DNA from: Pseudobacteriovorax antillogorgiicola
GTDB lineage: Bacteria; Bdellovibrionota_B; Oligoflexia; Oligoflexales; Oligoflexaceae
Assembly (NCBI RefSeq): GCF_900177345.1
Contig: NZ_FWZT01000003.1
Span: 248,001 to 312,000 of the forward strand
Length of the DNA: 64,000 nucleotides
Direction: 5' to 3'
Part shown: piece after piece, positions 1 through 64,000 of the stretch
Layout: each line of letters starts with the position of its first letter
Position numbering within the stretch: position 1 is the stretch's first letter
The notes under the pieces: generated by a model
The model's database searches: none
Seen by the model: only the letters and a program-made list of their open reading frames with translations
Told to the model about the DNA's origin: nothing
Made by a program: the position numbers and the translations under genes

Positions 1-2656
1 TAATACCGCGCCCGTCACCATGTATAAGAACCTGGGAGTCAATATCGCCTTGGGTACTGATTGGACTCCCAGTGGCTCGGCTCATATGCTGCGGGAACTC
101 CAATGTGCTGATCACCTCAATGAAAACTTTTTTAATAAGTCTTTCAACGACTACGAGCTGTGGCTGATGGCCACTGCTAATGGGGCTTCAGCTCTCAAGA
201 TGGAAAAGGAAATCGGCCGACTGCACAAGGGTCAATGGGCTGATATCGCTATATTCAAAGCTCTACCCGATAGCAACCCCTATCGCTCTGTGATCGATAG
301 CGATGCTAGCAAGACGATTGCAGTGCTGCGTGCAGGTAATATGCTTTATGGCGATGCTGCTTTACTCGCTGCCTTGCAGGGCGATAGCTGCGAAACGATT
401 CCGGGAGACGTGTGTGGAGTCGCCAAACGGCTTTGCTACAGCCAAGAAGCGTCAGTTCTCCAAAGTGAGAAGGAACTCACCAACCTTTCGAAGTTCATGG
501 AAGACGTTGCTGAAAAGTATCCCATGTTTTTCTGTGGTGTTCCAGACAAGGAACCGAGCTGTGACCCCCTTCGCGAAGGTGAGTATGGTGAAGCTAAATC
601 CGACCTTGATCTGGACCAAGACGGCGTCAACGATGATGTAGATAATTGCCCGAACGTCTTTAATCCGATTCGCCCCTTCGAAGGTGACAAGCAGGGTGAT
701 CACGACGGTGATGGCTTTGGCGATGCTTGTGACGTTTGCCCCATGGCAGCAGGCAACAATCAGGCCTGTCCATCAGGAAACCCACTTGACCGAGACCTAG
801 ATAAAGTTGTCGATCTTGTTGACAACTGCTCTCTCAAATCAAACCCAGATCAAGGTGATGGAGACAAAGATGGGTTTGGTGATAGCTGCGATCTGTGCCT
901 TAGCTTTCCTAATAGCGACGGCACCGCCTGCCCTGTAGGAAGCATTCGAACTTTGAAAAACTACAATGCTCAGCTCCCGCAAAACGAAATCAGTATTGGC
1001 GCTAAGGTATCTCTTCAGGGTGTCGTTACAGGAGTTTCTGACATCGGCTATTACATTCAGGACCTCCCTGACGAAAATCGTGAGCCCTTAGAGTCAGCAG
1101 GTATCTTTGTTTATGTGAATAAGGACGCTAAACCTGAAGCGGGCCAGGTTTTAAAGCTAGAGGGTGAGTTTGGACAATTCTTTGAGCAGCTCCAACTAAG
1201 CCAAATTTCTAAGACTGAACTTGTTGGCGAAGGCGTCATCGTCGAGCCAACCTCAGTTTCAGCTGCTGAATTCGTTGATCCTGTTATTAGTAATAAAATC
1301 GAAGGTATGCTGATTAAAATCGCCGACGAGGGTGAAGTAACTATTAAGGACCCAGAGGATAGCGAAAGACCGTTCGAGGGCTTTTTCCTCAATGGTGTGA
1401 TCCCTGTAAGCCGTGATTTAGGTGATTACGATATTCCTTTCGAAGGAGATATTGTGCGAGTTGCAGGGATCGCTCGCATGTCATTTGGCAGATTGCAGCT
1501 AGATCCTCGGGACTCTGATGATCTGAGTGTGGTAAGCCAAGCACCATCGTCACTAGACAGCTTCAATGCGAGTCTAATTTATCTCGAAACTGACTACCCT
1601 GAAGCTGAATCCATACTTAAGATTCGGTTGGATCGCCCTAGTCTCGACCCCGTGACAGTTCAACTTCGAGCTTCCGACGCAAATGTAATTGAATTTGATG
1701 AGTTCCTGACGATCCCTGCCAATGCAGACGAGGTCTTCGTTCCTCTTAAGGGTCTGAAAGCTGTTACAGAGCCGATTCAACTTATTGCAACCTTGGGCAA
1801 CCAAGAGATCACGACAGACATTTTGGTGGTCAAAGAGTTAATGCCTGTTTTGTTGACCCCTGATACCAATCTATGGAGCGCCTTGAGAGGTAGCACGCTG
1901 GAAATTCCCCTTAAAACCGACCTTCCTAGCTCTTTGGGCCGCGGTGGTGAGGCTGTCAGCTTAGGGATTAACCCCGATAATGCTGGGCTCGTCGCCGATC
2001 CTGACAGTTTGATGATTGCACCTGGCAACAATGAAACTACTCTAAAGCTTCAAGCGGCACAGGAAGGTCAGTATCAACTAACCCTTGGTTTGAATGGCAG
2101 TGAAATTCAGTTGACCGTAACGGTGACTGGCCGCGACCTTCTGATTACTGAAGTCTTCAATAATCCTGAAGGTAACGACTTGGACCGCGAGTGGGTCGAA
2201 TTATATAACATGGGAAGCCGAGATATCGACTTGCAGAATTACAGCCTCGGTCACGGTGGTACCAACTATTTATACGGACGGTATCAGCTGCGAGGAGTGA
2301 TCCCAGCAGGTGGCTGTATAGTTGTTGGCGGTCCAGGCAGTGTTGATGCCAATGGCAACCCAAGCTTTGCTCTTGCCCAAGATTTCAAGCCGGATATCCA
2401 AAACGGTGGTGATAAAGCCGATGGCATCGCACTCTTCAATACCAAAGCCAATGACATCAAAGAAGACACTCCAGTCCTTGATGCTCTAATCTATGGGAAG
2501 ACTAACAGCAACAATCTAGTAGACGAATCAGGGACGGCTCCTGAACCACACGTTAAGACGGCCCCAAGTGGCCACAGTTATGTGAGAACTACTGATGGGT
2601 GGCAAACCAGTGAGGTATCGACTCCTGGAAAATGCGAACTAGTCGCGGCCCCCTAA
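1..2656 (+). CDS. Amidohydrolase C-terminus fused to TSP3 repeats, OB-like region and lamin-tail domain (5' partial)
   Basis: The frame is open to the left edge (codons for N-T-A-P-V-T precede the first Met at 20), so the gene starts outside the window. Residues below count from Met20. Residues 1-110 match the end of metal-dependent amidohydrolases: 'ALGTDWTPSG' carries the typical metal-ligand Asp, and 'EIGRLHKGQWADIAIF' is the usual closing beta-sandwich. From about 195 to 295 come Asp-rich calcium-binding thrombospondin type 3 repeats ('DLDQDGVNDDVDNCP', 'GDHDGDGFGDACDVCP'). Residues 325-510 look like OB-fold segments, and 520-700 are beta-rich and possibly Ig-like. Residues 706-870 are a lamin-tail (LTD) domain starting 'LLITEVFNNPEG'. 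The protein is probably exported, but the signal peptide would lie upstream. The substrate is unknown. A hairpin terminator follows the stop. Confidence 0.85.
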   Translation, partial: NTAPVTMYKNLGVNIALGTDWTPSGSAHMLRELQCADHLNENFFNKSFNDYELWLMATANGASALKMEKEIGRLHKGQWADIAIFKALPDSNPYRSVIDSDASKTIAVLRAGNMLYGDAALLAALQGDSCETIPGDVCGVAKRLCYSQEASVLQSEKELTNLSKFMEDVAEKYPMFFCGVPDKEPSCDPLREGEYGEAKSDLDLDQDGVNDDVDNCPNVFNPIRPFEGDKQGDHDGDGFGDACDVCPMAAGNNQACPSGNPLDRDLDKVVDLVDNCSLKSNPDQGDGDKDGFGDSCDLCLSFPNSDGTACPVGSIRTLKNYNAQLPQNEISIGAKVSLQGVVTGVSDIGYYIQDLPDENREPLESAGIFVYVNKDAKPEAGQVLKLEGEFGQFFEQLQLSQISKTELVGEGVIVEPTSVSAAEFVDPVISNKIEGMLIKIADEGEVTIKDPEDSERPFEGFFLNGVIPVSRDLGDYDIPFEGDIVRVAGIARMSFGRLQLDPRDSDDLSVVSQAPSSLDSFNASLIYLETDYPEAESILKIRLDRPSLDPVTVQLRASDANVIEFDEFLTIPANADEVFVPLKGLKAVTEPIQLIATLGNQEITTDILVVKELMPVLLTPDTNLWSALRGSTLEIPLKTDLPSSLGRGGEAVSLGINPDNAGLVADPDSLMIAPGNNETTLKLQAAQEGQYQLTLGLNGSEIQLTVTVTGRDLLITEVFNNPEGNDLDREWVELYNMGSRDIDLQNYSLGHGGTNYLYGRYQLRGVIPAGGCIVVGGPGSVDANGNPSFALAQDFKPDIQNGGDKADGIALFNTKANDIKEDTPVLDALIYGKTNSNNLVDESGTAPEPHVKTAPSGHSYVRTTDGWQTSEVSTPGKCELVAAP

Positions 2657-2679
2657 AAACAAAGCCAAAGCACCTTCCA

Positions 2680-2712
2680 CCGCCCCTTTTCCAATAGAGA
2701 GGGGCGGTTTCC
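2680..2712 (+). terminator. Rho-independent terminator after the amidohydrolase fusion
   Basis: A perfect 8-bp stem, CCGCCCCT (2680-2687) with AGGGGCGG (2700-2707), has a 12-nt loop and is followed by TTTCCTATCTTTC. It lies 23 nt after the stop codon. The next 250 nt, up to the cellulase start, hold no gene I can support and presumably contain its promoter. Confidence 0.8.
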
Positions 2713-2962
2713 TATCTTTCATACCCGTAATTTAGATATGCTCAAGACCAGCTAGCGATTTCTTGCTTTGGGTTAATTTTGTAGCCATTTGGTACAAGAT
2801 TCCCCCTCCGCGTATCGACATCGCCTCGTGAAAAACCTTATGCTCGCTCTGGTCAAAAATAAATTCGATGTAATGAACCTAATAAATCTAGGTAAAGGGA
2901 CTGCTACGCCCAACGGGGGAGTATCTTTCGTATCAGGCAGGCCCGACACTAAAGGAGGAGTC

Positions 2963-4879
2963 ATGACGCTCGATCGTAACAAACTTGTAGGACTAAGTTT
3001 TCTTATCATGTCACCGGTAGCTATTGGCGCAAACTATGGCGAAGCGCTACAAAAATCCATTTACTTTTACGAAGCTCAGCAATCTGGTGTACTTCCCGAT
3101 TGGAACCGCGTGGAGTGGCGTGGAGATTCAGCCCTCAGCGATGGCCAAGACGTAGGTATTGATCTCACAGGAGGATGGTTTGATGCTGGAGACCATGTGA
3201 AATTCGGCTTGCCCATGGCAGCATCCACCACCATGCTTGCCTGGGGATATATTGAATATCCGGAAGCTTACCAAAGGAGCCAGCAGGAAACCCACCTGAA
3301 AAACAATCTTCGTTTCGTTGGTGATTATTTCATCAAAGCCCATCCCGAACCCAATGTTCTTTGGGGTCAAGTCGGCAACGGTAGCAAAGACCACGCCTGG
3401 TGGGGACCTGCTGAAGTGATGCCGATGGAGCGACCATCTTATAAGATTGATGCTTCCTGCCCTGGTTCTGAGCTAGCAGGAGAAACCTCTGCTGCCATGG
3501 CCTCGTTGTCTATGATCTTCCGCAAAGATGATCCAGACTACGCTGCTACACTTTTGCAACATAGTAAGGAGCTATATAGCTTCGCTTACGATTATCGAGG
3601 CAAGTATAGCGACTGTATTACCGATGCCCAAGGATATTACAACTCTTGGAGCGGCTACGAGGATGAGCTAGTTTGGTCTGCGTTGTGGCTTTATCGAGCG
3701 ACAGGAGATAAGTTTTATCTCAAACGAGCCCAAGAGGATTATGAAAATCTGAATACCGAAAATCAAAGTGAACTCAAGTCTTATAAATGGACTCAAGCCT
3801 GGGATGACAAGTCCTATGGATCTTATGTTCTGATGGCAAAGCTAAGCAACGGTGCTAAGTATCAAGAGGACGCTGAACGGTGGCTTGATTATTGGACAGT
3901 GGGTTTTGAAGGCAATCGTATTGCATACACTCCAGGTGGCCTAGCTTACCTGGATACATGGGGACCGACACGATATGCAGCGAATACTGCGTTTTTAGCT
4001 CTTATTTATTCTGACTATCTTAAAAATGCCAAAGCCGATCAGGAAAAAGCTACTCGCTATTATGATTTTGCTGTGAGCCAGATGGAATACATACTGGGTA
4101 AGAACCCAGCAAATATCTCCTTTCAGATCGGCCTCGGTGACAACTACCCTAAGAACCCCCATCATCGTACCGCCCATGGCGCTTGGACTAATAACCTTCA
4201 GCAACCCGAGCAGTCTCGACATCTATTGGTCGGCGCTCTGGTGGGTGGTCCCAACCGCAACGATGGTTACGAAGATGATCGTGGTGACTATATCCTTAAT
4301 GAGGTCGCAACCGATTACAATGCCGGCTTTACCTCTGCCTTAGCACGGCTTTATCTTGATTTCGGCGGCGATCCAATTCCCGAGAAACAATTCCCACCAA
4401 AAGAAGAAAAAGATTTAGAGTTCTTTGTCGAAGCTAAGGTTAACTCACAGGGACCTCGATACATTGAAATCGCCGCTCGTGTTCACAATCGTAGTGCCTG
4501 GCCTGCACGAAACGCCAAAAATCTAGCTCTACGCTACTACGTAGACCTTACTGAGGAGCTGGCCTTGGGCTACAAGCCTTCTGACATTAAGGTTTCAACC
4601 GCCTATAGCCAGGCCACATCCGTTTCGCCACTAACTCTAGTAGGCAAAGGCATCTATTATATCGAGATATCTTTTGAAGGCGTCAACATTTTCCCTGGAG
4701 GCCAATCTGAGTCTAAAAAAGAGGTACAGTTCCGCCTATCCTTACCCAGTAACACGAACACTCCAGAATGGAGCAATGATCAAGATCCATCCTGGGATGC
4801 CTATGGCAGCCAGTATAAGAACGCGGAAAAGATTGTCCTGTTCGATGGTGAGCAGCTCGTATGGGGCAAAATGCCCTAG
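2963..4879 (+). CDS. Secreted glycoside hydrolase family 9 endoglucanase with C-terminal CBM3-type module
   Basis: This protein likely hydrolyses beta-1,4-glucan (cellulose or similar) outside the cytoplasm. I start it at ATG 2963, preceded by AAAGGAGG, which gives 638 aa beginning with a signal peptide (MTLDRNKLVGLSFLIM...). An upstream in-frame ATG at 2789 would add 58 residues that do not look like a signal peptide. GH9 landmarks are clear. 'GGWFDAGDHVKFG' holds the Asp pair (D74, D77) that activates water. 'HHRTAHG' lies at 400-406. 'NEVATDYNAGF' carries the general acid (E447). Residues ~485-630 resemble a family 3 carbohydrate-binding module ('IAARVHNRSAWPARNAKNLALRYY' to 'SWDAYG'), the GH9-CBM3c arrangement typical of processive endoglucanases. 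It stands alone between two terminators. A GH1 beta-glucosidase and sugar importer lie at 52.6-58.1 kb. Confidence 0.93.
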   Translation: MTLDRNKLVGLSFLIMSPVAIGANYGEALQKSIYFYEAQQSGVLPDWNRVEWRGDSALSDGQDVGIDLTGGWFDAGDHVKFGLPMAASTTMLAWGYIEYPEAYQRSQQETHLKNNLRFVGDYFIKAHPEPNVLWGQVGNGSKDHAWWGPAEVMPMERPSYKIDASCPGSELAGETSAAMASLSMIFRKDDPDYAATLLQHSKELYSFAYDYRGKYSDCITDAQGYYNSWSGYEDELVWSALWLYRATGDKFYLKRAQEDYENLNTENQSELKSYKWTQAWDDKSYGSYVLMAKLSNGAKYQEDAERWLDYWTVGFEGNRIAYTPGGLAYLDTWGPTRYAANTAFLALIYSDYLKNAKADQEKATRYYDFAVSQMEYILGKNPANISFQIGLGDNYPKNPHHRTAHGAWTNNLQQPEQSRHLLVGALVGGPNRNDGYEDDRGDYILNEVATDYNAGFTSALARLYLDFGGDPIPEKQFPPKEEKDLEFFVEAKVNSQGPRYIEIAARVHNRSAWPARNAKNLALRYYVDLTEELALGYKPSDIKVSTAYSQATSVSPLTLVGKGIYYIEISFEGVNIFPGGQSESKKEVQFRLSLPSNTNTPEWSNDQDPSWDAYGSQYKNAEKIVLFDGEQLVWGKMP

Positions 4880-4930
4880 TCTAGGCCCGTCACTCATGGA
4901 ATAGTATCAAGTATTTTGAAACCCTTCATG

Positions 4931-4963
4931 AAAGCAGGGGCCAGTTCAGGCTCCTGCTTTTTT
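4931..4963 (+). terminator. Rho-independent terminator after the GH9 gene
   Basis: The stem AAAGCAGGGG (4931-4940) pairs with CTCCTGCTTT (4951-4960) over 10 bp with one G-U, followed by a T run (TTTTTT from 4958). It lies 51 nt after the stop. Confidence 0.85.
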
Positions 4964-5231
4964 CCGAAACCCCTTATCAAAGGGTTCATTTTTGATGCGG
5001 AGTCGAAAAAGATCAAATATTTTTGATTTAGGCTCAAAAGCTGAGGCCCTCTAACCCCAAGGAATTCCGTTCCATATAGTCTATAATAACTACCTCAAGG
5101 TAAGTATTCAAGGCCTTCCCCTTTCGATTTTGAAGATATATCATTCGTATTATCAATTACTTGTGTCTGCAACTAAATATTTCTTGGATTTTGTCGAACA
5201 TATGATTTATATTTTCGAACGGTTGATTAAT

Positions 5232-5247
5232 TCAAACAAACGTTTGA
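5232..5247. promoter_or_regulatory. Candidate TetR-family operator ahead of the efflux operon
   Basis: TCAAAC-AAAC-GTTTGA is a perfect 6+6 inverted repeat. The overlapping CAAACGTTTG (5237-5246) is itself a 10-bp palindrome. It sits 21 nt before the TolC-like start codon, where a repressor would block transcription. The obvious candidate ligand is the TetR/CecR-like protein encoded at 10351. The rest of 4964-5268 is AT-rich and holds no gene. Binding is inferred, not shown. Confidence 0.5.
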
Positions 5248-5268
5248 TCCGGAGCCTAGGAGTTATTG

Positions 5269-6582
5269 ATGAAGTATTTTTTCGGATTGTTGGTCGTGTT
5301 GAGCTACGGCTCCCACGGTTTCTCTTTGACCCTCGACGAGGCCGTGCAGAAGGGTCTTGCCACTAGTGAAGACCTTACCATAAGGAAGCTAGAAATTGAT
5401 CTCTATAAGGAAAACCTCAGCGAGATCCAAAGCACCCTGTACCCCAAGATCAGCGGTAGCGCCCAATTCATGCACTATCTGGAAAAGCCAGTCATAACGA
5501 TTCCCGAAGGCACCCTACCCGCCGAGTTACCATTTTCAGTTCCCGATGAGATTCCCATTGCCCAGGATTATGCGGGTGAAGCCTCCCTTACCGTACAGCA
5601 AGTGATTTATACTTTTGGTGCGATATCAAAAGGGATTGAAGCTGCTCGTCAAAGCATTAATCTCGGCAAGACTGTAGAAGAGTCTGCGCAAGACGATCTT
5701 CGCGAGGCGATCAAGAACGCCTACTTTGATGCTCTAGCGGCAGATAGAGCCCTGCAAATCGCCCGAGACTCACTAAAAAATGCTAAAGAGAGCGAGGCTT
5801 TGCTGAGCCAAGGGGTTCGCGGCGGACGGTCTTCGCAATCAGATCTGATTCGAATTCGTTCCGATATCCAGATTCGCCGACCTGCAGTGACGCAAAAGAA
5901 ACTACAACGAGACTTAGCCTATGACTACCTCCGGTTTCTTATTGGAGCCAAAAAAGATGAGCCGCTCAAGCTAAGTGAGAAGCTACAAGTCTCCAGAAAA
6001 GTTCCCACCTCATCTGAACTAGAAAGTAAGATGATTGCGAACCAACCAAAATTGAAGGCACTACAACAAAAAGCTGATCTTTTTCGAGCGTCTGCAGCTG
6101 CTACCGAGGCTAGTTTTAACCCGACTCTCGCAGCATTCGGCAACCTCACTGTCAATGCACAATCAGAAGATATCAATGCAGATAACTTGCAGACAGTTTC
6201 AGCCATCGGCCTACAGTTGAACTTCAAGCTCTACGACGGTGGTACCAATTCATCCCAAAAACAGCAGCAGATGATCGAATCCAAAAAGGCTGAGCAAGAG
6301 TTGAAACTAAGCTCAAGACAGCTGAAACTCGGTCTGAATAGAGCCTTAGCATCGGTTAACACTTTAAAAGAAATTCTTGCCGAAATCGACCAGGCTCTCA
6401 CCCTAGCAGATCGATCTTATAAGATTTCACTAAAGCGATTTCGAGTTGGTCAAACCACGCCTTTAGAGCTTAATGATGTTGAACGGAGTCTGACTCAGCT
6501 CAAAGAAACACGCCTCGATGCTTTGCTTAAACTTAACAAGGCCTATGTAACCATTGAAAAACTTACAGGAGTGGCTATCTAA
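5269..6582 (+). CDS. TolC-family outer membrane efflux protein
   Basis: This is the outer-membrane exit duct of a tripartite efflux pump. The 437-aa protein starts with a signal peptide (MKYFFGLLVVLSYGSHGFS) and contains the two repeated OEP domains of the TolC family, rich in long alpha-helices. 'LTLDEAVQKGLATSEDL' is a typical start of the first repeat. 'KRFRVGQTTPLELNDVERSLTQ' near residue 390 is the usual closing motif of the second. I choose ATG 5269 over TTG 5266 because AGGAG at 5257-5261 is well spaced from it. It is first in an operon with the adaptor (stop and start overlap by 1 nt, TAATG) and the RND pump. The candidate operator at 5232 probably controls all three. Confidence 0.93.
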   Translation: MKYFFGLLVVLSYGSHGFSLTLDEAVQKGLATSEDLTIRKLEIDLYKENLSEIQSTLYPKISGSAQFMHYLEKPVITIPEGTLPAELPFSVPDEIPIAQDYAGEASLTVQQVIYTFGAISKGIEAARQSINLGKTVEESAQDDLREAIKNAYFDALAADRALQIARDSLKNAKESEALLSQGVRGGRSSQSDLIRIRSDIQIRRPAVTQKKLQRDLAYDYLRFLIGAKKDEPLKLSEKLQVSRKVPTSSELESKMIANQPKLKALQQKADLFRASAAATEASFNPTLAAFGNLTVNAQSEDINADNLQTVSAIGLQLNFKLYDGGTNSSQKQQQMIESKKAEQELKLSSRQLKLGLNRALASVNTLKEILAEIDQALTLADRSYKISLKRFRVGQTTPLELNDVERSLTQLKETRLDALLKLNKAYVTIEKLTGVAI

Positions 6583-7262
6583 TGAATGTCCGAACCCTTG
6601 TCCATGGTGTGAGCTATGTGGTGGTTACGATCGGTGCTTTGGCAGCTATCAACTACCAGAAAGATGTAATTGTTGCCAAAAGAAGCAAGGCTATTCCTAG
6701 TTTCACAGGGCAGTACCAAGATCATGGAGTCCCTGTCGAGACCTTTAATGTAGAAAAGCAAAATGTCACCTTTCAGAAGAAACTGACGGTCACCCCAAGT
6801 GGCAAACGTGGCTTCGAGGCTCTAGTGGATCGCGAAACCCTTAAAGTCACCGAAATAGGCCGCAAGGTAAAAGTCTATAATGGTGACCGAATCTATCGAG
6901 GTCAAGTTTCTCGGGTGAGTAATACTCTCGACCTAGCTACAGGTTTATATCCCATCAGAATAAAATCAAATGATGAGATCCAATCCGATTGGGCCTGGTT
7001 TGAAGCTGATCTTGAAATCCCATTCGAGAAAAAAGAGATCGTGATACCCATTGAGATTGTTTGGTCTGTAGACAAGAAGCCATATGTATGGCGCATCGAG
7101 AATGGTCAGGCCAAGCGGTCTGATGTTGAACTTGGTTATTCAGATGGCTATCAAGCAGTGGTGAAGTCGGGGGTGATCGCTGGAGATATTCTTATCAAGA
7201 GTAAAACCGAACTCCTGTCTGATGATGTTCGTGTACGTATCGCCCAAGCTACAGGAGAATAA
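6582..7262 (+). CDS. Short RND periplasmic adaptor (membrane fusion) subunit
   Basis: By position it links the TolC-like duct and the RND pump. It has 226 aa, with one N-terminal membrane anchor (VSYVVVTIGALAAINYQ). The remainder resembles the beta-barrel and membrane-proximal domains of HlyD/AcrA adaptors: 'IGRKVKVYNGDRIYRGQVSRVSNTLDLATGLYPIRIKS' is typical barrel sequence, and a proximal-type segment ends with 'VVKSGVIAGDILIKSKTELL'. It is far shorter than the usual ~370-400 aa. I see no long alpha-helical hairpin and no clear paired lipoyl half-motifs, the parts that normally contact TolC. The start overlaps the upstream stop (TAATG) and the RND start follows 3 nt after its stop, so the three genes are translationally linked. 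The assignment leans on context as well as sequence. Confidence 0.8.
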   Translation: MNVRTLVHGVSYVVVTIGALAAINYQKDVIVAKRSKAIPSFTGQYQDHGVPVETFNVEKQNVTFQKKLTVTPSGKRGFEALVDRETLKVTEIGRKVKVYNGDRIYRGQVSRVSNTLDLATGLYPIRIKSNDEIQSDWAWFEADLEIPFEKKEIVIPIEIVWSVDKKPYVWRIENGQAKRSDVELGYSDGYQAVVKSGVIAGDILIKSKTELLSDDVRVRIAQATGE

Positions 7263-7265
7263 GGC

Positions 7266-10200
7266 ATGATAGAATTTTTCGTACGGCGACCCGTTTCCAC
7301 GCTCATGAGCGTGATGTTCTTTGTTCTAATTGGAATTGTGTCTTACTTTAATCTTAATATTGAAAAAGATCCTAGTATCGATTTTCCCATTGTGAGTGTC
7401 CGAGTCATCTATCCTGGAGCCTCTCCTGAAGACGTGGAAGAGCAAGTTCTCAAGAAGATCGAGGATTCAGTCGTCGAAGTATCCGAAATCAAAAAGATCG
7501 AGAGCCAAGCTTATGAAAGCTTCGGAGTGGTGATCGTTGAGTTCAACTTGGGTGTGAATCTAGATACCAAGTCAATCGAAGTGAAGGATAAGGTCGAAGC
7601 TATTTTAAATGATCTACCTTCCGCCATCGAAAAACCCATTATCGAGAAGGTCAACCCTTTCTCGCAGCCGGTAATGGAGATCGCTCTTACCAGTAGTAAG
7701 CATTCAGGGCTGGAGCTATATGACTTCGCTGACAACCGATTGCGCGGTATGCTTACCTCAGTGAAAGGTCTAGCGGGCCTCGATATTAGGGGCGGCCGTC
7801 AAAGAGAGATTTCAGTGCGTCTTGATGCTGAGTTGATGATTGAACGGTTTATTACAATCACTGATGTCATTAATTCAATGAAACGTTACAACGTTAACTT
7901 CCCTGGTGGTTCCGTAGACGAGAAAGACAGTTACTATAACGTTCGTTTCTTTGGCGAATTTGAAACTGTTGATGAAATCCGATCCATGGTCCTAACCACC
8001 CGAGAAGGTGAGCAGTTCAAGCTCTCAGACGTAGCACGGGTCGAGGATAGCTATAAAAAAGTAGTCGAGGACTCCCGCTTCAACGGCGATAAGGTTGTTC
8101 TGATGTCACTTCGGAAGACAACCGACGGTAACGCGGTAGAGATTACCAATCAAATTGAGCAGCTCTGGCCAAATCTTGAGGAAGTTCTAGAAGAAGGCAT
8201 GGGTCTTACAGTAGCATCTGAAACCACATCGGCTATTATCCGGCAAACGGACGAAACCATCGTCAATATTTTGGTTGGTATCGGCCTCACCGTTTTAGTA
8301 CTTCTATTTTTCACAGGCAACTTTTCGCTTACATTGATCGCTTCGTTGGTGATACCCGCTTCCATTGTATCTTCCATTTTTCTTGTTGACGCCTCACAGT
8401 TCTCAATTAACTCGATGACCCTCTTGGCGATTGCAACTGCCCTAGGGACTTTGATTGCGAACGCCATCGTTATCCTTGAAAGTATCCTCAAAAACATCGA
8501 TGACGGTAAAGACTCCAAACAAGCAGCTATCGATGGCACCAAGCAAGTTGCTGCGGCAATCGTCGCAGCTAGTGGTACGAACTTAGTCGTATTTACACCC
8601 ATCGCTTTCATGGGTGGTATCGTCGGTCAATTCATGATTCAGTTCGGACTCACTGTAGTATTCCTAACTATTTTCTCTATCTTTGCATCTTTCACATTGA
8701 CGCCGATGCTCGCTGGGGTTCTTCTTTCCGATAAGAAGTCTGGTAAGAAAAGCTTCATCCTACAGGTGAGTGATAAGCTAATCGAGTTTCTCCTCCGTGA
8801 ATATAAATTTCTCTTTGAAGGCATCATGAAAGCCCCCTGGGCATTCATCCTAATTTCCATCGGCCTTCTTTTTGGTTCGTTAAAGTTGGTTCCCTACATC
8901 GGGAACGAATTTATCCCAGGCTCTGACTTGGACCGAATTCAGATCAAGCTTCAAACCCCCAGCGGCTCGACCTTTGAAAAAACCGAGTCTGTTGTTGCAG
9001 AAGTTGAGCAGGTGTTAAACGGCAAGATAGAAATCGAATCCGTGGTTTCTAAGCTTGGTGAAAACGGGACTGAAAACGCCGATGTGATCGTGAACCTCAA
9101 GCCTTCTGCCGAAAGACAGAAGTCAGATATGGATCTCATCAACGAATGGATACCGCTACTCGCTCGCATACCTGACGCGGAGTTTGAACTCAAACGCGGT
9201 AGTAGCGCTCTTCAGGCTGATATTGTTATCAATGTTACCGGCTACCAGTACGACAAGATGGTTGACCTTTCGAAGAAGGTTGAAGAGATCCTTCAAGGCA
9301 CCGGCTACTTTCGAACTCTTAAATCAAGCTACCGCCAACCCAAAAGAGAATTTCGCTTTATTCCAGATCAGGAGAAGCTCCGATTCTATGGCGTTTCCAA
9401 CATTCAGCTAGCTCAAACCATCAGGGCATCCATCTATGGAGACGACTCTAATAAGTTCAAAGACGGTGGGGAAGAATATGATGTACTTATTGAACTGAGT
9501 CGTCGATTTAAGGACAACCAGAAAGCCCTGGAGTCTATTTTCATTACCTCCAAGAAGGGTATGATACCCATTTCGAAACTGGGTACGATCAAGCGCTTGC
9601 CTACAGTGACAAGCCTCAAGCGCCGTGACCGCAACAGAATCATTGCGATCGAGGGCTATCTATCGAAGGGAACGGCTGGGGAAGTACAAAATCTTGTTGC
9701 CGATAAGCTAGCAGCAGTCCAATGGCCAGCAGGTTACGGATTCTACTATGCTGGTAACGCTGAAACCCAGGCTGAGTCTCAAAGAGAGATTGCCAAGTCT
9801 TTCCTTCTCGCAACGATTCTAACCTACATGGTTTTGGCTGGGATTATGAATAGCATGCTCCACCCATTTACCATCGCAACCTCGATACTCACATCGTTCT
9901 CTGGAGTTTTTGTACTGCTTTTCTTCCTAGAAGAATCGATCAATATCGCTTCGATGTTGGCCATGATCATGTTGGTTGGCCTGGTGGTGAACAATGCGAT
10001 TCTACTTCTCGAATTCACAATGTCTAAAATCGAGGAGGGGGTACCCATCAAAGAAGCCCTATGGCTGGCTGTGGAAGATAAATTTAAAGCAATTATGATG
10101 ACATCAATCGCGATTATTGCTGGTGCCCTGCCTCAGTTGAGCGCGATAGAAGGAACCAAGTCGTCGATGGGGGCTGTGTTGATCGGTGGTATGCTCGGCT

Positions 10201-10292
10201 CGATTCTATTCACATTTATCATGACGCCTGCGCTTTTCTACTACTTTGAGAAGCTGGGTCAAGGTGTTAAGAAACTGACAAGTCGATCGTAG
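7266..10292 (+). CDS. RND-family efflux transporter (AcrB/HAE1-like) with atypical proton-relay residues
   Basis: This is the inner-membrane pump of the tripartite system. It has 1008 aa, close to the ~1030-1050 of AcrB-like proteins, with the expected order: TM1 near the start ('RRPVSTLMSVMFFVLIGIVSYFNL'), a porter domain, TM2-6 (~335-480), a second porter domain and TM8-12 (~850-1000). TM4 reads 'ALGTLIANAIVILES', where AcrB has 'IGLLVDDAIVVVEN': the paired Asp (D407/D408 in AcrB) are A398 and N399 here. In TM10 the AcrB Lys940 position is Asn ('VGLVVNNAILLLEF', N909). Coupling may therefore differ from the classic proton relay. 'FTPIAFMGGIVGQF' and other family segments are intact, so it does not look like a decayed gene. 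The substrate is unknown. Confidence 0.93.
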   Translation: MIEFFVRRPVSTLMSVMFFVLIGIVSYFNLNIEKDPSIDFPIVSVRVIYPGASPEDVEEQVLKKIEDSVVEVSEIKKIESQAYESFGVVIVEFNLGVNLDTKSIEVKDKVEAILNDLPSAIEKPIIEKVNPFSQPVMEIALTSSKHSGLELYDFADNRLRGMLTSVKGLAGLDIRGGRQREISVRLDAELMIERFITITDVINSMKRYNVNFPGGSVDEKDSYYNVRFFGEFETVDEIRSMVLTTREGEQFKLSDVARVEDSYKKVVEDSRFNGDKVVLMSLRKTTDGNAVEITNQIEQLWPNLEEVLEEGMGLTVASETTSAIIRQTDETIVNILVGIGLTVLVLLFFTGNFSLTLIASLVIPASIVSSIFLVDASQFSINSMTLLAIATALGTLIANAIVILESILKNIDDGKDSKQAAIDGTKQVAAAIVAASGTNLVVFTPIAFMGGIVGQFMIQFGLTVVFLTIFSIFASFTLTPMLAGVLLSDKKSGKKSFILQVSDKLIEFLLREYKFLFEGIMKAPWAFILISIGLLFGSLKLVPYIGNEFIPGSDLDRIQIKLQTPSGSTFEKTESVVAEVEQVLNGKIEIESVVSKLGENGTENADVIVNLKPSAERQKSDMDLINEWIPLLARIPDAEFELKRGSSALQADIVINVTGYQYDKMVDLSKKVEEILQGTGYFRTLKSSYRQPKREFRFIPDQEKLRFYGVSNIQLAQTIRASIYGDDSNKFKDGGEEYDVLIELSRRFKDNQKALESIFITSKKGMIPISKLGTIKRLPTVTSLKRRDRNRIIAIEGYLSKGTAGEVQNLVADKLAAVQWPAGYGFYYAGNAETQAESQREIAKSFLLATILTYMVLAGIMNSMLHPFTIATSILTSFSGVFVLLFFLEESINIASMLAMIMLVGLVVNNAILLLEFTMSKIEEGVPIKEALWLAVEDKFKAIMMTSIAIIAGALPQLSAIEGTKSSMGAVLIGGMLGSILFTFIMTPALFYYFEKLGQGVKKLTSRS

Positions 10293-10300
10293 CAAGACCA

Positions 10301-10317
10301 AGGGGCCTCTGGCCCCT
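10301..10317 (+). terminator. Hairpin between the RND and TetR genes, no T-tract
   Basis: AGGGGCC-TCT-GGCCCCT forms a perfect 7-bp stem with a 3-nt loop, 8 nt after the RND stop. It has no T run, so it may stabilise the mRNA or attenuate readthrough into the regulator gene rather than terminate strongly. Confidence 0.5.
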
Positions 10318-10350
10318 GCTGTTCGGGTGCACATCAGAAAGGGAAATAAT

Positions 10351-11019
10351 ATGACTATGAAAATCGAAGGAGATAGCCGTTCCCGAGTTCGCATTGCCGC
10401 GACCAAGCTTTTCGCTGCTCATGGCTACGGCAGGACCACTACAAAACAGATCTGTGAGCTAGCAGGAGCGAATATCAGCTCAGTTAACTACTACTTTAAT
10501 AGCAAACTTGATCTCTATCGGGAAATCCTCTCATCATTTCTCAAAGGTAGTGGCCAGCTGCTCGATAGTCTCCTTAAATCCTGTGATAGCGCTGAAGAAT
10601 TCCGTTTTCGATATACCCTATTCCTAGAGCAGTTTTTAGATCGGTGCCTCAACGAAATAGAAACCACGACTTTAATTCTTCGAGAAGCGGAAATGCTTAG
10701 CCAGGAAACGCAGGATATCTTTGAAACCTTTATGGAAAACAAGCATCTTTTTCAGTTTTTAAAAGAAGGTCAGAGAAACGGTTTTATAAAGGCGGATATA
10801 GATGTAGACTGTCTCGCAAAACTAGTCTGGGGTCAGGTCATGAATGTTCTTAGATTTAGTAAATTTGAACTTCAGTATCATGGCAAAGACATTCATGACC
10901 CTAAGTATCGACTCCACTGGGTTAAACAGATCGTCGAGATTACCCTAGTCGGCAGTCTCACAAACTTTACTCCTCAATCAGCTGACAGCATTCAAGAATC
11001 TATGGCATCGGAATCCTGA
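10351..11019 (+). CDS. TetR/AcrR-family regulator, CecR-like
   Basis: Probable local repressor of the efflux operon. I start it at ATG 10351, with AAAGGGA ahead of it; an in-frame GTG at 10327 lacks a good site. The protein is 222 aa. Residues ~10-57 form the TetR helix-turn-helix ('RIAATKLFAAHGYGRTTTKQICELAGANISSVNYYFNSKLDLYREIL'). The 'GANISSVNYYF' form is typical of the CecR/YbiH branch, whose members often sit beside adaptor and efflux genes. The C-terminal half is an all-helical ligand-binding domain. It lies 58 nt behind the pump in the same direction. The palindrome at 5232 is the best candidate binding site. The ligand is unknown. Confidence 0.88.
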   Translation: MTMKIEGDSRSRVRIAATKLFAAHGYGRTTTKQICELAGANISSVNYYFNSKLDLYREILSSFLKGSGQLLDSLLKSCDSAEEFRFRYTLFLEQFLDRCLNEIETTTLILREAEMLSQETQDIFETFMENKHLFQFLKEGQRNGFIKADIDVDCLAKLVWGQVMNVLRFSKFELQYHGKDIHDPKYRLHWVKQIVEITLVGSLTNFTPQSADSIQESMASES

Positions 11020-11090
11020 ACCGTTACTGGATCTCCATGCCCTTAAACTTTTGGGATTCATCGGTCTACCCAAGGATATGATGGATGATT

Positions 11091-11573
11091 TTAGTAGCTT
11101 CCATCCACAGCACTATTCATATCAAACCAACTGGTTTGGTTGATTGAATTCACATAGTCTAGCACTCTTCGCCGAGTCAGGAGGCCGATGACCGCGCTAC
11201 TCTCATTTACCACCGGGTAGGCATGATACCAGTTGTCGATAAAGGCCTGCACAGCATCGAATAGGCTACAATTTGCTTGAAGGACTTTCACATTGCTCGT
11301 CATGTAGTCCTCAACAGTTCCCGGAAAGCCATTGAAGTATCTTAGATTCGTTACAAGCTTTAGGCAATCCTTTTGAGATAGAAATCCAACTGGATTGCGC
11401 CTTTGGTTCAAGACGGGAGCTCCTGTTTGATGAGAGCGGACGATCTTTTGAATAGCATCATCGATACACTCATCGGGATCAACCGATACGAAACGCCTGC
11501 TCATCACCTCTTTCACTGTTACCATAAGTTGGTTCGAATCCTTTTTTAGAATTCTCCTGGGATGGTAGTTCAT
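11091..11573 (-). CDS. Stand-alone CBS-domain pair protein
   Basis: A 160-aa protein made almost entirely of two CBS motifs, at ~20-78 ('VKEVMSRRFVSVDPDECIDDAIQKIVRSHQTGAPVL...GFLSQKDCLKLV') and ~85-147 ('VEDYMTSNVKVLQANCSLFDAVQAFIDNWYHAYPVV...GLLTRRRVLDYV'). A CBS pair usually forms a Bateman module that binds adenosine nucleotides. With no attached enzyme domain it may regulate a partner in trans. The start at 11573 has a GAGGTG site. A later Met (residue 17) is also possible. It is a single gene, convergent with the TetR gene. No partner can be named from context. Confidence 0.88.
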   Translation of the reverse strand: MNYHPRRILKKDSNQLMVTVKEVMSRRFVSVDPDECIDDAIQKIVRSHQTGAPVLNQRRNPVGFLSQKDCLKLVTNLRYFNGFPGTVEDYMTSNVKVLQANCSLFDAVQAFIDNWYHAYPVVNESSAVIGLLTRRRVLDYVNSINQTSWFDMNSAVDGSY

Positions 11574-12004
11574 AAGCTACACCTCATTTTTATTGGTTTG
11601 GTCTTCTATAAGAATTACATTCTAAATCAATAAAAGTGAAAGAAAACTCGCCAATCCTTACATTAATTAACCGTCGACTAGGAAATTCCGCTTAGTAAAA
11701 ACCATAAAGACACAAACAAATCAGTGGATTTCGGAAGCAATAACAGTTTGTTTTTCTTAACTCAGAGACTTAGCTCGCCAGTCTCAAAACTGTGATTTTC
11801 TATTTAGAAGAGCTAAATTTAGCATCATTCAGCCGGTAAAAAGCTCTCTAACATTGTAAGTTTATTAGGGTACAATTCTTACCATCGGAAATGATCCTTT
11901 TTATCTTCCTAACTTAAGCCACTTATCACATAGTTTTGAGTCCCTAGTTTAAAGCACCGATCCTGTATATAGCAACTGCTACTAAATTCATCGGAGGAAA
12001 GTCA
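11574..12004. other. Intergenic region between CBS and receiver genes
   Basis: AT-rich divergent spacer of about 430 nt. It should carry promoters for both flanking genes. I see no gene, strong hairpin or recognisable operator. GGAGGAAA at 11993-12000 is the ribosome binding site of the receiver gene. Confidence 0.5.
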
Positions 12005-12355
12005 GTGAAGATTCTGATTGTGGATCAGTGTTCTGTTGTTACAAGCTCACTTGCAGAAGCCATCGCCAATGATACGATTAACTGCGTCACAACAAATTGC
12101 GGTATCAACGCTCTCGATCTAGTGAATCTCCATGAGTTTGACTTGATCATAACTGATATCGATACTCCATCTGCAGGGGGTTTTCATACACTTTCGAAGA
12201 TTCGAAAGCAGGGATTTGAAACTCCAGTTTTCGCTTTTACCAATAAACCTGCTGATATGGAACATATTGCAATCAAGCTTGGTGCAGACTTCGTATTCTG
12301 CAAATCGTCACCTCTTGGATACGTGGTAGAAGCAGTTGGGGATGTTCTTCGATAG
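12005..12355 (+). CDS. Single-domain response regulator (CheY-like receiver)
   Basis: A 116-aa receiver domain with no output domain, so it likely signals by protein-protein contact or acts as a phosphate relay. The start is GTG, with an excellent GGAGGAAA site 4 nt upstream. Receiver landmarks are present: phospho-acceptor D51 in 'LIITDID', the conserved Thr (T79) in 'FAFTN', and Lys K100 in 'FVFCKSS'. The N-terminal acidic pocket is reduced to one Asp ('ILIVDQCS' where most receivers have two acidic residues), which could weaken magnesium binding. No cognate kinase is adjacent; the nearest kinase gene is the CHASE3 kinase at 41.4-42.8 kb. Confidence 0.9.
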   Translation: MKILIVDQCSVVTSSLAEAIANDTINCVTTNCGINALDLVNLHEFDLIITDIDTPSAGGFHTLSKIRKQGFETPVFAFTNKPADMEHIAIKLGADFVFCKSSPLGYVVEAVGDVLR

Positions 12356-12415
12356 GTGATCAAAGGCTCTTAGATAAATATTCTCAAGCTTTTTTCAGTA
12401 AATTTGCAGTGGGTT

Positions 12416-12436
12416 GCCAGGGGAAAAGTCCCTGGC
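12416..12436. terminator. Hairpin between convergent receiver and DDAH genes
   Basis: GCCAGGG (12416-12422) pairs with CCCTGGC (12430-12436) over 7 bp with a 7-nt loop. It lies 60 nt past the receiver stop and 15 nt past the stop of the opposing gene. There is no T-tract on either strand, so the terminator role is inferred from position. Confidence 0.45.
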
Positions 12437-12451
12437 TGCGATTCGCTCAGA

Positions 12452-13249
12452 TTAGGTACACCAATGTCCCTTGGCTGGCAGTCTCACCGAAGGGCATGTT
12501 AAAGCTCCATCGGCTTTGTGCATTTCTGATATGTTCAATATAGTCACATCCAAGCCACGCTGCTCCAATATGCGAGCTGTTCTAGGGGCTGCCTGGCTCA
12601 CGATAACCCGCTGTTGGGGCAGAGCCAAGACATTTGCACCATCTTTCTCAGGAACTGCTATCAGGTCCAAGCTCAGCCCTTCGAAGACGGATAAATCAAT
12701 CCCAACACTTGGGTCATAAAGCAAGACTTCTGGACTGGCCAAGCTACAGGCAGATTTGAAGTGTAGACCCTTAGGCAATGGGGTTGATCGAGTTTCGATG
12801 CCCAGGGGCTTTGCAAGGTCCCTGAGCAGCTGAATACCAGCTTCATTGCTTCTCTCAGATCGCCCGGCAATTAGAGTCTGTCCCACCCTTAATACGTCCC
12901 CTCCATCCAGGGTGGCTGGATCAACCATCGTGTGGACACGTAGTTCGCCTGTCAAATACTCTTGGACAGCTTGCACCTCAGCACGCCTAGACGGGGCACC
13001 AGGATTGGTAATCAATACAGTTTCATGATCAAGGACAACGCAAGTGTCCTCAATAAACACGCAGTCTGGTAGAGCAGGATCATCATCAAGTTGGTTGTGG
13101 TCTGAAACAATTTGACTTAAGCATTTTACGTAGGCCAGGTGCTGATGATTCATGAGATCTAAGTCAATTGGGCTAGAGGCATCATGACGAATGCAGTTCT
13201 GAAAACTAACAGATGGTTTACGGGTCAATATACGGTCAACTTGAAACAT
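12452..13249 (-). CDS. Dimethylarginine dimethylaminohydrolase (DDAH)-like amidinohydrolase
   Basis: A 265-aa member of the guanidine-modifying (amidinotransferase/DDAH) superfamily. DDAH hydrolyses Nω-methylated arginines to citrulline and methylamines. The residues expected of DDAH are visible: 'FIEDTCVV' (E67/D68), 'ATLDGGDVL' (D115, D118), catalytic His H163 in 'GLHFKSACS', and nucleophile Cys C252 in 'ADGALTCPSVRL'. The length equals that of bacterial DDAH (~255-270). It is a cytoplasmic single gene. A related arginine- or agmatine-directed hydrolase cannot be excluded, but the C-terminal 'DGALTCxS' context favours DDAH. A natural source of methylarginine would be breakdown of eukaryotic protein. 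Confidence 0.85.
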   Translation of the reverse strand: MFQVDRILTRKPSVSFQNCIRHDASSPIDLDLMNHQHLAYVKCLSQIVSDHNQLDDDPALPDCVFIEDTCVVLDHETVLITNPGAPSRRAEVQAVQEYLTGELRVHTMVDPATLDGGDVLRVGQTLIAGRSERSNEAGIQLLRDLAKPLGIETRSTPLPKGLHFKSACSLASPEVLLYDPSVGIDLSVFEGLSLDLIAVPEKDGANVLALPQQRVIVSQAAPRTARILEQRGLDVTILNISEMHKADGALTCPSVRLPAKGHWCT

Positions 13250-13361
13250 CTCTGGCTCCTCATCTAGGGTTTGTCCCCTGAGTTAGCACGATATGAAGGA
13301 ACACGCAATAAAACCCTTCGGTAAAGGCTGTAAACAACACACTCTCCCACTATAAGGAAAG

Positions 13362-13394
13362 AAAGAAGGCGCTCTCATAAACATGAGAACGCCT
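13362..13394 (-). terminator. Terminator of the PA14 lipoprotein gene
   Basis: The 12-bp stem 13367-13378 with 13383-13394 (one mismatch, 4-nt loop) is followed on the minus strand by a pyrimidine run (TTCTTTCTTTCC). It lies 44 nt beyond the stop. Confidence 0.6.
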
Positions 13395-13438
13395 CAGACG
13401 AATGCAGTTTAGGGTATTTAAAGAGATGCTCCCCTAGC

Positions 13439-14431
13439 CTATTTTTGCCGTGACAGCGAAGCTGAGGGAACAATCGAAAAATCACCGTCCATACTATCTT
13501 TCCATAACAGCTGAAGAGTGATGTGATACCTAGGTCCTTGAAAGTAATCGACCCGAATCGGGTGAGAGCCTTTTTCTAGATAAATAGAGCCATCGACGCT
13601 TTTAGTAGCGTGAACACCATCATTATCGATAACCTTCTCATCACCAATGTATAGGTTAGAGCCATCATCCGCTGTGAGACGAAACCAGTATTGACCCGAC
13701 TCAGGAATTTCTATCTCACCAAGAAATTGGATTCCAAACCATTCAAACAGCTCGGGAAGGCCTGGAAAGCCGGTATCAAAAGCTCGTTCAGGGACATCCA
13801 AGTTGTTGACAACGATCCGTGCTTTTTCGGTGTATAAACCGAAATCCGGGAGCGACTGTGTTTGGGCTGCTAGCTCGAAAACTTGGCCCACCAAACCGTC
13901 GACTTTACCATCATCTGCGACTCCAATATCCTGGTCAGCTTTCAGAGTGACTAAACACGAGGCTTCCTGACCATCATCTGTTGTCCCAATAAACTTGATT
14001 TTCTGCTCTTCTGCGATCATTTCAGGAGCCTGATACATGATCGAACCTGGGCTTGAGCCCATCTGGTAGCTACCGAGCATCAGGCCACCTTCTACTGAAA
14101 TCATAAATCCAGTGTCTTCTTCAGTGATCTGCCACTGAAGCATCATGGTTTCCTGCGAGCCAACGATTTGATTGTCTGTGAGACAGGTAAGTGCTAAACT
14201 CTCATTGACAATGGCTTCATCTACAGAAGTTTCTTGGACCGGCACAGACACTTCTGGTGAAATCACTGCTTCATTGTCTGTAGAGCCTGGCACTCTCACC
14301 ACAGCGTCCGAACCTTGTTCTAAAAGATCGCTTTCTGAGGTTTTAGAGGAATGAACGCCATTCATGATGGCCTCGTCTTGGGCACATCCCAATACGAGAA
14401 GTAGGCTTCCGATAATTATACCTAGTTTCAT
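13439..14431 (-). CDS. Lipoprotein with C-terminal PA14-type domain
   Basis: The 330-aa precursor has a lipoprotein signal, MKLGIIIGSLLLVLGC, with Ala at +2, suggesting the outer membrane. I start it at ATG 14431 because the lipobox then lies at the usual distance and a G-rich site precedes it. Residues ~20-75 are a Ser/Glu-rich linker. Residues ~75-165 are beta-rich, with a Cys at each end ('LTCLTDNQIVG...ASCLVTL'). Residues ~180-325 match a PA14 fold: 'GIQFLGEIEIPESGQYWFRLTADDGSNLYIGDEKVIDNDG...GSHPIRVDYFQG' is the typical core. PA14 domains commonly bind carbohydrate, so surface adhesion or glycan binding is likely. The next gene upstream, also a lipoprotein, is 184 nt away. Confidence 0.88.
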   Translation of the reverse strand: MKLGIIIGSLLLVLGCAQDEAIMNGVHSSKTSESDLLEQGSDAVVRVPGSTDNEAVISPEVSVPVQETSVDEAIVNESLALTCLTDNQIVGSQETMMLQWQITEEDTGFMISVEGGLMLGSYQMGSSPGSIMYQAPEMIAEEQKIKFIGTTDDGQEASCLVTLKADQDIGVADDGKVDGLVGQVFELAAQTQSLPDFGLYTEKARIVVNNLDVPERAFDTGFPGLPELFEWFGIQFLGEIEIPESGQYWFRLTADDGSNLYIGDEKVIDNDGVHATKSVDGSIYLEKGSHPIRVDYFQGPRYHITLQLLWKDSMDGDFSIVPSASLSRQK

Positions 14432-14615
14432 AATCCCCCCAATAACGTCCTGCATTGTTCTACCTGCTTTTTCGACAAAGTAATGTTTGCCGTTGAATCA
14501 TGACGAATTCGTAATTGTTCACTGGGGTTTAGAGCGGACTATTTAATTTGAGACTGCTTGCGATCCGTAAAGGACCGCAACTGTCTTTTCTTACGGGAGG
14601 TATAATTCAAGCTAT

Positions 14616-15659
14616 TCAGGAGGCACAGAAGCCTACAACAGCGCTAGATGTTTCGGCATCTGTGGGGCAGTTGTCTTCAGTCTTGGCTATGGTCGACCCT
14701 AGAGGATTGTCACGAAGGCTGAGCAGGGCCCTCACTTCTAATCCTTTTGCTGAGGTAATCGACTCAATTGCATTATTATCGACTAATACGTAGTCCAGAT
14801 TCGTGAGGTTAAGAAGAGGGCTTAGATCGGTGATCTGATTAGAATCAGCCTCTAAAAATAGAAGTAAGCTCAGGCCACTTAGTGGACTGAGGTCGCCCAC
14901 CTGGTTCTCGTCAAATTGAATTTCCTGAAGAGCTACCAGCGAACCAATCGGGCTCAAATCGGCAACAGAGTTTTTCTTGAATTCGAGATTCGTTATCGCC
15001 ACTAGGGAAGATAAAGGAGCTAGATCGCTGACTTGATTATCTGAAAACCGCAGGTCTCGTAGTTCAGATAGCTCAGCGATGGATGAAAGATCACTGAGCT
15101 GATTGTCATTTAATAGAAGTACTTCGAGATTTGTCAAAGCTGATAGCGCGGAAATCTCGCTAATCTGATTGCCCTCTAAATTGAGACTCCTCAAACTAAT
15201 AACTGTAGCAAGTGGGGAAACATCAGAAATTGCTCCCGACTTTAAATTCAATTCAACTAAGGGCAAATTTGAAATGGGTGTCAAGTCTGACACTTGGTTA
15301 TCGGCTAGGTTCAGGTGAGTCAGGTGGGCAAAGTAAGCTAGCGCTGATAGATCTGAAAGACCCAGCCCCGAAAGATCTAGAACTTCGCTATCTTCGATGT
15401 TTAGCTGTGTTTCCGTACAGTTTCTACCGTAGACTCGTTCCGATATCAGAGCCATATCGCTGCTTTCACCTTGGGCGCGACAGTAAGTTGTGAACTCACT
15501 ATTCAAATCGTCTGCTACTTCAGGCCTTTCAACTGAATCTCCTGGTTCAGCTTCTATCGCTGCGTCACTCCCCTGATCACCGTTTTGTTCTTTAGAATCG
15601 CCGCCGCAAGCACTTAAGAGTACAGTGCAAATGATTGCGCATAGTCCCCGTAATAACAT
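14616..15659 (-). CDS. Internalin-type leucine-rich-repeat lipoprotein
   Basis: A 347-aa precursor with lipoprotein signal MLLRGLCAIICTVLLSAC (Gly at +2) and a GAGGGG ribosome site. After an acidic linker comes a Cys-containing cap, 'YCRAQGESSDMALI...RNCTETQLN'. About ten 22-residue LRRs of the internalin/SDS22 type follow ('LNLADNQVSDLTPISNLP'), and a second Cys pair closes the array ('NCPTD...GFCAS'). Such solenoids are protein-interaction surfaces. Anchored in the outer membrane, it could bind a host, prey or partner protein. The cap closely resembles the one in the truncated lipoprotein at the right window edge (62436). The repeats are regular and uninterrupted. Confidence 0.92.
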   Translation of the reverse strand: MLLRGLCAIICTVLLSACGGDSKEQNGDQGSDAAIEAEPGDSVERPEVADDLNSEFTTYCRAQGESSDMALISERVYGRNCTETQLNIEDSEVLDLSGLGLSDLSALAYFAHLTHLNLADNQVSDLTPISNLPLVELNLKSGAISDVSPLATVISLRSLNLEGNQISEISALSALTNLEVLLLNDNQLSDLSSIAELSELRDLRFSDNQVSDLAPLSSLVAITNLEFKKNSVADLSPIGSLVALQEIQFDENQVGDLSPLSGLSLLLFLEADSNQITDLSPLLNLTNLDYVLVDNNAIESITSAKGLEVRALLSLRDNPLGSTIAKTEDNCPTDAETSSAVVGFCAS

Positions 15660-16054
15660 AATGTCCCCTCAGGGCTGGTCTTCAAGTGACCAAGCAGTCT
15701 ATAAAATGATTCGATAGACTTAAAAATGCAATTTTCTGACCGCTTTAAGTCATCAAATTAACTTGTTGCTCTGTGCTTAAACTTCAAGCAATGACTACCC
15801 CCTAAACATCCGAGAAATCACATCTTTCAATAGGTAAGAAATAAAATTGAACTAACTAAGACTTCGGATTGATTGAATGGCTTTCCACCATTTAAAGCGA
15901 ACCAGCTATCCCTGTTTAAAACGATCGATTCTTGAGCCAGACGACGCACATCGCCTCCCTACTTAATCCAGCTACTTAGGCTCAGGGTACGCTATTTGCA
16001 TTAGTTCGAACAGCTTCCCCGATGGAGCAAAAATGAAATGATACGAGGAGAGTT
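15660..16054. other. Intergenic region, divergent
   Basis: AT-rich spacer of 395 nt between divergent genes. No gene, RNA or clear repeat is seen. ACGAGGAGAG just before 16055 is the ribosome binding site of the next gene. Confidence 0.5.
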
Positions 16055-17092
16055 ATGTCGAGTCGAAACTGGCGAGGGAGACTGTCTTTAAAAGACGACT
16101 GCAAAGTCATTGAAGGCCCTTACGGTTTGCTAGAAGTCATCAGGGGAGATCGGAGCATAGTGATCGAAGTTCCAGCAGATGAACGATCTCAATATTTGAC
16201 AATGAACCCTGTGGCGATCAGTAAGCTAGCCATTCACCTTTTAGACTCAGGCTTGGTTAGGTATCAGCCCATGAGCTTTTGGGATCACACCAAGAATTGG
16301 TTTACAGCTCCTGCCTATCCCAAAGAAGGTATCTTTCCCTATGTAACAAAACATGGTGACTTAGATCAGTTGAATATCCAGGGTATCTTAAAGAACGCAG
16401 AGATTCGCGGCACCCGATCCTACGATCCTCTCGCCATTCTTTTTCAGCTACTACCCTTTAGCTATCAAGATCGAGCCCAAGGATTTTACCACCACGCTTC
16501 GGAACTGGAAAAGCAATCTCATGACCAGTTCAAACAGCTATCAGTATACTACCTATCTCAGGCTTACTATATTAAAAGCCATATTCTGCCGTCTTTGGCT
16601 CCAGCACTTCGATGGAAACGGATTCGTGAGCGACTCCACCATTTCATCAAGGAGAGTGAAAACCGAGAATCACTAGCCTACCATCAATTTATTAAGGCCC
16701 AGGCAAGGGGTGAGCAAGCCTATAGGCCGCTTTATGAGACCACACAACTTATGGAAACCCTGTTTCGAACTGCCGTTGATCACCCATTTTCCTTCACACT
16801 GGGCATGTGCCTATTCGATCAAGGGCAATGTCTGGGCGATCACCCACTCGCACAATCGATGAAGCGATATGTGGTTGGCGATGACCGGCGCACAGCCTAT
16901 GGCACTAGCCAACAAAGATATAGGCACCCAACCATAGAATTAGTCGCCGACATGGGACCAATTCCCCAGCAAGCTGCGATTAACGGAGTTCTATCATTTT
17001 TCTGTTTTATCGCGGGATTTGAATCCATTTACGCCCAACTAAGGCGAGAGCTGAATCGCTTGGCAGGCAACGACGCCAGAACCCTTGGCTGA
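16055..17092 (+). CDS. Uncharacterised 345-aa protein
   Basis: I do not recognise the family. The start is well supported (AGGAGAG then TTATG), and the frame runs 345 codons with coherent protein-like composition. There is no signal peptide. The middle (residues ~130-230) is helical and rich in aromatics, His and Gln ('YQDRAQGFYHHASELEKQSHDQFKQLSVYYLSQAYYIKSH'). A hydrophobic segment near the C-terminus ('INGVLSFFCFIAGFESIYAQL') could be amphipathic or membrane-associated. His and Glu spacing is faintly like helical-bundle metal proteins, but no motif is convincing. It is a single gene, convergent with the DUF1552 gene 22 nt downstream. Context gives no role. Confidence 0.75.
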   Translation: MSSRNWRGRLSLKDDCKVIEGPYGLLEVIRGDRSIVIEVPADERSQYLTMNPVAISKLAIHLLDSGLVRYQPMSFWDHTKNWFTAPAYPKEGIFPYVTKHGDLDQLNIQGILKNAEIRGTRSYDPLAILFQLLPFSYQDRAQGFYHHASELEKQSHDQFKQLSVYYLSQAYYIKSHILPSLAPALRWKRIRERLHHFIKESENRESLAYHQFIKAQARGEQAYRPLYETTQLMETLFRTAVDHPFSFTLGMCLFDQGQCLGDHPLAQSMKRYVVGDDRRTAYGTSQQRYRHPTIELVADMGPIPQQAAINGVLSFFCFIAGFESIYAQLRRELNRLAGNDARTLG

Positions 17093-17114
17093 AACCTACC
17101 TGACAATCGCAAGC

Positions 17115-18431
17115 CTAGAAAAACTCGGTAAAATGACCAGAATCGTTTTGAACATTCTCATCATCATGCTGCCAGTCCGACGAATCGATTCCCAAAGCCT
17201 TAAAAACGGTCAATGCTGACCGAACTGGGCTAGCTCCCCCTGCATCGTTATGAATCCCTTTTTTGTACGCCGAATTACCAGCACCTCCAAGGAGAATGGT
17301 TGGCAGGTTCGTGAAGCGATGGGATGGGAAAGTTTCTTCGGTAACCCCATAAATCAAGGTTTGATCTAGCAGATTGCTCTCACCTTCGACTACTCCAGCG
17401 AGGGAACTTGCTAACATTCCCAATTGATTCATAATGATGCCTGTAATACCGCTGAGACGTTCAGCATCCTCTCTGTGGGTCAACTCATGATGATGAAGCT
17501 GGTCGGATATTGTCGGATAGATCTGATTGCTCGCTGGAGCTGAATGCAGAATCGAAACGACCCTTGTCATATCACACTTGAATAGATTGCTCGTGATCGA
17601 GGACATAACTCTCATTCGCTCATCAAGATCATCATTGTCAATGGCTTGGCTTGGATTGACCGCCAATTGATCACAAGATTTATTTTGCTTATCATCAATA
17701 ATCTTGGCAAGATCGTTCACGTTCGCGAAGTATTCTTCGATGATATGCTTGTCCTTCTGCGATACTTTGTTCATTAGACGCTTGGTATCTTCTTTCAAGG
17801 CATTCATCAGGGAAATCTTCGTTAAGTACTCATTTTTGTCTGGCACCTGTCCAAAGAGTCGGTTGAACGCGGATGCAGGGTCGATTTCGGCTGCGAGAGG
17901 GAGAGGGTCGATATCAGCACTGGGCTTTCTGTAAGATAATATATCGGAACTGGGAACGATTCCATCTGAGTCTACAGAGTTGCTGACCCGTAGCTGGATG
18001 GATTCATAGGTCTGGTTGGTAGAAATTTTACCGGCAATATACTGGTCTATGGTTGAGTAGTTGTGCTTCTCGGTTCTTGGACTACTGCCGGATAGCTGCA
18101 TGTAGTATTTCGCTGCATGAGGGTCGATCCCAGGGTTGGTGACACTCAAACCAGAGACGATATTTAACTGGTTCGCAAAACTAGCGAGCCCTTGCATGGA
18201 CGGAGTTAAGGTAAATCCAGCTCCAGTCGTAGTCGGAAAAAAGTTATTGGAAACTCCGCAGCCAAAATAAAACATTACAAATCGTTGTGGCAGACCTTCC
18301 CCATTCGCTAGGGCATCACCATTACTGTTCAGCATCATTTCAAGCATAGGAAGCCCCAAAGCCACCATAGAGCCGTTAGCGATCCCTCTGAGCAGCGTAC
18401 GCCGATCCAAACTTCTATTCTTTAGTATCAT
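17115..18431 (-). CDS. DUF1552 family protein with Tat-type signal (pair 1)
   Basis: A 438-aa exported protein of the DUF1552 family, common in Planctomycetes and Myxococcota and of unknown function. The N-terminus 'SLDRRTLLRGIANGSMVALGLPMLEMML' is a twin-arginine signal, implying export in folded, possibly cofactor-bound form. 'RFVMFYFGCGVSNNFFP' and 'QLNIVSGLSVTNPGIDPHAAKYY' are typical early family segments. 'DQLHHHELTHREDAERL' is a His-rich motif that could hold metal. The start overlaps the end of the DUF1592-like gene by 17 nt, so the two are co-translated. A second such pair lies at 22.2-25.2 kb. The reaction is unknown. Confidence 0.87.
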   Translation of the reverse strand: MILKNRSLDRRTLLRGIANGSMVALGLPMLEMMLNSNGDALANGEGLPQRFVMFYFGCGVSNNFFPTTTGAGFTLTPSMQGLASFANQLNIVSGLSVTNPGIDPHAAKYYMQLSGSSPRTEKHNYSTIDQYIAGKISTNQTYESIQLRVSNSVDSDGIVPSSDILSYRKPSADIDPLPLAAEIDPASAFNRLFGQVPDKNEYLTKISLMNALKEDTKRLMNKVSQKDKHIIEEYFANVNDLAKIIDDKQNKSCDQLAVNPSQAIDNDDLDERMRVMSSITSNLFKCDMTRVVSILHSAPASNQIYPTISDQLHHHELTHREDAERLSGITGIIMNQLGMLASSLAGVVEGESNLLDQTLIYGVTEETFPSHRFTNLPTILLGGAGNSAYKKGIHNDAGGASPVRSALTVFKALGIDSSDWQHDDENVQNDSGHFTEFF

Positions 18432-20067
18432 TGTCTATCTCCACGGGTTCAATAATAAGATCGCTCTTGAGTATTCTGTACAGAAGCTCATCTACTGATT
18501 TATCGCTACCTTTCTGAAACTGCTCTACAATTTCCTTAACCCCATTGCGAGCATCGCGAGTTTCAAGTTCACCCTTGGCAATGCGCAAAGCGTGAATCGC
18601 AAAGCATTCTGTTACCCGAGGGTCACTGGCCAAGATATCACTTAATTCTACGCCTCCCTGGTAATCTTGTTGATTCGCCATGGAAGGAAGTTCATAACTG
18701 GCCAAGTCAGGAAAAGCTACAACCTCTCCGTTTTGTCCGTAACCTTCTAGGCCGAGCGCTATGGGATCGAGCAGTGTATGACATCCCGAACAATTACTAT
18801 TATCCAAGCGAGCTTTGATCACCTCGTACTTATCTGCATCGTCGGGCAAACCAGTAGAAAGATCGAGTTCGGGAGGTGGCAATGGAATATCTTGGCACAA
18901 CAAATGCTGTAAAATAAAGTGACCTCGCTTGGTAGGAGATGTTGCACCACTTCCACCCCTCATCAAAAACGACGATCGAGTGAGAAAGCCTGATCGATCC
19001 TCAGCAGGTAGAATAGAAGCCGAAACATCAACCCCATAAGTATCGGCTAAGGTTTGATCTAGCTTTGTTTTGTTTGATCTCAAGAAGGTAGTGATAAAGT
19101 CGTCGCTATTTATACTCTCATTGACAAGGTAGTCAAATTCGTTGATAGCAGATTTAGCCAATTCAGTCTGTGAGTTTGTAGAGTTCGCCACCGAATGAAG
19201 CTTTGCGATGGACATCCAATCCCCAAAAAGAGTTTTCATGCCATTTTGAAATCGAGCCTCATCCTTCATCATGTCTTTAATGATTTTCGTTCTTTGACTC
19301 TCATCAAATAGTTTGCCCTCTTCTGCTGCTTTAAGTAGGGTATCATTTGCCGGACTATCCCAAAGAAAATATGCCAATTCATTAGCTATCACCCGACTGT
19401 ACTCGGCTTTGAATGAATCACTCGGATCATCGTCTAGCTCGTCTGTCTTGGATAGAGTCTCGAAGTAGAGCGCCTTCGGCGATAGCATCATCGATGTTAG
19501 TGCGGCCTGAATTCCATCGCAGTTCAAACGTTCAGGAGAAAGTTGACTATCCTGGCCTTTCAGATCCTTCTTCACTCCTAAGAAAAGCTGCTCATAGCTA
19601 CTGAGATTTTCTTGCTTCCCGTGAAATAGAGAGACTGCAATAGGCTTTAGACCAGCCAGTAACTGTTCAGTGGAAAGTAAACCACAAGATGAACCAAAGT
19701 GTTTTTCAAAAGCTTGAGAAGCTACGTAGGCTGCGCTTATTTCCCAGGCAGCCTGTGAATATAGTTCAATGTCCCGCAGCGAGAATGTTGCACCTTTTGT
19801 ACCTACAGAGATCAGGCTATGCTTGGGTAGATCGTCAGGCAACTTTGCATCAATGGTAAAATCCATACCAAATGTAGTTTTTGCTTTATTAAGAAATTGG
19901 GAGCTTGTGATTCTTCTTAGCTCAAAGTTTAGAAGCTTTGTCTGATCGATAGGAACTTCTTCAGCTCTAGCAGCAGATTGATGGGGAGGGTTAACTTTAT
20001 TTTTGTTACAGGATACCAGAATAAGCACCTGGGTCATGATCAGAACCGCACCTGCAATTTTTTTCAC
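18415..20067 (-). CDS. DUF1592/DUF1588-type lipoprotein with CxxCH motif (pair 1)
   Basis: A 550-aa predicted lipoprotein of the DUF1587/1592/1588/1585 multi-domain family. I use GTG 20067 (MKKIAGAVLIMTQVLILVSC) because GAGG lies 6 nt before it; a GTG four codons earlier is the alternative. The C-terminal part holds 'CSGCHTLLDPIALGLEGYG', a CxxCH cytochrome-c-like heme site followed by the 'DP.GLG.E.YG' context typical of DUF1588, then a DUF1585-like tail ('TECFAIHALRIAKGELET'). It is probably periplasmic and lipid-anchored. It overlaps the DUF1552 gene by 17 nt. A heme or other redox role is inferred from the motif only. Pair 2 encodes a paralogue. Confidence 0.85.
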   Translation of the reverse strand: MKKIAGAVLIMTQVLILVSCNKNKVNPPHQSAARAEEVPIDQTKLLNFELRRITSSQFLNKAKTTFGMDFTIDAKLPDDLPKHSLISVGTKGATFSLRDIELYSQAAWEISAAYVASQAFEKHFGSSCGLLSTEQLLAGLKPIAVSLFHGKQENLSSYEQLFLGVKKDLKGQDSQLSPERLNCDGIQAALTSMMLSPKALYFETLSKTDELDDDPSDSFKAEYSRVIANELAYFLWDSPANDTLLKAAEEGKLFDESQRTKIIKDMMKDEARFQNGMKTLFGDWMSIAKLHSVANSTNSQTELAKSAINEFDYLVNESINSDDFITTFLRSNKTKLDQTLADTYGVDVSASILPAEDRSGFLTRSSFLMRGGSGATSPTKRGHFILQHLLCQDIPLPPPELDLSTGLPDDADKYEVIKARLDNSNCSGCHTLLDPIALGLEGYGQNGEVVAFPDLASYELPSMANQQDYQGGVELSDILASDPRVTECFAIHALRIAKGELETRDARNGVKEIVEQFQKGSDKSVDELLYRILKSDLIIEPVEIDNDTKE

Positions 20068-20447
20068 ATCTCGCCTCACCTGTGGATATCTCTAAATCAA
20101 AGCATAAAGTGATTCAGCTTCAAGCAATAGGGCCTGTATTTCAAGATGCGTTCCCAATACAGACTGACCCAACTAGCCAGAATGTTTAGGGTGCTAGACT
20201 TAGCTTTCTGTAGAATCTTTTACTGCAAACCAACGAGTTCTTAGTATTGCTAAACCCTTAGGGCCAAAGTGAAGTTTTTTCATGGATGAGTCTACATTTC
20301 CCGTGGGATCTTCCGTGGGCGTTACACAATATGTCCTACATCTTGGAGATTGGTCTCGATTCGAAAAAACTTAAATTCTCTTCTTAAGTGAAGATTGATA
20401 AACTAAAGAACAAATCTCAAATCTAAAGCATGATTCGCTAACGATGA
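20068..20447. other. Divergent intergenic region with a small inverted repeat
   Basis: A 380-nt spacer between the DUF1592 gene and the MFS gene, with no ORF of note. ACTTAA (20369-20374) and TTAAGT (20384-20389) form a perfect 6-bp inverted repeat 9 nt apart, about 60 nt before the MFS start, and could be an operator. No other element is seen. Confidence 0.35.
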
Positions 20448-21662
20448 TTGGAGTCACCTTTGCTTCATCGCCTGCCACGACACTATCTTGTGATGATGGC
20501 ACTCGCATTCTTATCAACTGTGACATCATTTATTTTCCCTTTGACAGCTCCGATCATCATGACAATGACAAAATCAAGCCCGACTGAGGTCACTCTCGCA
20601 CTCGGGATTCTTGGGCTTATCGTAGGGCTTTCTCAGCCCTACTTTGGGAGCTTTCTGGAAAAGGGCCGAATCCTTGCTCCCTTTCTCCTTTCTGTTAGTG
20701 GCGTAGCTTGTGGCTTGATGGTATTTGTCTTTCAAAGTTCTTCACTGATCATGGTTCTCGCCGGGCTCTTAGCCTTAAATATCGGGTATGGTGTTTACCA
20801 GACTACAAGCTCAATCATCGGTTTAGGGCTCATTCCCAGCTCCCTGCGAGAAACGGGTGCCAGCTACTTCTTTTTAGTAGTCAATCTTGGTCTCGCAATT
20901 TCTGCAGTTCTTGCAGCACTTTTCTTAACGCGATGGCGAGACATCATGTTCATCCTAGATCTATGCACGACTCTTTTAGCAGTATTCGGAGTCTATTTTA
21001 TAACACTTCGTAAACGTCATGCTATCACAATACGCCGAACTTCAAATCACACTAGCTATAGACTAGTATTCCAAACCATCTATCACCATGCTCCTCTTAT
21101 GATTGGCATTACGCTACTCTTCGCTGGTACCCATCTCGCAATTATGATCCTACCTTTATATTTTGAGTTTAAGGGTCTCGACACCATGAGATTGACGGCA
21201 TATCAGATGCTTCTCAATACCATGATTGTAGCCCTAGGAACATTGGTTGTCGGGCATTGGGTTGACTACCTAGGACGTCCACGTTCTGCTTGCCTTTCGG
21301 GACTTTTAATTGGCAGCGCATTTATCTTAATTCCATATGTTGAGTTCAGAGTTATCTTCTTCGTCTACGCGTGCTTGTTTTCCCTTGGTGAAGTCATTGC
21401 CGTCCGCTTAGGTTCAGCCGTATTCTTCGACATCTTTCCAGAAGATCGTAAAGGCCTTGCATCGGGCACGAGTATGATGATCCATAGCATTGCTCGCACG
21501 ATGTCGCCATTACTGGGCTTGAGCCTATTTCATTTGCCAGTCGCCACAGCTTCATATTTGCTAGGGGTGACTTTCATCCTTGGTGGAACCCTGCTTGGGT
21601 ACTGGTATTGGAGCTATAGCTCAGAAATAACCCTAACCTCACACATGGAACATGCATCTTAA
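20448..21662 (+). CDS. Major facilitator superfamily transporter
   Basis: A 404-aa inner-membrane protein with about 12 hydrophobic helices in two halves, as expected for MFS drug or metabolite transporters (usually 390-420 aa). The first half opens with 'YLVMMALAFLSTVTSFIFPLTAPIIM'. 'GLIVGLSQPYFGSFLEKGR' is the loop 2-3 region, in the place of the family motif GxLaDrxGrr, and 'TLVVGHWVDYLGRPRSACLSG' is the equivalent loop in the second half. The start is uncertain: TTG 20448 is the longest, while TTG 20460 has GGAG at the right distance. It stands alone between the two DUF1592/DUF1552 pairs. Its substrate is not predictable. Confidence 0.85.
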   Translation: MESPLLHRLPRHYLVMMALAFLSTVTSFIFPLTAPIIMTMTKSSPTEVTLALGILGLIVGLSQPYFGSFLEKGRILAPFLLSVSGVACGLMVFVFQSSSLIMVLAGLLALNIGYGVYQTTSSIIGLGLIPSSLRETGASYFFLVVNLGLAISAVLAALFLTRWRDIMFILDLCTTLLAVFGVYFITLRKRHAITIRRTSNHTSYRLVFQTIYHHAPLMIGITLLFAGTHLAIMILPLYFEFKGLDTMRLTAYQMLLNTMIVALGTLVVGHWVDYLGRPRSACLSGLLIGSAFILIPYVEFRVIFFVYACLFSLGEVIAVRLGSAVFFDIFPEDRKGLASGTSMMIHSIARTMSPLLGLSLFHLPVATASYLLGVTFILGGTLLGYWYWSYSSEITLTSHMEHAS

Positions 21663-22217
21663 ATATCAAGGGAAGTAAAACCTATGAGACAAGGTTTGGT
21701 TAAAGAAAATGCTAGGAGATAGTACAAATCATGAGTGACGAGTATTTCTTAGGCGTAACGAAGGATCAAAGGTTTTGCTCCCCTTAATAGGTGTTTTTGC
21801 CCTGTTACAAACTCAATGCGGATCTTGCTGTAGCGGTAAGGCTAGAGCTACAATCCGATTTTTACATCAACTTTTTGATATCGGCGGAGTACACGGTGTG
21901 TTTCATAGACTCTGCTTGTAGTACCTGACTCTAAGTTCCAGTAATAAATAGCTTCTTCTGCCATCACTGACCACCAAAAATAGGATTTTCCGGCAATTCT
22001 TCCAGCTCTAAACACTCCGCCCAAACCACGCTTACCTATGATTATGCCAAGCATTTCTTCGCTTATTAAACACTTCTCCTAGTCCTTGGGCATCATTTTG
22101 CAAAGACTCGATTACCATTGACTCAGGTTATCGATGTATTGATTCCGCTGTAGCTCTTCTTATGACACCTCGGAATTTGGTAGAAACCACCGTTTCATTA
22201 TTAAGGAGCTTAAAGAC
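21663..22217. other. Intergenic region before DUF pair 2
   Basis: About 555 nt. The only candidate gene is a weak 68-codon minus-strand frame (21848-22054, listed separately). AAGGAG lies shortly before the next gene's ATG. No strong hairpin or repeat is seen. Confidence 0.4.
21848..22054 (-). CDS. Possible small basic protein (weak)
   Basis: A 68-codon frame whose C-terminal half ('AEEAIYYWNLESGTTSRVYETHRVLRRYQKVDVKIGL') has plausible protein composition. The start lacks a well-placed ribosome site, and a later Met is possible. There is no recognised family or operon partner. It may be a remnant or spurious. Confidence 0.3.
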   Translation of the reverse strand: MLGIIIGKRGLGGVFRAGRIAGKSYFWWSVMAEEAIYYWNLESGTTSRVYETHRVLRRYQKVDVKIGL

Positions 22218-23921
22218 ATGGTTCGAAAGTCACTCATACTCTCGCTACCCATCCTGCTTAGTCAGGTGGCTTGTACCCAACTTGGGTTCGAGCTTAACCG
22301 CAAGGAAAATAAACCAACACAAACGGAGGAACAGCAGTTTCCCCCGGCGACCGTCTCTGAAGAGACTATAGCCGAAATGGATCAGAAGCTCATAGACCGT
22401 GTAAATATCGACCCCAAGTGTGAAGAGCAAGCATCATCAAGTCCATCGATACGAACTCTGACCCGCGAAGAATACCTAACAACAGTAACTTCACGTCTAT
22501 CGATCGATTTAGCTGAAGTTGATATCGCCAGTGAGTTACCTCTCAACTCAATTGAAAAAGGCTTTCGCAACATCGCTGAATTGAATCAGATCTCACGAGG
22601 CCGCTTAGAGCAGTATCTCGATGCTTCGGAACTAGTGGCTGAGCAGTTTATATTGCAGAGCCCTAATGTTTTTAACTGTGGCCAGGCCCCTGGAAACTGT
22701 GTCGATCAATGGCTAAAGAGTGAGCTTACTGTGATTTGGCGTCAAGCTATCGCAGCTGAGGATTACGAAGAATTAATCGCCTTCTTCGAGGAGAACGGTA
22801 GCAATGAGGCAGCCTTCAAACTGCTAGTTCAACGAGTCATCATGTCTCCTAACTTTCTGACAATTCGCGAGCTAGGATCCGGGGGACAGTTAAGCAGCTA
22901 TGAACTATTATCGAGCCTTGCTTTTAGTATGTGGGGCCAGGGTCCGGACAAAGAGCTAATCCAAGAGGCTGCTAATACAGCATTTGATACTAGAGAGAAG
23001 GTTGAAGCTAAAGTTCGACAGATGATGAAAGATGACCGATTCGATATTGGACTTAAGCGATTCCTGGAGGCATGGCTAGAGACCGATCGCATCCATCGCA
23101 CTAATAATTCTGAAGAGACCTTCCCCGGTTTTACCAATAACTTAAAAGGTAAGCTCGAAGAAGACGTATTCCTAGTGTTCCGATATCTAATCGATAATGA
23201 CATGGACACATTTGAAAACATTGTCAAAGTCGACTTTACTTTTACATCCTCTGAAGTGGCCCAAATCTATGGCCTTAACCGCCATGAAAGTGGAGTTCAG
23301 TTTCGCAACTCAGATATGTACGCCCTACAGGACTCGGCTAAAGGCCTGATGAGCTTACCTGGCATCGTTTCAGGACTGAGCACTAATAATAATTCGAATA
23401 TTCCAATGCGTGGCAACTTTGTCCTTAGTAAGGTTCTTTGTACAGAACTACCTGAACCGAGCGCTGAAATTTTGGAGCAAAGTGCTGGCCTGCTACCAGA
23501 CATGAATCTCAGTGCCCGAGACAGCTTGCAAAAGCAAACGGAAATTCCCGCCTGCTACGGTTGCCACGAGTCAATCAACGGCATAGGCTTTGGCCTTGAG
23601 AATCTTTCTCCTATCGGCAAAGTTCGATCCATGGACGACCATCAAAAACCAGTCAATGCAATCTCAAACTACGTTCAGACCAATCGTGAAACCATAGAGT
23701 TTAATGGTGCTCAAGGCATGAATGACTTATTGAGTATCTCGGAACGAGCCCAGCAGTGCATGGCAACTCAAATCTTCCGTTTTTCTTACGGTCGCTTTGA
23801 GTCCACTGAAGACAAGTGCACGATCGCTAAGTCTCGCATCCTCGCTTGGGATCAGGGAACCAAGTTTTCCGACATACTTGTGAATCTCTACACTTCACCA
23901 CTTTTCATGCAACGAAAATAG
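22218..23921 (+). CDS. DUF1592/DUF1588-type lipoprotein with CxxCH motif (pair 2)
   Basis: A 567-aa precursor with lipoprotein signal MVRKSLILSLPILLSQVAC (Thr at +2). It is paralogous in architecture to the product of 18415. A DUF1587-like opening ('IRTLTREEYLTTVTSRLSIDL') is followed by DUF1592-like helical repeats ('KVRQMMKDDRFDIGLKRFLEAWLETDRIHR'), 'GIVSGLSTNNNSNIPMRGNFVLSKVLC', and the DUF1588 segment with 'CYGCHESINGIGFGLENL', a CxxCH heme-like site. The C-terminus ends like DUF1585 ('CMATQIFRFSYGRFES...YTSPLFMQRK'). The DUF1552 gene starts 10 nt downstream. Periplasmic, lipid-anchored and possibly redox-active; function unknown for the family. Confidence 0.86.
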   Translation: MVRKSLILSLPILLSQVACTQLGFELNRKENKPTQTEEQQFPPATVSEETIAEMDQKLIDRVNIDPKCEEQASSSPSIRTLTREEYLTTVTSRLSIDLAEVDIASELPLNSIEKGFRNIAELNQISRGRLEQYLDASELVAEQFILQSPNVFNCGQAPGNCVDQWLKSELTVIWRQAIAAEDYEELIAFFEENGSNEAAFKLLVQRVIMSPNFLTIRELGSGGQLSSYELLSSLAFSMWGQGPDKELIQEAANTAFDTREKVEAKVRQMMKDDRFDIGLKRFLEAWLETDRIHRTNNSEETFPGFTNNLKGKLEEDVFLVFRYLIDNDMDTFENIVKVDFTFTSSEVAQIYGLNRHESGVQFRNSDMYALQDSAKGLMSLPGIVSGLSTNNNSNIPMRGNFVLSKVLCTELPEPSAEILEQSAGLLPDMNLSARDSLQKQTEIPACYGCHESINGIGFGLENLSPIGKVRSMDDHQKPVNAISNYVQTNRETIEFNGAQGMNDLLSISERAQQCMATQIFRFSYGRFESTEDKCTIAKSRILAWDQGTKFSDILVNLYTSPLFMQRK

Positions 23922-23931
23922 GAGACACGAC

Positions 23932-25155
23932 ATGACTAGGAAAGTAACTAGGCGACAGTTCGCACAATATCTTCGAAACGGCGCGATCGCCGCTGCCTTC
24001 AGTAAAACGATTATTTCAGAACAAGCATTAGGTGCTGTACCGGGTAAAAACCTTGTGATTTTCAGCCACCCCAATGGCCATAAATCATGGGGCCTCACCC
24101 AGGCTGCAGTCAACGGCACAGGAATGGCTAGTCGCGCTCTTTTATCAGAAGGAATGTTCTACAATACAAATGGTATCTCTCATGGTGGAGCGGCGAACAT
24201 CTTGCGTTTTAACGCTAACCAAGGTGGGTCCTTTGACATCGATCTCGATCAAGCTATGGGTATCAAAACCCTTCGTTTAGCTATCGACTTCAATCCTAAC
24301 CAGAACCAGGACAACATGTGCCGAGACGCTAATGGTCAGTTGGGTAGAATTGTCGACAATCCCCAAAAAGCATTTGACGATCTATTCTCGGACGCTGCCG
24401 TGATTACAGATCCTGGAATGAGACAGGATATATATGCAGGAAAAAAATCGATCATCGATCACTGTCTCGAAGATGTCAGAAAAATAAAGTCTGGCCTTGG
24501 TAGCCTGGGCAGTCTATTCGATGAGAACTTACAGGCTCTAATTGAGCTTCAAGAGCAAATACTCACTCTGCAAAGTGAAGCAGCAGAGGCCGCGACTCAA
24601 GAACCACCCGCCACCCAGTGCGCGAACCCACAGATTCAGATTCCCAATGGGCCTTCCCCTCAAAACTACAATGCCTACTTTGATGTGATGTCAGAGATCA
24701 TCTACCAGGGTATCGTTTGTAATCGCACCCAAGTCGCAGTATTGCAAATGTCAAATGCCCAATCGGATATGGTATTCAACTTCCCTGGCAGCCCTGTAAA
24801 CAGCAATGCTGGGTTTCACGGTGGCCTGGTTCACGGTACAAACCGTGGTAACGATTATCAGCAGATTGTCTCCTGGTACATAGGAAAAGTTGCTGGGTTC
24901 GCCAACCGACTCGCCATGACAACCGGTGACGTCCTTAAGGATTCGGCTGTGGTTCACTTAAGTGAAATGGGCATCGCTGACCACTCCACCCGCGATATCC
25001 CTTTCATTGTCTATGGAGAGTTAGGTGGCGCAATCCAAACCGGTCGCAGAATACAAGGCAACAGCTCTACCAGTAGCTTCTTAAAAACAGTCACCGACGA
25101 TATGTTTGGCCCTGTGGTGGGTCAGGGAGTGACTCCCATGAGAGGTCTTGCATAA
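23932..25155 (+). CDS. DUF1552 family protein (pair 2)
   Basis: A 407-aa partner of the preceding gene, 10 nt behind it, with AGGAG before ATG. The N-terminus 'KVTRRQFAQYLRNGAIAAAFSKTI' is a twin-arginine-like signal. Family resemblance includes 'KNLVIFSHPNGHKSWGL', 'MYDVMSEII'-like helices, and 'GFHGGLVHGTNRGNDYQQIVSWYIGKVAGFANRLAM', where His residues occupy the place of the His motif in the pair 1 protein. Residues ~190-225 are a coiled coil ending in a short linker with a Cys. Compared with pair 1 it is shorter and clearly diverged, so the pairs are not a recent duplication. Reaction unknown. Confidence 0.83.
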   Translation: MTRKVTRRQFAQYLRNGAIAAAFSKTIISEQALGAVPGKNLVIFSHPNGHKSWGLTQAAVNGTGMASRALLSEGMFYNTNGISHGGAANILRFNANQGGSFDIDLDQAMGIKTLRLAIDFNPNQNQDNMCRDANGQLGRIVDNPQKAFDDLFSDAAVITDPGMRQDIYAGKKSIIDHCLEDVRKIKSGLGSLGSLFDENLQALIELQEQILTLQSEAAEAATQEPPATQCANPQIQIPNGPSPQNYNAYFDVMSEIIYQGIVCNRTQVAVLQMSNAQSDMVFNFPGSPVNSNAGFHGGLVHGTNRGNDYQQIVSWYIGKVAGFANRLAMTTGDVLKDSAVVHLSEMGIADHSTRDIPFIVYGELGGAIQTGRRIQGNSSTSSFLKTVTDDMFGPVVGQGVTPMRGLA

Positions 25156-25902
25156 CAGATTATTCAATCAAGTGGCGGCGTCCAACGTCGCTTCTTGAGA
25201 ATCACCGGTGAATTGCAATATCCCACAAATGACTGCTAAAAGACACTACCATACAAGTTCATGGTGAGCTTATTTTGCAGCTCTAAAAGTCAGTATACAA
25301 ATGTAAAAGATTACATTTCTCGCGCGTATTCTCTTTCACCATAGAATGCAAGAATCAAGGCGTTGCAAGCCCATATCTAAGCCAATTCGATGGCAGGCGG
25401 AATGAAGGGGATCGCGTAAGGGTTGTGCTCTTTCGCATGGGAAAAAGTCGCAATTCCAACCGACACAGATGGTTGTTTTCATATGGAGCAAAGCTCATAG
25501 GCTTATAAAAATTCTCTTGATGCATGCCTATTATTTTTAAAATTTTACTTACCACAGCTACATTTTTATAATTTTTCTTCTTGAAGTATGTTCCTATTGA
25601 TTTTTGCATTTCCACTGGGGAGCAAAGCAAACTTAAGGCTGTAATTTGCTGTTCGTCACAGATGTTAATCTAAGGAGAGTCCGCCACAACGAGCTATAAA
25701 TTTCGCAAAATTTCGCTTTTTTGCTACACAGAAATTCACAAATCTCGTGAACTGGGCTCAATATGAGAGAATGAAATGTTTCTATTTTCGTGTGGATGGT
25801 TTATCCATTGCTTGTAATGACCGTCAACCACCGCAAACAATGGTCGCTGTAAAAGACGCCTTCACAAGGCAAAAAATTTTGAACGGATGAGGTGAGTAAA
25901 AA
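25156..25902. other. Long intergenic region with two hairpins
   Basis: About 750 nt without a convincing gene. TCAAGTGGCGGCG (25168-25180) pairs with CGTCGCTTCTTGA (25185-25197) with one mismatch and two G-U, a terminator-like hairpin for DUF pair 2 without a T-tract. CCATTGCTTG (about 25808) and CAAACAATGG (about 25837) form a 10-bp stem with one G-U in the leader of the next gene and may be regulatory. A minus-strand frame at 25355-25630 looks non-coding. Confidence 0.4.
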
Positions 25903-27603
25903 ATGAACGGGAAAAAACTTCTGAAACGAACGCTGTTCGGAATTGCTGCTGTGCTACAGTCGGTGGCAATGATTATGGTTCTTCAAACAGGGGCTGTAGC
26001 ACAAGTACTCGTCCTGATGCTATTGGTTTTAGTACTTGTATTCTTGAGTTTTGGGCTTCTCTCTGAGGCACCAACCCCTAGCGAACCCCTCAATAACAAG
26101 GATGCTCCAAATAAGCAAAAGCCTTATTCACCATCACCTCTTCGAGGCCATGTGGCGAAGTCTTTTAACGACCTTAAGAATTTCATAAGTGACCTATCAA
26201 GTGACAAGCAGCTTGGGGAGCCTAAGGAGATAACGAATCTTAATCACGCATTGGAAAAGGCTGAGCGCTTAGATGACAATTCTAAGCTTGTTTATAGCTC
26301 GGTACTAAACTGCAACGATATGATTCGCAAGGCCGGTGCTCGCCTACAAAGACTATTCGATCAATCACGGGAAAGTGCGAATTTTTCAGCAGCAAACAGA
26401 TTGGACTGGAAAAAGAACACAATGTTGGGTCAGATTGGGCACATTCGCCAGTCTCAAGATAAGATCAACGAGACCTCAAAGAATATTGCCGCAATCCACG
26501 ATTCAACGTTGCGACTAATCGATGAGTCACTGAAGGGTGAATCGATCTTCAAAGAGAAGATTCAACGTGTGGAAGTATACCTTAGCAAAGTGCAAGACAG
26601 CTCTCATCAGGGGTACAGGGCCCATGACTCATTGCTGGCTACAGTAGGAACCTCGATAGAGGATATCGCAACAGCGAATCAGCATATCAGCCGCCTAACC
26701 CAAAAGGCTGAGTCTCTCACTTCCGATGTTCACCGCTTGGTTGAAACAGCGGAAAAGTTGAGCTTGCGCATCAACTCGATAAACCTCGATCATCTTGAGT
26801 CGGATGACGAAGATGAAGGAGTCGATATCAATCAGCTGACAGCATCATTGCAGACAACAGCACGATCGATTTTCTCCATAGGCGGAGAATTCCAGGGCGA
26901 TGTTGATACCGCGTTACTGAAACTTGCCGAAGCCGGAAAGCATAGCGAAGAGACGTTTTCGAAGATCAATGTTTGTGGGGAGCTTTACCGCAACAATGTG
27001 TCGTCAACAAAGTATGGGCTTTCAGAACTTTCCCTGTTGCTAAAAGAAGTCAACATTCATATCAAGAAGCTTTCAGAAATCGAAGATCTAGGAGTCCATG
27101 CAGGGCAGCTCATCGAAAGCATGGAGAACCTGCTTGATGGCTATGGTGGCATTAACAAGAGAATCTCAGACGACACAACCGATCTCGCGGCTCATTGCGA
27201 TAAGTTGTCCCATCTTCTCGCCAAACAATACTACGAGCTAAGTCACTGCGACAAGATGATTGGCGATAGCACTAACTTAGTTAAAGAGCTCGCAGAAAGC
27301 GTTGGCCAGACCAAGCAGGCGGTGATTGCCATCAAGGCTGTTTTAAGCGAGATCATCACAAGTAATGACAGTGAAGAGGATGGTGAAGACCGAGCGAATC
27401 AGTGGAAGCGCTCGCTAGCAGGTCAGAACTACAACTTATCGGTTATCGAACGGGCCTTAAAGGGTGTTGCGGATCAGGACGAGCAAGAGCTATCTGTAGT
27501 TGTCGTGGACAAAATGCCTTCTCGTGACGTTTCAGGTTCCGACCGTAGACCTCGACTGAGCCTCTATCAAAAAGATGATGCCCGAGAAACGAGCCACTTC
27601 TAA
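25903..27603 (+). CDS. Membrane-anchored coiled-coil protein, chemoreceptor-like in shape only
   Basis: A 566-aa protein with AGGTGAG before ATG. Two adjacent N-terminal membrane helices (residues ~10-52, 'TLFGIAAVLQSVAMIMVL' and 'VLVLMLLVLVLVFLSFGLL') are followed by ~500 residues of mostly heptad-patterned cytoplasmic helix and a basic disordered tail. The overall shape resembles methyl-accepting proteins. However, there is no periplasmic sensor domain, no HAMP, and none of the conserved receptor hairpin tip that contacts CheA/CheW. A structural or scaffolding role is as likely as sensing. The gene stands alone behind a long leader, convergent with the FG-GAP gene. The family is not recognised. 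Confidence 0.8.
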   Translation: MNGKKLLKRTLFGIAAVLQSVAMIMVLQTGAVAQVLVLMLLVLVLVFLSFGLLSEAPTPSEPLNNKDAPNKQKPYSPSPLRGHVAKSFNDLKNFISDLSSDKQLGEPKEITNLNHALEKAERLDDNSKLVYSSVLNCNDMIRKAGARLQRLFDQSRESANFSAANRLDWKKNTMLGQIGHIRQSQDKINETSKNIAAIHDSTLRLIDESLKGESIFKEKIQRVEVYLSKVQDSSHQGYRAHDSLLATVGTSIEDIATANQHISRLTQKAESLTSDVHRLVETAEKLSLRINSINLDHLESDDEDEGVDINQLTASLQTTARSIFSIGGEFQGDVDTALLKLAEAGKHSEETFSKINVCGELYRNNVSSTKYGLSELSLLLKEVNIHIKKLSEIEDLGVHAGQLIESMENLLDGYGGINKRISDDTTDLAAHCDKLSHLLAKQYYELSHCDKMIGDSTNLVKELAESVGQTKQAVIAIKAVLSEIITSNDSEEDGEDRANQWKRSLAGQNYNLSVIERALKGVADQDEQELSVVVVDKMPSRDVSGSDRRPRLSLYQKDDARETSHF

Positions 27604-27618
27604 AGCCTAATAAAGTTG

Positions 27619-27671
27619 GGATTCCAGTGTCCTTCCTTGTGCTGAAACTGGAATCCGGGGCTCTAAGCCCC
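27619..27671. terminator. Tandem hairpins between convergent genes
   Basis: Hairpin one is GGATTCCAGT (27619-27628) with ACTGGAATCC (27647-27656), a perfect 10-bp stem. Hairpin two abuts it directly: GGGGCT-CTA-AGCCCC (27657-27671), a perfect 6-bp stem. They lie between the coiled-coil gene stop (27603) and the FG-GAP gene stop (27682) and can serve both strands. There is only a short T stretch (CTCTTTTC) on the plus side. Confidence 0.65.
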
Positions 27672-27681
27672 ACAACTCTTT

Positions 27682-29232
27682 TCACTGTGCCACTGGCGAA
27701 GCCATATTGATAAATGTAATGGCGCCCTTATTCATCCCATCAGAATCGTCTTCAAAAGGAATTCCTATAGCAGCATTGAGCCCATCGATGGCTAAGCTAA
27801 AGCTATACTGAGAGCCTAATTCAAGGTCACTTGGCTTCCCCATCTTATAACTCATTGTCCAAATTCCGTTTTCATAGCGATAGAAGTAGGCACTTCCCAC
27901 ATCTGTCATCGTAGCTTGATCTGCGTGATCATCACCTGGCGCTCCTACCATTATTGTATTTCCAGAGATGGCCACAGCAAACCCGAAATGATCCTTTGCA
28001 GCTAAATCCGAAGGTGGAGCGATAACATCAGCCGCCCATACTCCATTTGCTAGGCGAAACACAAAGGCTGCTCCTGCATCAGCTCCTGACTCATCGCTCT
28101 TATAAGCTCCCACAACCGCAACACTGTTATCTCCGCCCTGAATATCAACACTTTTTCCAAAATGCAGATCTGCCGTAACGGTATTGGGTGCAAGTTTGCT
28201 CTTTAGCGACCAAACCCCCGCAATATCGCGCTGATACACATAAGCGGCACCGACTTGAGTCGCTAGACTTGCCCCATCTGTCTCGTCATAAAGAGGAGCT
28301 CCTACAATGGCAAGGTTGCCATGGACCGCGACGCTTTCGCCAAAGAAAGCATCGGCCTGCTGATCCCCTAGTGGAGCTGTAATTTCTCCGGAAGCTGAAA
28401 AAGCATTCACGCTATCGGAATGAAATAGGTAGACTCGCCCCACTCCCTCATCATCGCCCTTGGCTCCCACAATTATATCGATCCCGTTGATCGGAAGGCC
28501 GGAGTTTGGATCAAGGTTTGGGTCGGCAAAAATATCGACACTGATGCCGAAGACATCGTTGTTGGCTAAACCTGCTGGGATTATAGCTTCTTGAAAGCAA
28601 TTCCAAACTCCAGCGCTATTCATTTTAAAAACGAAGATACCTCCCTTTAACCCGATGCCCTGGATGGATGTTTCAATGAGCGAGGAGCCTATATTGCCCA
28701 TGAAATCGTCGTTGACATCGGAGGAGTCATCGAAATCCTGTGGCGCTCCCACAACGGCAAAGTTTGAGGATATGGCAACCATTTTGCCAAAGTGGGATTC
28801 TTCAGATTGGGTTGCCCCACAGCTTGCTGGAGTTACCTTTTGCTTCATCACCCAAGTCTCAGTATCACCGCGTGCCTCCCATCGATAGAAATAGGCTGCC
28901 CCAGCATCAACATCATCGTCATCATCTCCCCAGGCTCCTGAGATCAACCATTTCCCGGAAATATCCACGCTGTAACCAAGCAAGTCGCCTTCTCGGGCTG
29001 GATTGTTAGCCTTAATAATTTCCTTTGGTGGTAACTCCGGGCTTATAACCTCACTGCTTCCATCGTCAGCAGTGTCCGACACATCTGCAACGGGTGGAAT
29101 GATACTGCCATTTTCTTGCTGAAAGGAATCATCAGGCCCTGTTCGATTTGAGTTCTGCCCAGCAAAATGAGATCCCGAACAAGATGCTGCTATGATACAT
29201 ACGGTCAAAACCATGATATTAATTATTCGCAT
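27682..29232 (-). CDS. FG-GAP repeat lipoprotein, predicted seven-bladed beta-propeller
   Basis: A 516-aa precursor with signal MRIINIMVLTVCIIAASC (Ser at +2). I start it at ATG 29232 with AAGGA upstream; TTG 29241 would be three codons longer. After a ~60-residue linker the protein is seven successive FG-GAP units, each running 'FGxSVAI.GN.A.VGAP..D....G.A.V.' (for example 'FGESVAVHGNLAIVGAPLYDE' and 'FGFAVAISGNTIMVGAPGDD'). This is the number needed for an integrin-alpha-like propeller. Asp-rich loops ('GDDDDDVDAG') suggest calcium sites. It is probably surface-exposed on the outer membrane and used in binding or adhesion. A possible small gene ends 12 nt upstream. Confidence 0.9.
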   Translation of the reverse strand: MRIINIMVLTVCIIAASCSGSHFAGQNSNRTGPDDSFQQENGSIIPPVADVSDTADDGSSEVISPELPPKEIIKANNPAREGDLLGYSVDISGKWLISGAWGDDDDDVDAGAAYFYRWEARGDTETWVMKQKVTPASCGATQSEESHFGKMVAISSNFAVVGAPQDFDDSSDVNDDFMGNIGSSLIETSIQGIGLKGGIFVFKMNSAGVWNCFQEAIIPAGLANNDVFGISVDIFADPNLDPNSGLPINGIDIIVGAKGDDEGVGRVYLFHSDSVNAFSASGEITAPLGDQQADAFFGESVAVHGNLAIVGAPLYDETDGASLATQVGAAYVYQRDIAGVWSLKSKLAPNTVTADLHFGKSVDIQGGDNSVAVVGAYKSDESGADAGAAFVFRLANGVWAADVIAPPSDLAAKDHFGFAVAISGNTIMVGAPGDDHADQATMTDVGSAYFYRYENGIWTMSYKMGKPSDLELGSQYSFSLAIDGLNAAIGIPFEDDSDGMNKGAITFINMASPVAQ

Positions 29233-29244
29233 GATGACCAATCC

Positions 29245-29469
29245 TTATAAATGATTTGTAATTACGAATCTTGCAACTCGCCCATCTATAGGATTGATCG
29301 CAATTATATAACCAAAGTCGTAGGAGCCTATTTTTCTGAGCGCTCCAGCCGATCTTTCGTGAATTTTGCTGATAAAAACTTGTGCATCTTGAGATGAATA
29401 CCCAGTGTCATAAAAAGGAAGAGCTGAACATAGAAGAATTTTCTCATGGCAAAAATATTGCCATGTCAT
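29245..29469 (-). CDS. Possible small protein upstream of the FG-GAP gene (weak)
   Basis: A 74-codon frame ending 12 nt before the FG-GAP start, so it could be co-transcribed. It has a weak AGGTAA site before ATG. The C-terminal part ('ALRKIGSYDFGYIIAINPIDGRVARFVI') looks protein-like, but no family is recognised. It may be the remnant of a longer gene. Confidence 0.3.
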   Translation of the reverse strand: MTWQYFCHEKILLCSALPFYDTGYSSQDAQVFISKIHERSAGALRKIGSYDFGYIIAINPIDGRVARFVITNHL

Positions 29470-29521
29470 TTACCTAAGGTGATTTTTGCAAGGAGCCGTA
29501 TAACTGACTAGCTTTAAACCA

Positions 29522-30583
29522 TTAATGCTCTGGCTGAGAGCTAGCTACGGCCTGGCTCGCCATGGAGGACTTAAAGAGATCTCGATGGTGAAGCTCGTCG
29601 TCTTCGTAGAGACTTTCCGCACGACCCAAGATGGAGTGATCGATTGGCCGAATTACAGAAGCATCTTTATTGTCATATTGAAACTGACTCAAAACATAGC
29701 GCATCGCATTGAGTCTGGCTCGTTTCTTATCATCAGAGCGAACCACGATCCAAGGGGAAAAGTCTTTGTCGGTATAGTGAAACATGCTTTCCTTAGCCTC
29801 AGTGTACTCTCGCCAAAGACCGAGTGAGGCCACATCCATGGGGCTTAATTTCCACTGTTTCAGGGGATCAGTCATGCGCCGAATAAAGCGTCTCAACTGC
29901 TCTTCGCGGCTCACAGAGAACCAGAACTTGACGACTGTAATATCACTCTCAACCAACATCTTTTCAAAGGACGAAACCTGCTCAACAAACTGGAGATATT
30001 CTTCGGGTGTACAGAACCCCATCACCTTCTCAACGCCCGCTCGGTTGTACCAGGAGCGATCGAAGAACACGATCTCACCATGAGTCGGGAGATGTTGTAT
30101 GTAGCGCTGAAAGTACCACTCCCCTCGCTCCCGATCGGTCGGCTTCTCCAGAGCCACGACTCGTGCCCCACGGGGATTGAGGTGCTCTGTAAACCGTTTG
30201 ATAGTGCCACCTTTGCCTGCTGCATCTCGACCCTCAAATACGATCGCGATTCTATGACCTGTCTTTTTAACCCATCGTTGCAGCTTGACTAGCTCAATCT
30301 GGAGCAAACGCTTGCGTTCTTCGTAGACAGCTCGGCGCATTTTCCCTTGATATGGATAATTGCTACCGACCATTTTGCTGCCTGGGGTTTGCCTGACCCT
30401 TTCGATAATGCTTACTGGTATGTTGTACTTGCGAGAGACGATGTGTAGGTCTCCCGTTGCAATTTCATAAAGCTTTTCAAGTAGTTGAACATTATCGTCG
30501 ACTATCATTCCCATCTCCATCCCAATCCTGCGCACTCTAGTGCTAATCACTTCCGAAGTCGCAGAATAGACCAGATGAGACAT
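29522..30583 (-). CDS. Polyphosphate kinase 2 (PPK2) family
   Basis: A cytoplasmic enzyme moving phosphate between polyphosphate and nucleotides. It has 353 aa. The P-loop 'GRDAAGKGG' (118-126) and Walker B-type 'FFDRSWYNRAGVE' (from 173) are the two PPK2 hallmarks. 'ERGEWYFQRYIQHLP' and 'KQWKLSPMD' are further family segments, the latter in the lid region. The length is longer than the ~300 aa of class I enzymes because of an N-terminal extension of ~75 residues. An internal Met near residue 24-26 is an alternative start. It does not look like a tandem class II protein. Substrate class (ADP or GDP versus AMP) is not certain from sequence alone. Confidence 0.9.
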   Translation of the reverse strand: MSHLVYSATSEVISTRVRRIGMEMGMIVDDNVQLLEKLYEIATGDLHIVSRKYNIPVSIIERVRQTPGSKMVGSNYPYQGKMRRAVYEERKRLLQIELVKLQRWVKKTGHRIAIVFEGRDAAGKGGTIKRFTEHLNPRGARVVALEKPTDRERGEWYFQRYIQHLPTHGEIVFFDRSWYNRAGVEKVMGFCTPEEYLQFVEQVSSFEKMLVESDITVVKFWFSVSREEQLRRFIRRMTDPLKQWKLSPMDVASLGLWREYTEAKESMFHYTDKDFSPWIVVRSDDKKRARLNAMRYVLSQFQYDNKDASVIRPIDHSILGRAESLYEDDELHHRDLFKSSMASQAVASSQPEH

Positions 30584-30645
30584 CCCTTCAAGAAAAAGCC
30601 TGCTCGATTGGCATCCAAATCGTGGGATTAAAAATCCTCTGAAGG

Positions 30646-31452
30646 CTATTCCAATCGTAGATTACAAACAATAGCTCGGTGGTCAGAAGGTGCTTCGGCC
30701 CCCTCCTGATAGCCGTCAATATAGCATGAATCTGAGGTCACTTTGAAACCCATGATATAATCTAACTGAATTGCAGGAACCCCACCCCAGGCATTGAACG
30801 TCGCTCCCCAGAAAAAGTTTTTAAGGGGAGTATTCTCCAGCAAGGTATTGAGAGGTCGGCTACCTGGTTGCACGTTCAGATCTCCCATAAGGATTGTCGG
30901 TCTTTGCTGGTCTTGACTCACAAACCTGAATCGTTTGACCATGATCTCAGCCGATCCTTGTTGGGCCAGAGAATCCACACCCCAATGGTTATTTAGTACG
31001 ATAAAGCGTTTGCCAGAAGCCACACGCTCCAATTCAATCCATTCAGAATAGCGATCCCCCCATCGATCGGCTATCAGATCAATTCGTCCTGATTCGATAA
31101 ACACGAACTTATCACGGTGAAACAAGATCTGCCCCAGAGGAGACACTTGCCAAGAATCACCTAACTCTTGATGAATGTATTCCAATTGCTCGGGAGTGGT
31201 CTCTTGCAAACCCAAAACATCAGGGGCCTGAAAACGAATCCCATGAGCAACCTCTCCTCGCCGGACAGCCCACTCTCGCTCTCCTGGGTCTTGAGCCAAC
31301 TCAGTTCGTATATTAAAGGTCATGAACCGTAAGCTTTCATAGATCGAGTCTTGCGCTAATCCAAGTGACGAGGTGAAACCAAGGAATAAAAACGTGACTT
31401 TCAAATGTAGTCCCATGCTCCAGGCCTTATTGAGCAGTTGTGTGCATTTCAT
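30646..31452 (-). CDS. Exported endonuclease/exonuclease/phosphatase (EEP) family hydrolase
   Basis: A 268-aa protein with a signal peptide ending near 'SLGLAQ' and a GGAG site 6 nt before ATG. EEP-fold motifs are in order: 'RFMTFNIRTE' (Asn ligand), 'PDVLGLQETTPEQL' (metal-binding Glu), 'IVLNNHWG' (His), 'ILMGDLNVQPGSRPL' (Asp/Asn), 'IQLDYIMG' (Asp) and 'APSDHRAIVCNLRL' (catalytic Asp-His). Such exported proteins cleave phosphodiesters in DNA, lipids or inositol phosphates; this one resembles the small 'endo/exo' group with sphingomyelinase-like relatives. Substrate unassigned. It lies 62 nt upstream of the PPK2 gene, same strand, possibly unrelated. Confidence 0.9.
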   Translation of the reverse strand: MKCTQLLNKAWSMGLHLKVTFLFLGFTSSLGLAQDSIYESLRFMTFNIRTELAQDPGEREWAVRRGEVAHGIRFQAPDVLGLQETTPEQLEYIHQELGDSWQVSPLGQILFHRDKFVFIESGRIDLIADRWGDRYSEWIELERVASGKRFIVLNNHWGVDSLAQQGSAEIMVKRFRFVSQDQQRPTILMGDLNVQPGSRPLNTLLENTPLKNFFWGATFNAWGGVPAIQLDYIMGFKVTSDSCYIDGYQEGAEAPSDHRAIVCNLRLE

Positions 31453-31714
31453 CGCAAGCTCCTACTTTGATCGATTTTGTGTAACTTTGCTGCTGTTTCT
31501 ACAGCGACGTAAGAGCCCTAAGCAAGAAATTTATCGGATGCAAAAGGCTGAGAGGATTGATAACGAAACTAAGTGGAAAATTGGGTGGCTGAGGGCAGAT
31601 TTGGCAAGGACCTCATCCACCCAAATTCAATGACTCGTAAAACCGTAGGTTATTATCCCACACGAAAGCTAGGAGCCTATTTCAAAAAGCTCTGGTCTAG
31701 ATTGTCACTTGATT

Positions 31715-32734
31715 TCAAAGCGGCTCTAGAGTCATCCCATGAAGGACGACTTTTTCAGCACTTTGAATTTGAATGCTGAACGAACCAGTATGGGTCGACT
31801 CGTAGACTACGAAGCTTGCATCACTGGCTTCAGTGTTTCGCCCAGCCGCCAAAGTGGTCGTCATAGGATCGTTACCAGGGCTTGTCAGGGTGATACCCGC
31901 ATCTTGATCTGTGAACAGACTTCCCAAGTACAGTGTCAGGCGATAGGCTCCAGCTGGTAGCTGACCATTAAGCGTCATAGTGCCAGCTGAGCTGATTCCT
32001 GTAGCACTCAAAGTACGCCACACACCGTTGCCACTCTCGGGGATCGTGCCCTCGGGAATGAGCAAGCGACCTCCCTGTGGCACGATATCGATTTGTACGT
32101 TACCGATTGCACTTCCCATATTAGTGCTTAGAGTTGTATTGGTTTGCCCCGTAAGGTTAAGACCCATCCATCCATTTGCAACTTGGGATGCTGCTGGACC
32201 AAACAACAATTGGAACGGGGCAAGGCGATCGTTTGCTTCGTCTTCGCTTTCTGGTTCTGTTGCTTCATCACCACCTTCAACTTCGATCCCGGAATCTAAG
32301 ACCTTAGGTAGAGAGTTCTGACGAACGTAACCATCATATGTGAGTCCTATACTGGCACTTGTGATGGCCCTTTGCCGAGCGTCTCGATCTCCGAAAAGCA
32401 TAAAGTTCACGTGCCACGGCTCGTCATCAGGCAACAAGTTCTTGACCATGCGAATATCACGTTGCGGAAAAGTTAGGGACCAAGTTTGATCTTTTTCCGA
32501 TAGATCCATTTTTTGGTCAGCCTGCTCCAATCGACAATCGATGCTTGAATACTCTTCATCGTCCTCGGACTGACAATAAAGGTAGCCGGGAAGGCCTTCT
32601 CCACTCTCTTGCGGGCGTGTGTGTTTAGCCTCTAGCTGTTTTTGGGCTGCCTTATCAGATGTCACATTAAGTGACTGATCTTGGCAACTCCACAGAAATA
32701 GTGTGCTTAGCACCCCAGTTAATAAAATCTTCAT
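31715..32734 (-). CDS. Lipoprotein, first-half paralogue of its upstream neighbour
   Basis: A 339-aa precursor with lipoprotein signal MKILLTGVLSTLFLWSC (Gln at +2). ATG 32734 is chosen for the GGAG site and lipobox position. The N-terminal ~130 residues share a pattern with the next gene upstream: 'YLYCQSEDDEEYSSIDCRLEQADQKM...WSLTFPQRDIRMV' against 'YLYCQIEQEADEVSNGLVGCALQDIESNRKI...WDVKVNDSRISI'. Two Cys and a Trp are conserved in place. The C-terminal ~170 residues form a beta-rich unit with 'GGRLLIPEGTIPESGNGVWRTLSA' and 'QLPAGAYRLTLYLGS', possibly a jelly-roll. Function unknown, probably on the outer membrane. It starts 45 nt after the upstream gene ends, so they likely share a transcript. 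Confidence 0.85.
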   Translation of the reverse strand: MKILLTGVLSTLFLWSCQDQSLNVTSDKAAQKQLEAKHTRPQESGEGLPGYLYCQSEDDEEYSSIDCRLEQADQKMDLSEKDQTWSLTFPQRDIRMVKNLLPDDEPWHVNFMLFGDRDARQRAITSASIGLTYDGYVRQNSLPKVLDSGIEVEGGDEATEPESEDEANDRLAPFQLLFGPAASQVANGWMGLNLTGQTNTTLSTNMGSAIGNVQIDIVPQGGRLLIPEGTIPESGNGVWRTLSATGISSAGTMTLNGQLPAGAYRLTLYLGSLFTDQDAGITLTSPGNDPMTTTLAAGRNTEASDASFVVYESTHTGSFSIQIQSAEKVVLHGMTLEPL

Positions 32735-32779
32735 GTCTATACTCCTCTCCAAATGCAGCAACAAGGTGTCGTAAATTTT

Positions 32780-33832
32780 CTACAGCTTCACTAGCACTTC
32801 AAAATTATCAGACTGCTTCATTCCATAAAATTCATAGATACACTGTCCACCGTCTACTGAAACATAGCCTGGTGTATACTCACCATTAGGATCGTTTGCC
32901 GGGCGCGTAGGATCTGATGGCTGCCCACCTTCTAAGTCCCTGCAACTGTACAATGCCGCACCATCAGCAAGGCGACCGGTAACAACCGCTTGTTCTGGGA
33001 TGACACCGTTGTTCACCGCGACCCACTGAAAGTTGTCACCGGCATCAACAACCAATACTTCATGCTTATGGGCGACCTGTAAACTATCGTCGATAGACTG
33101 GTGGCTCACCCCATTGACTGCTGTAAAGCAAACTGAATAATTATTGTCCACATAGTGAGTGCGCAGCTTCCCCGGGAAAATTCCGTCACTGTGATAAGAC
33201 CGGCATATAGCAAGCTCTACTTGTCGCCCTTGCTCAGTTCCTGCCGTTAAGGCGTTTGTTGGCATTGGTGCTCCTGAATTCTCTTGCCAATGTAGGAAAG
33301 GCTGAGGGGTAAACATAATACTACCGAGTTCAATGTTATCATTGGCTTCATTAACATTCGTTTCGATCTCTTGCTGCCCTGGCACCTGAACTGTAAATAT
33401 CATCGATCGAAGAGAGTTATTAACAACATTCACGTCGTTACCCACAACTGTATGGCGAACATGCCATCTAGCGTTGCTCACCTGCCTTGTCGTTTCGATC
33501 GAAATCCGGCTATCATTAACCTTTACATCCCAAGAAAAAAGAGACTCTTTCTCCCCATAATTAATCTTTCTGTTGCTTTCGATGTCTTGAAGGGCACAAC
33601 CCACCAAGCCATTGCTGACCTCGTCAGCTTCTTGCTCGATCTGACAGTATAGGTAGGCACCGCTGATATTTACCGGGTAAGCTATCGACTCATCATCATC
33701 ATCACCGACAAGGCTCTCTGCTGAGTCCTGTTGAGCTGGTGTTTTGGTTTGAATGGCATCGACCAAATCATTGCTATTGCAACCTATCATCCATTGAAAG
33801 CCCACGAGCCACAGCCAAGTTAACTTTTTCAT
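32780..33832 (-). CDS. Lipoprotein with DM9/DUF3421-like C-terminal region
   Basis: A 350-aa precursor. ATG 33832 (GGAG 6 nt upstream) gives MKKLTWLWLVGFQWMIGC, a lipobox with Asn at +2. Residues ~50-200 repeat the 'YLYCQ...CALQ...W' module of the neighbouring lipoprotein. From ~235 to the end the sequence follows DM9 repeats: 'NFQWVAVNNGVIPEQAVVTGRLADGAALYSCRD' and 'YTPGYVSVDGGQCIYEFYGMKQSDNFEVLV' match the 'WV....G.VP..AV.GG...G..LYV.R....PG.V......C.......E....YEVL' pattern. Eukaryotic DM9 proteins include mannose-binding lectins, so glycan binding is a fair guess. The DM9 call rests on pattern recognition, not a search. Confidence 0.82.
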   Translation of the reverse strand: MKKLTWLWLVGFQWMIGCNSNDLVDAIQTKTPAQQDSAESLVGDDDDESIAYPVNISGAYLYCQIEQEADEVSNGLVGCALQDIESNRKINYGEKESLFSWDVKVNDSRISIETTRQVSNARWHVRHTVVGNDVNVVNNSLRSMIFTVQVPGQQEIETNVNEANDNIELGSIMFTPQPFLHWQENSGAPMPTNALTAGTEQGRQVELAICRSYHSDGIFPGKLRTHYVDNNYSVCFTAVNGVSHQSIDDSLQVAHKHEVLVVDAGDNFQWVAVNNGVIPEQAVVTGRLADGAALYSCRDLEGGQPSDPTRPANDPNGEYTPGYVSVDGGQCIYEFYGMKQSDNFEVLVKL

Positions 33833-34202
33833 TTGCATCTCCGTTCACGCCTCATTATTGTGACTTCTGCCTAAAGGATTGCAATTGATGTTCCAAAATG
33901 TTTTCTTCTAGTTCCGGCAACTTAGCTCGCTAAGCTCTGCGTAGGCCCCATCGAAGGCAGTCCCTCAACCTCACATAAAAATGATTTTATTCATTGAATT
34001 CCAAGACTTAGCGTAGAATTGCTTTCAATTCGGTAAGAATGAGGCCTTCGGATTTGCACCTTTTTCCGCAAGTATTCTATAAGCTACTATTTATATTAAG
34101 GTAGTTGGATCAAGAAGAAGAACCTTTGCAAACCGCTTTTGGAGAAAAGAAGAAAGGCCCGCCCTGGAGATGGTCAAGCCTGATTTGGAAGCCTAGGCTC
34201 TG
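33833..34202. other. Intergenic region in the lipoprotein cluster
   Basis: About 370 nt. CTTAGC-TC-GCTAAG (33921-33934) is a short palindrome about 90 nt before the DM9-type gene and may be regulatory. No convincing gene is seen. Confidence 0.35.
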
Positions 34203-35168
34203 TCAAAGCCATGTGAAGTCGACGAGCACGATCCCCCTGATCACCACGCGATCGTTGGGATTCCAATTATCTTGCATTTCCCAGATCAAGCGATTGGCTT
34301 CACCGTTCTCGTTGAAGAACTTCTGAGGCATATCCATAGAAATTTTAGAACAAGAACCAGAAAGTCCGAAGCGGGTATTATTGCCTTGAGGTGAGTGAGA
34401 AAGCCAAGTGGTGGTCGGAGCCCCTCCTGCCTCTTCGAACTCGCCAGGCTTGATCACACGCAGCCCCCATTGGGCATTACTTGAAGTCCCTTGGTGATAC
34501 GCATAAACTTCCGCTCTTTTAAAGGTAAACCGTCGACGATCTGAGCTACCAGAGGCATTTGGAGGTGTGAATTTAAAGCCGTGGTAGCGCACCTCGTTAC
34601 CAAAGATAATAGATGGTTGGCCACTATCGTTTGAACGGAAGATTTTTCCGTTCCCCCAAACATCATCGATTTTCCAACCATTCTGCAATTGAACCAGTTT
34701 CTCAGTATGACTTTGAAACGATTCACCCCAATAGATGGCAAAACCATTACTCGGCACTTCTGCATTGTTGCAATCAGCTAGCTTTGCACTTGGATTTGTG
34801 GGCTCCATAGGTTCAAGGCTTCCACCACCTTGATTGCTATCAGAATCATCGACTCGATCATCATCGCTTCCTTGATCGGAGCCGCCTTGATCGGGGCCGC
34901 CTTGATCGGAGTTACTCATATCGTCTTCCGTGGCAAAATCAGCACTGCCATCACCTTCGCCGTGACGACTTTCATCAATAGGATCGTTGTTTCTAAATTC
35001 ATCGGTCCAGGTTACACGATCGCCTTGCCGAGCAGGATCCGTATCCTTATTTGAATCCTGGCTAAACGACGATTGCTGCGGCTGTTCCAAATAGGATGGT
35101 CTCAGAGGGGCATCGGGTCGGCAAGACCAGAGTAGAAGCATAAGAGGTATGAAAATCGATTTCAGCAT
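34203..35168 (-). CDS. Lipoprotein with acidic repeat linker and beta-rich C-terminal domain
   Basis: A 321-aa precursor. ATG 35168 has AAGGAG upstream and gives MLKSIFIPLMLLLWSC (Arg at +2); longer frames would bury the signal. Residues ~20-125 are disordered and acidic, including 'SDQGGPDQGGSDQGSDDD'. Residues ~135-321 form a beta-rich domain starting 'DCNNAEVPSNGFAIYWGESFQ' and ending 'NDRVVIRGIVLVDFTW', with a conserved-looking Cys pair. It resembles secreted carbohydrate-binding jelly-rolls in general composition, but I cannot assign a family. It is the first of three same-strand lipoproteins, 370 nt ahead of the DM9-type gene. Confidence 0.83.
   Translation of the reverse strand: MLKSIFIPLMLLLWSCRPDAPLRPSYLEQPQQSSFSQDSNKDTDPARQGDRVTWTDEFRNNDPIDESRHGEGDGSADFATEDDMSNSDQGGPDQGGSDQGSDDDRVDDSDSNQGGGSLEPMEPTNPSAKLADCNNAEVPSNGFAIYWGESFQSHTEKLVQLQNGWKIDDVWGNGKIFRSNDSGQPSIIFGNEVRYHGFKFTPPNASGSSDRRRFTFKRAEVYAYHQGTSSNAQWGLRVIKPGEFEEAGGAPTTTWLSHSPQGNNTRFGLSGSCSKISMDMPQKFFNENGEANRLIWEMQDNWNPNDRVVIRGIVLVDFTWL
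34870..34914. repeat. Three tandem 15-bp coding repeats
   Basis: CCTTGATCGGAGCCG occurs three times in a row with small changes (34870, 34885, 34900). It encodes the 5-residue S/P-D-Q-G-G units of the acidic linker. Such repeats vary in copy number by slippage without breaking the frame, since 15 is a multiple of 3. Confidence 0.8.
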
Positions 35169-35616
35169 GTGGGTCTCCTTCAGAAGCATCTCTCGCTTGA
35201 ATAAGCGATGCAAAGGCGTTGCCAATTTTCTGAAGGCCTTACCATTATAGACATAGGCGAGAGGAAGCTCATCGCTCTGTTTAGAGCCGGCTCGCAATGA
35301 CTACACTTTTTGAATTTTTTTCCTAACGTTGCTAAACGATATGAATGGCAATGCTTGTCTGGGGACACTAAGAAATATCCAAGACTTCTGCTTGCAATTG
35401 CCCTTTGTTTCCCTGACCGATTCATAAGCTTATGAAATCTATGGAGCTTGACGGTGCAAACGCCTCACTATAGGCTAGTTGTACGGCAGACTACTAGGCT
35501 ACAATTTGAAACTATTGAGTTAATCATGATTGCCTAGGGTCCGCTAGTGTCTTAAGGCAAGCCCATGGCTTTGACCTTGCCGAAGCTACTCTTATGAAGA
35601 GACAACAGACAATATC
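35169..35616. other. Intergenic region
   Basis: About 450 nt between two minus-strand genes. The frames inside have no ribosome site or convincing composition. No repeat or terminator stands out. Confidence 0.4.
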
Positions 35617-36228
35617 TTACAAATTCAAAAGGCCGCGGCACTTAGCTATCATTGCCTCGATCAAAACTGCATTACTAGCATCAAGGTACATCAAGGCAAC
35701 CTCATCCTGATCACCAGGATGGTAGCGAAATCTCGAAGCTGCATCTGGTTCTTGGAAGCCTAAACTTGCCAGTAAATCCGCTGGTGAAGGAACGGTAGGT
35801 GCAATCATAACGTAGCTCGCTGATTGGCGAGAGATAAACTCAAAACATAGCAACGCCAGCCACACAATAGCCTGAGAGTCCTGGTAACGTTCATCAATGG
35901 CAAAGCGATTTAGTTCGATATTTTTAGACGGGCTCTTTCTTAGGAAGCCCGGGATGCTATGGTAGCGTTCCACTTCCAACTGGTTATCAACTGGCTTGAT
36001 AGCTCTAGCCACAGCAACAAGCTGGTCGCCATCCCGTACCCCAAACCAATGAGCGACCATATCAAAATCATCTGCCAAAGACGATCCGAAGGGGTTTTTC
36101 GCAAGATGCCAAGCCGATTTATTTCCTTCTGGCGGAAGCCATTGAAGTTGCTCGCAATAGACCTGATAGAGAAGATGCTGAGCTTCTAAAATCTCTTGCC
36201 CCGCTAGCGGCCGTCCCTTGAGATGCAT
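35617..36228 (-). CDS. Autoinducer-synthase/FeeM-like acyltransferase (GNAT fold)
   Basis: A 203-aa cytoplasmic protein; ATG 36228 has GGAGG 7 nt upstream and is preferred over TTG 36231. The layout follows N-acyl amino acid synthase (FeeM) and LuxI-type proteins: a helical start ('EILEAQHLLYQVYCEQLQWLP'), a central strand pair ('HWFGVRDGDQLVAVARAI'), then 'NIELNRFAIDERYQDSQAIVWLALLCFEFI', matching the 'E.SRFAVD' core, and 'YVMIAPTVPSPADLLASLGFQ', the strand-helix that ends the fold. These enzymes move an acyl chain from acyl-ACP to an amine. No LuxR-type regulator is adjacent. An exosortase-associated acyltransferase or a plain GNAT remains possible. Confidence 0.72.
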   Translation of the reverse strand: MHLKGRPLAGQEILEAQHLLYQVYCEQLQWLPPEGNKSAWHLAKNPFGSSLADDFDMVAHWFGVRDGDQLVAVARAIKPVDNQLEVERYHSIPGFLRKSPSKNIELNRFAIDERYQDSQAIVWLALLCFEFISRQSASYVMIAPTVPSPADLLASLGFQEPDAASRFRYHPGDQDEVALMYLDASNAVLIEAMIAKCRGLLNL

Positions 36229-36366
36229 CAATCCCCCTCCAAATACCCTTGGATTCGTCAGCTCAGGAACTGGAGATTAGATTTTTTTCCAAGACTACTA
36301 GAATGATTCATTTTTTTAGCGAAAACCAGCCGGTTCTCAGCTTTACCAGAATAGCACGCGAGGCTC

Positions 36367-37485
36367 CTAGAGACGCTCCAATGAACGATTGACTCGCATG
36401 GCTAGTTTCCTGGGCACGTACAATTCGTAGTTTCTGGGCAGGTAAGCGCGCTTGCTACGGCGGAAAGCGTGTGGCTTGATACAGGGATTGTACTGGCGAA
36501 TCATCTTAGTGCTGAGGGGTGTATTACGAATCAGTGAATCTAATGGTACCTTTTTCCTTAGCTTAACCATTTGCACCGGCAATGGCTTGGGCCTTAGCTT
36601 CATCTTACGCATGTGGCTACTATAAACCTTGCGGGCTGCTAAAAATTCGGCATAGAAGTTCTTGCTAGCAAATCCGAAGCTAGGAGAAGAGTAATGAGTG
36701 ATCATCTTAGAGAGTCGCTTGGTCTTTAACCTTCGCGCTCCCCGGTTCATACCAGCAGCGCCGTGATTATAGGCTGTAATCGCAAGGGGCCAATTACCAA
36801 GCTTCTTGTAGTTGGTCCGCAACAGCCTCGCCGCAGCCCGAGTGGCCTTGAGAGGCGAGTTTCTTTCATCGATATGACCATTGATAATCAAAAAGCGTCG
36901 GCCAGTAGCTGGCATAAACTGCCAGAGCCCCGATGCCCCCACTTTTGAAATAGCCTTGGTGTTGAACATCGATTCCACAAATGCGATGCGCGTGAGATCG
37001 CTCGGAAGGCCATGCTTTTTAAAGATTCGCTCCATATGGGGTAATAGAGTCTGCGAGCGCTTCATAGCGATCTTAAACTTATCCGCCAAACCCTTTTGGC
37101 TTCGAAGATTGACATTACCCTTCATGAGGGCTTTCAGGGCTTCCGGTCGCTGCTTGTAGACCTGAAGCAAGCGTTTTTCGATGGCCCCCATCAGATAAGC
37201 TCTTTGCCCCAGATCACCGAACCGCTTGACTCCGGTCTCGTAGCGTTCCAGATAGCCTTTCACCAATTCCCGCTCTTCTTTACGACTGAGTTCTCGCTTT
37301 GGCAAATCGATCACGTCTACAATAAGATGGGGTCGATCGGCATCGTGAATCAAAACTTGGTGGCTTCGATAGTCTTTAAAGACCTGCTCCCAGAACCAAA
37401 CCTGACGGTCGATCACGGGAGCTGATGGAAAGCTGCAAGCTAGTGCTGAGTAAAGAAGGCTTAAGGCCCCAACAAGATACTTCAT
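36367..37485 (-). CDS. Lytic transglycosylase, SLT/GH23 family (MltD-like)
   Basis: An exported 372-aa enzyme cleaving the MurNAc-GlcNAc bond of peptidoglycan. It has a signal peptide (MKYLVGALSLLYSALAC; the Cys could be a lipobox). The SLT domain spans ~140-300: 'RIAFVESMFNTKAISKVGASGLWQFMPATG', with catalytic Glu E171, 'PLKATRAAARLL' and 'WPLAITAYNHGAAGMNRG'. All are standard family-1 motifs as in MltD. No LysM repeats are visible in the basic C-terminal ~70 residues. Its start lies 2 nt after the stop of the membrane protein gene, with a weak ribosome site, so translational coupling is likely. Confidence 0.92.
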   Translation of the reverse strand: MKYLVGALSLLYSALACSFPSAPVIDRQVWFWEQVFKDYRSHQVLIHDADRPHLIVDVIDLPKRELSRKEERELVKGYLERYETGVKRFGDLGQRAYLMGAIEKRLLQVYKQRPEALKALMKGNVNLRSQKGLADKFKIAMKRSQTLLPHMERIFKKHGLPSDLTRIAFVESMFNTKAISKVGASGLWQFMPATGRRFLIINGHIDERNSPLKATRAAARLLRTNYKKLGNWPLAITAYNHGAAGMNRGARRLKTKRLSKMITHYSSPSFGFASKNFYAEFLAARKVYSSHMRKMKLRPKPLPVQMVKLRKKVPLDSLIRNTPLSTKMIRQYNPCIKPHAFRRSKRAYLPRNYELYVPRKLAMRVNRSLERL

Positions 37486-37487
37486 CG

Positions 37488-38069
37488 TTAATTTCGCTGT
37501 GAAAGTTGCTTAGGCATAGCCGAGCTAGACGGACAGCGATCAGACACTAACTCAATGCGATTCTGTTCCATGAGCTTGATCATGCGGGCCATATCTCGCA
37601 TCAGCTTTTTCTCCCCACCGCTGGTCTTCACAGCCTGGGAAGGCATATTGTCCAATCTTTGATCTAAGTCTTGGAGCTGCTGCTTGATCTCACTTAATAA
37701 TAAAGTCACTTGGGGATCAGAAGCCGTTACCGCTGCTCCAGGGGCACTAGGCCGCTGCACTGTTTCCAAAGACGTTCGGACCATTTTTTTGAAATCCCGC
37801 TCGATATAGTTCAAACACTGCCCGATATAATGTTCTCTCAAAACTGGGTTGTTAAACTGAGCGTGTTCACGACCGAACTTATCGCCGTAGTAGTAGCCGG
37901 CAAATAGACCTATAAAGGGCAGCGGCAAACTGAAAACCACAACGAAAAGCCATAGTGGTGAACGCTTTTCTTTGATCACAACCGTATTGCTCGGTTCGCT
38001 TTTCTTTTGCTCAGTGGCTTCGAATTTGGGTACCAAATCCTCATCAAGCCCGACTCGTGGTTCCTTCAC
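37488..38069 (-). CDS. Single-pass membrane protein coupled to the lytic transglycosylase
   Basis: A 193-aa protein starting at GTG 38069 with GGGAG upstream. One membrane helix (~38-62, 'LWLFVVVFSLPLPFIGLFAGYYYG') separates a charged cytoplasmic N-terminus from a periplasmic part with a predicted coiled coil ('LLLSEIKQQLQDLDQRLDNM') and two Cys. The family is not recognised. The 2-nt spacing to the transglycosylase gene suggests it helps localise or control that enzyme at the cell wall. That is inference from context only. Confidence 0.78.
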   Translation of the reverse strand: MKEPRVGLDEDLVPKFEATEQKKSEPSNTVVIKEKRSPLWLFVVVFSLPLPFIGLFAGYYYGDKFGREHAQFNNPVLREHYIGQCLNYIERDFKKMVRTSLETVQRPSAPGAAVTASDPQVTLLLSEIKQQLQDLDQRLDNMPSQAVKTSGGEKKLMRDMARMIKLMEQNRIELVSDRCPSSSAMPKQLSQRN

Positions 38070-38288
38070 AGTTAACTCCCTAACATTGGCGAAGACAGTA
38101 CGACGTATTACAAACGTCTAGGCCCAGAATGAACGATTCTAACCCCCTTCGCAAGTTCTACCTTAGATTTCAATCACTGGCGAACATCTTTCCAAATAAG
38201 GCTATTTCTCATTTAGGGAACCCTTAAAGGTTCTCCAAATACTGACGCTCTGGGCAGGTCGCACATTGCGTCACCTTGTATGAGAAAT

Positions 38289-38573
38289 TCATAAGTTAAT
38301 TGCTAGTATGGCGCAGTAGAAGTATGTCATAATTTTCAAGACACTGAATTTAAGCGCACTGTCAAAGATTCGGGTGCCGTAGAATATGGCTCCTTCGTGA
38401 CTAGCTCTAGCGCTCAGCGTGATCACGTATTGAAGGAAAGATACCCAAGACATGACATCATGCACATTCGACTTAGTAAGTGCTGGAGCTGCTGCTCTTG
38501 TATTTGGTAGCGTCGTAGCCATAAAGATAGCCAATATAACCAAGTCAAAAGCGATAGGTTTCTGCTTGTTCAT
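38289..38573 (-). CDS. Possible small exported protein, strand ambiguous
   Basis: The minus-strand frame from ATG 38573 (94 codons) begins with a plausible signal peptide ('MNKQKPIAFDLVILAIFMATTLPNTRAAA') and has AGGGAG nearby. On the plus strand, 38452-38652 encodes a 66-aa two-helix membrane protein ('VSAGAAALVFGSVVAIKIANI', 'AIGFCLFILSLSSISVAFIGG') with AAGGA upstream. The two overlap and only one is likely real. The surrounding 38070-38836 region holds nothing else I can support. Confidence 0.35.
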   Translation of the reverse strand: MNKQKPIAFDLVILAIFMATTLPNTRAAAPALTKSNVHDVMSWVSFLQYVITLSARASHEGAIFYGTRIFDSALKFSVLKIMTYFYCAILAINL

Positions 38574-38836
38574 CCTCTCCCTATCCTCTATTTCGGTCGC
38601 TTTTATAGGTGGCCAATGGCTGCAATCTGAAGCTTGCCAAACGAGACAATAGCTCAGCTGCTCCCTGACTGACTCAAATTTCATACACCACGTGTAGCTT
38701 GCAACCTTCCCCAAACTTGCCTCTCGCCTTTGATTGGCACGATCTTGCCGCTCCTCTAACTGCAATTAATCCTGGCTTGGCCTTTGCATTAACGGAGCTG
38801 TGAGTTTTGGATTTAGATGATACGGAAGGCTAGAGA

Positions 38837-41254
38837 ATGACCGTCAAGAAAAGATTGAAGCCCAGCGTTTGGATTTCTTACGCATCGAACATGATGTTTC
38901 TTATCCTTTGGGGAACTTTGGCACAGGCGAGCGAAGTTACATCTCAACTTTACCCCAAGGCTCAAAAGGTTTTGAACCAACGTTGTATCGCTTGCCATAG
39001 CTGTTACGGATCACCTTGCCAAATCAATCTCAATAGCTACGAAGGCATCATGCGCGGCGGCCTAGCAGATCCGATTTACGATGGCATGCGATTGACCCCA
39101 CAAGACCCTACGCGACTCTTCATCGATGCCGACACCCCCGAGGAATGGCAGAAAAAACATAATTTTTTTCCCATAGTGAACCCCAAGCTCAAGACTTCCA
39201 GTTTACTGACGCAATCAACAGAACTGGGAAGATCCCGCGGTTTGAACTACCGCAACTATCAATTCGACGCTAAAAACAACCTGCAATGCCCGAAGCAAGA
39301 CGCCTGGTCGGCATTTGCCAAGGACCACGTCAAACGGGGGATGCCTTTTGGCTTTCCAGCACTGACAACAGCAGAGCAATCAGCCTTGACTAGCTGGGCC
39401 AATGCTGGATTTCCAGGAGAGAGCCACGCAGATCAAACCTTAATTCAGGGAATGGATCAAAAATTACAAAAGACCATCCGAGACTGGGAAGCCTGGCTGG
39501 GTGGTGTTGCAATCAAGCAACGAATCGTGAGTCGGTATTTGTATGAGCACTGGTTTCTGGCTCATATTCACTTTGAAAACCACGACGATAAATTCTTCAG
39601 GATCGTACGATCAAGCACACCTTGGCCTCAGGAGATCAAAGAAATTGCGTCCGTCCGCCCCTTCGACGATCCCAAAGTCGAGCGTCTCTACTATCGATTT
39701 CGCCCCGTCCGCGGGGAAATTATGCATAAGAATCATATCGTTTTCGAGCTAAGTGAAGAGAACAAATCTTTCTACAATCGCCACCTGCTCCACGGTAATT
39801 GGGTATTCGAACCCAAGTCCTTCCCCTCCTACGAGCCTGACAAGGCCGCCAACCCACTTCTTACCTTCAAAGATATGCCTTTAGAAGGCCGCTATCGATT
39901 CCTACTCAGAAATGCTTTGTACTTCACACAGAGCTACATTCGTGGCCCAGTTTGCGAGGGGCAGGTGGCTGTAAACGTGATCCGAGATCATTTTATGATC
40001 GCTTTCGTCGACCCTGACAGCGACATATCCATCCAAGACCCCAACTTCCTTATCTCTGCTAATTCATACTTGTCTTTGCCCGCCAGCGGGCAGTCCTCCC
40101 CATTCGAATCCTACTACGCTGCCTATAATGAAAAACAACGGAAATATGCAAAATTTAGAGCCGATCAGTTTCGAAAAAAGCATCTAGCCCTGACCCCCAA
40201 TAGCTTGTGGGATGGCGATGGCTTCGATCGCGACGCTCTTCTAACAGTTTTTAGACATTTCGATAATTCAAGTGTTCTACGTGGCGCTTGGGGGGGTAGC
40301 CCAAGAACTGTGTGGGTCATGGATTATCCGATCTTTGAAAGAATGTACTATCTACTCGTCGCAGGCTTTAACGTGTTCGACAACGTTTTTCACCAGTCCG
40401 CGACCCGTCTCTATATGGATAACTTAAGAGTCGAATCGGAAAATAACTTTCTGTACCTTCTACCAGAATCTGTAAGGGAAAAGGTCAGAGCTCATTGGTA
40501 CGAAGGCAAGGATGCATGGGAAACTATCCAAGAAGATCATCCTTTGCACAGTGCATCGTACCGTTATCAATCGCTGCTAGAGCCTACCGCGACAGCCCAT
40601 CCTCGCAAGATAGTTGAAGTTAGCTGGAGTAAAATTCTGCAATCTAGACTTTCTGCGGTTGCGCCAAAGGAAGATCCATTTCATTGCTGCGTTTTGAATG
40701 CTAGAAAGAAAACTCCCCGAAACGAACTAGAGACCGCCATGCAGGCATTTACAAGCCATCAGCAAGGCTTTGCTCAGCATCTCCCCGAAGCTATGCTGAT
40801 TTCTCTATATAACGAGTCTGGCAAGGACACGATTCTATTTGCCAATAAACTTAGCTCTCACAGCAACATGGCGTTCATGTTCAACGAGAAGGAGCGACGA
40901 CAACCAGAATACGACCGGGTTATCGTGACGAAAGACTGGGTGGGCAGCTATCCTAATTTGATCTTTCACGGCAGTCCTAAGACATTTACAAACATGGTGA
41001 TGGAGCTGAGAACGGCCACGGAAAAACTAGACGTCTACAACATCCTTGGCAAGTACTGGCTAACTCGGGACACCCCAAATTTTTGGGTCATCTTTGACCG
41101 CATCCACCATTCACTCAAGTCCAAGTTTCCTCTTGTTTATGGCCGTTTAGATTTGAGCAAGTATGAAAATATATACAAGGTTCCTAAGCAATTAGGTTCT
41201 ATCAAAAGTGCATCAAATACTTTGGATTCATCGATTCGCCCCACTGACAAATAA
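38837..41254 (+). CDS. cti: Periplasmic fatty acid cis/trans isomerase (Cti)
   Basis: Converts cis unsaturated fatty acids of membrane phospholipids to trans without releasing them, stiffening the membrane under solvent or heat stress. It has 805 aa, in the range of known Cti (~760-800). A signal sequence precedes the c-type heme site 'CIACHSCYGSPCQ' (C50-x-x-C53-H54), the Cti signature, followed by 'NLNSYEGIMRGG' and 'ADTPEEWQKKHNFFPIVNP'. 'GGSPRTVWVMDYPIFERMYYLLVAGFNVFDNVFHQ' is another strongly conserved block. GGAAGG precedes ATG. It is a single gene; a dispersed repeat begins 5 nt after its stop. Confidence 0.95.
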   Translation: MTVKKRLKPSVWISYASNMMFLILWGTLAQASEVTSQLYPKAQKVLNQRCIACHSCYGSPCQINLNSYEGIMRGGLADPIYDGMRLTPQDPTRLFIDADTPEEWQKKHNFFPIVNPKLKTSSLLTQSTELGRSRGLNYRNYQFDAKNNLQCPKQDAWSAFAKDHVKRGMPFGFPALTTAEQSALTSWANAGFPGESHADQTLIQGMDQKLQKTIRDWEAWLGGVAIKQRIVSRYLYEHWFLAHIHFENHDDKFFRIVRSSTPWPQEIKEIASVRPFDDPKVERLYYRFRPVRGEIMHKNHIVFELSEENKSFYNRHLLHGNWVFEPKSFPSYEPDKAANPLLTFKDMPLEGRYRFLLRNALYFTQSYIRGPVCEGQVAVNVIRDHFMIAFVDPDSDISIQDPNFLISANSYLSLPASGQSSPFESYYAAYNEKQRKYAKFRADQFRKKHLALTPNSLWDGDGFDRDALLTVFRHFDNSSVLRGAWGGSPRTVWVMDYPIFERMYYLLVAGFNVFDNVFHQSATRLYMDNLRVESENNFLYLLPESVREKVRAHWYEGKDAWETIQEDHPLHSASYRYQSLLEPTATAHPRKIVEVSWSKILQSRLSAVAPKEDPFHCCVLNARKKTPRNELETAMQAFTSHQQGFAQHLPEAMLISLYNESGKDTILFANKLSSHSNMAFMFNEKERRQPEYDRVIVTKDWVGSYPNLIFHGSPKTFTNMVMELRTATEKLDVYNILGKYWLTRDTPNFWVIFDRIHHSLKSKFPLVYGRLDLSKYENIYKVPKQLGSIKSASNTLDSSIRPTDK

Positions 41255-41258
41255 ACTA

Positions 41259-41372
41259 GCCTAGTCAAGTTGAACTCTCAGCTAGGTGACAAGGAGCGAG
41301 CGAGGAGGCAGTACGTGCTGGATACGGTGACGAGCGACAGACAAAGTCAACAATGCCGAGGCTAGGCATTGT
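41259..41372 (+). repeat. Intergenic repeat, copy A
   Basis: The 48-nt core 41285-41332 matches 45856-45903 at 40 of 48 positions. 41341-41357 matches 45912-45928 at 16 of 17. This copy ends with ACAATGCC-GAGGCTA-GGCATTGT (41350-41372), a perfect 8-bp hairpin that may terminate the cti transcript. Like copy B it sits directly after a plus-strand stop and before a convergent gene. The element type is not recognised. Confidence 0.8.
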
Positions 41373-41403
41373 GTCTGTTTTGGCTCCAACCTCCTTGAAG
41401 TCG

Positions 41404-42792
41404 TTACGCTGCCATATTTTTATGACTTGTCACAAGTTCAAGGGGAAACGATATCACAAACGTCGATCCCCTACCCTTTTCACTTAAAATTCGAATGTTG
41501 CCGCCCATGGCTTCAGCGAGCTTTTTGCAAAGAGTCAAGCCCAAGCCAGTGCCACGCAAGCTATCATCGCGGTTGATCTGGACAAAGGGCTCAAAAATTC
41601 TGGCTTGGTCATTCCTATCAATTCCACAGCCCGTGTCGGATATGAGAATTTCAAATCGGTTTCGTTGGTGACTCAGGCTTACCTTGATCTTCCCGTTTTC
41701 AGTGAATCTGTTGGCGTTATTGACAATATTTATAATAATCTGCCTTATACGAATGGGATCTATAAACAGCTGTGAGAGATTTAAATCATTGACGAAGGTA
41801 AATTCATTGCCATACTTTTGAGACACCATTTTGCAAGTGCTAGAAATACCTTTGAAGAACTCATCGACATTGATATTTTTCTTGTCAATGGAGTATTCAT
41901 TGTGAGAGATCTGTGCATAATCCAGAATGTCTTCCACCATCGCGAGCAGATAGCGACTTGAATCTAGAATAGCTTCCATGTCCGAAGCTAGCATATGAAA
42001 ATCGTTTTCTTTGGTGTTTTCAGTGATCAACTCCCCATATCCGATAATTGTAGTCAAGGGTGTTCTGAATTCATGACTCATGATCGTGATGAAGTCCGAC
42101 CTTGCTTGTAGCGCAGCATTGACCTCTAAATTTGCTTGTTCCAATTCCCGATGCTTCTTTAAAATTGAACGAGCCCACTCGACTTCTTTTCTCCTGTTAA
42201 TAACCAAGACAAATATGGCTGAAATCGAAACGAGCACTGTCGATAGGGTTAAAGAGACCACAGCTAGATCTTTGGCCCTTTTTCTTTCCACTAAAAGTAG
42301 GCGCTCCTGATCCTTGAAGAAAGCTGTTTCTAATCTGATTTTATCGACAGTTTTCTTGCCAATCTTTGAAATTAGCATCTGAGTGATCTCTGGGGGAATT
42401 TGAGAGCTTTCCCCTGCATTCCGCCGAAACCTTATTTTAGGTTCTGCTACATTTTTGAACCAGCTATCAATAAGTACATTTATGCGAGAGATCACTGCTT
42501 GCTGTGGCTGATTGTCGCTAACGAAGTCATGAAGTTCTGATAGTCTATTAGACAGTACTACCTTCGCAGCAAAATAGGGATCCAAAAACTCTATCTTTCC
42601 AGTTAGTAAGTATCCACGTAGCCCAGTTTCCAAATCGATCACCAGCTTTTCGATCTCTGTCATCTTCCCGATAGCATCTCTCGTATGAGCGTCCCAGGCT
42701 GAGCGATTCACTAGAAAGAATATGCACATGATAGTTGTACAAAGAGATACAAGGGTTAGGTATATCGGAATTTTTGCAGTGCGAAGTGGCAT
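41404..42792 (-). CDS. CHASE3-domain sensor histidine kinase
   Basis: A 462-aa inner-membrane sensor kinase. TM1 (~10-28) and TM2 (~178-198) flank a periplasmic CHASE3 domain with its signature 'LVIDLETGLRGYLLTGKIEFLDPY'. A short coiled coil leads to HisKA with phospho-acceptor H240 in 'MSHEFRTPLTTIIGYGELI'. The HATPase domain has N ('NIVNNANRF'), G1 ('ISDTGCGID') and G2 ('RGTGLGLTLCKKLAEAMGGNI') boxes. No response regulator is adjacent, so it is an orphan; the receiver-only proteins at 12.0 kb and 49.3 kb are possible partners but unlinked. The ligand of CHASE3 domains is generally unknown. It converges on cti and diverges from the TRAP genes. Confidence 0.93.
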   Translation of the reverse strand: MPLRTAKIPIYLTLVSLCTTIMCIFFLVNRSAWDAHTRDAIGKMTEIEKLVIDLETGLRGYLLTGKIEFLDPYFAAKVVLSNRLSELHDFVSDNQPQQAVISRINVLIDSWFKNVAEPKIRFRRNAGESSQIPPEITQMLISKIGKKTVDKIRLETAFFKDQERLLLVERKRAKDLAVVSLTLSTVLVSISAIFVLVINRRKEVEWARSILKKHRELEQANLEVNAALQARSDFITIMSHEFRTPLTTIIGYGELITENTKENDFHMLASDMEAILDSSRYLLAMVEDILDYAQISHNEYSIDKKNINVDEFFKGISSTCKMVSQKYGNEFTFVNDLNLSQLFIDPIRIRQIIINIVNNANRFTENGKIKVSLSHQRNRFEILISDTGCGIDRNDQARIFEPFVQINRDDSLRGTGLGLTLCKKLAEAMGGNIRILSEKGRGSTFVISFPLELVTSHKNMAA

Positions 42793-42955
42793 GTTCCCTC
42801 CACCGCCATCATCGGTATCTCAACCGTTATCTGAACCGATGATGGCCCTTCCACAGAGGATTCGCGAATTAAGCCAGACAAATAAGCATTGAAGAGATCG
42901 AATCAAGTCGCTAATAACTGAATCAACTCAATTTTTTGACTGTTCGGGGTTCGCG

Positions 42956-43921
42956 ATGAAATTCAACTCTCTTATATTCTGCATGAGTCTTGTTTGCAGT
43001 TTAGAACTAGCTGCAAAAACCAAATTCCTAAAATTCACCGGAGGCCCCACTGGGGGAACATTCCAACTATTTTCCAACAGTCTGTCTGTCCGGCTCTCAG
43101 AGAAACTACCCGGGGTGCGAGTTTCCAACCAAGCCTCCGCAGGCTCCACGGAGAACCTGCGTAAGATCAACCGAGGCCGGGTGGACTTTGGTGTGGTTCA
43201 TTCAGGGGATCTCTTTTTAGGGAGACAAGGCAAGTTATCAGGAGACAATAAAAGCTATCAGGATGTTCTGGCCATGGCTGTTCTCTATCGCTCTGCAGCT
43301 CAGCTGGTAGTCCTAAAAAAAAGTGATATTAGGTCTCTTGCTGACCTCAAAGGCAAGCGAATTGGCATAGGAGGCCCAGGCTCAGGTGCCGCAGCGACCG
43401 CAGAGCGATTTTTTCGGTCCGTAGGTCTTTGGGATTCCATTGACCGGCAGTTTCTAGGTTACAGCAAGGCCGCGAGTGCCATGAAGGACGGACACCTTGA
43501 TGCCATGTGGGTGGTTTCTGGTTTCCCAACCCGTGCCATTATAGAATTGGCAGCAACGAAGTCGGTGCGGCTTTTAGATCTGCAAGCAGAAGCCGACAAA
43601 AAAGGCTTCCTGGCAGCATACCCCTTCTATCAGGCTATTACTATCAAGGCAAAAACCTATGAAGGCGTAGACCATGATGTGAGGGTTTTTGCTGATTCAA
43701 CAGTCTGGGTCGCGGGCCGAAAAACAGATGACTCCTATGTGTATAAGACTCTCAAAGAAGTTTACTCGAAGGATGGCCTCGCCTATTTGCAGTCTGTGAT
43801 TCCTTCTTCGCGATACATGTCGCCAAGCACAGGAATCCAAGGGCTGAAGGTCCCACTTCACCCTGGGGCGAAAAAGTTTTGGCAGGAGATGGGGCAAGAG
43901 CTTACTAAGGAACAGCTATGA
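42956..43921 (+). CDS. TAXI-family TRAP transporter substrate-binding protein
   Basis: A periplasmic solute receptor, 321 aa with signal peptide MKFNSLIFCMSLVCSLELAA. TAXI features: 'FLKFTGGPTGGTFQLFSNSLS', 'ASAGSTENLRKINRGRVDFGVVHSG', 'DLKGKRIGIGGPGSGAAATAERFFRSVGL' and 'MKDGHLDAMWVVSGFP'. This family serves TRAP importers driven by an ion gradient; glutamate and related carboxylates are known ligands for some members, but the ligand here is not predictable. Its stop overlaps the permease start by 4 nt (ATGA), so the two are translationally coupled. Confidence 0.93.
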   Translation: MKFNSLIFCMSLVCSLELAAKTKFLKFTGGPTGGTFQLFSNSLSVRLSEKLPGVRVSNQASAGSTENLRKINRGRVDFGVVHSGDLFLGRQGKLSGDNKSYQDVLAMAVLYRSAAQLVVLKKSDIRSLADLKGKRIGIGGPGSGAAATAERFFRSVGLWDSIDRQFLGYSKAASAMKDGHLDAMWVVSGFPTRAIIELAATKSVRLLDLQAEADKKGFLAAYPFYQAITIKAKTYEGVDHDVRVFADSTVWVAGRKTDDSYVYKTLKEVYSKDGLAYLQSVIPSSRYMSPSTGIQGLKVPLHPGAKKFWQEMGQELTKEQL

Positions 43922-45837
43922 CAGCCTTTAGGCAGCTTTGGAGCGATGGCCCAAGGCAAACCCTCTTGGCCTTGCTCTCCGTAGCTATGGTTAGCTTTTA
44001 CGTCTATACCGCAGCGTTTGCTCCCCTTGGCCCCCAATATCATCGTGGTATCTATGTGGGAATCAGCCTCGTTATGATTTTTCTGAGCTATCCAAGCAAG
44101 CTCGGAACTTGGGTTGGGAAGCCTATCGACGTAATCTTGATCGTCGCGGCTACAGGCACTGTGAGCTACTGGATGACTCAATACGAAGCGCTGAACCTCC
44201 GCGCTGGTGCTGAAAACTCCACGGACTTTATGGTTTCCTGTATCGGCATTGTCGTGGCTCTGGAAGCCTCACGGCGAGTTCTTGGCTTCAGTTTCGTCCT
44301 AATAGCTCTGCTTATGCTTGGCTTTGCCTATGCTGGCCCGTGGATGCCAGAGATGATCCAACATGGAGGCTTCGAAATTGAGGAGATAGCTAATTACCTC
44401 TTTGTATCCACAGGCGGTGTATTCGGTATCATGGCAAATGTACTCGCCACCTATGTGATTCTCTTCATTTTCTTTGGGGCTTTTCTAGAAAAGTCGGGAG
44501 GCGCTAAATTTTTTATAGACCTCCCCCTGGCCCTAGCTGGTCATAAGGCAGGTGGTCCCGGAAAAGTCTCTGTGATTGCATCCGGTTTATTCGGTTCTAT
44601 ATCAGGAAGTGCGATCGCCAACACAGTTTCTACCGGCTCGTTCACCATCCCATTGATGAAGAAGTCAGGGTTTAAGCCTGAAGTCGCTGGAGCCATCGAG
44701 CCAGCAGCATCGATCGGTGGTATGTTTCTTCCTCCCATAATGGGGGCAGGAGGTTTCATTATGGCTGAGCTAGTGGAACGAAGTTACTCTGATATCATGG
44801 TGATTGCTATCCTCCCCGCCCTCCTTTATTTTCTTGGTGTTTTCTTTATGATTCATTTTGAAGCCAAACGATCTGGGGTTACCGGACTTTCGCCATCAGA
44901 GCTACCTGATACTAGAGTTGTTTTAAAAGAAGGCGCCTGGCATGGGCTGCCCTTGCTCGTCATTGTGATTAGTATGATCCTAGGTCGGTCAGCTGGCTAC
45001 TCAGCCGTCTTAGGCATCGGGGCTTGCATTCTGGTCAGTTGGATCATCGGTAAAGAGCCGATGAAGATCCCTCAGATACTTTCAGCCATGATCGACGGGG
45101 CAAAAGCGACTCTAGTTATTGGTGCAACTGTCGGGGTGATTGGAGTGGTGGTCGGAGTTGTCGATCTTACCGGGATTGGTCTGCAAATTTCAGAGATGAT
45201 CCTAAGCGTGGCTAAAGGCATCGAACTATCACAATTTATCCCAGGCTTGGTTGATATTCCGGCAACGGAAATCAATCGCTATGGCCAACTTCTGGTGACC
45301 TTGATCCTAGTTGCTATTTCGTCCCTGGTACTCGGTATGGGAATGCCGGTAACGGCATCCTATCTTGTAAGCGCAGTTTTGGTAGTACCCGCCTTCACCG
45401 AGCTCGGGGTTTCAGCCATTGCTGCTCATATGATCGTTTACTGGCTAAGCCAAGATTCAAATATCACGCCTCCAGTATGCGTTGCAGCCTATGCTGGTGC
45501 CGCCATTGCTAAATCGGATCCTTGGAAAACAGGTTGGACAGCATTTCGATATGCAAAAATGCTCTATATCATGCCCATCCTATTTGCATTCCACCCGGAG
45601 ATTTTACTGTCTGGAGACTGGCCTAACATCGCTTTGGTATATCTTGGAGCTATTGCGGGAACAGTGTGCTTCTCTTCTTTTGTTCAGGGATATTTAATAG
45701 AACCCTTGAGTCCCTTGGGGCGGAGCTTTATGCTTGGAGCAACAGCTCTCTTTTTCTGGGGGAGTATCTTAAGCATAGGAATTGCCGTGTGCTTGGTCTT
45801 CGCGAGCAAACATCACAGCGCCATAACTAGTGCCTAG
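43918..45837 (+). CDS. TRAP transporter fused permease (small and large membrane subunits)
   Basis: A 639-aa inner-membrane protein joining the 4-TM DctQ-like and 12-TM DctM-like subunits, as is normal for TAXI-TRAP systems. The first ~115 residues are the small part. The large part has the inverted-repeat hairpin signatures 'GLFGSISGSAIANTVSTGSFTIPLMKKSGFKPEVAGAIEPAASIGGMFLPPIMGAG' and 'LGMGMPVTASYLVSAVLVVPAF', typical of the TRAP-T 4TM/12TM fusion. With the binding protein just upstream it makes a complete importer. Its stop codon (45835-45837) lies inside the left end of repeat copy B. Confidence 0.94.
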   Translation: MTAFRQLWSDGPRQTLLALLSVAMVSFYVYTAAFAPLGPQYHRGIYVGISLVMIFLSYPSKLGTWVGKPIDVILIVAATGTVSYWMTQYEALNLRAGAENSTDFMVSCIGIVVALEASRRVLGFSFVLIALLMLGFAYAGPWMPEMIQHGGFEIEEIANYLFVSTGGVFGIMANVLATYVILFIFFGAFLEKSGGAKFFIDLPLALAGHKAGGPGKVSVIASGLFGSISGSAIANTVSTGSFTIPLMKKSGFKPEVAGAIEPAASIGGMFLPPIMGAGGFIMAELVERSYSDIMVIAILPALLYFLGVFFMIHFEAKRSGVTGLSPSELPDTRVVLKEGAWHGLPLLVIVISMILGRSAGYSAVLGIGACILVSWIIGKEPMKIPQILSAMIDGAKATLVIGATVGVIGVVVGVVDLTGIGLQISEMILSVAKGIELSQFIPGLVDIPATEINRYGQLLVTLILVAISSLVLGMGMPVTASYLVSAVLVVPAFTELGVSAIAAHMIVYWLSQDSNITPPVCVAAYAGAAIAKSDPWKTGWTAFRYAKMLYIMPILFAFHPEILLSGDWPNIALVYLGAIAGTVCFSSFVQGYLIEPLSPLGRSFMLGATALFFWGSILSIGIAVCLVFASKHHSAITSA

Positions 45838-45955
45838 TCGATTTGAATTCGGCTAGGCGACTAGAAGCGAGCGAGGAGACAGTACCTGCTGGGTACAGTA
45901 ACGCATGAGTGACAAAGTCAACAACGCCTAGGCTCCAAATCGACTTGACACTAGC
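45834..45955 (+). repeat. Intergenic repeat, copy B, with nested inverted arms
   Basis: Homologous to copy A (41259). Left arms GTCGATTTG (45837-45845) and CTAGGCG (45853-45859) are exactly complementary to CGCCTAG (45925-45931) and CAAATCGAC (45936-45944), so the whole element can fold into one long stem around a 65-nt core. It begins within the TRAP permease stop codon. It may act as a folded RNA 3' end or be a small non-autonomous mobile element. Confidence 0.8.
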
Positions 45956-45962
45956 AAGCAAC

Positions 45963-45991
45963 GATGAGGCTAAGATTGTCTTAGCCTCATC
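45963..45991. terminator. Strong hairpin between convergent genes, no T-tract
   Basis: GATGAGGCTAAG (45963-45974) and CTTAGCCTCATC (45980-45991) form a perfect 12-bp stem with a 5-nt loop, between the TRAP permease and outer-membrane protein genes. It has no T run on either strand. Confidence 0.55.
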
Positions 45992-45999
45992 CTCAATGA

Positions 46000-46665
46000 T
46001 CAAAGTTGAGCACTAAGCCCAAGAAGGACAGAAACCGAGTTGTACCCGATTGAGTTGTCTTTAGTTTTGCCTAGACTCTGAAGGCGATCGGGACCACCAG
46101 CTAGGTTGATTTGGTATTCGTCGACTTTTGACTCTCGGATCTCTAGCATTTTCGATCCGATATCAACCGCCACCATTCCTTTGACGAAGCTCATCAATGG
46201 GAAATAGGTACCGACGCTCACATCCACACCCCGCTCACGAAACGTTTCCGTGCCACGAGCATCATAGCCAGTTGCTGTTTCGATTCCGTCAAACTCTCTT
46301 TCACCCTTAGAGTATAGGGTGTAGCGAAGCTTAGCAAACGGTGTTAGCAGGCTCTCATGGCTACCGATGAGACCGAAGTCTAAGGAAACACTATTATGTA
46401 CAGCATCAGTGGTAAGATCGCTGGCACCTGTGAAATTATCGTACTTTGCAGTGCTAAACGATAGACCTGTAGTTAGCGGGAGTCCAGTAAGGCCCTCAAG
46501 CTGATAGCCAAGGCTCAAGCGAGCTTCGTTGCTATAGTTTTTAGCACTTACTTTGCCAGTATCAAAGCTGGACTCCCGGCGTCCGGCTTCCATGTCTACC
46601 GAAAAATCAGCAAGTGCGGGACCAGCTAGTAACACGCCTAGCAAAGCGAATGATGTATATTTCAT
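46000..46665 (-). CDS. Outer membrane beta-barrel protein
   Basis: A 221-aa precursor with a clear signal peptide (MKYTSFALLGVLLAGPALA) and AGGAG before ATG. The mature part alternates polar and hydrophobic residues in about eight strands ('NEARLSLGYQLEGL', 'AKLRYTLYSKG', 'RGVDVSVGTYFPL', 'NSVSVLLGLSAQL') and ends in a hydrophobic strand, as small barrels do. OmpA- or OprF-like barrels have this size, but there is no specific family match. It starts 9 nt after the end of the upstream lipoprotein gene, so the two form an operon. Confidence 0.82.
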   Translation of the reverse strand: MKYTSFALLGVLLAGPALADFSVDMEAGRRESSFDTGKVSAKNYSNEARLSLGYQLEGLTGLPLTTGLSFSTAKYDNFTGASDLTTDAVHNSVSLDFGLIGSHESLLTPFAKLRYTLYSKGEREFDGIETATGYDARGTETFRERGVDVSVGTYFPLMSFVKGMVAVDIGSKMLEIRESKVDEYQINLAGGPDRLQSLGKTKDNSIGYNSVSVLLGLSAQL

Positions 46666-46674
46666 GGCTATCTC

Positions 46675-47973
46675 CTATTTTTCAACTTTAATCAGAACGG
46701 TGTCGTTTTCACCAACAGAAAATCCAAGATCGAGATCAAGCAGATTCGATGCCTCATCAAGATTAACCTGTACTGAGCCAAGGACTTCACCTTTGTTGGC
46801 CTCATATTGCTTATGAGCCCAAGTTTTCTTGATGTGGAATAGGATGTCGCCAGTCTCACGATCGAAGTCCGGAAGAATATTCGCGCGATTGACAACGAGG
46901 CTCTTGTCCCCTTTTGGGTACTTCATCGCCATTTTATCGAGAATCATGTAGACGATCTCGTAGTCGAGAGTTTTGCCGTCCTCCAACTTGAGAAGAGGAA
47001 GTCCTTGATCCTGATCTTCCAGTGCAACGTCAGCTAACTTATAGCTGATTGTGTGATAAGCCAGTTTCTCTTGCTCACGAAGAAGTGTTCTCACTTGAGT
47101 TAAGGCTTCTAAAGCCTTGGTTAGTAGATCCTTGTCTTCAGAACCTACGCTTTTGCGATCAGCACACTTTTTTTCACCACAGGTAGCCAGATTGGAAACT
47201 CGGTTGACAGCGTTGGCAAGCTCACTAAGAAGTGTTTTCTTCTCCTTCTCAAGCTTTTCCTTTTTCTTCTTATCGTCTTCTGCATCTAACTTAGTCTGGT
47301 TGGTCTGAAGTTTATTTGCAAGAATCTCGATCGTCTTCTTGGTTTCCATATCTTCAGCATAGATCTCGTGGGCCTCATCGGCCTTCTCGCGCTCTGCTTT
47401 TGTAAGGAGAATGGCATCCTTGACGCTCAGTGCAACTTCTTCGGAGACTGGCTCAAGGTTCAGCATATACCGATCTAAAGCCTCAACCTTAAACTCGACT
47501 GTTTGACCTTCACTAGACGCCGGATAGTAGTGTTTGCTTCCTAGCTTTGTGCCATTTAGCACTAGACGATAGTCACCAGCACTCCAGTCCAGATCCTGAC
47601 GAGCGATTTTTATTAGAAGAACTTCCTTATCCAGCGAAACTTCAAATAAGTCATCGCTTAAGGTCTTATACTTCACCTCTTCCGTCTCGCCATCAGATTC
47701 TACTTTCTTCTGAAAAGCGATCATCTTCTTCAAGTCTGCTTTGATAACGTCTGGATCGCCTAGAAGAACTCCACCAAGAGGCAATGAAAAACTGATCGGA
47801 TTAGCGACAGACTCATCGTAGGTATTCGTCTCATAGGTTGTACTCACCAAGGCAGCACCTGGCACCGAAACAGCTTCACGATTTTTCGCTGGACCATGAT
47901 CACCAGAATCATCGTTTTGACAGGCGATAGGCAATACCCCTGCAAGAGAGACAATCAAGGCTTTTCTAAACAT
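46675..47973 (-). CDS. Lipoprotein with central charged coiled coil
   Basis: A 432-aa precursor. ATG 47973 with AAGGAG upstream gives MFRKALIVSLAGVLPIAC (Gln at +2). Residues ~25-180 are beta-rich ('LDWSAGDYRLVLNGTKLGSKHYYP'). Residues ~185-275 form a strongly charged coiled coil ('DAEDDKKKKEKLEKEKKTLLSELANAVNRV'), with a small Cys pair ('TCGEKKC') after it. A helical and then beta C-terminal region follows. The long coil may span part of the periplasm. It is co-transcribed with the outer-membrane barrel gene 9 nt downstream, suggesting a surface or envelope-spanning pair. No family recognised. Confidence 0.82.
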   Translation of the reverse strand: MFRKALIVSLAGVLPIACQNDDSGDHGPAKNREAVSVPGAALVSTTYETNTYDESVANPISFSLPLGGVLLGDPDVIKADLKKMIAFQKKVESDGETEEVKYKTLSDDLFEVSLDKEVLLIKIARQDLDWSAGDYRLVLNGTKLGSKHYYPASSEGQTVEFKVEALDRYMLNLEPVSEEVALSVKDAILLTKAEREKADEAHEIYAEDMETKKTIEILANKLQTNQTKLDAEDDKKKKEKLEKEKKTLLSELANAVNRVSNLATCGEKKCADRKSVGSEDKDLLTKALEALTQVRTLLREQEKLAYHTISYKLADVALEDQDQGLPLLKLEDGKTLDYEIVYMILDKMAMKYPKGDKSLVVNRANILPDFDRETGDILFHIKKTWAHKQYEANKGEVLGSVQVNLDEASNLLDLDLGFSVGENDTVLIKVEK

Positions 47974-48313
47974 ACACAGCTCCTTGTTACTCAAAATTTT
48001 TTTGCTGCAATGAATTGTCTAGTTTTAACTTCAACCGAAACTCATATCATGCGAAGCCACAAAGATTACAAACACTGCAAGCAACTATCACGTTCCTAAG
48101 AACGACTAGATATAAGTAAGAAGATTTGCGATGACAACGAATTATTGCGTTTTTTAGCAAAAAAAATAGGTTTTTGACTGAGAGTTACGTTTTGTTGGAT
48201 CAGTATGACCCGATGCTCGACCTTAAAAAATAACTAAGACGGTCGTGAGTAAGCCTAAGTTTGGGTGTTGGAGGATGCAAGCACATCCTCCTTTTGCCGG
48301 AATAGTGTATCCC
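47974..48313. other. Intergenic region with a perfect hairpin
   Basis: About 340 nt. GGAGGATG (48270-48277) pairs with CATCCTCC (48284-48291), followed by TTTTG on the plus strand. It lies 22 nt past the stop of the minus-strand gene at 48314, which it probably serves. The plus-strand T run would also suit a small plus-strand transcript, but no gene is visible. The rest is AT-rich promoter-like sequence for the lipoprotein operon. Confidence 0.45.
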
Positions 48314-48757
48314 TTAAAACTCAGGTGATTCTATATAGAGACTGGGGCTATTGCCCCTAAATCGGTGAAAGCCATGGCCTAAGAGAGGGTACTTCGTATC
48401 TTTAGTGACCAAGCTAAAACTAGACATGCTCCAGTTATCATAACTGCAAAACGTGCAGTTTCCCGAACGATGGATAATTGTGACGCCGTTGAGATCGAAG
48501 GGGTGGCTTAGATTTGCGACGTTGATCGTGAACTCTTTAAACGAACCATTGGGCAAGGATGAGGCTCGATTAATATTTCGAAACCATTGAACTCCTGATT
48601 GGGTGTCAACACGGATATCGATTCGACTGCCGCCTCGCACGTCGTCTCCTCCAGTGTTAAATTGAGCTAGCAACTCTCGGGCGTGCAAGGGAGCACTACT
48701 TAAAAAAGCCGATCCTAGAATGATCTTTGCTAGTATTACTGTCGTTCCATACTTCAT
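48314..48757 (-). CDS. Small secreted beta-rich protein
   Basis: A 147-aa precursor. ATG 48757 follows AAGGA and yields a signal peptide ending 'SSAPLHA'. The mature ~120 residues are polar and beta-rich ('ELLAQFNTGGDDVRGGSRIDIRVDTQSGVQWFRNINRASSLPNGSFKEFTINV'). A close Cys pair ('CTFC') and the later segment 'LLGHGFHRFRGNSPSLYIES' follow. The layout resembles secreted beta-sandwich lectin-like proteins, but I cannot name a family. Single gene with its own hairpin. Confidence 0.75.
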   Translation of the reverse strand: MKYGTTVILAKIILGSAFLSSAPLHARELLAQFNTGGDDVRGGSRIDIRVDTQSGVQWFRNINRASSLPNGSFKEFTINVANLSHPFDLNGVTIIHRSGNCTFCSYDNWSMSSFSLVTKDTKYPLLGHGFHRFRGNSPSLYIESPEF

Positions 48758-48903
48758 AACTTTTTCCTTTCGTAATAGAATGCTTTTGGAGTTGATTAAA
48801 ACTAGCATCATTTTTTAAGTGAGTATGATAGTGACTATATGTCTGAGGCTGATTTGCGTCCGCAAATTTTGCGCTTTGCGAACCCTGTTAAAGGAGGCAC
48901 ATT

Positions 48904-49287
48904 ATGTCTGTTAAAGTAAATCCCCTACACAAGCTGTCGTGCCATTGCGGGGCTGTCGAGATCCAGTTGACGCTTCCCCAAGGCATTCATAAGCCAAGGC
49001 GATGCAATTGCTCCATATGTATGAGACGGGGAACGGTCGTCGCTTCGGTCAAGCTTGAGGACCTTAAAATTCTAAAAGGGAAAGAAAAGCTTAGCCTATA
49101 TCAATTCAATACGATGACAGCAAAGCACTACTTTTGCTCAATATGCGGAATCTATACTCATCACCAGCGGCGATCTGATCCTACTGAATATGGCTATAAC
49201 ACCGCTTGTTTGGAGGGTGTCAACTCATATGAGATTAAAAATGTCGAGATGGGCGATGGTGTGAACCATCCTAAAGATCGAATCTGA
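48904..49287 (+). CDS. GFA-family (CENP-V/GFA domain) zinc protein
   Basis: A 127-aa protein with the zinc-ligand Cys set of the GFA fold: C13/C15 in 'LSCHCGAVEI', C34/C36/C39 in 'CNCSICMRRG' and C78/C81 in 'YFCSICGIYTHH'. AAAGGAGG precedes ATG. Some members were named glutathione-dependent formaldehyde-activating enzymes, but most, including this one, have unproven activity. Cytoplasmic single gene, convergent with the receiver-TPR gene. Confidence 0.9.
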   Translation: MSVKVNPLHKLSCHCGAVEIQLTLPQGIHKPRRCNCSICMRRGTVVASVKLEDLKILKGKEKLSLYQFNTMTAKHYFCSICGIYTHHQRRSDPTEYGYNTACLEGVNSYEIKNVEMGDGVNHPKDRI

Positions 49288-49345
49288 TCAGCAAATCGAG
49301 CTTAATGCTACCTAAGGCACGAACGTCTTTAGAAAAGCCAAGACC

Positions 49346-50596
49346 CTATCCTAGAACATCTTGCAATTCCTGGGTTCGCGCCTCGAAATTCTGTTCGTCG
49401 AGATCATCAGACTCGCACAGGGTAATATAGTTGGTCTCCTCGTCAGAGTAACTTTTCCGCGACAATAGCTTCGCGTACGTCCGCGCTTTTTGAAACGTGT
49501 CGCGACTTTCTTCGAAAGATCGATTAAACCAGTCTATGGCCATACTGTAATCTGACTGGCGATAATAGCCATAGCCGATGTTAAACATCAGCTTTGTCTT
49601 CGCATCGCGATCAACAATGAAACTTAGAGCAGACTTATAGTGAGTGATGCCTTCATCGATGGCTCCACCATGAACCTTCGTGATACCAATACAGTTCATC
49701 AAGCAAGCCAAGGTTCTTGACAGGGAAGGCGTCTTCTCTCTTATATAATCTTGAAGGTTTTGAGCTACAGTCTTGCCCGCAGCGGCGATTTTGTTATTAG
49801 GGTCAAGTTTCAGGCCGCGTTCAAAGGACTCAAGGGCTTCATCAGCTTTCTTAGATTGAAGCTCCAGCTGACCCAAATGACAAATTCTCTCCAAATTATC
49901 TGGGCTCAGCACATCAGCTAGCTTAAGATAGTTATAGGCATCCTCGTTCTGCTTGCGCTCCATACAGATTTTTCCCATGAGGGTCAGCATTCGAACGTTA
50001 CGATGATCACCATCCATCAGCTTGACTAATAGAGACTCACAGGCCTGATAATGGCCGCGCTCCCAAAGAATATCCGCAAGCAGTAGGCTCAATGGCACAG
50101 GATTAGGGGCTTGCGCCAGCAGATCGATGATAGTTTTCATTGAAGACTGGGAATCTTCCCGCAAGTCTAAGGCCTGATGAATCATCTGGTAGTGTGTGTG
50201 ATACCATTCATACTCATCGAAAATATTCTCCAGCTCTTTTTGGAAAACGTTTTGTGTCACAGGCTTTGCTAAGAACGACATGCAAAAAAACTCATCCGCC
50301 AATGCCAGGTCTCGATCTGCGATCGTTCCCGAAACCACCAGAATCGGCGTCAAAGCAAACCGTGGATCTTGTCTAAGCCGATGGGTGATACCAGGACCCT
50401 TGATACCATCTTTGATATCCCAGTCGATGAGAAAAAGATCGAACTCTTTCTCAAGGGCAAAGTCTTTGAATAGAGCTTCAGCAGTTTCATATTTGCAGAC
50501 TTCGAACCCAGCATCTAAACAATACTGGCTAAGAATCTGTTGATAATGAGGGTCGGCATCGATGATTGCGACCGTCTTAGCGACGGAAGTAGCCAT
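49346..50596 (-). CDS. Response regulator with receiver domain and TPR array
   Basis: A 416-aa cytoplasmic protein. The N-terminal receiver (~5-130) has D12-type acidic residues ('AIIDADP'), a likely phospho-acceptor D58 in 'LFLIDWDI' and the Lys in 'FLAKPVT'. Residues ~165-400 are tetratricopeptide repeats ('LLADILWERGHYQACESLLVKLM', 'AYNYLKLADVLSPDNLERICHLGQLELQSKKADEALESFERGLKLDPNN', 'NIGYGYYRQSDYSMAIDWFNRSFEES'). It has no DNA-binding or enzyme output, so phosphorylation probably changes protein contacts through the TPRs. The start has GGAG 8 nt upstream. No kinase is adjacent. Confidence 0.92.
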   Translation of the reverse strand: MATSVAKTVAIIDADPHYQQILSQYCLDAGFEVCKYETAEALFKDFALEKEFDLFLIDWDIKDGIKGPGITHRLRQDPRFALTPILVVSGTIADRDLALADEFFCMSFLAKPVTQNVFQKELENIFDEYEWYHTHYQMIHQALDLREDSQSSMKTIIDLLAQAPNPVPLSLLLADILWERGHYQACESLLVKLMDGDHRNVRMLTLMGKICMERKQNEDAYNYLKLADVLSPDNLERICHLGQLELQSKKADEALESFERGLKLDPNNKIAAAGKTVAQNLQDYIREKTPSLSRTLACLMNCIGITKVHGGAIDEGITHYKSALSFIVDRDAKTKLMFNIGYGYYRQSDYSMAIDWFNRSFEESRDTFQKARTYAKLLSRKSYSDEETNYITLCESDDLDEQNFEARTQELQDVLG

Positions 50597-50883
50597 AGTT
50601 ACAACTCCAAAGAATTTTCAGCTTTTGCATATAAGTTAAAGCTTCGGTCGCTATGGTGGCTTTTTTAGGCTACTTTAAAGCCAAGTAGATACCTGCCTAA
50701 TTTTAGAACCTTAGCAAGAGCCACCGAAAATCAATTAAAACGGTAGCTCCAGACCCGTCGCTAAAAAGTTAGCTTAGGAATCAAACGGACTATACAGATA
50801 GAGTGCTTTCTTACTCTAGGTAGGTATGGCGCGGCGTTTGCAGGATCTCAGTCGATAATCGGGCAACTCCATGAGGATGATTC

Positions 50884-51480
50884 ATGAAGTTTCTTATCCC
50901 TATGTTTTTCGGGGCCTTGATTGTTGCTGTTATCAACTCTTATTCCTCCAAGCTGAGCGCTACCCGATTCTCATCAGAAGACCTGGAAAACATCGAAACT
51001 AGTGTGCCACTACTTGAAATGCAATGGCCATCATTTGGGCCAATCTCATCACCCTTCGGGACTCGCAAGGGTGGCTTCCATTATGGTATTGATATCGCGT
51101 CAGATCCTGGAACTCCAGTTTACGCGATTGCTCAGGGTAAGGTCTATTGGGCAGCCAAGGCAAAGGGTTATGGCAATACGATAATCTTAGACCACCCGTT
51201 TAACCTTCAGTCTACCTATGCTCACCTCGATAAAATCTACGTGCGCTGGGGCCAAAAGGTCTCAACTGGAGAGCTGATCGGCACGGTGGGCTCCACAGGT
51301 GTGGTGACAGGACCTCACCTGCACTTCGAAGTGCGTTTAGCCAGCAAAGCTCTCAATCCCACAGAGGTTTTCACACCTCACCCAGGGTCGTTTCTGATTG
51401 ATAATCGATTTGAGCGTATTCCTGAAGGTAAGAAAGCACCGGAGCAAACGAAGAGCCTGCCGTTTCAACCTATTCATTAG
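50884..51480 (+). CDS. M23-family (LytM-type) peptidoglycan endopeptidase
   Basis: A 198-aa exported protein with an N-terminal hydrophobic signal or anchor ('FLIPMFFGALIVAVINSY'). The M23 metallopeptidase domain (~50-170) has all zinc and catalytic residues: 'GGFHYGIDIAS' (H66, D70), 'STYAHLDKI' (H114) and 'GPHLHFEVRL' (H145, H147). It is therefore likely an active enzyme cutting cell-wall peptide cross-links, not a LytM activator with lost ligands. GAGG lies 7 nt before ATG. Short, single-domain, no LysM or coiled coil. Single gene. Confidence 0.93.
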   Translation: MKFLIPMFFGALIVAVINSYSSKLSATRFSSEDLENIETSVPLLEMQWPSFGPISSPFGTRKGGFHYGIDIASDPGTPVYAIAQGKVYWAAKAKGYGNTIILDHPFNLQSTYAHLDKIYVRWGQKVSTGELIGTVGSTGVVTGPHLHFEVRLASKALNPTEVFTPHPGSFLIDNRFERIPEGKKAPEQTKSLPFQPIH

Positions 51481-51567
51481 CGGCACCATAAGGCCCATGG
51501 GCTAGAAAATGTCTAACTCTTGGCCAAATAGAGTGTCTAAAGCTTTAACAGTTTTTTATGGAATTTC

Positions 51568-51846
51568 TCAAGCAACACCCGATGTCATGTAGGGACAGTT
51601 CATCGACATAAAACGCCCAGAGGGGCGATTGCGATTTTCGGCTTGCTTTGCCAGATTAGCGATCACCTCGTGGTTCCTCTCCCCAGGCCTAGGCTTTTGG
51701 CTATGAAAGTCTGAAACCTCAACTTGCAGCATATTTAAGATGATAACAGATAGAAAGTGTAGGAGAGCCCTTTGGAATTCATTCGCCTTGCGAAAGAATC
51801 GTCCAATACGGGTCAGATAGCTCATTCCAATATAGACAGCCGTCAT
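51568..51846 (-). CDS. Small basic protein of unknown function
   Basis: A 92-aa frame with a G-rich site (GGGGG, 7 nt before ATG). The N-terminal half is amphipathic and basic ('YLTRIGRFFRKANEFQRALLHFLSVIILNML'); the rest is polar with a C-terminal Cys. Composition is plausible for a real protein, but there is no family match or operon support. It converges on the M23 gene. Confidence 0.45.
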   Translation of the reverse strand: MTAVYIGMSYLTRIGRFFRKANEFQRALLHFLSVIILNMLQVEVSDFHSQKPRPGERNHEVIANLAKQAENRNRPSGRFMSMNCPYMTSGVA

Positions 51847-52017
51847 GGTTGGTCCCCCACTACAAAGTATTTACGCTAAGGCAATCTCTTTGTTATCGAC
51901 AAGTTAGGGGGGACACTTTAGCTAATCTGTAATTCTTTTATTTAAATACGATTTTCCAGCATCTTAGCGATAGCGGCTCCGCGGATGCACCATAAAATCA
52001 TTCGTAATAAAAGTATC

Positions 52018-52311
52018 TTATGACGCATCAGAAGATTGTAGCGGGCTCTGCAGATAGTTTCCAATAGCCTGAATGGCTGCATCCACCGCATGTTGGCTGC
52101 AAACATCAACACGCTGATGGTAGCGGAAGCGCTGGTTGCCGCCGATAACCCGACAGGACACTGTTTTCACCTGATCACTGCTTCCTCGGATATCAATATT
52201 GATTTCGCAATCCGACGGCAGCCCCAATGCCATTGCTTTTAATTTGCTGCGAGCATAGCGACTCAGAAACATTGAGTCGCGCTCACTGTCAAACGTAACT
52301 GTCACTCCCAT
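52018..52311 (-). CDS. Small HPF/RaiA-like protein (tentative)
   Basis: A 97-aa protein with GAGGGG before ATG. The sequence 'YARSKLKAMALGLPSDCEINIDIRGSSDQVKTVSCRVIGGNQRFRYHQRVDVCSQHAVDAAIQAIGNYL' follows the beta-alpha-beta-beta-beta-alpha order of ribosome hibernation factors: an N-terminal helix, a central strand with 'CRV', and an ending 'AVDAAIQAIGNYL' like their 'AID.A..K...QL' helix. The resemblance is to order and length (HPF ~95 aa), not a clear motif match. A candidate Fur box lies 21-39 nt upstream, so iron-linked expression is possible. Single gene. Confidence 0.6.
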   Translation of the reverse strand: MGVTVTFDSERDSMFLSRYARSKLKAMALGLPSDCEINIDIRGSSDQVKTVSCRVIGGNQRFRYHQRVDVCSQHAVDAAIQAIGNYLQSPLQSSDAS

Positions 52312-52331
52312 GACCGTTCCCCTCTCTCGAT

Positions 52332-52350
52332 GATATCGATTATCATTATC
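52332..52350. promoter_or_regulatory. Candidate Fur box
   Basis: GATATCGATTATCATTATC matches the 19-bp consensus GATAATGATAATCATTATC at 16 of 19 positions. It lies 21 nt before the start codon of the small gene at 52018-52311, a suitable place for iron-dependent repression. No other site this close to the consensus stood out on reading the window. Confidence 0.6.
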
Positions 52351-52532
52351 AATATTACACGTTACTGTGGAGGCTCCCTAAAGTCAAGAACTCGCGATCT
52401 TTGATTTATATGCCCTTAACCTGCACTAGTTTAGCCGATTTCCGAAGTTAATTAACCTTAGTATAGGTTTAAAACTGAGGCGGGTCTAGCTGACCAAGTA
52501 TTTAATTTCACTCAGGCAAACATTTTGGATGG

Positions 52533-52572
52533 AATAGAAAAAGACCCCGACTTCTCTTATAGAGTCGGGGTC
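52533..52572 (-). terminator. Rho-independent terminator of the sugar ABC operon
   Basis: GACCCCGACT (52543-52552) pairs with AGTCGGGGTC (52563-52572), a perfect 10-bp stem with a 10-nt loop. On the minus strand five T follow directly (52538-52542). It lies 24 nt past the ATPase gene stop. Confidence 0.9.
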
Positions 52573-52595
52573 AAATGCAAAAAAAGGTCTCTATC

Positions 52596-53639
52596 TTAAT
52601 TCAGCAGGAGCCCTGTCTCTTGGTGAAACAGTCCGACATTTTGGGGGTTGATGTAACAAGGGTGCTCGCCACTTTGTGGAACCCTCTTGGTGTTGGTGAG
52701 CATAATCACTGGCTGCTGATCTAATAAGCCATGGACCAAAGTCGAGTCGCCAAGGTTCTCAGCATAACGAACTTTAAAGGCTCCCCCTTCCACCCAACGG
52801 TCTTTAGGATAGAACGAGATGTCTCCGGGCCGGATACCCACCCGGACTCTACCATCCGTATCAACTGGAAGCTCAAGCTTGCCAATACCCACTCTTTGGC
52901 CTCGAACTTCCTTATCCAACAAGTTGATTCTGGGGCTTCCTAGGAACTCAGCTACAAAGAGGTTCTTTGGCCGAGTAAAAATATCCAAGGGTGATCCTTG
53001 CTGCTCCACCCGACCATGTCTTAAAATGATGATGCGGTCAGCCAACGACATAGCCTCTTCCTGATCGTGGGTAACATAGATCGTCGTGGCATTCACCTCG
53101 TGGTGTAGTCGCTTGATTTCGGATCGCAAGCCGATCCTTAGTTGGGCATCCAAGTTCGAAAGGGGCTCATCAAAGAGGAAAATCTTAGGCCTTCGAACCA
53201 GGGCTCGTCCCATGGCAACTCTTTGCCTCTGTCCTCCAGACAAAGCACTGGGTTTTTTATAAAGGTGCTTCTCCAAATCTAAATACTTAGCAGCTTGAAG
53301 AACCCTAGATTTGATCTCCTCTTCAGGAAACGCCCTCATCTTCAAGCCAAACCCCATGTTATCAAAAACGCTCATATGGGGGTAAAGGGCATAAGATTGA
53401 AAGACCATGGCAAGGTCGCGATCTTTAGGCGGAACATCATTCACCACCCGCCCATCAATACTGATACTGCCACTGGTCACATCTTCTAGACCAGCAATCA
53501 TTCTCAATATCGTCGATTTTCCGCAGCCTGAAGGGCCTAGCAAGACAATGAACTCTCCCTGCTTGATACTAAGATCGATAGGAGGAACAACATTGATGGT
53601 GCCAAAGCTCTTCGTGACTTGTTTAAGTTCTAAATTCAT
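52596..53639 (-). CDS. Sugar ABC transporter ATP-binding protein (MalK/UgpC/MsmK type)
   Basis: A 347-aa ATPase powering the importer encoded upstream. Walker A 'GPSGCGKST', Q-loop 'MVFQSYALYPHM', signature 'LSGGQRQRVAMGRALVR', Walker B 'IFLFDEPLSNLD' and H-loop 'YVTHDQEEAM' are all intact. The C-terminal ~110 residues are the TOBE-type regulatory domain seen in MalK ('VGIRPGDISFYP'). Some MsmK-like ATPases serve several importers; here it is the last gene of a five-gene operon, 9 nt behind the beta-glucosidase, and precedes a strong terminator. Confidence 0.95.
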   Translation of the reverse strand: MNLELKQVTKSFGTINVVPPIDLSIKQGEFIVLLGPSGCGKSTILRMIAGLEDVTSGSISIDGRVVNDVPPKDRDLAMVFQSYALYPHMSVFDNMGFGLKMRAFPEEEIKSRVLQAAKYLDLEKHLYKKPSALSGGQRQRVAMGRALVRRPKIFLFDEPLSNLDAQLRIGLRSEIKRLHHEVNATTIYVTHDQEEAMSLADRIIILRHGRVEQQGSPLDIFTRPKNLFVAEFLGSPRINLLDKEVRGQRVGIGKLELPVDTDGRVRVGIRPGDISFYPKDRWVEGGAFKVRYAENLGDSTLVHGLLDQQPVIMLTNTKRVPQSGEHPCYINPQNVGLFHQETGLLLN

Positions 53640-53648
53640 TGGGAAGCC

Positions 53649-54986
53649 TCATGATCTACTGGCCAAGAGGTCTTTAAACATCTTGGCGCTGGCTTTAGGA
53701 GTTCTCTTCATCGTTTCATAGTCAACATGAACGATGCCAAACCTTTGAGAGTAGCCTTCAGCCCATTCAAAGTTATCCATCAAACTCCAAGCGAAGTAAC
53801 CTTTGATGGGATACCCCTCGTCGATCAGGCGCTCCACTTCATTAAGATGTTGCTGGTAGTACTCAATCCTCTTAGCATCGATCACCTCTCCATTGGCATC
53901 AACACCTTCGTTATAAGCAGCACCGTTTTCAGTGATGTAGATTGGAGGCAGCTTATCGTAGCGAGAAAACTTATCCTGGAACAGATCGAACAAGGCCTTC
54001 GGGAAGACTTCCCAGCCTATATCAGTTTTGGGATCCGGCGCAGGCTGAACCTTGTAACCGTTTGTACTCAAAGACACCAGCTGTCGCGAATAAAAGTTCA
54101 CTCCCAAGAAGTCCACATCTTGGCTAATGACTTCCATATCGCCAGGCATCATGCAGGGCTTTGAGTCGGGTTCATCGTTAATGAGTTCTTCGGGATAGCG
54201 ACCACGAAACAACGCATCTGAAAACCAGAAGGTGTGTTCGTAGTCAGCCCGAGCCGTGGCTAATTGATCTGATGCCGAAGAACTAGCTGGATAAGCAGGG
54301 GTAAAATTGAGGACGATACCATTCTTTGTTTGTGGAGCATGCTTCTTCAGCTCAGTCATCCCCAGCCCATGGGCCAGCATCAAGTGATGGGCTGCTTGAA
54401 ACGCCATCCGGCGATTCTTATACCCTGGAGCATGAACTCCCCAAAGATAGCCTAAGAAGGCTGAACAGAAAGGCTCGTTGAGAGTTGCAATCGAACTCAC
54501 CTTGTCCCCAAAACGCTTGGCCACGACTGCTGCATATTCCGCAAAATCATAGGCGGTCTCACGATTGATCCAGCCCCCTCGATCCTCAAGGTAGGTGGGA
54601 AGATCCCAATGATACAAAGTTATAAAAGGCTTGATACCACGCTCGTTGCAACGATCGATAATATCTTCATAGAATCTAAGCCCTTCCTCATTGATCTGTC
54701 CCCTAGCGGGGATGATTCTAGACCATGACAGAGAGAATCGGTAAGCATCAAAATTCAGATGTTCAATCAAATCGATATCATCCTTCCACAAGTGGAAGTG
54801 ATTGGTCCCCTTGCGACCATCATCGCCGCCCTTGACACGACCCTTTTCAAGGCAAAAATCATCCCAAATCGATGGTGTTCTGCCACCGAGATCAGCCCCA
54901 CCTTCGATTTGAAAGGACGATGTAGCCGTTCCGAATAGAAATTGATCGCGATTTAAAAGCGGAGACTTTTCTTTAAATTCAAACAT
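53649..54986 (-). CDS. GH1 beta-glucosidase
   Basis: A cytoplasmic enzyme of 445 aa (family norm ~445-480) hydrolysing beta-linked disaccharides such as cellobiose. Family 1 signatures: N-terminal 'FLFGTATSSFQIEGGADLGGRTPSIWDDFC', acid/base Glu in 'IATLNEPFCSAF' and nucleophile Glu in 'IYITENGAAY'. 'GYFAWSLMDNFEWAEGYSQRFGIVHVDY' forms the sugar-binding end. No signal peptide, so the substrate must be imported. It lies between the permease gene (3-nt gap) and the ATPase gene (9-nt gap), tying hydrolysis to transport. A phospho-beta-glucosidase is less likely because transport is ABC, not PTS. Confidence 0.95.
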   Translation of the reverse strand: MFEFKEKSPLLNRDQFLFGTATSSFQIEGGADLGGRTPSIWDDFCLEKGRVKGGDDGRKGTNHFHLWKDDIDLIEHLNFDAYRFSLSWSRIIPARGQINEEGLRFYEDIIDRCNERGIKPFITLYHWDLPTYLEDRGGWINRETAYDFAEYAAVVAKRFGDKVSSIATLNEPFCSAFLGYLWGVHAPGYKNRRMAFQAAHHLMLAHGLGMTELKKHAPQTKNGIVLNFTPAYPASSSASDQLATARADYEHTFWFSDALFRGRYPEELINDEPDSKPCMMPGDMEVISQDVDFLGVNFYSRQLVSLSTNGYKVQPAPDPKTDIGWEVFPKALFDLFQDKFSRYDKLPPIYITENGAAYNEGVDANGEVIDAKRIEYYQQHLNEVERLIDEGYPIKGYFAWSLMDNFEWAEGYSQRFGIVHVDYETMKRTPKASAKMFKDLLASRS

Positions 54987-54989
54987 AAA

Positions 54990-55844
54990 CTAACCTTTCA
55001 CAGCACCAGAGGTGAGACCAGCAATAATCTTTCTCGAAAAGAAAAAGTAAACAATAAGGACAGGAATAAAGGCCAATGTCGTGCCCACCATCACGGCGCC
55101 CCAAGGAGCATTAGGGTGATTTTGCAGGCTTCGCAAAGCCAAAGGTAACACCAGTTTGTCTTGCTCGCTCAATACTACGAGCGGTGTCAGGAAGTTATTC
55201 CAGAAGAATACAAACTGAATGATTCCAAGGGTTGCCAAGGCTGGCTTTATTAGAGGCAGCACCACTCGAAAGAAAACGTCAAGATCTGAAGCTCCATCTA
55301 GCTTAGCGGCTTCGATCAGATCTGGCGGTACACTGCGGATGATAAACTGACGAACCAAAAAGATACCCACTGGCGCTGCCGTAAACGGGAGCCATACCGC
55401 AAGATGGGTATTGAGTAGACCAAGAAATTGAATTGTCAGATAGTAAGGCACCAAGCTGACAACAGGCGGCACCATCATCGTTGCAATCATAAATGAGAAT
55501 AGAAGCTTCTTGAGCTTGAATTTTTGCAAGGCGAAAGCGTAGCCAGCCATACTGCAAAACAAAAGAGATACAAAAGTACCAAGTACAGAGATCACAATAC
55601 TGTTGTACATGGCTGTCCAATAAGGCACCAACTCTACCAAGGTTCGGTAGTTTTCTTGGAAAAAGTCTCCCCAGTACATCGGAATCACACTTGAGAATAT
55701 GCTCTCTCTATTGTGGGATGACAGTACAATTGACCAAAAAAATGGAAAAATCGTAATGCTTGTCAAGCTGATGATCGTGACCTGGAGGGCTCCCCGTAGA
55801 GATCGCCGCCAGACTCTAGCTGAATTCAGGACAGATGTTTGCAC
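54990..55844 (-). CDS. Sugar ABC transporter permease, MalG type
   Basis: A 284-aa inner-membrane permease with six membrane helices and the coupling-helix EAA loop 'DLIEAAKLDGASDLDVFFRVVLPLIKPAL'. It starts at GTG 55844, overlapping the upstream permease stop by 1 nt (TAGTG). It pairs with the MalF-type subunit to form the channel. The order binding protein, MalF, MalG is typical of CUT1 sugar importers. Confidence 0.95.
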   Translation of the reverse strand: MQTSVLNSARVWRRSLRGALQVTIISLTSITIFPFFWSIVLSSHNRESIFSSVIPMYWGDFFQENYRTLVELVPYWTAMYNSIVISVLGTFVSLLFCSMAGYAFALQKFKLKKLLFSFMIATMMVPPVVSLVPYYLTIQFLGLLNTHLAVWLPFTAAPVGIFLVRQFIIRSVPPDLIEAAKLDGASDLDVFFRVVLPLIKPALATLGIIQFVFFWNNFLTPLVVLSEQDKLVLPLALRSLQNHPNAPWGAVMVGTTLAFIPVLIVYFFFSRKIIAGLTSGAVKG

Positions 55845-56851
55845 TAGTCACGCCCCCTCAACAAGAGAAAGTTAATGGCTGAAAAGATACCAATCACAAT
55901 AAACAGAATCCAAGCAATGGCAGACGCCTGACCCATTTCAAGCCATTCCCAACCGACCCTCATGAGGTAGTTTGCGATGGTAAGGCCAGCTTGAGAAGGA
56001 CCGCCTTTACCTTCAGTTAGGATGAAAGGTTCTTCGAATAGCTGCAGGCCGCCGATTACTGATAGTGTAGCTCCGAAAATAATGAATGGCTTTAAGTGTG
56101 GTAATGAGATGTGCCTAAATCGATGCCAAAAATTGGCTCCATCGATTTTTGCTGCTTCATAAAGCTCTTCAGGAACGGTCATCAAACCTGTGGTATAAAT
56201 CACGATGTTAAAGCCTGTGTACTTCCAGAACACTACAAATGAAACCGAAACCTGCACGAGGTCAACATCATTCAGCCAATCTACCGGCATGGCAGCCACT
56301 AGTGGAGACAGCATTGTTTGAAGCAATGGCCATTCAGCTAAAGCCAGGATTCCCTGGTTAATGATGCCTGTTCGCGGTGAAAACATGTTGAAGAAGACCA
56401 ACGCCACCACAACCCCAGAAATAATATAGGGGAAAAAGAAGGCTGACATCGCGAAACTTCGGACCCATTTATGACATTGAACTAGGAGGTAGGCCATAGG
56501 CAGAGCTACGAGATGCTGTGGTAGGCCGGAGGCTGTTGCCATAATAAAGGTATTTTTAAGAGATTTCCAAAGCCAAGGATCTTCGAGTGCAAAGCTGTAG
56601 TTTTCCACGCCAACGAATTGCATAGCCCCGAGGCCTTCAACAGGATTCCAAGAGTGGAAAGATAGATAGATCGAAAAGAGAATTGGAAAGATACTAAAAA
56701 CACCAAGAATCAGAATATAGGGCATGAGAAACAGCCAGTGACTCATCTTACGGCGGTCTAGGCTGTGGCACCAAGCTCGAATGCGCCCTTCCAGTTTCGG
56801 CGACCGCCCCGCGGGCAGCGGGGTCGTTTCAAGTGTATCAGCGGATTTCAT
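55844..56851 (-). CDS. Sugar ABC transporter permease, MalF type
   Basis: A 335-aa inner-membrane permease, longer than its partner owing to a ~35-residue N-terminal cytoplasmic extension. The EAA loop reads 'ELYEAAKIDGANFWHRFRHISLPHLKPF'. 'GGPSQAGLTIANYLMRVGWEWLEMGQASAIAWILF' is typical of the last part of CUT1 MalF-like subunits. It starts 12 nt after the binding-protein gene and ends in the start of the MalG-type gene. Confidence 0.95.
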   Translation of the reverse strand: MKSADTLETTPLPAGRSPKLEGRIRAWCHSLDRRKMSHWLFLMPYILILGVFSIFPILFSIYLSFHSWNPVEGLGAMQFVGVENYSFALEDPWLWKSLKNTFIMATASGLPQHLVALPMAYLLVQCHKWVRSFAMSAFFFPYIISGVVVALVFFNMFSPRTGIINQGILALAEWPLLQTMLSPLVAAMPVDWLNDVDLVQVSVSFVVFWKYTGFNIVIYTTGLMTVPEELYEAAKIDGANFWHRFRHISLPHLKPFIIFGATLSVIGGLQLFEEPFILTEGKGGPSQAGLTIANYLMRVGWEWLEMGQASAIAWILFIVIGIFSAINFLLLRGRD

Positions 56852-56863
56852 TTAGACCTGCTC

Positions 56864-58099
56864 CTAAAACCGACGGGTTCGACGCTCTAGCATACGGCTA
56901 GCACTTTTTAGAACACTAGTGGTATCTTGGTTTTGATCCACAGCTTCTTCCAGGGCATTTAGAAATATGGTCCGCGCAATGGCATCGCCACGAAATGGCT
57001 TGATAGGTGTCACGTTCTTGGCGATTTCAGCAAAAAGCAGCCTAGCTTTCTGCCCCGCAAGGTAGTCGATGGGCTCCTTAAAAATCTCGTTGCTATAAGT
57101 ATCCGTGCGAGCAGGAAACGCTGCGATTTTTTGTAGTCCGCTGATCTGCGTTTCTGGTGTTGTCATGAATTTGATAAACTGCCAAGCTTCGTTAGGATGC
57201 TTGCTTTGTTTGGTGATACACAGAAACGAGCCTCCCCAACTGCCGTAGATCCCATTAGGAAGATGAGCCACGCCCCACATCCCTGCACTTTTAGGAGCGA
57301 TCCAGTTTTGCAAGTGACCAAGAAGCCAAGCTCCCGATAACTGGGTTCCCACTTTTCCTGTACGAAGAGCTTCGTACCACTCATTAGTCCAAGAAGTGAT
57401 ATTGAGATCGAGGCCTTTCTGACGAATTTTTTTCGCAAGATTTACCGCCTCAACAAAGCGTGAGCTGGTGAGTAAGCTTTTGCCTTGGCTATCGAAAAAG
57501 ATTCCTTCGCCTGGCTTCCCCCCTGAATAGACCATCAGTAAGGCAATATCGCTAGCGTCTGCAATAAGAGCCACCTTGCGCTTTTTAAGCTCCTCACCCC
57601 AGGCAAGGAAGCTATCCCAGTCCTTGTTCACGGCCTCTATAGACTTGCTTGTAGCTTTCAAGTGATCGCGGCGATAGTACATCACACCGGGACCAAGGTC
57701 TGTAGGAATCGCATACTGCTTGCCATCGCTACCCTTCCCTTGGCTCCAGGCATAGGCTGGAAAATACTGCTTGAGACTCTGGGCATTGTAGGGAGCTTGA
57801 TCCAGATTTACAAACCCCCCGGCATCAATAAACGCCCCGAGTCGATTGATATCAACAGCCACTACATCACCTGCTCCGGAACCAGTGGCTAGATTATTAG
57901 TGAGTTTGGTGTGATGATCTCCATGGTTGTTCATTAGGAAGTCGACTTTAATACCGTCTTGAATCTTGTGGTAACCTGGCAACACATTTTTTAAGTGACT
58001 ATCGAAGTCTGGAAATGCATCGAAGCGAATGCTTGTAGGTTTTTCCACCCCAAAGCCCAGACTGGAAACGAGTGCTAACAATTTTATGACTCTCTTCAT
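56864..58099 (-). CDS. Sugar ABC transporter substrate-binding protein
   Basis: A 411-aa periplasmic binding protein (family 1 extracellular solute-binding). It has a short signal peptide (MKRVIKLLALVSSLGFG) and no lipobox, so it is soluble. Characteristic segments are 'AGDVVAVDINRLGAFIDAGGFVNLDQ', 'YAIPTDLGPGVMYYRRDHL' and 'CITKQSKHPNEAWQFIKFMTTPETQ'. AGGGG lies 7 nt before ATG. As first gene of the operon it delivers the sugar, probably a beta-glucoside given the GH1 enzyme downstream. Ligand not proven. Confidence 0.94.
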   Translation of the reverse strand: MKRVIKLLALVSSLGFGVEKPTSIRFDAFPDFDSHLKNVLPGYHKIQDGIKVDFLMNNHGDHHTKLTNNLATGSGAGDVVAVDINRLGAFIDAGGFVNLDQAPYNAQSLKQYFPAYAWSQGKGSDGKQYAIPTDLGPGVMYYRRDHLKATSKSIEAVNKDWDSFLAWGEELKKRKVALIADASDIALLMVYSGGKPGEGIFFDSQGKSLLTSSRFVEAVNLAKKIRQKGLDLNITSWTNEWYEALRTGKVGTQLSGAWLLGHLQNWIAPKSAGMWGVAHLPNGIYGSWGGSFLCITKQSKHPNEAWQFIKFMTTPETQISGLQKIAAFPARTDTYSNEIFKEPIDYLAGQKARLLFAEIAKNVTPIKPFRGDAIARTIFLNALEEAVDQNQDTTSVLKSASRMLERRTRRF

Positions 58100-58621
58100 C
58101 CTTGTGCCCCTATTTTTTCCTTGCGAAAATTTCTGCCAAATTTATTTTGTACACATCATTTGATGGCTAACTTAGACAGCCTACATTTCTTTGGCAAGCT
58201 CCGGTTCGCCTGCTGAGGCCTACCAAATTGAATTCCCGGTCCAGTAAGTTAAATATCCAATTCAGTTTGTTTTGAACATATTCCATTTGCCGGAACGGGG
58301 ATGCAAATCTAAATGTAATATCAATTTTCACAAGGTCTTAGCCCGATGTGGGCCTTTGGTTCTAAGCGCAGGAACCTAGGGTAACCTGAGTCGATATTCC
58401 CTGCCTTGATGGCTGCTAATAGAATCATTTAGATCATATTGGTAGGAATTCGGAAAGCTTTGACGGAATACAGGTTTCACTGTGGGAGCCGGACGAAACA
58501 TCTGCAGCAAGCCGCAGAACGGGTGTTAGCAGGGATGCTCATGCCCCTAGGCCCCCACTCTCTTCATCCTGGACCATAGCTCTGGCAGAGCTATGGTCCC
58601 TTAGACACTTCAAACATGTGA
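58100..58621. other. Intergenic region and sugar operon promoter
   Basis: About 520 nt between two minus-strand genes. It must hold the promoter of the five-gene ABC/GH1 operon, but I see no clear LacI-type operator. The far end contains the hairpin at 58571-58599. No gene is seen. Confidence 0.4.
58571..58599 (-). terminator. Very strong hairpin after lipoprotein gene, no T-tract
   Basis: GGACCATAGCTCT-GGC-AGAGCTATGGTCC is a perfect 13-bp stem with a 3-nt loop, 22 nt beyond the minus-strand stop. No T run follows (CAGGATGAAG). Confidence 0.6.
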
Positions 58622-59629
58622 CTACTGGCTTACATAGGCCGCACCACCAAGCTCGGATGCGGACGATGGTCCAAAGTTGGCATCAGTAGTACTCGAAGTT
58701 GGATCAGTGGCGTAAGACAGAGATACATTACCCGAGCCACTCGTATTAGCGTATTCCTCGTAAGCTTGCGTTGAACCATTCACCAGTTTATTACCGGCGG
58801 TGCGTTTCATGAAATAGGTATCACCCAATAATAGGCTCGCGTCGAAGCCGGTTGATTCAGTTAAATCAGTTGCCGAATACACATAGTCAGACTCAGCTGG
58901 GCAGGCATTGGCTGTGCCTGTGCTAATGCTGCCTCGAAAGTGGATCTTTTCTTCGTTGGCAAACATGTTAACACCACAAACCTCATGAGGTGCCACCAAG
59001 TTAGCTTGAACAGTTTTGGCAGATTGATTGGCAACAAGGTGGACTACAGTTCCGGCTTCGTCTGCACTTTGAGCAAGAAATGAAAGGTAGCCATCAAACG
59101 AGTTTGTGCCATCATCATTAGGCGTGACTTTGACAATGGACGCCGAAACAGAGCTACGTTCGTAGATGTAACTCACTCCATCGTCATCCTTACCCCAGAT
59201 CATAAAACTCGTATCACTAAGCTCCTCGTAGCATTGGACCTCCATGGCAAAATTTTGCCCATCAGGAGTCACGACTGTGGTTTCTGTGGGAGTCGCCGTC
59301 ACACATAGAGGAAGAGCATCAACTTCATAGCCTGCGGTGCGGGTATCTAGTTCATCAATTCTATCTTGAAATGTTTGTATCATGTTAGGAATCGAATTGG
59401 ATGCCTGACTTAGATACAGCCGATCTCGGATCTGAGTGATTTCATCAGGAGTATCCTGCACCAACCCAGTAGAACTGCTTTGCAGCTGAGATGGTGTCGA
59501 CTCGCTTACGATTTCGGTGGTATCAAAGTTGAATATGCCTTGGCCGTATTTGTCAGCCTCTTCTTCACCACAACTCGTGAAGACAAATAAACTTAAGAAG
59601 CACGTGTACTTGATGGGTTTTGTTAACAT
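58622..59629 (-). CDS. Lipoprotein of unknown function
   Basis: A 335-aa precursor. ATG 59629 has GGAGG upstream and gives MLTKPIKYTCFLSLFVFTSC (Gly at +2). Residues ~40-110 are helical ('LSQASNSIPNMIQTFQDRIDELD'). The remainder is beta-rich with four Cys ('LCVTATP', 'VQCYEE', 'EVCGVN', 'NACPAES') and a Ser/Thr/Asn-rich C-terminus ('YEEYANTSGSGNVSLSYATDPTSSTTDANFG'). I cannot assign a family. It is divergent from the lipoprotein at 59857; the 227-nt gap holds both promoters. Confidence 0.82.
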   Translation of the reverse strand: MLTKPIKYTCFLSLFVFTSCGEEEADKYGQGIFNFDTTEIVSESTPSQLQSSSTGLVQDTPDEITQIRDRLYLSQASNSIPNMIQTFQDRIDELDTRTAGYEVDALPLCVTATPTETTVVTPDGQNFAMEVQCYEELSDTSFMIWGKDDDGVSYIYERSSVSASIVKVTPNDDGTNSFDGYLSFLAQSADEAGTVVHLVANQSAKTVQANLVAPHEVCGVNMFANEEKIHFRGSISTGTANACPAESDYVYSATDLTESTGFDASLLLGDTYFMKRTAGNKLVNGSTQAYEEYANTSGSGNVSLSYATDPTSSTTDANFGPSSASELGGAAYVSQ

Positions 59630-59856
59630 CGACTGCCCTCCAACTAACCCCAAAGATTCTTTCTAAGTCTCGACGGGACCTTTTCAAACTTTAGTATTGA
59701 GTGCGCCTCCGTACCTAATTGGCCGCTAAGGTTCGGCTTCTCATCAGGATTTAGGGATCATAAGAATTGTGAAATTGCCAAGAAGTGCTTGTCAAAGTGT
59801 TTATAATCTCTTATTAAACAATTGTTCAACATAATTACAAATACTAAGGGATTATA

Positions 59857-60933
59857 ATGATTAAGCATTTCTCTCGCCTAGCACTATTGCTAGCCCCAGT
59901 AGCCTGTAGTTCTGACTACTCCAGCCTTGATGCGACCAATGAATTTCAGGGAAAAACGGTGGATCACTACTACCAACCGTTTACTATGAGTGCCGACGAA
60001 ACCATCGATACTTTCCAGGAATATATCTTAGACAACGATGTCCTCGCTAGCGATAGCCAGGAGCGCATTCTGCCAACGGAACTACAAGGCTTGTTCTTTC
60101 TAGATGGTGCTCCACTTCCTGATAAGACACTTTCCTTAAAGCATGCGCGACCAATGAATGAAAACGCAAGCCGGATTCGATGGTCTGTAAGTTATAAAAC
60201 AACCTTCTCTTGGCTCAATACCGAGAAAGGCCATGGAATTTACTCCAAGGCGCTATCTTATCAACCCGAGTACGAGCTTGAGTGGCGAGACTGTACTGAT
60301 GAAGTGATGGCCGACATGGAAAAGCAGTTTGCTAAATTCAAAGTATCAGAAAAACCGATCAGGTGCACCGCAGCGGACCGTCGGTATGCTGTGATCAATG
60401 CCTACTCTTGGCAAGAAGGAGAAAGGATTCCTCTGCCAGAAGATATTCTTTATTTCGATATGTACCTGATTCCGAAAAACTCTGAGCGGGACTATTACAT
60501 TTGGCATCGACGTTCCAAAATTTGTAATAACAATGATAGCTCCTCCATCAGAACCGTTTGCAACATTTTTCGCTCTCTCACAGGTAGAAATGATGGCGAT
60601 GGTTACTCACGCTATCAGTTCACCCAAGTCATTGATCCCAATGGTCGACGAACTTCGGCTTACAATAAGGGCCTTGTCCCCGAAGTCATCGAAGCTGCTG
60701 GCGATACCGACAACATCTTCTTCATTTGCGATCCTTCAGACATTAATGGCAATGAGGAGTGCCTTGATGGCACTGAAATGCTGCCACCCATTGAAGATCG
60801 CGAAGTTGAGGTGATCGAAGATGAGAAAGAAAAAGAGCTATCCTTCCTAGAACGACTCACTAGAAGTCGAAAAATTGCTAGCTACCTCTGGCGAGTTGCG
60901 GGGGATCTCATCCAACTGCAACTGGACAAATAA
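59857..60933 (+). CDS. Lipoprotein of unknown function
   Basis: A 358-aa precursor with lipoprotein signal MIKHFSRLALLLAPVAC (Ser at +2) and AAGGGA before ATG. The body is mixed alpha/beta and Tyr-rich ('YYQPFTMSADETIDTFQEYIL', 'YELEWRDCTDEVMADMEKQF', 'ILYFDMYLIPKNSERDYYIWHRRSKIC') with several Cys in the second half. The C-terminus is a charged stretch ('VEVIEDEKEKELSFLERLTRSRKI'). No known domain is seen. A hairpin follows the stop. Confidence 0.82.
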   Translation: MIKHFSRLALLLAPVACSSDYSSLDATNEFQGKTVDHYYQPFTMSADETIDTFQEYILDNDVLASDSQERILPTELQGLFFLDGAPLPDKTLSLKHARPMNENASRIRWSVSYKTTFSWLNTEKGHGIYSKALSYQPEYELEWRDCTDEVMADMEKQFAKFKVSEKPIRCTAADRRYAVINAYSWQEGERIPLPEDILYFDMYLIPKNSERDYYIWHRRSKICNNNDSSSIRTVCNIFRSLTGRNDGDGYSRYQFTQVIDPNGRRTSAYNKGLVPEVIEAAGDTDNIFFICDPSDINGNEECLDGTEMLPPIEDREVEVIEDEKEKELSFLERLTRSRKIASYLWRVAGDLIQLQLDK

Positions 60934-60945
60934 AGACCTCGAATT

Positions 60946-60967
60946 GATAAGGCTACTAAGCCTTATC
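60946..60967 (+). terminator. Hairpin after the 59857 lipoprotein gene
   Basis: GATAAGGCT-ACTA-AGCCTTATC, a perfect 9-bp stem with a 4-nt loop, 13 nt after the stop. No T-tract. Confidence 0.55.
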
Positions 60968-61145
60968 ACACTCCTTCCATCGCTTTTTTGAGACCTCGCC
61001 TCACATCGTTGAAAAGAATCCTACAAGAAATAAACGAATCGTTTATTATTAGATCCAAAAGCTATATAGCTGTTGCTAAACCAGATTACATCTAATAGTA
61101 GAAACCTTAGAATTAAAATTTTGCAATGACATCAAGGGGTCTACT

Positions 61146-62072
61146 ATGAAAAATGCTAGTTTCATCATGCTTTTTTTATCAACTTTACAAATAAGCTGCG
61201 GAAATGCTGACGAATATTTCCGCGATAAGATTCAAGGCTACGGCTACATCTCCTATGAAACTCCCATGGAACACGCTGGGACCGGCACTTTGGTCGGTGG
61301 CAAACCCGGAGAGTTAAAAATTGTCGCCGCACCTGATACTTGTTTCCCCCCGAAACCACTTCGGGGCCGGTATAAAGATCTACGAAAGATCGATCGCACC
61401 ACGCTCTCTTCAGAAAGCTACGAACTTAGCTTTGGTGGCCGACTTTCAATTGATGTGCTTAGGAACATGCTCAACCAAGGTGGCCCTGGTGTCAAGCTCG
61501 TTGCAGAATCAAACCTTGTAAAGAATGTAGATCTAAAAATCGATGATGTTGAGGTGGAGTACCTTGACCTTGTTCTGCTCTCAGAGTTTTACAACAAAAA
61601 GATGCGGGCGACTTGCAAAGACTTTTTGAATGATTTCGGTTTCATTGTGCAAGCGCTCCGTATTGGCAAGATGACTCTAGAGTTTTTTAACTCCTATGGC
61701 TCAAAACTAGATCTTACTGTTACAGGCATCGCCGGACTCGTCGATTTAGGGGTAGGAACCGAGTTCAAAATCGTTAACAAAAGTCAACTTGTAATCACAA
61801 CACCAAAGTACGTTGGCTATCAAATTGGACGCCTGCTCGATTCGGATTATGGCAAGTCACTGTACCGTGCAAGTCGTACTAAGAGAGGGCTATTTTTCTT
61901 CGAAAACATAGCCCTATTTGAGCGTCCTGATGAGCAGCTGTTTGCACTTGAAAGTTTTGATTTCATGGCGTTTGATCTTTCCGATCCAATTTCTATCAAA
62001 CGTCTTTCAGATGATATGTTTCAAGCGAACGCAGAGTCCACAGATGCTTACTCTATATGGATCAATGATTGA
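61146..62072 (+). CDS. Lipoprotein of unknown function
   Basis: A 308-aa precursor with signal MKNASFIMLFLSTLQISC (Gly at +2). The mature part has a beta-rich start ('GYGYISYETPMEHAGTGTLVGGKPGELKIVAAPDTCFPP'), a middle region 'NVDLKIDDVEVEYLDLVLLSEFYNKKM...ATCKDFLNDFG', and a C-terminal beta-rich part. A motif like 'FEQFD...SDPI' closes it. No family recognised. Same strand as the flanking lipoproteins, but spacings of >200 nt suggest separate transcripts. Confidence 0.8.
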   Translation: MKNASFIMLFLSTLQISCGNADEYFRDKIQGYGYISYETPMEHAGTGTLVGGKPGELKIVAAPDTCFPPKPLRGRYKDLRKIDRTTLSSESYELSFGGRLSIDVLRNMLNQGGPGVKLVAESNLVKNVDLKIDDVEVEYLDLVLLSEFYNKKMRATCKDFLNDFGFIVQALRIGKMTLEFFNSYGSKLDLTVTGIAGLVDLGVGTEFKIVNKSQLVITTPKYVGYQIGRLLDSDYGKSLYRASRTKRGLFFFENIALFERPDEQLFALESFDFMAFDLSDPISIKRLSDDMFQANAESTDAYSIWIND

Positions 62073-62435
62073 CACCTCGTGTGCACGATTTGCTGATCGG
62101 TATCTCATGTAGAATAATCGAGACACCATGTCAGATATGGTCATTAGTTTGGTCGCTCCGGTTTTCAGTGATTGTTTATGTTTCCACTGGCAACCAGGCA
62201 TAACTATGGGGTGCTTCAGCCCCATTAAAGAGATCTGTAAAAAATCGCAACAATTTCGGCCTAGGGACCACAGAGTAGTCTAGAAACTCATCCTGGAGGC
62301 GAAAAGAAGTAAACCTCGAAATAAGCCCCCGAAATGCCTTTTTGACTAGGCTAAAAAGAATGTATTTGACAAACCATGAAGAAAATTCTTATTGGTCTGT
62401 CTAAGCTACAACCTCTGTACTCTGTGAGGAATCCC
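62073..62435. other. Intergenic region
   Basis: About 360 nt. ATGGGGT and GCCCCAT (around 62207-62226) form a short stem that could end the previous transcript. TGAGGA (62425-62430) is the ribosome binding site of the next gene. Nothing else is seen. Confidence 0.35.
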
Positions 62436-64000
62436 ATGCCGAACTCGATGGCTCTTATCATGATCTTCCTGGCATCCTTTTCCATGCTTTCCTGCTCAAA
62501 GTTAGGCAACGACTTCAACCAGCTAATGGAAACCTGCGGCTTACAAAACGAGCCGAGTTTCGATGACCATCGCTACTACAAGGTCTACAATGCCAATGGG
62601 GGTCCTGTTGATCAAAAGCTACTTAAAGTCGAATTTCAATCTGCAAATAAGGATGTTGCTGATGAAGGTATTTCAAAGACCAATGAAGCTTGCTTAAAAG
62701 TCCCGAAAGCACTGAATGGTACCGTAAAACTTCTATGGGAAGACGACGCCGCACAAGAAGGCTTGATATTTCAAATCGACGACGAGAAGCCCCACTACAG
62801 TGAGATCAAACTGGAGAAGTTTTCAGGTAGTTTCAAAATCTGGGAGGGCTGCGGTAGCGGATTCAAGGTTCTAGGTAGGGGAGAACCATATGTCTTGAGA
62901 ATCTCCAACCTAAACGAAAGCGGCGTTTCGGCTAGACTTCACGATGACCAAGACGGAATCAGTCAAGACTCCTTTTCTGATCGAGGATGCATTGGCATCG
63001 GATCGGAATCGAATGGTGTTGTGGTTATTGGCAACGCGACATTCAATAGAGGAGAAACGGTAGATCTCAACGTGCTAAATCAAGATTTGGATAGAATCGT
63101 AGACATCCAATTGCAGCCTATCGACAGACCCGAAGTCTTAAGAACCTGCGCCTACATTGCAAGCCCCGAACACCGAGTTTTCCTTCCTAAAGTCGAGGGG
63201 AAAGTCGCTACCGATATTCAATTTTCATTCTTTCGCGAAGATGGAATCGCTCATTGGGGAGAAACCACGGCTGGGGGGTGCATTATTGTAGAGGCCAATG
63301 ATATCGGGACTCTCACCGTACATAATTCTAGGAAGGACTTTGGCAAAACATCATCAATCAGTGGTGCAAACTCTGAAGAGATGTTGACGATTGATCTTCT
63401 CCCCATCAGTGATTTCGAATTGTGGACGACCTGCGGCATTGTGGAAAACTTCGCTGAGACTCCATCTACAAGCTACCTCATTGAAGACTATCGAAACTAT
63501 ACAGAAGCGACCCCGGCAGTATCCATTGGCTTTCAATCCAGTGACAGCTATCAAGACTTAGTCGTGTCAAGCAAGGGATGTGTCGCTCTCCCCAAGGAGC
63601 AACAGGGTAATCTAGTCATTAGCGACAGTAAGAGCTTTATCAATGTTTATCCTGTAGCTCCCTCCGCGGACAAATTGCTTATTATCAGATCAAGTGACAA
63701 CAAATCGATCTCTGATTTCTGTACGCAAGAAGGCCGTTGGAAGGTATCCCAAGGTCAATGTATTCCCTTCGATTTTATCGATTACTGTAAAAGTGATGCG
63801 AATGGTATTGAAATTGATCGCACTGTAAAGGCCCTACTAGATCAATCCAATTCTACCGACTGCAGTGAAGCCGATCAAAAGCTAAAAGCCAACACCAGCT
63901 TAGACCTCAGTGCTAAGAACCTGAAGAATATAGATCCCCTACTTAGCTTCAGCCAATTGACGAATTTGAATCTTAGTAATAACAGACTGTCAGACATCGC
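62436..64000 (+). CDS. LRR lipoprotein with repeated Cys-pair domains (3' partial)
   Basis: The frame from ATG 62436 is open to the window end (521 codons). TGAGGA precedes it, and MPNSMALIMIFLASFSMLSC is a lipoprotein signal (Ser at +2); an in-frame ATG at 62376 is a less likely start. About residues 28-430 contain four similar beta-rich units, each opening with an 'xxTCG' or 'EGCG'-type Cys and having a second 'GCI/ACL/GCV' Cys about 55-70 residues on. From ~445 comes a cap with 'YCKSDANGIEIDR...STDCSEADQKLKA', then internalin-type LRRs begin ('LDLSAKNLKNIDPLLSF', 'LTNLNLSNNRLSDI'). It is probably a large surface-exposed binding protein. The length is unknown. Confidence 0.85.
   Translation, partial: MPNSMALIMIFLASFSMLSCSKLGNDFNQLMETCGLQNEPSFDDHRYYKVYNANGGPVDQKLLKVEFQSANKDVADEGISKTNEACLKVPKALNGTVKLLWEDDAAQEGLIFQIDDEKPHYSEIKLEKFSGSFKIWEGCGSGFKVLGRGEPYVLRISNLNESGVSARLHDDQDGISQDSFSDRGCIGIGSESNGVVVIGNATFNRGETVDLNVLNQDLDRIVDIQLQPIDRPEVLRTCAYIASPEHRVFLPKVEGKVATDIQFSFFREDGIAHWGETTAGGCIIVEANDIGTLTVHNSRKDFGKTSSISGANSEEMLTIDLLPISDFELWTTCGIVENFAETPSTSYLIEDYRNYTEATPAVSIGFQSSDSYQDLVVSSKGCVALPKEQQGNLVISDSKSFINVYPVAPSADKLLIIRSSDNKSISDFCTQEGRWKVSQGQCIPFDFIDYCKSDANGIEIDRTVKALLDQSNSTDCSEADQKLKANTSLDLSAKNLKNIDPLLSFSQLTNLNLSNNRLSDI

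Follow-up and report, generated by a model that had tools for sequence, protein, structure and literature searches.

We find that the gene for a DUF1592-family lipoprotein and the gene for a DUF1552 protein form a real and well-conserved two-gene module, two examples of which lie in the 64,000-nucleotide stretch of the Pseudobacteriovorax antillogorgiicola genome analysed here (hereafter the window). Its location is ordinary and it is not unique to this locus; the module is of a known kind and is functionally unexplained. We give roughly even chances to the reading that each pair is an envelope oxidoreductase unit, with DUF1552 as the likely catalytic, metal-bearing subunit and DUF1592 as an electron carrier. 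The two families are widespread, yet we know of no reaction assigned to them so far.

The open reading frames place pair 1 at 17115–20079 on the minus strand and pair 2 at 22218–25155 on the plus strand. Pair 1 comprises a DUF1552 (HXXSHH) protein of 438 residues with a twin-arginine signal (17115..18431, minus) and a DUF1592-family c-type cytochrome-like lipoprotein of 554 residues that begins with GTG (18415..20079, minus). In pair 2 the lipoprotein has 567 residues (22218..23921, plus) and the DUF1552 (HXXSHH) protein, again with a twin-arginine signal, has 407 (23932..25155, plus). The original prediction had described the same two-gene module occurring twice on opposite strands, with a 17-nt overlap in pair 1 (18415–18431), a 10-nt gap in pair 2, a single CxxCH in each lipoprotein and a twin-arginine signal in both partners. 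The coordinates of the reading frames agree with this arrangement, Pfam confirms the families, and an RR motif is found in each DUF1552 protein. The predicted heme-binding motifs are CSGCH in pair 1 (C430; 18778..18792, minus) and CYGCH in pair 2 (C446; 23553..23567, plus).

Both lipoproteins match PSD4/DUF1592 (69.5 bits for pair 1 and 98.2 bits for pair 2; cut-off 23.3) and PSCyt3/DUF1588 (64.7 and 66.0; cut-off 27), and their partners match DUF1552 (PF07586; 154.2 and 82.0 bits; cut-off 30). The lipoprotein of pair 2 carries the domain series PSD3-PSD5-PSD4-PSCyt3-PSD2, with four of the five domains above the Pfam cut-off and PSD5 below it; in that of pair 1 only PSD4 and PSCyt3 exceed the cut-off, PSD2 and PSD3 being weak (below it) and PSD5 undetected. 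The lipobox of the pair 2 protein, LSQVAC, is atypical, yet the lipobox Cys is at least 90% conserved across the family.

Other genes of the window were also recorded. A 345-residue reading frame adjoining pair 1 (16055–17092) gives no Pfam or NCBIfam match, and a PA14-domain protein and a leucine-rich-repeat protein, both with lipoprotein-like N-termini, are encoded consecutively at 13439–15659 (minus). An FG-GAP repeat protein whose N-terminus is also lipoprotein-like lies at 27682–29241, and Pfam identifies the product of 38837–41254, at 650 bits, as a fatty acid cis/trans isomerase (CTI).

The pairing of DUF1592 with DUF1552 is far above chance. The host genome (7.28 Mb in 68 contigs) contains 13 DUF1552 and 13 DUF1592 genes, which form 13 pairs, all intact. 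Across 16 genomes of the order, 91 of 102 PSD4 matches (~90%) have a same-strand DUF1552 gene no more than 3.2 kb away, several of the unpaired matches being on short contigs. Both counts bear out the genome-wide co-occurrence of the two families that had been proposed as a check. The families are patchy within the phylum, with PSD4 present in 20 of 58 genomes. In the relatives searched, a single genome has as many as about 20 copies, and the families extend across many phyla.

We then considered 80 named loci, retrieved by searching genome contigs with a four-sequence alignment and spanning Planctomycetota, Verrucomicrobiota, Acidobacteria, Myxococcota, Gammaproteobacteria, Armatimonadetes and Bacteroidetes. 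Adjacency was counted in six frames; a count based on open reading frames overlooks genes beneath longer antisense frames. DUF1552 is immediately downstream of 66 of the 88 DUF1592 genes and immediately upstream of 6, so that 72 of the 86 scorable genes adjoin DUF1552; 2 more lie at contig edges, and for 14 of the 88 the neighbour is absent. Most within-pair junctions across the named loci are 4-nt overlaps, and pairing is seen at 19 of 20 loci inspected in one order of Gammaproteobacteria.

The partners are also inherited together, as judged by the matching positions that the window pairs take in the DUF1592 and DUF1552 trees. Pair 1 is sister to a pair on another contig (C2:419k) in both protein trees (support 0.92 and 1.00). 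The trees likewise agree in clustering pair 2 with three pairs elsewhere in the genome (C5:91k, C3:93k and C3:146k; 0.99 and 1.00). Distances among DUF1592 proteins correlate with those among their DUF1552 partners at 0.94 over 86 pairs, and at 0.915 among the 13 paralogues of the host genome, a value exceeding all 5,000 permutations. Paralogues from the same genome control for shared species history, and the partners are therefore not freely exchanged. The trees do not bear out the suggestion that the two window pairs are diverged local copies: they are not sisters, the nearest paralogue of each lies elsewhere in the genome, and we rejected local duplication as their origin. Nor did we attach meaning to their clustering, since two modules this close (within about 5.3 kb) arise in ~11% of random placements of 13 modules in 7.3 Mb.

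The reading frame between the pairs encodes an MFS_1 protein (Pfam 89.6); it is situated upstream of pair 2, at a distance of 556 bp, and is oriented divergently to pair 1. This gene has no close relative in the nearest genomes, where its only homologues (two, at 25% identity) lie away from the pairs. The original prediction had suggested an exporter between the two pairs. Without conserved linkage to the pairs elsewhere, the MFS gene was rejected as a module component and is counted as a mere neighbour. The gene order of the window is what speaks for a single three-part export/redox system made of a locally duplicated module and an MFS exporter; given the unlinked MFS gene, the separate positions of the two pairs in the trees and a spacing that chance would produce in about 11% of random placements, we hold such a system to be extremely improbable.

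We sought clues to function in predicted structures. Neither DUF1552 nor DUF1592 has a convincing solved-structure relative by sequence. The DUF1552 structure model (pTM 0.83) has leading PDB fold matches that all belong to the alkaline phosphatase superfamily (1p49, E 2.5e-4, probability 1.00), including steroid and choline sulfatases, the periplasmic domains of YejM and EptC, and phosphonate hydrolases; TM-scores to sulfatases are modest (0.3–0.4). DUF1552 is thus predicted, from its model, to belong to the alkaline-phosphatase/sulfatase fold class. Were this likeness to extend to chemistry, DUF1552 would be a plain phosphatase- or sulfatase-like hydrolase and DUF1592 a lipoprotein for binding or scaffolding, its heme having a structural role, a reading that these fold matches favour but that we consider quite unlikely. 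The Ser, Thr or formylglycine-Cys nucleophile and the Asp metal ligands of the superfamily are absent from DUF1552: judged by motif, the nucleophile position is His in 107 of 113 family members and the Asp pair after strand 1 is replaced by a P-N-G-like motif. The recurrent association with cytochrome c, cytochrome b561 and sugar dehydrogenase described below would likewise be unexpected for a hydrolase.

What the family conserves instead is a set of histidines. Among 113 members the RR motif is invariant, as are His315 and His319, and His105 and His371 are kept in 107 and 110, respectively. In the pair 1 protein His105 heads the segment HAAKYYMQLSG (18087..18119, minus), His315 and His319 lie in HHHELTH (17475..17495, minus) and His371 lies at 17301..17321 (minus). 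All four are kept in both window copies; in pair 2 the equivalent of the invariant pair is HGGLVH (24817..24834, plus), with one residue more between the two histidines, and Lys replaces the usual Asp356. Because the His105-headed HxxxxxxxLTG shares the spacing of the sulfatase CxPSRxxLLTG, His appears to stand at the place of the formylglycine Cys; this correspondence was drawn by eye from motif spacing, as the profile alignment of DUF1552 with sulfatases is weak, covering the C-terminal part only and at low probability. The motif HxxSHH, from which the family takes its name, occurs letter for letter in neither window protein: pair 1 has HELTHR (T for S, R for the last H) and pair 2 HGGLVHG. 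It is not needed for the Pfam match and many members deviate from it; both invariant His remain.

Profile comparison does align DUF1552 with DUF1501 (probability 96%, E 4.8e-9), whose modules have DUF1549-like or DUF1800-like partners. The host genome contains three sister modules (L070:5895-9357, L074:7556-11108 and L076:5584-9271), each pairing a DUF1501-like protein with a CxxCH partner. The CxxCH protein matches the DUF1592 profile in all three and has a PSD2-like end in two; the Tat protein matches a DUF1552-derived profile in three of three and DUF1501 in two of three. These modules differ from the DUF1592/DUF1552 pairs in that each includes a small extra gene (encoding a lipoprotein in most), and DUF1501 has Asp/His motifs (DTH, RDHW) at the places of the His-only motifs of DUF1552.

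DUF1592 presents a different picture. Its model (pTM 0.85) consists almost entirely of helices, and no PDB structure matches its fold. By its architecture, the DUF1592 block would correspond to the X132 region of Cellvibrio Cbp2D, and the missing fold match agrees with the statement of PMC10916295 that homologues of X132 characterised in structure or function are lacking. The CxxCH is invariant in two family alignments, and no distal heme ligand is assignable. An extra cytochrome c domain (PSCyt1 or CBB3) is fused in about 30 of 56 DUF1592 proteins, and a CBM60 domain is present in 11 of the 56. In the host genome a small separate cytochrome gene lies just upstream of two pairs, and CcmF and CcmH genes lie upstream of the C2 pair, so genes for c-type maturation are present.

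The surroundings of the module in relatives extend this association. Sphingobium plasmids have the order DUF1592–DUF1552–cytochrome c'–cytochrome b561 (L192:11956-16939 and L197:11911-16101), with an SDR dehydrogenase next in some and a TonB receptor nearby; in TomTYG65, annotation covers only the cytochrome b561 and SDR genes of an operon of this type. A Pseudoalteromonas protein of 2,157 residues combines three CBM26 domains, a glucose/sorbosone dehydrogenase, a cytochrome c and the DUF1592 block, and is followed by DUF1552; a similar starch-type protein adjoins an alpha-amylase gene at another locus (L235). Variants of the DUF1592 block occur with chitinase-A-N/fn3 domains (L229) and with a Cip1-like domain (L237). 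On a Planctomyces plasmid a DUF1080 gene follows the pair. Of 65 same-strand genes next after the pair, 17 encode an ankyrin-repeat protein, several of these loci being acidobacterial (L127, L133, L137, L139, L175 and others); the window has no such gene, and we therefore left it out of the functional reading.

A redox role is favoured by the invariant CxxCH, the fused and separate cytochromes c, the cytochrome b561 operon, the glucose/sorbosone dehydrogenase fusion and CcmF/CcmH. The CBM60 domains, together with the CBM2/YceI (see below), chitinase-A-N, Cip1-like and alpha-amylase contexts, point to a link with polysaccharides. That link may not apply to the window copies, since neither lipoprotein there carries the additional cytochrome or carbohydrate-binding domains: Pfam identifies no CBM, YceI or second cytochrome (X183) domain in them.

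Among the closest known systems is Cbp2D/Cbp2E of Cellvibrio japonicus, with which TERTU_3803 and TERTU_2913 of Teredinibacter are grouped. In one gammaproteobacterium (L228:4762-10324), three consecutive genes encode a Cbp2E-like protein (CBM2 and YceI), a Cbp2D-like protein (CBM2, YceI, cytochrome and DUF1592 block) and DUF1552. The C-terminal block of the Cbp2D-like protein is PSD3-PSD5-PSD4-PSCyt3-PSD2, the set shared with the window, the next gene is DUF1552, and the adjoining CBM2 and YceI gene resembles cbp2E; the window proteins differ in being lipoproteins and in lacking the accessory domains. This likeness is drawn from Pfam domains and architecture. The gene row suggests that the cellulose system may have, besides Cbp2D and Cbp2E, DUF1552 as its third partner, a neighbour that goes unmentioned in the retrieved passages of the Cbp2D and Teredinibacter papers (PMC8981238, PMC12542752, PMC10916295). 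Growth of C. japonicus on insoluble cellulose is poor in cbp2D/cbp2E mutants (PMC12542752, PMC8981238), and the X183 cytochrome is able to reduce LPMOs (PMC8981238); for the Teredinibacter relatives, the authors regard their data as inconsistent with an LPMO-donor role (PMC10916295).

The authors of PMC12542752 raise the possibility that cellulose is cut by Cbp2D/E itself, which would suit an arrangement in which catalysis falls to DUF1592, as a heme oxidase or as a donor to other oxidases, and DUF1552 only helps, in assembly or by binding the substrate. The fusion of the block to substrate-binding and redox domains in Cbp2D-type proteins, and the DUF1592 genes that have no DUF1552 neighbour, are consistent with this; the invariant His of DUF1552, however, are of the kind expected at an active or metal site, and Tat export fits a cofactor-bearing DUF1552. 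On these grounds we judge catalysis by DUF1592 to be unlikely.

Gene pairs of similar kind have been noted before. In Verrucomicrobia a PSCyt3 gene usually adjoins a second family of function-unassigned genes, and CBMs were noted (PMC5615132). The PSCyt3/PSD pairs of Planctomycetes and Verrucomicrobia resemble those of the window in domain set and gene pairing, but belong to other phyla, and the N-terminal cytochrome and CBM-like domains common there are absent from the window. The claim of an undescribed system therefore stands only in part: the pairing had been noted (PMC5615132), and Cbp2D, whose X132 region the DUF1592 block would match by architecture, has a genetic phenotype on cellulose (PMC8981238, PMC12542752). 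Of the wider interpretation, what holds is a module of two envelope components that are conserved and inherited together, plausibly with a redox role; the MFS gene and the sister copies fall away.

For the oxidoreductase unit that we favour, we propose the following mechanism. DUF1592 would be a lipid-anchored, helical protein with a predicted single-heme c-type cytochrome domain, acting as electron carrier. DUF1552 would be exported folded by Tat, and its pocket of four near-invariant His would most likely hold a metal, making it the likely catalytic subunit on an extracytoplasmic substrate. In a putative complex of the two, electrons would be exchanged between the site in DUF1552 and the heme of DUF1592, and from there would reach the cytochrome c/quinone chain of the cell; in the sphingobia the route may run through the cytochrome c' and cytochrome b561 of the operon. 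The substrate probably differs from one paralogous pair to another.

We also put forward, tentatively and as something we hold possible but doubtful, that extracytoplasmic oxidoreductases of a widespread class have in DUF1552 a catalytic subunit that has been overlooked. Its sulfatase-like fold would have been rebuilt around a four-His metal site, trading electrons with a heme domain of a new type (DUF1592/X132), and the class would include the partner that Cbp2D lacks so far in attacking cellulose. The co-inheritance of the partners, the predicted rebuilding of the alkaline-phosphatase fold and the position of DUF1552 beside Cbp2D-type genes turn the question of what Cbp2D does into a defined experiment on two or three proteins, for a module whose related parts help other bacteria attack tough polysaccharides.
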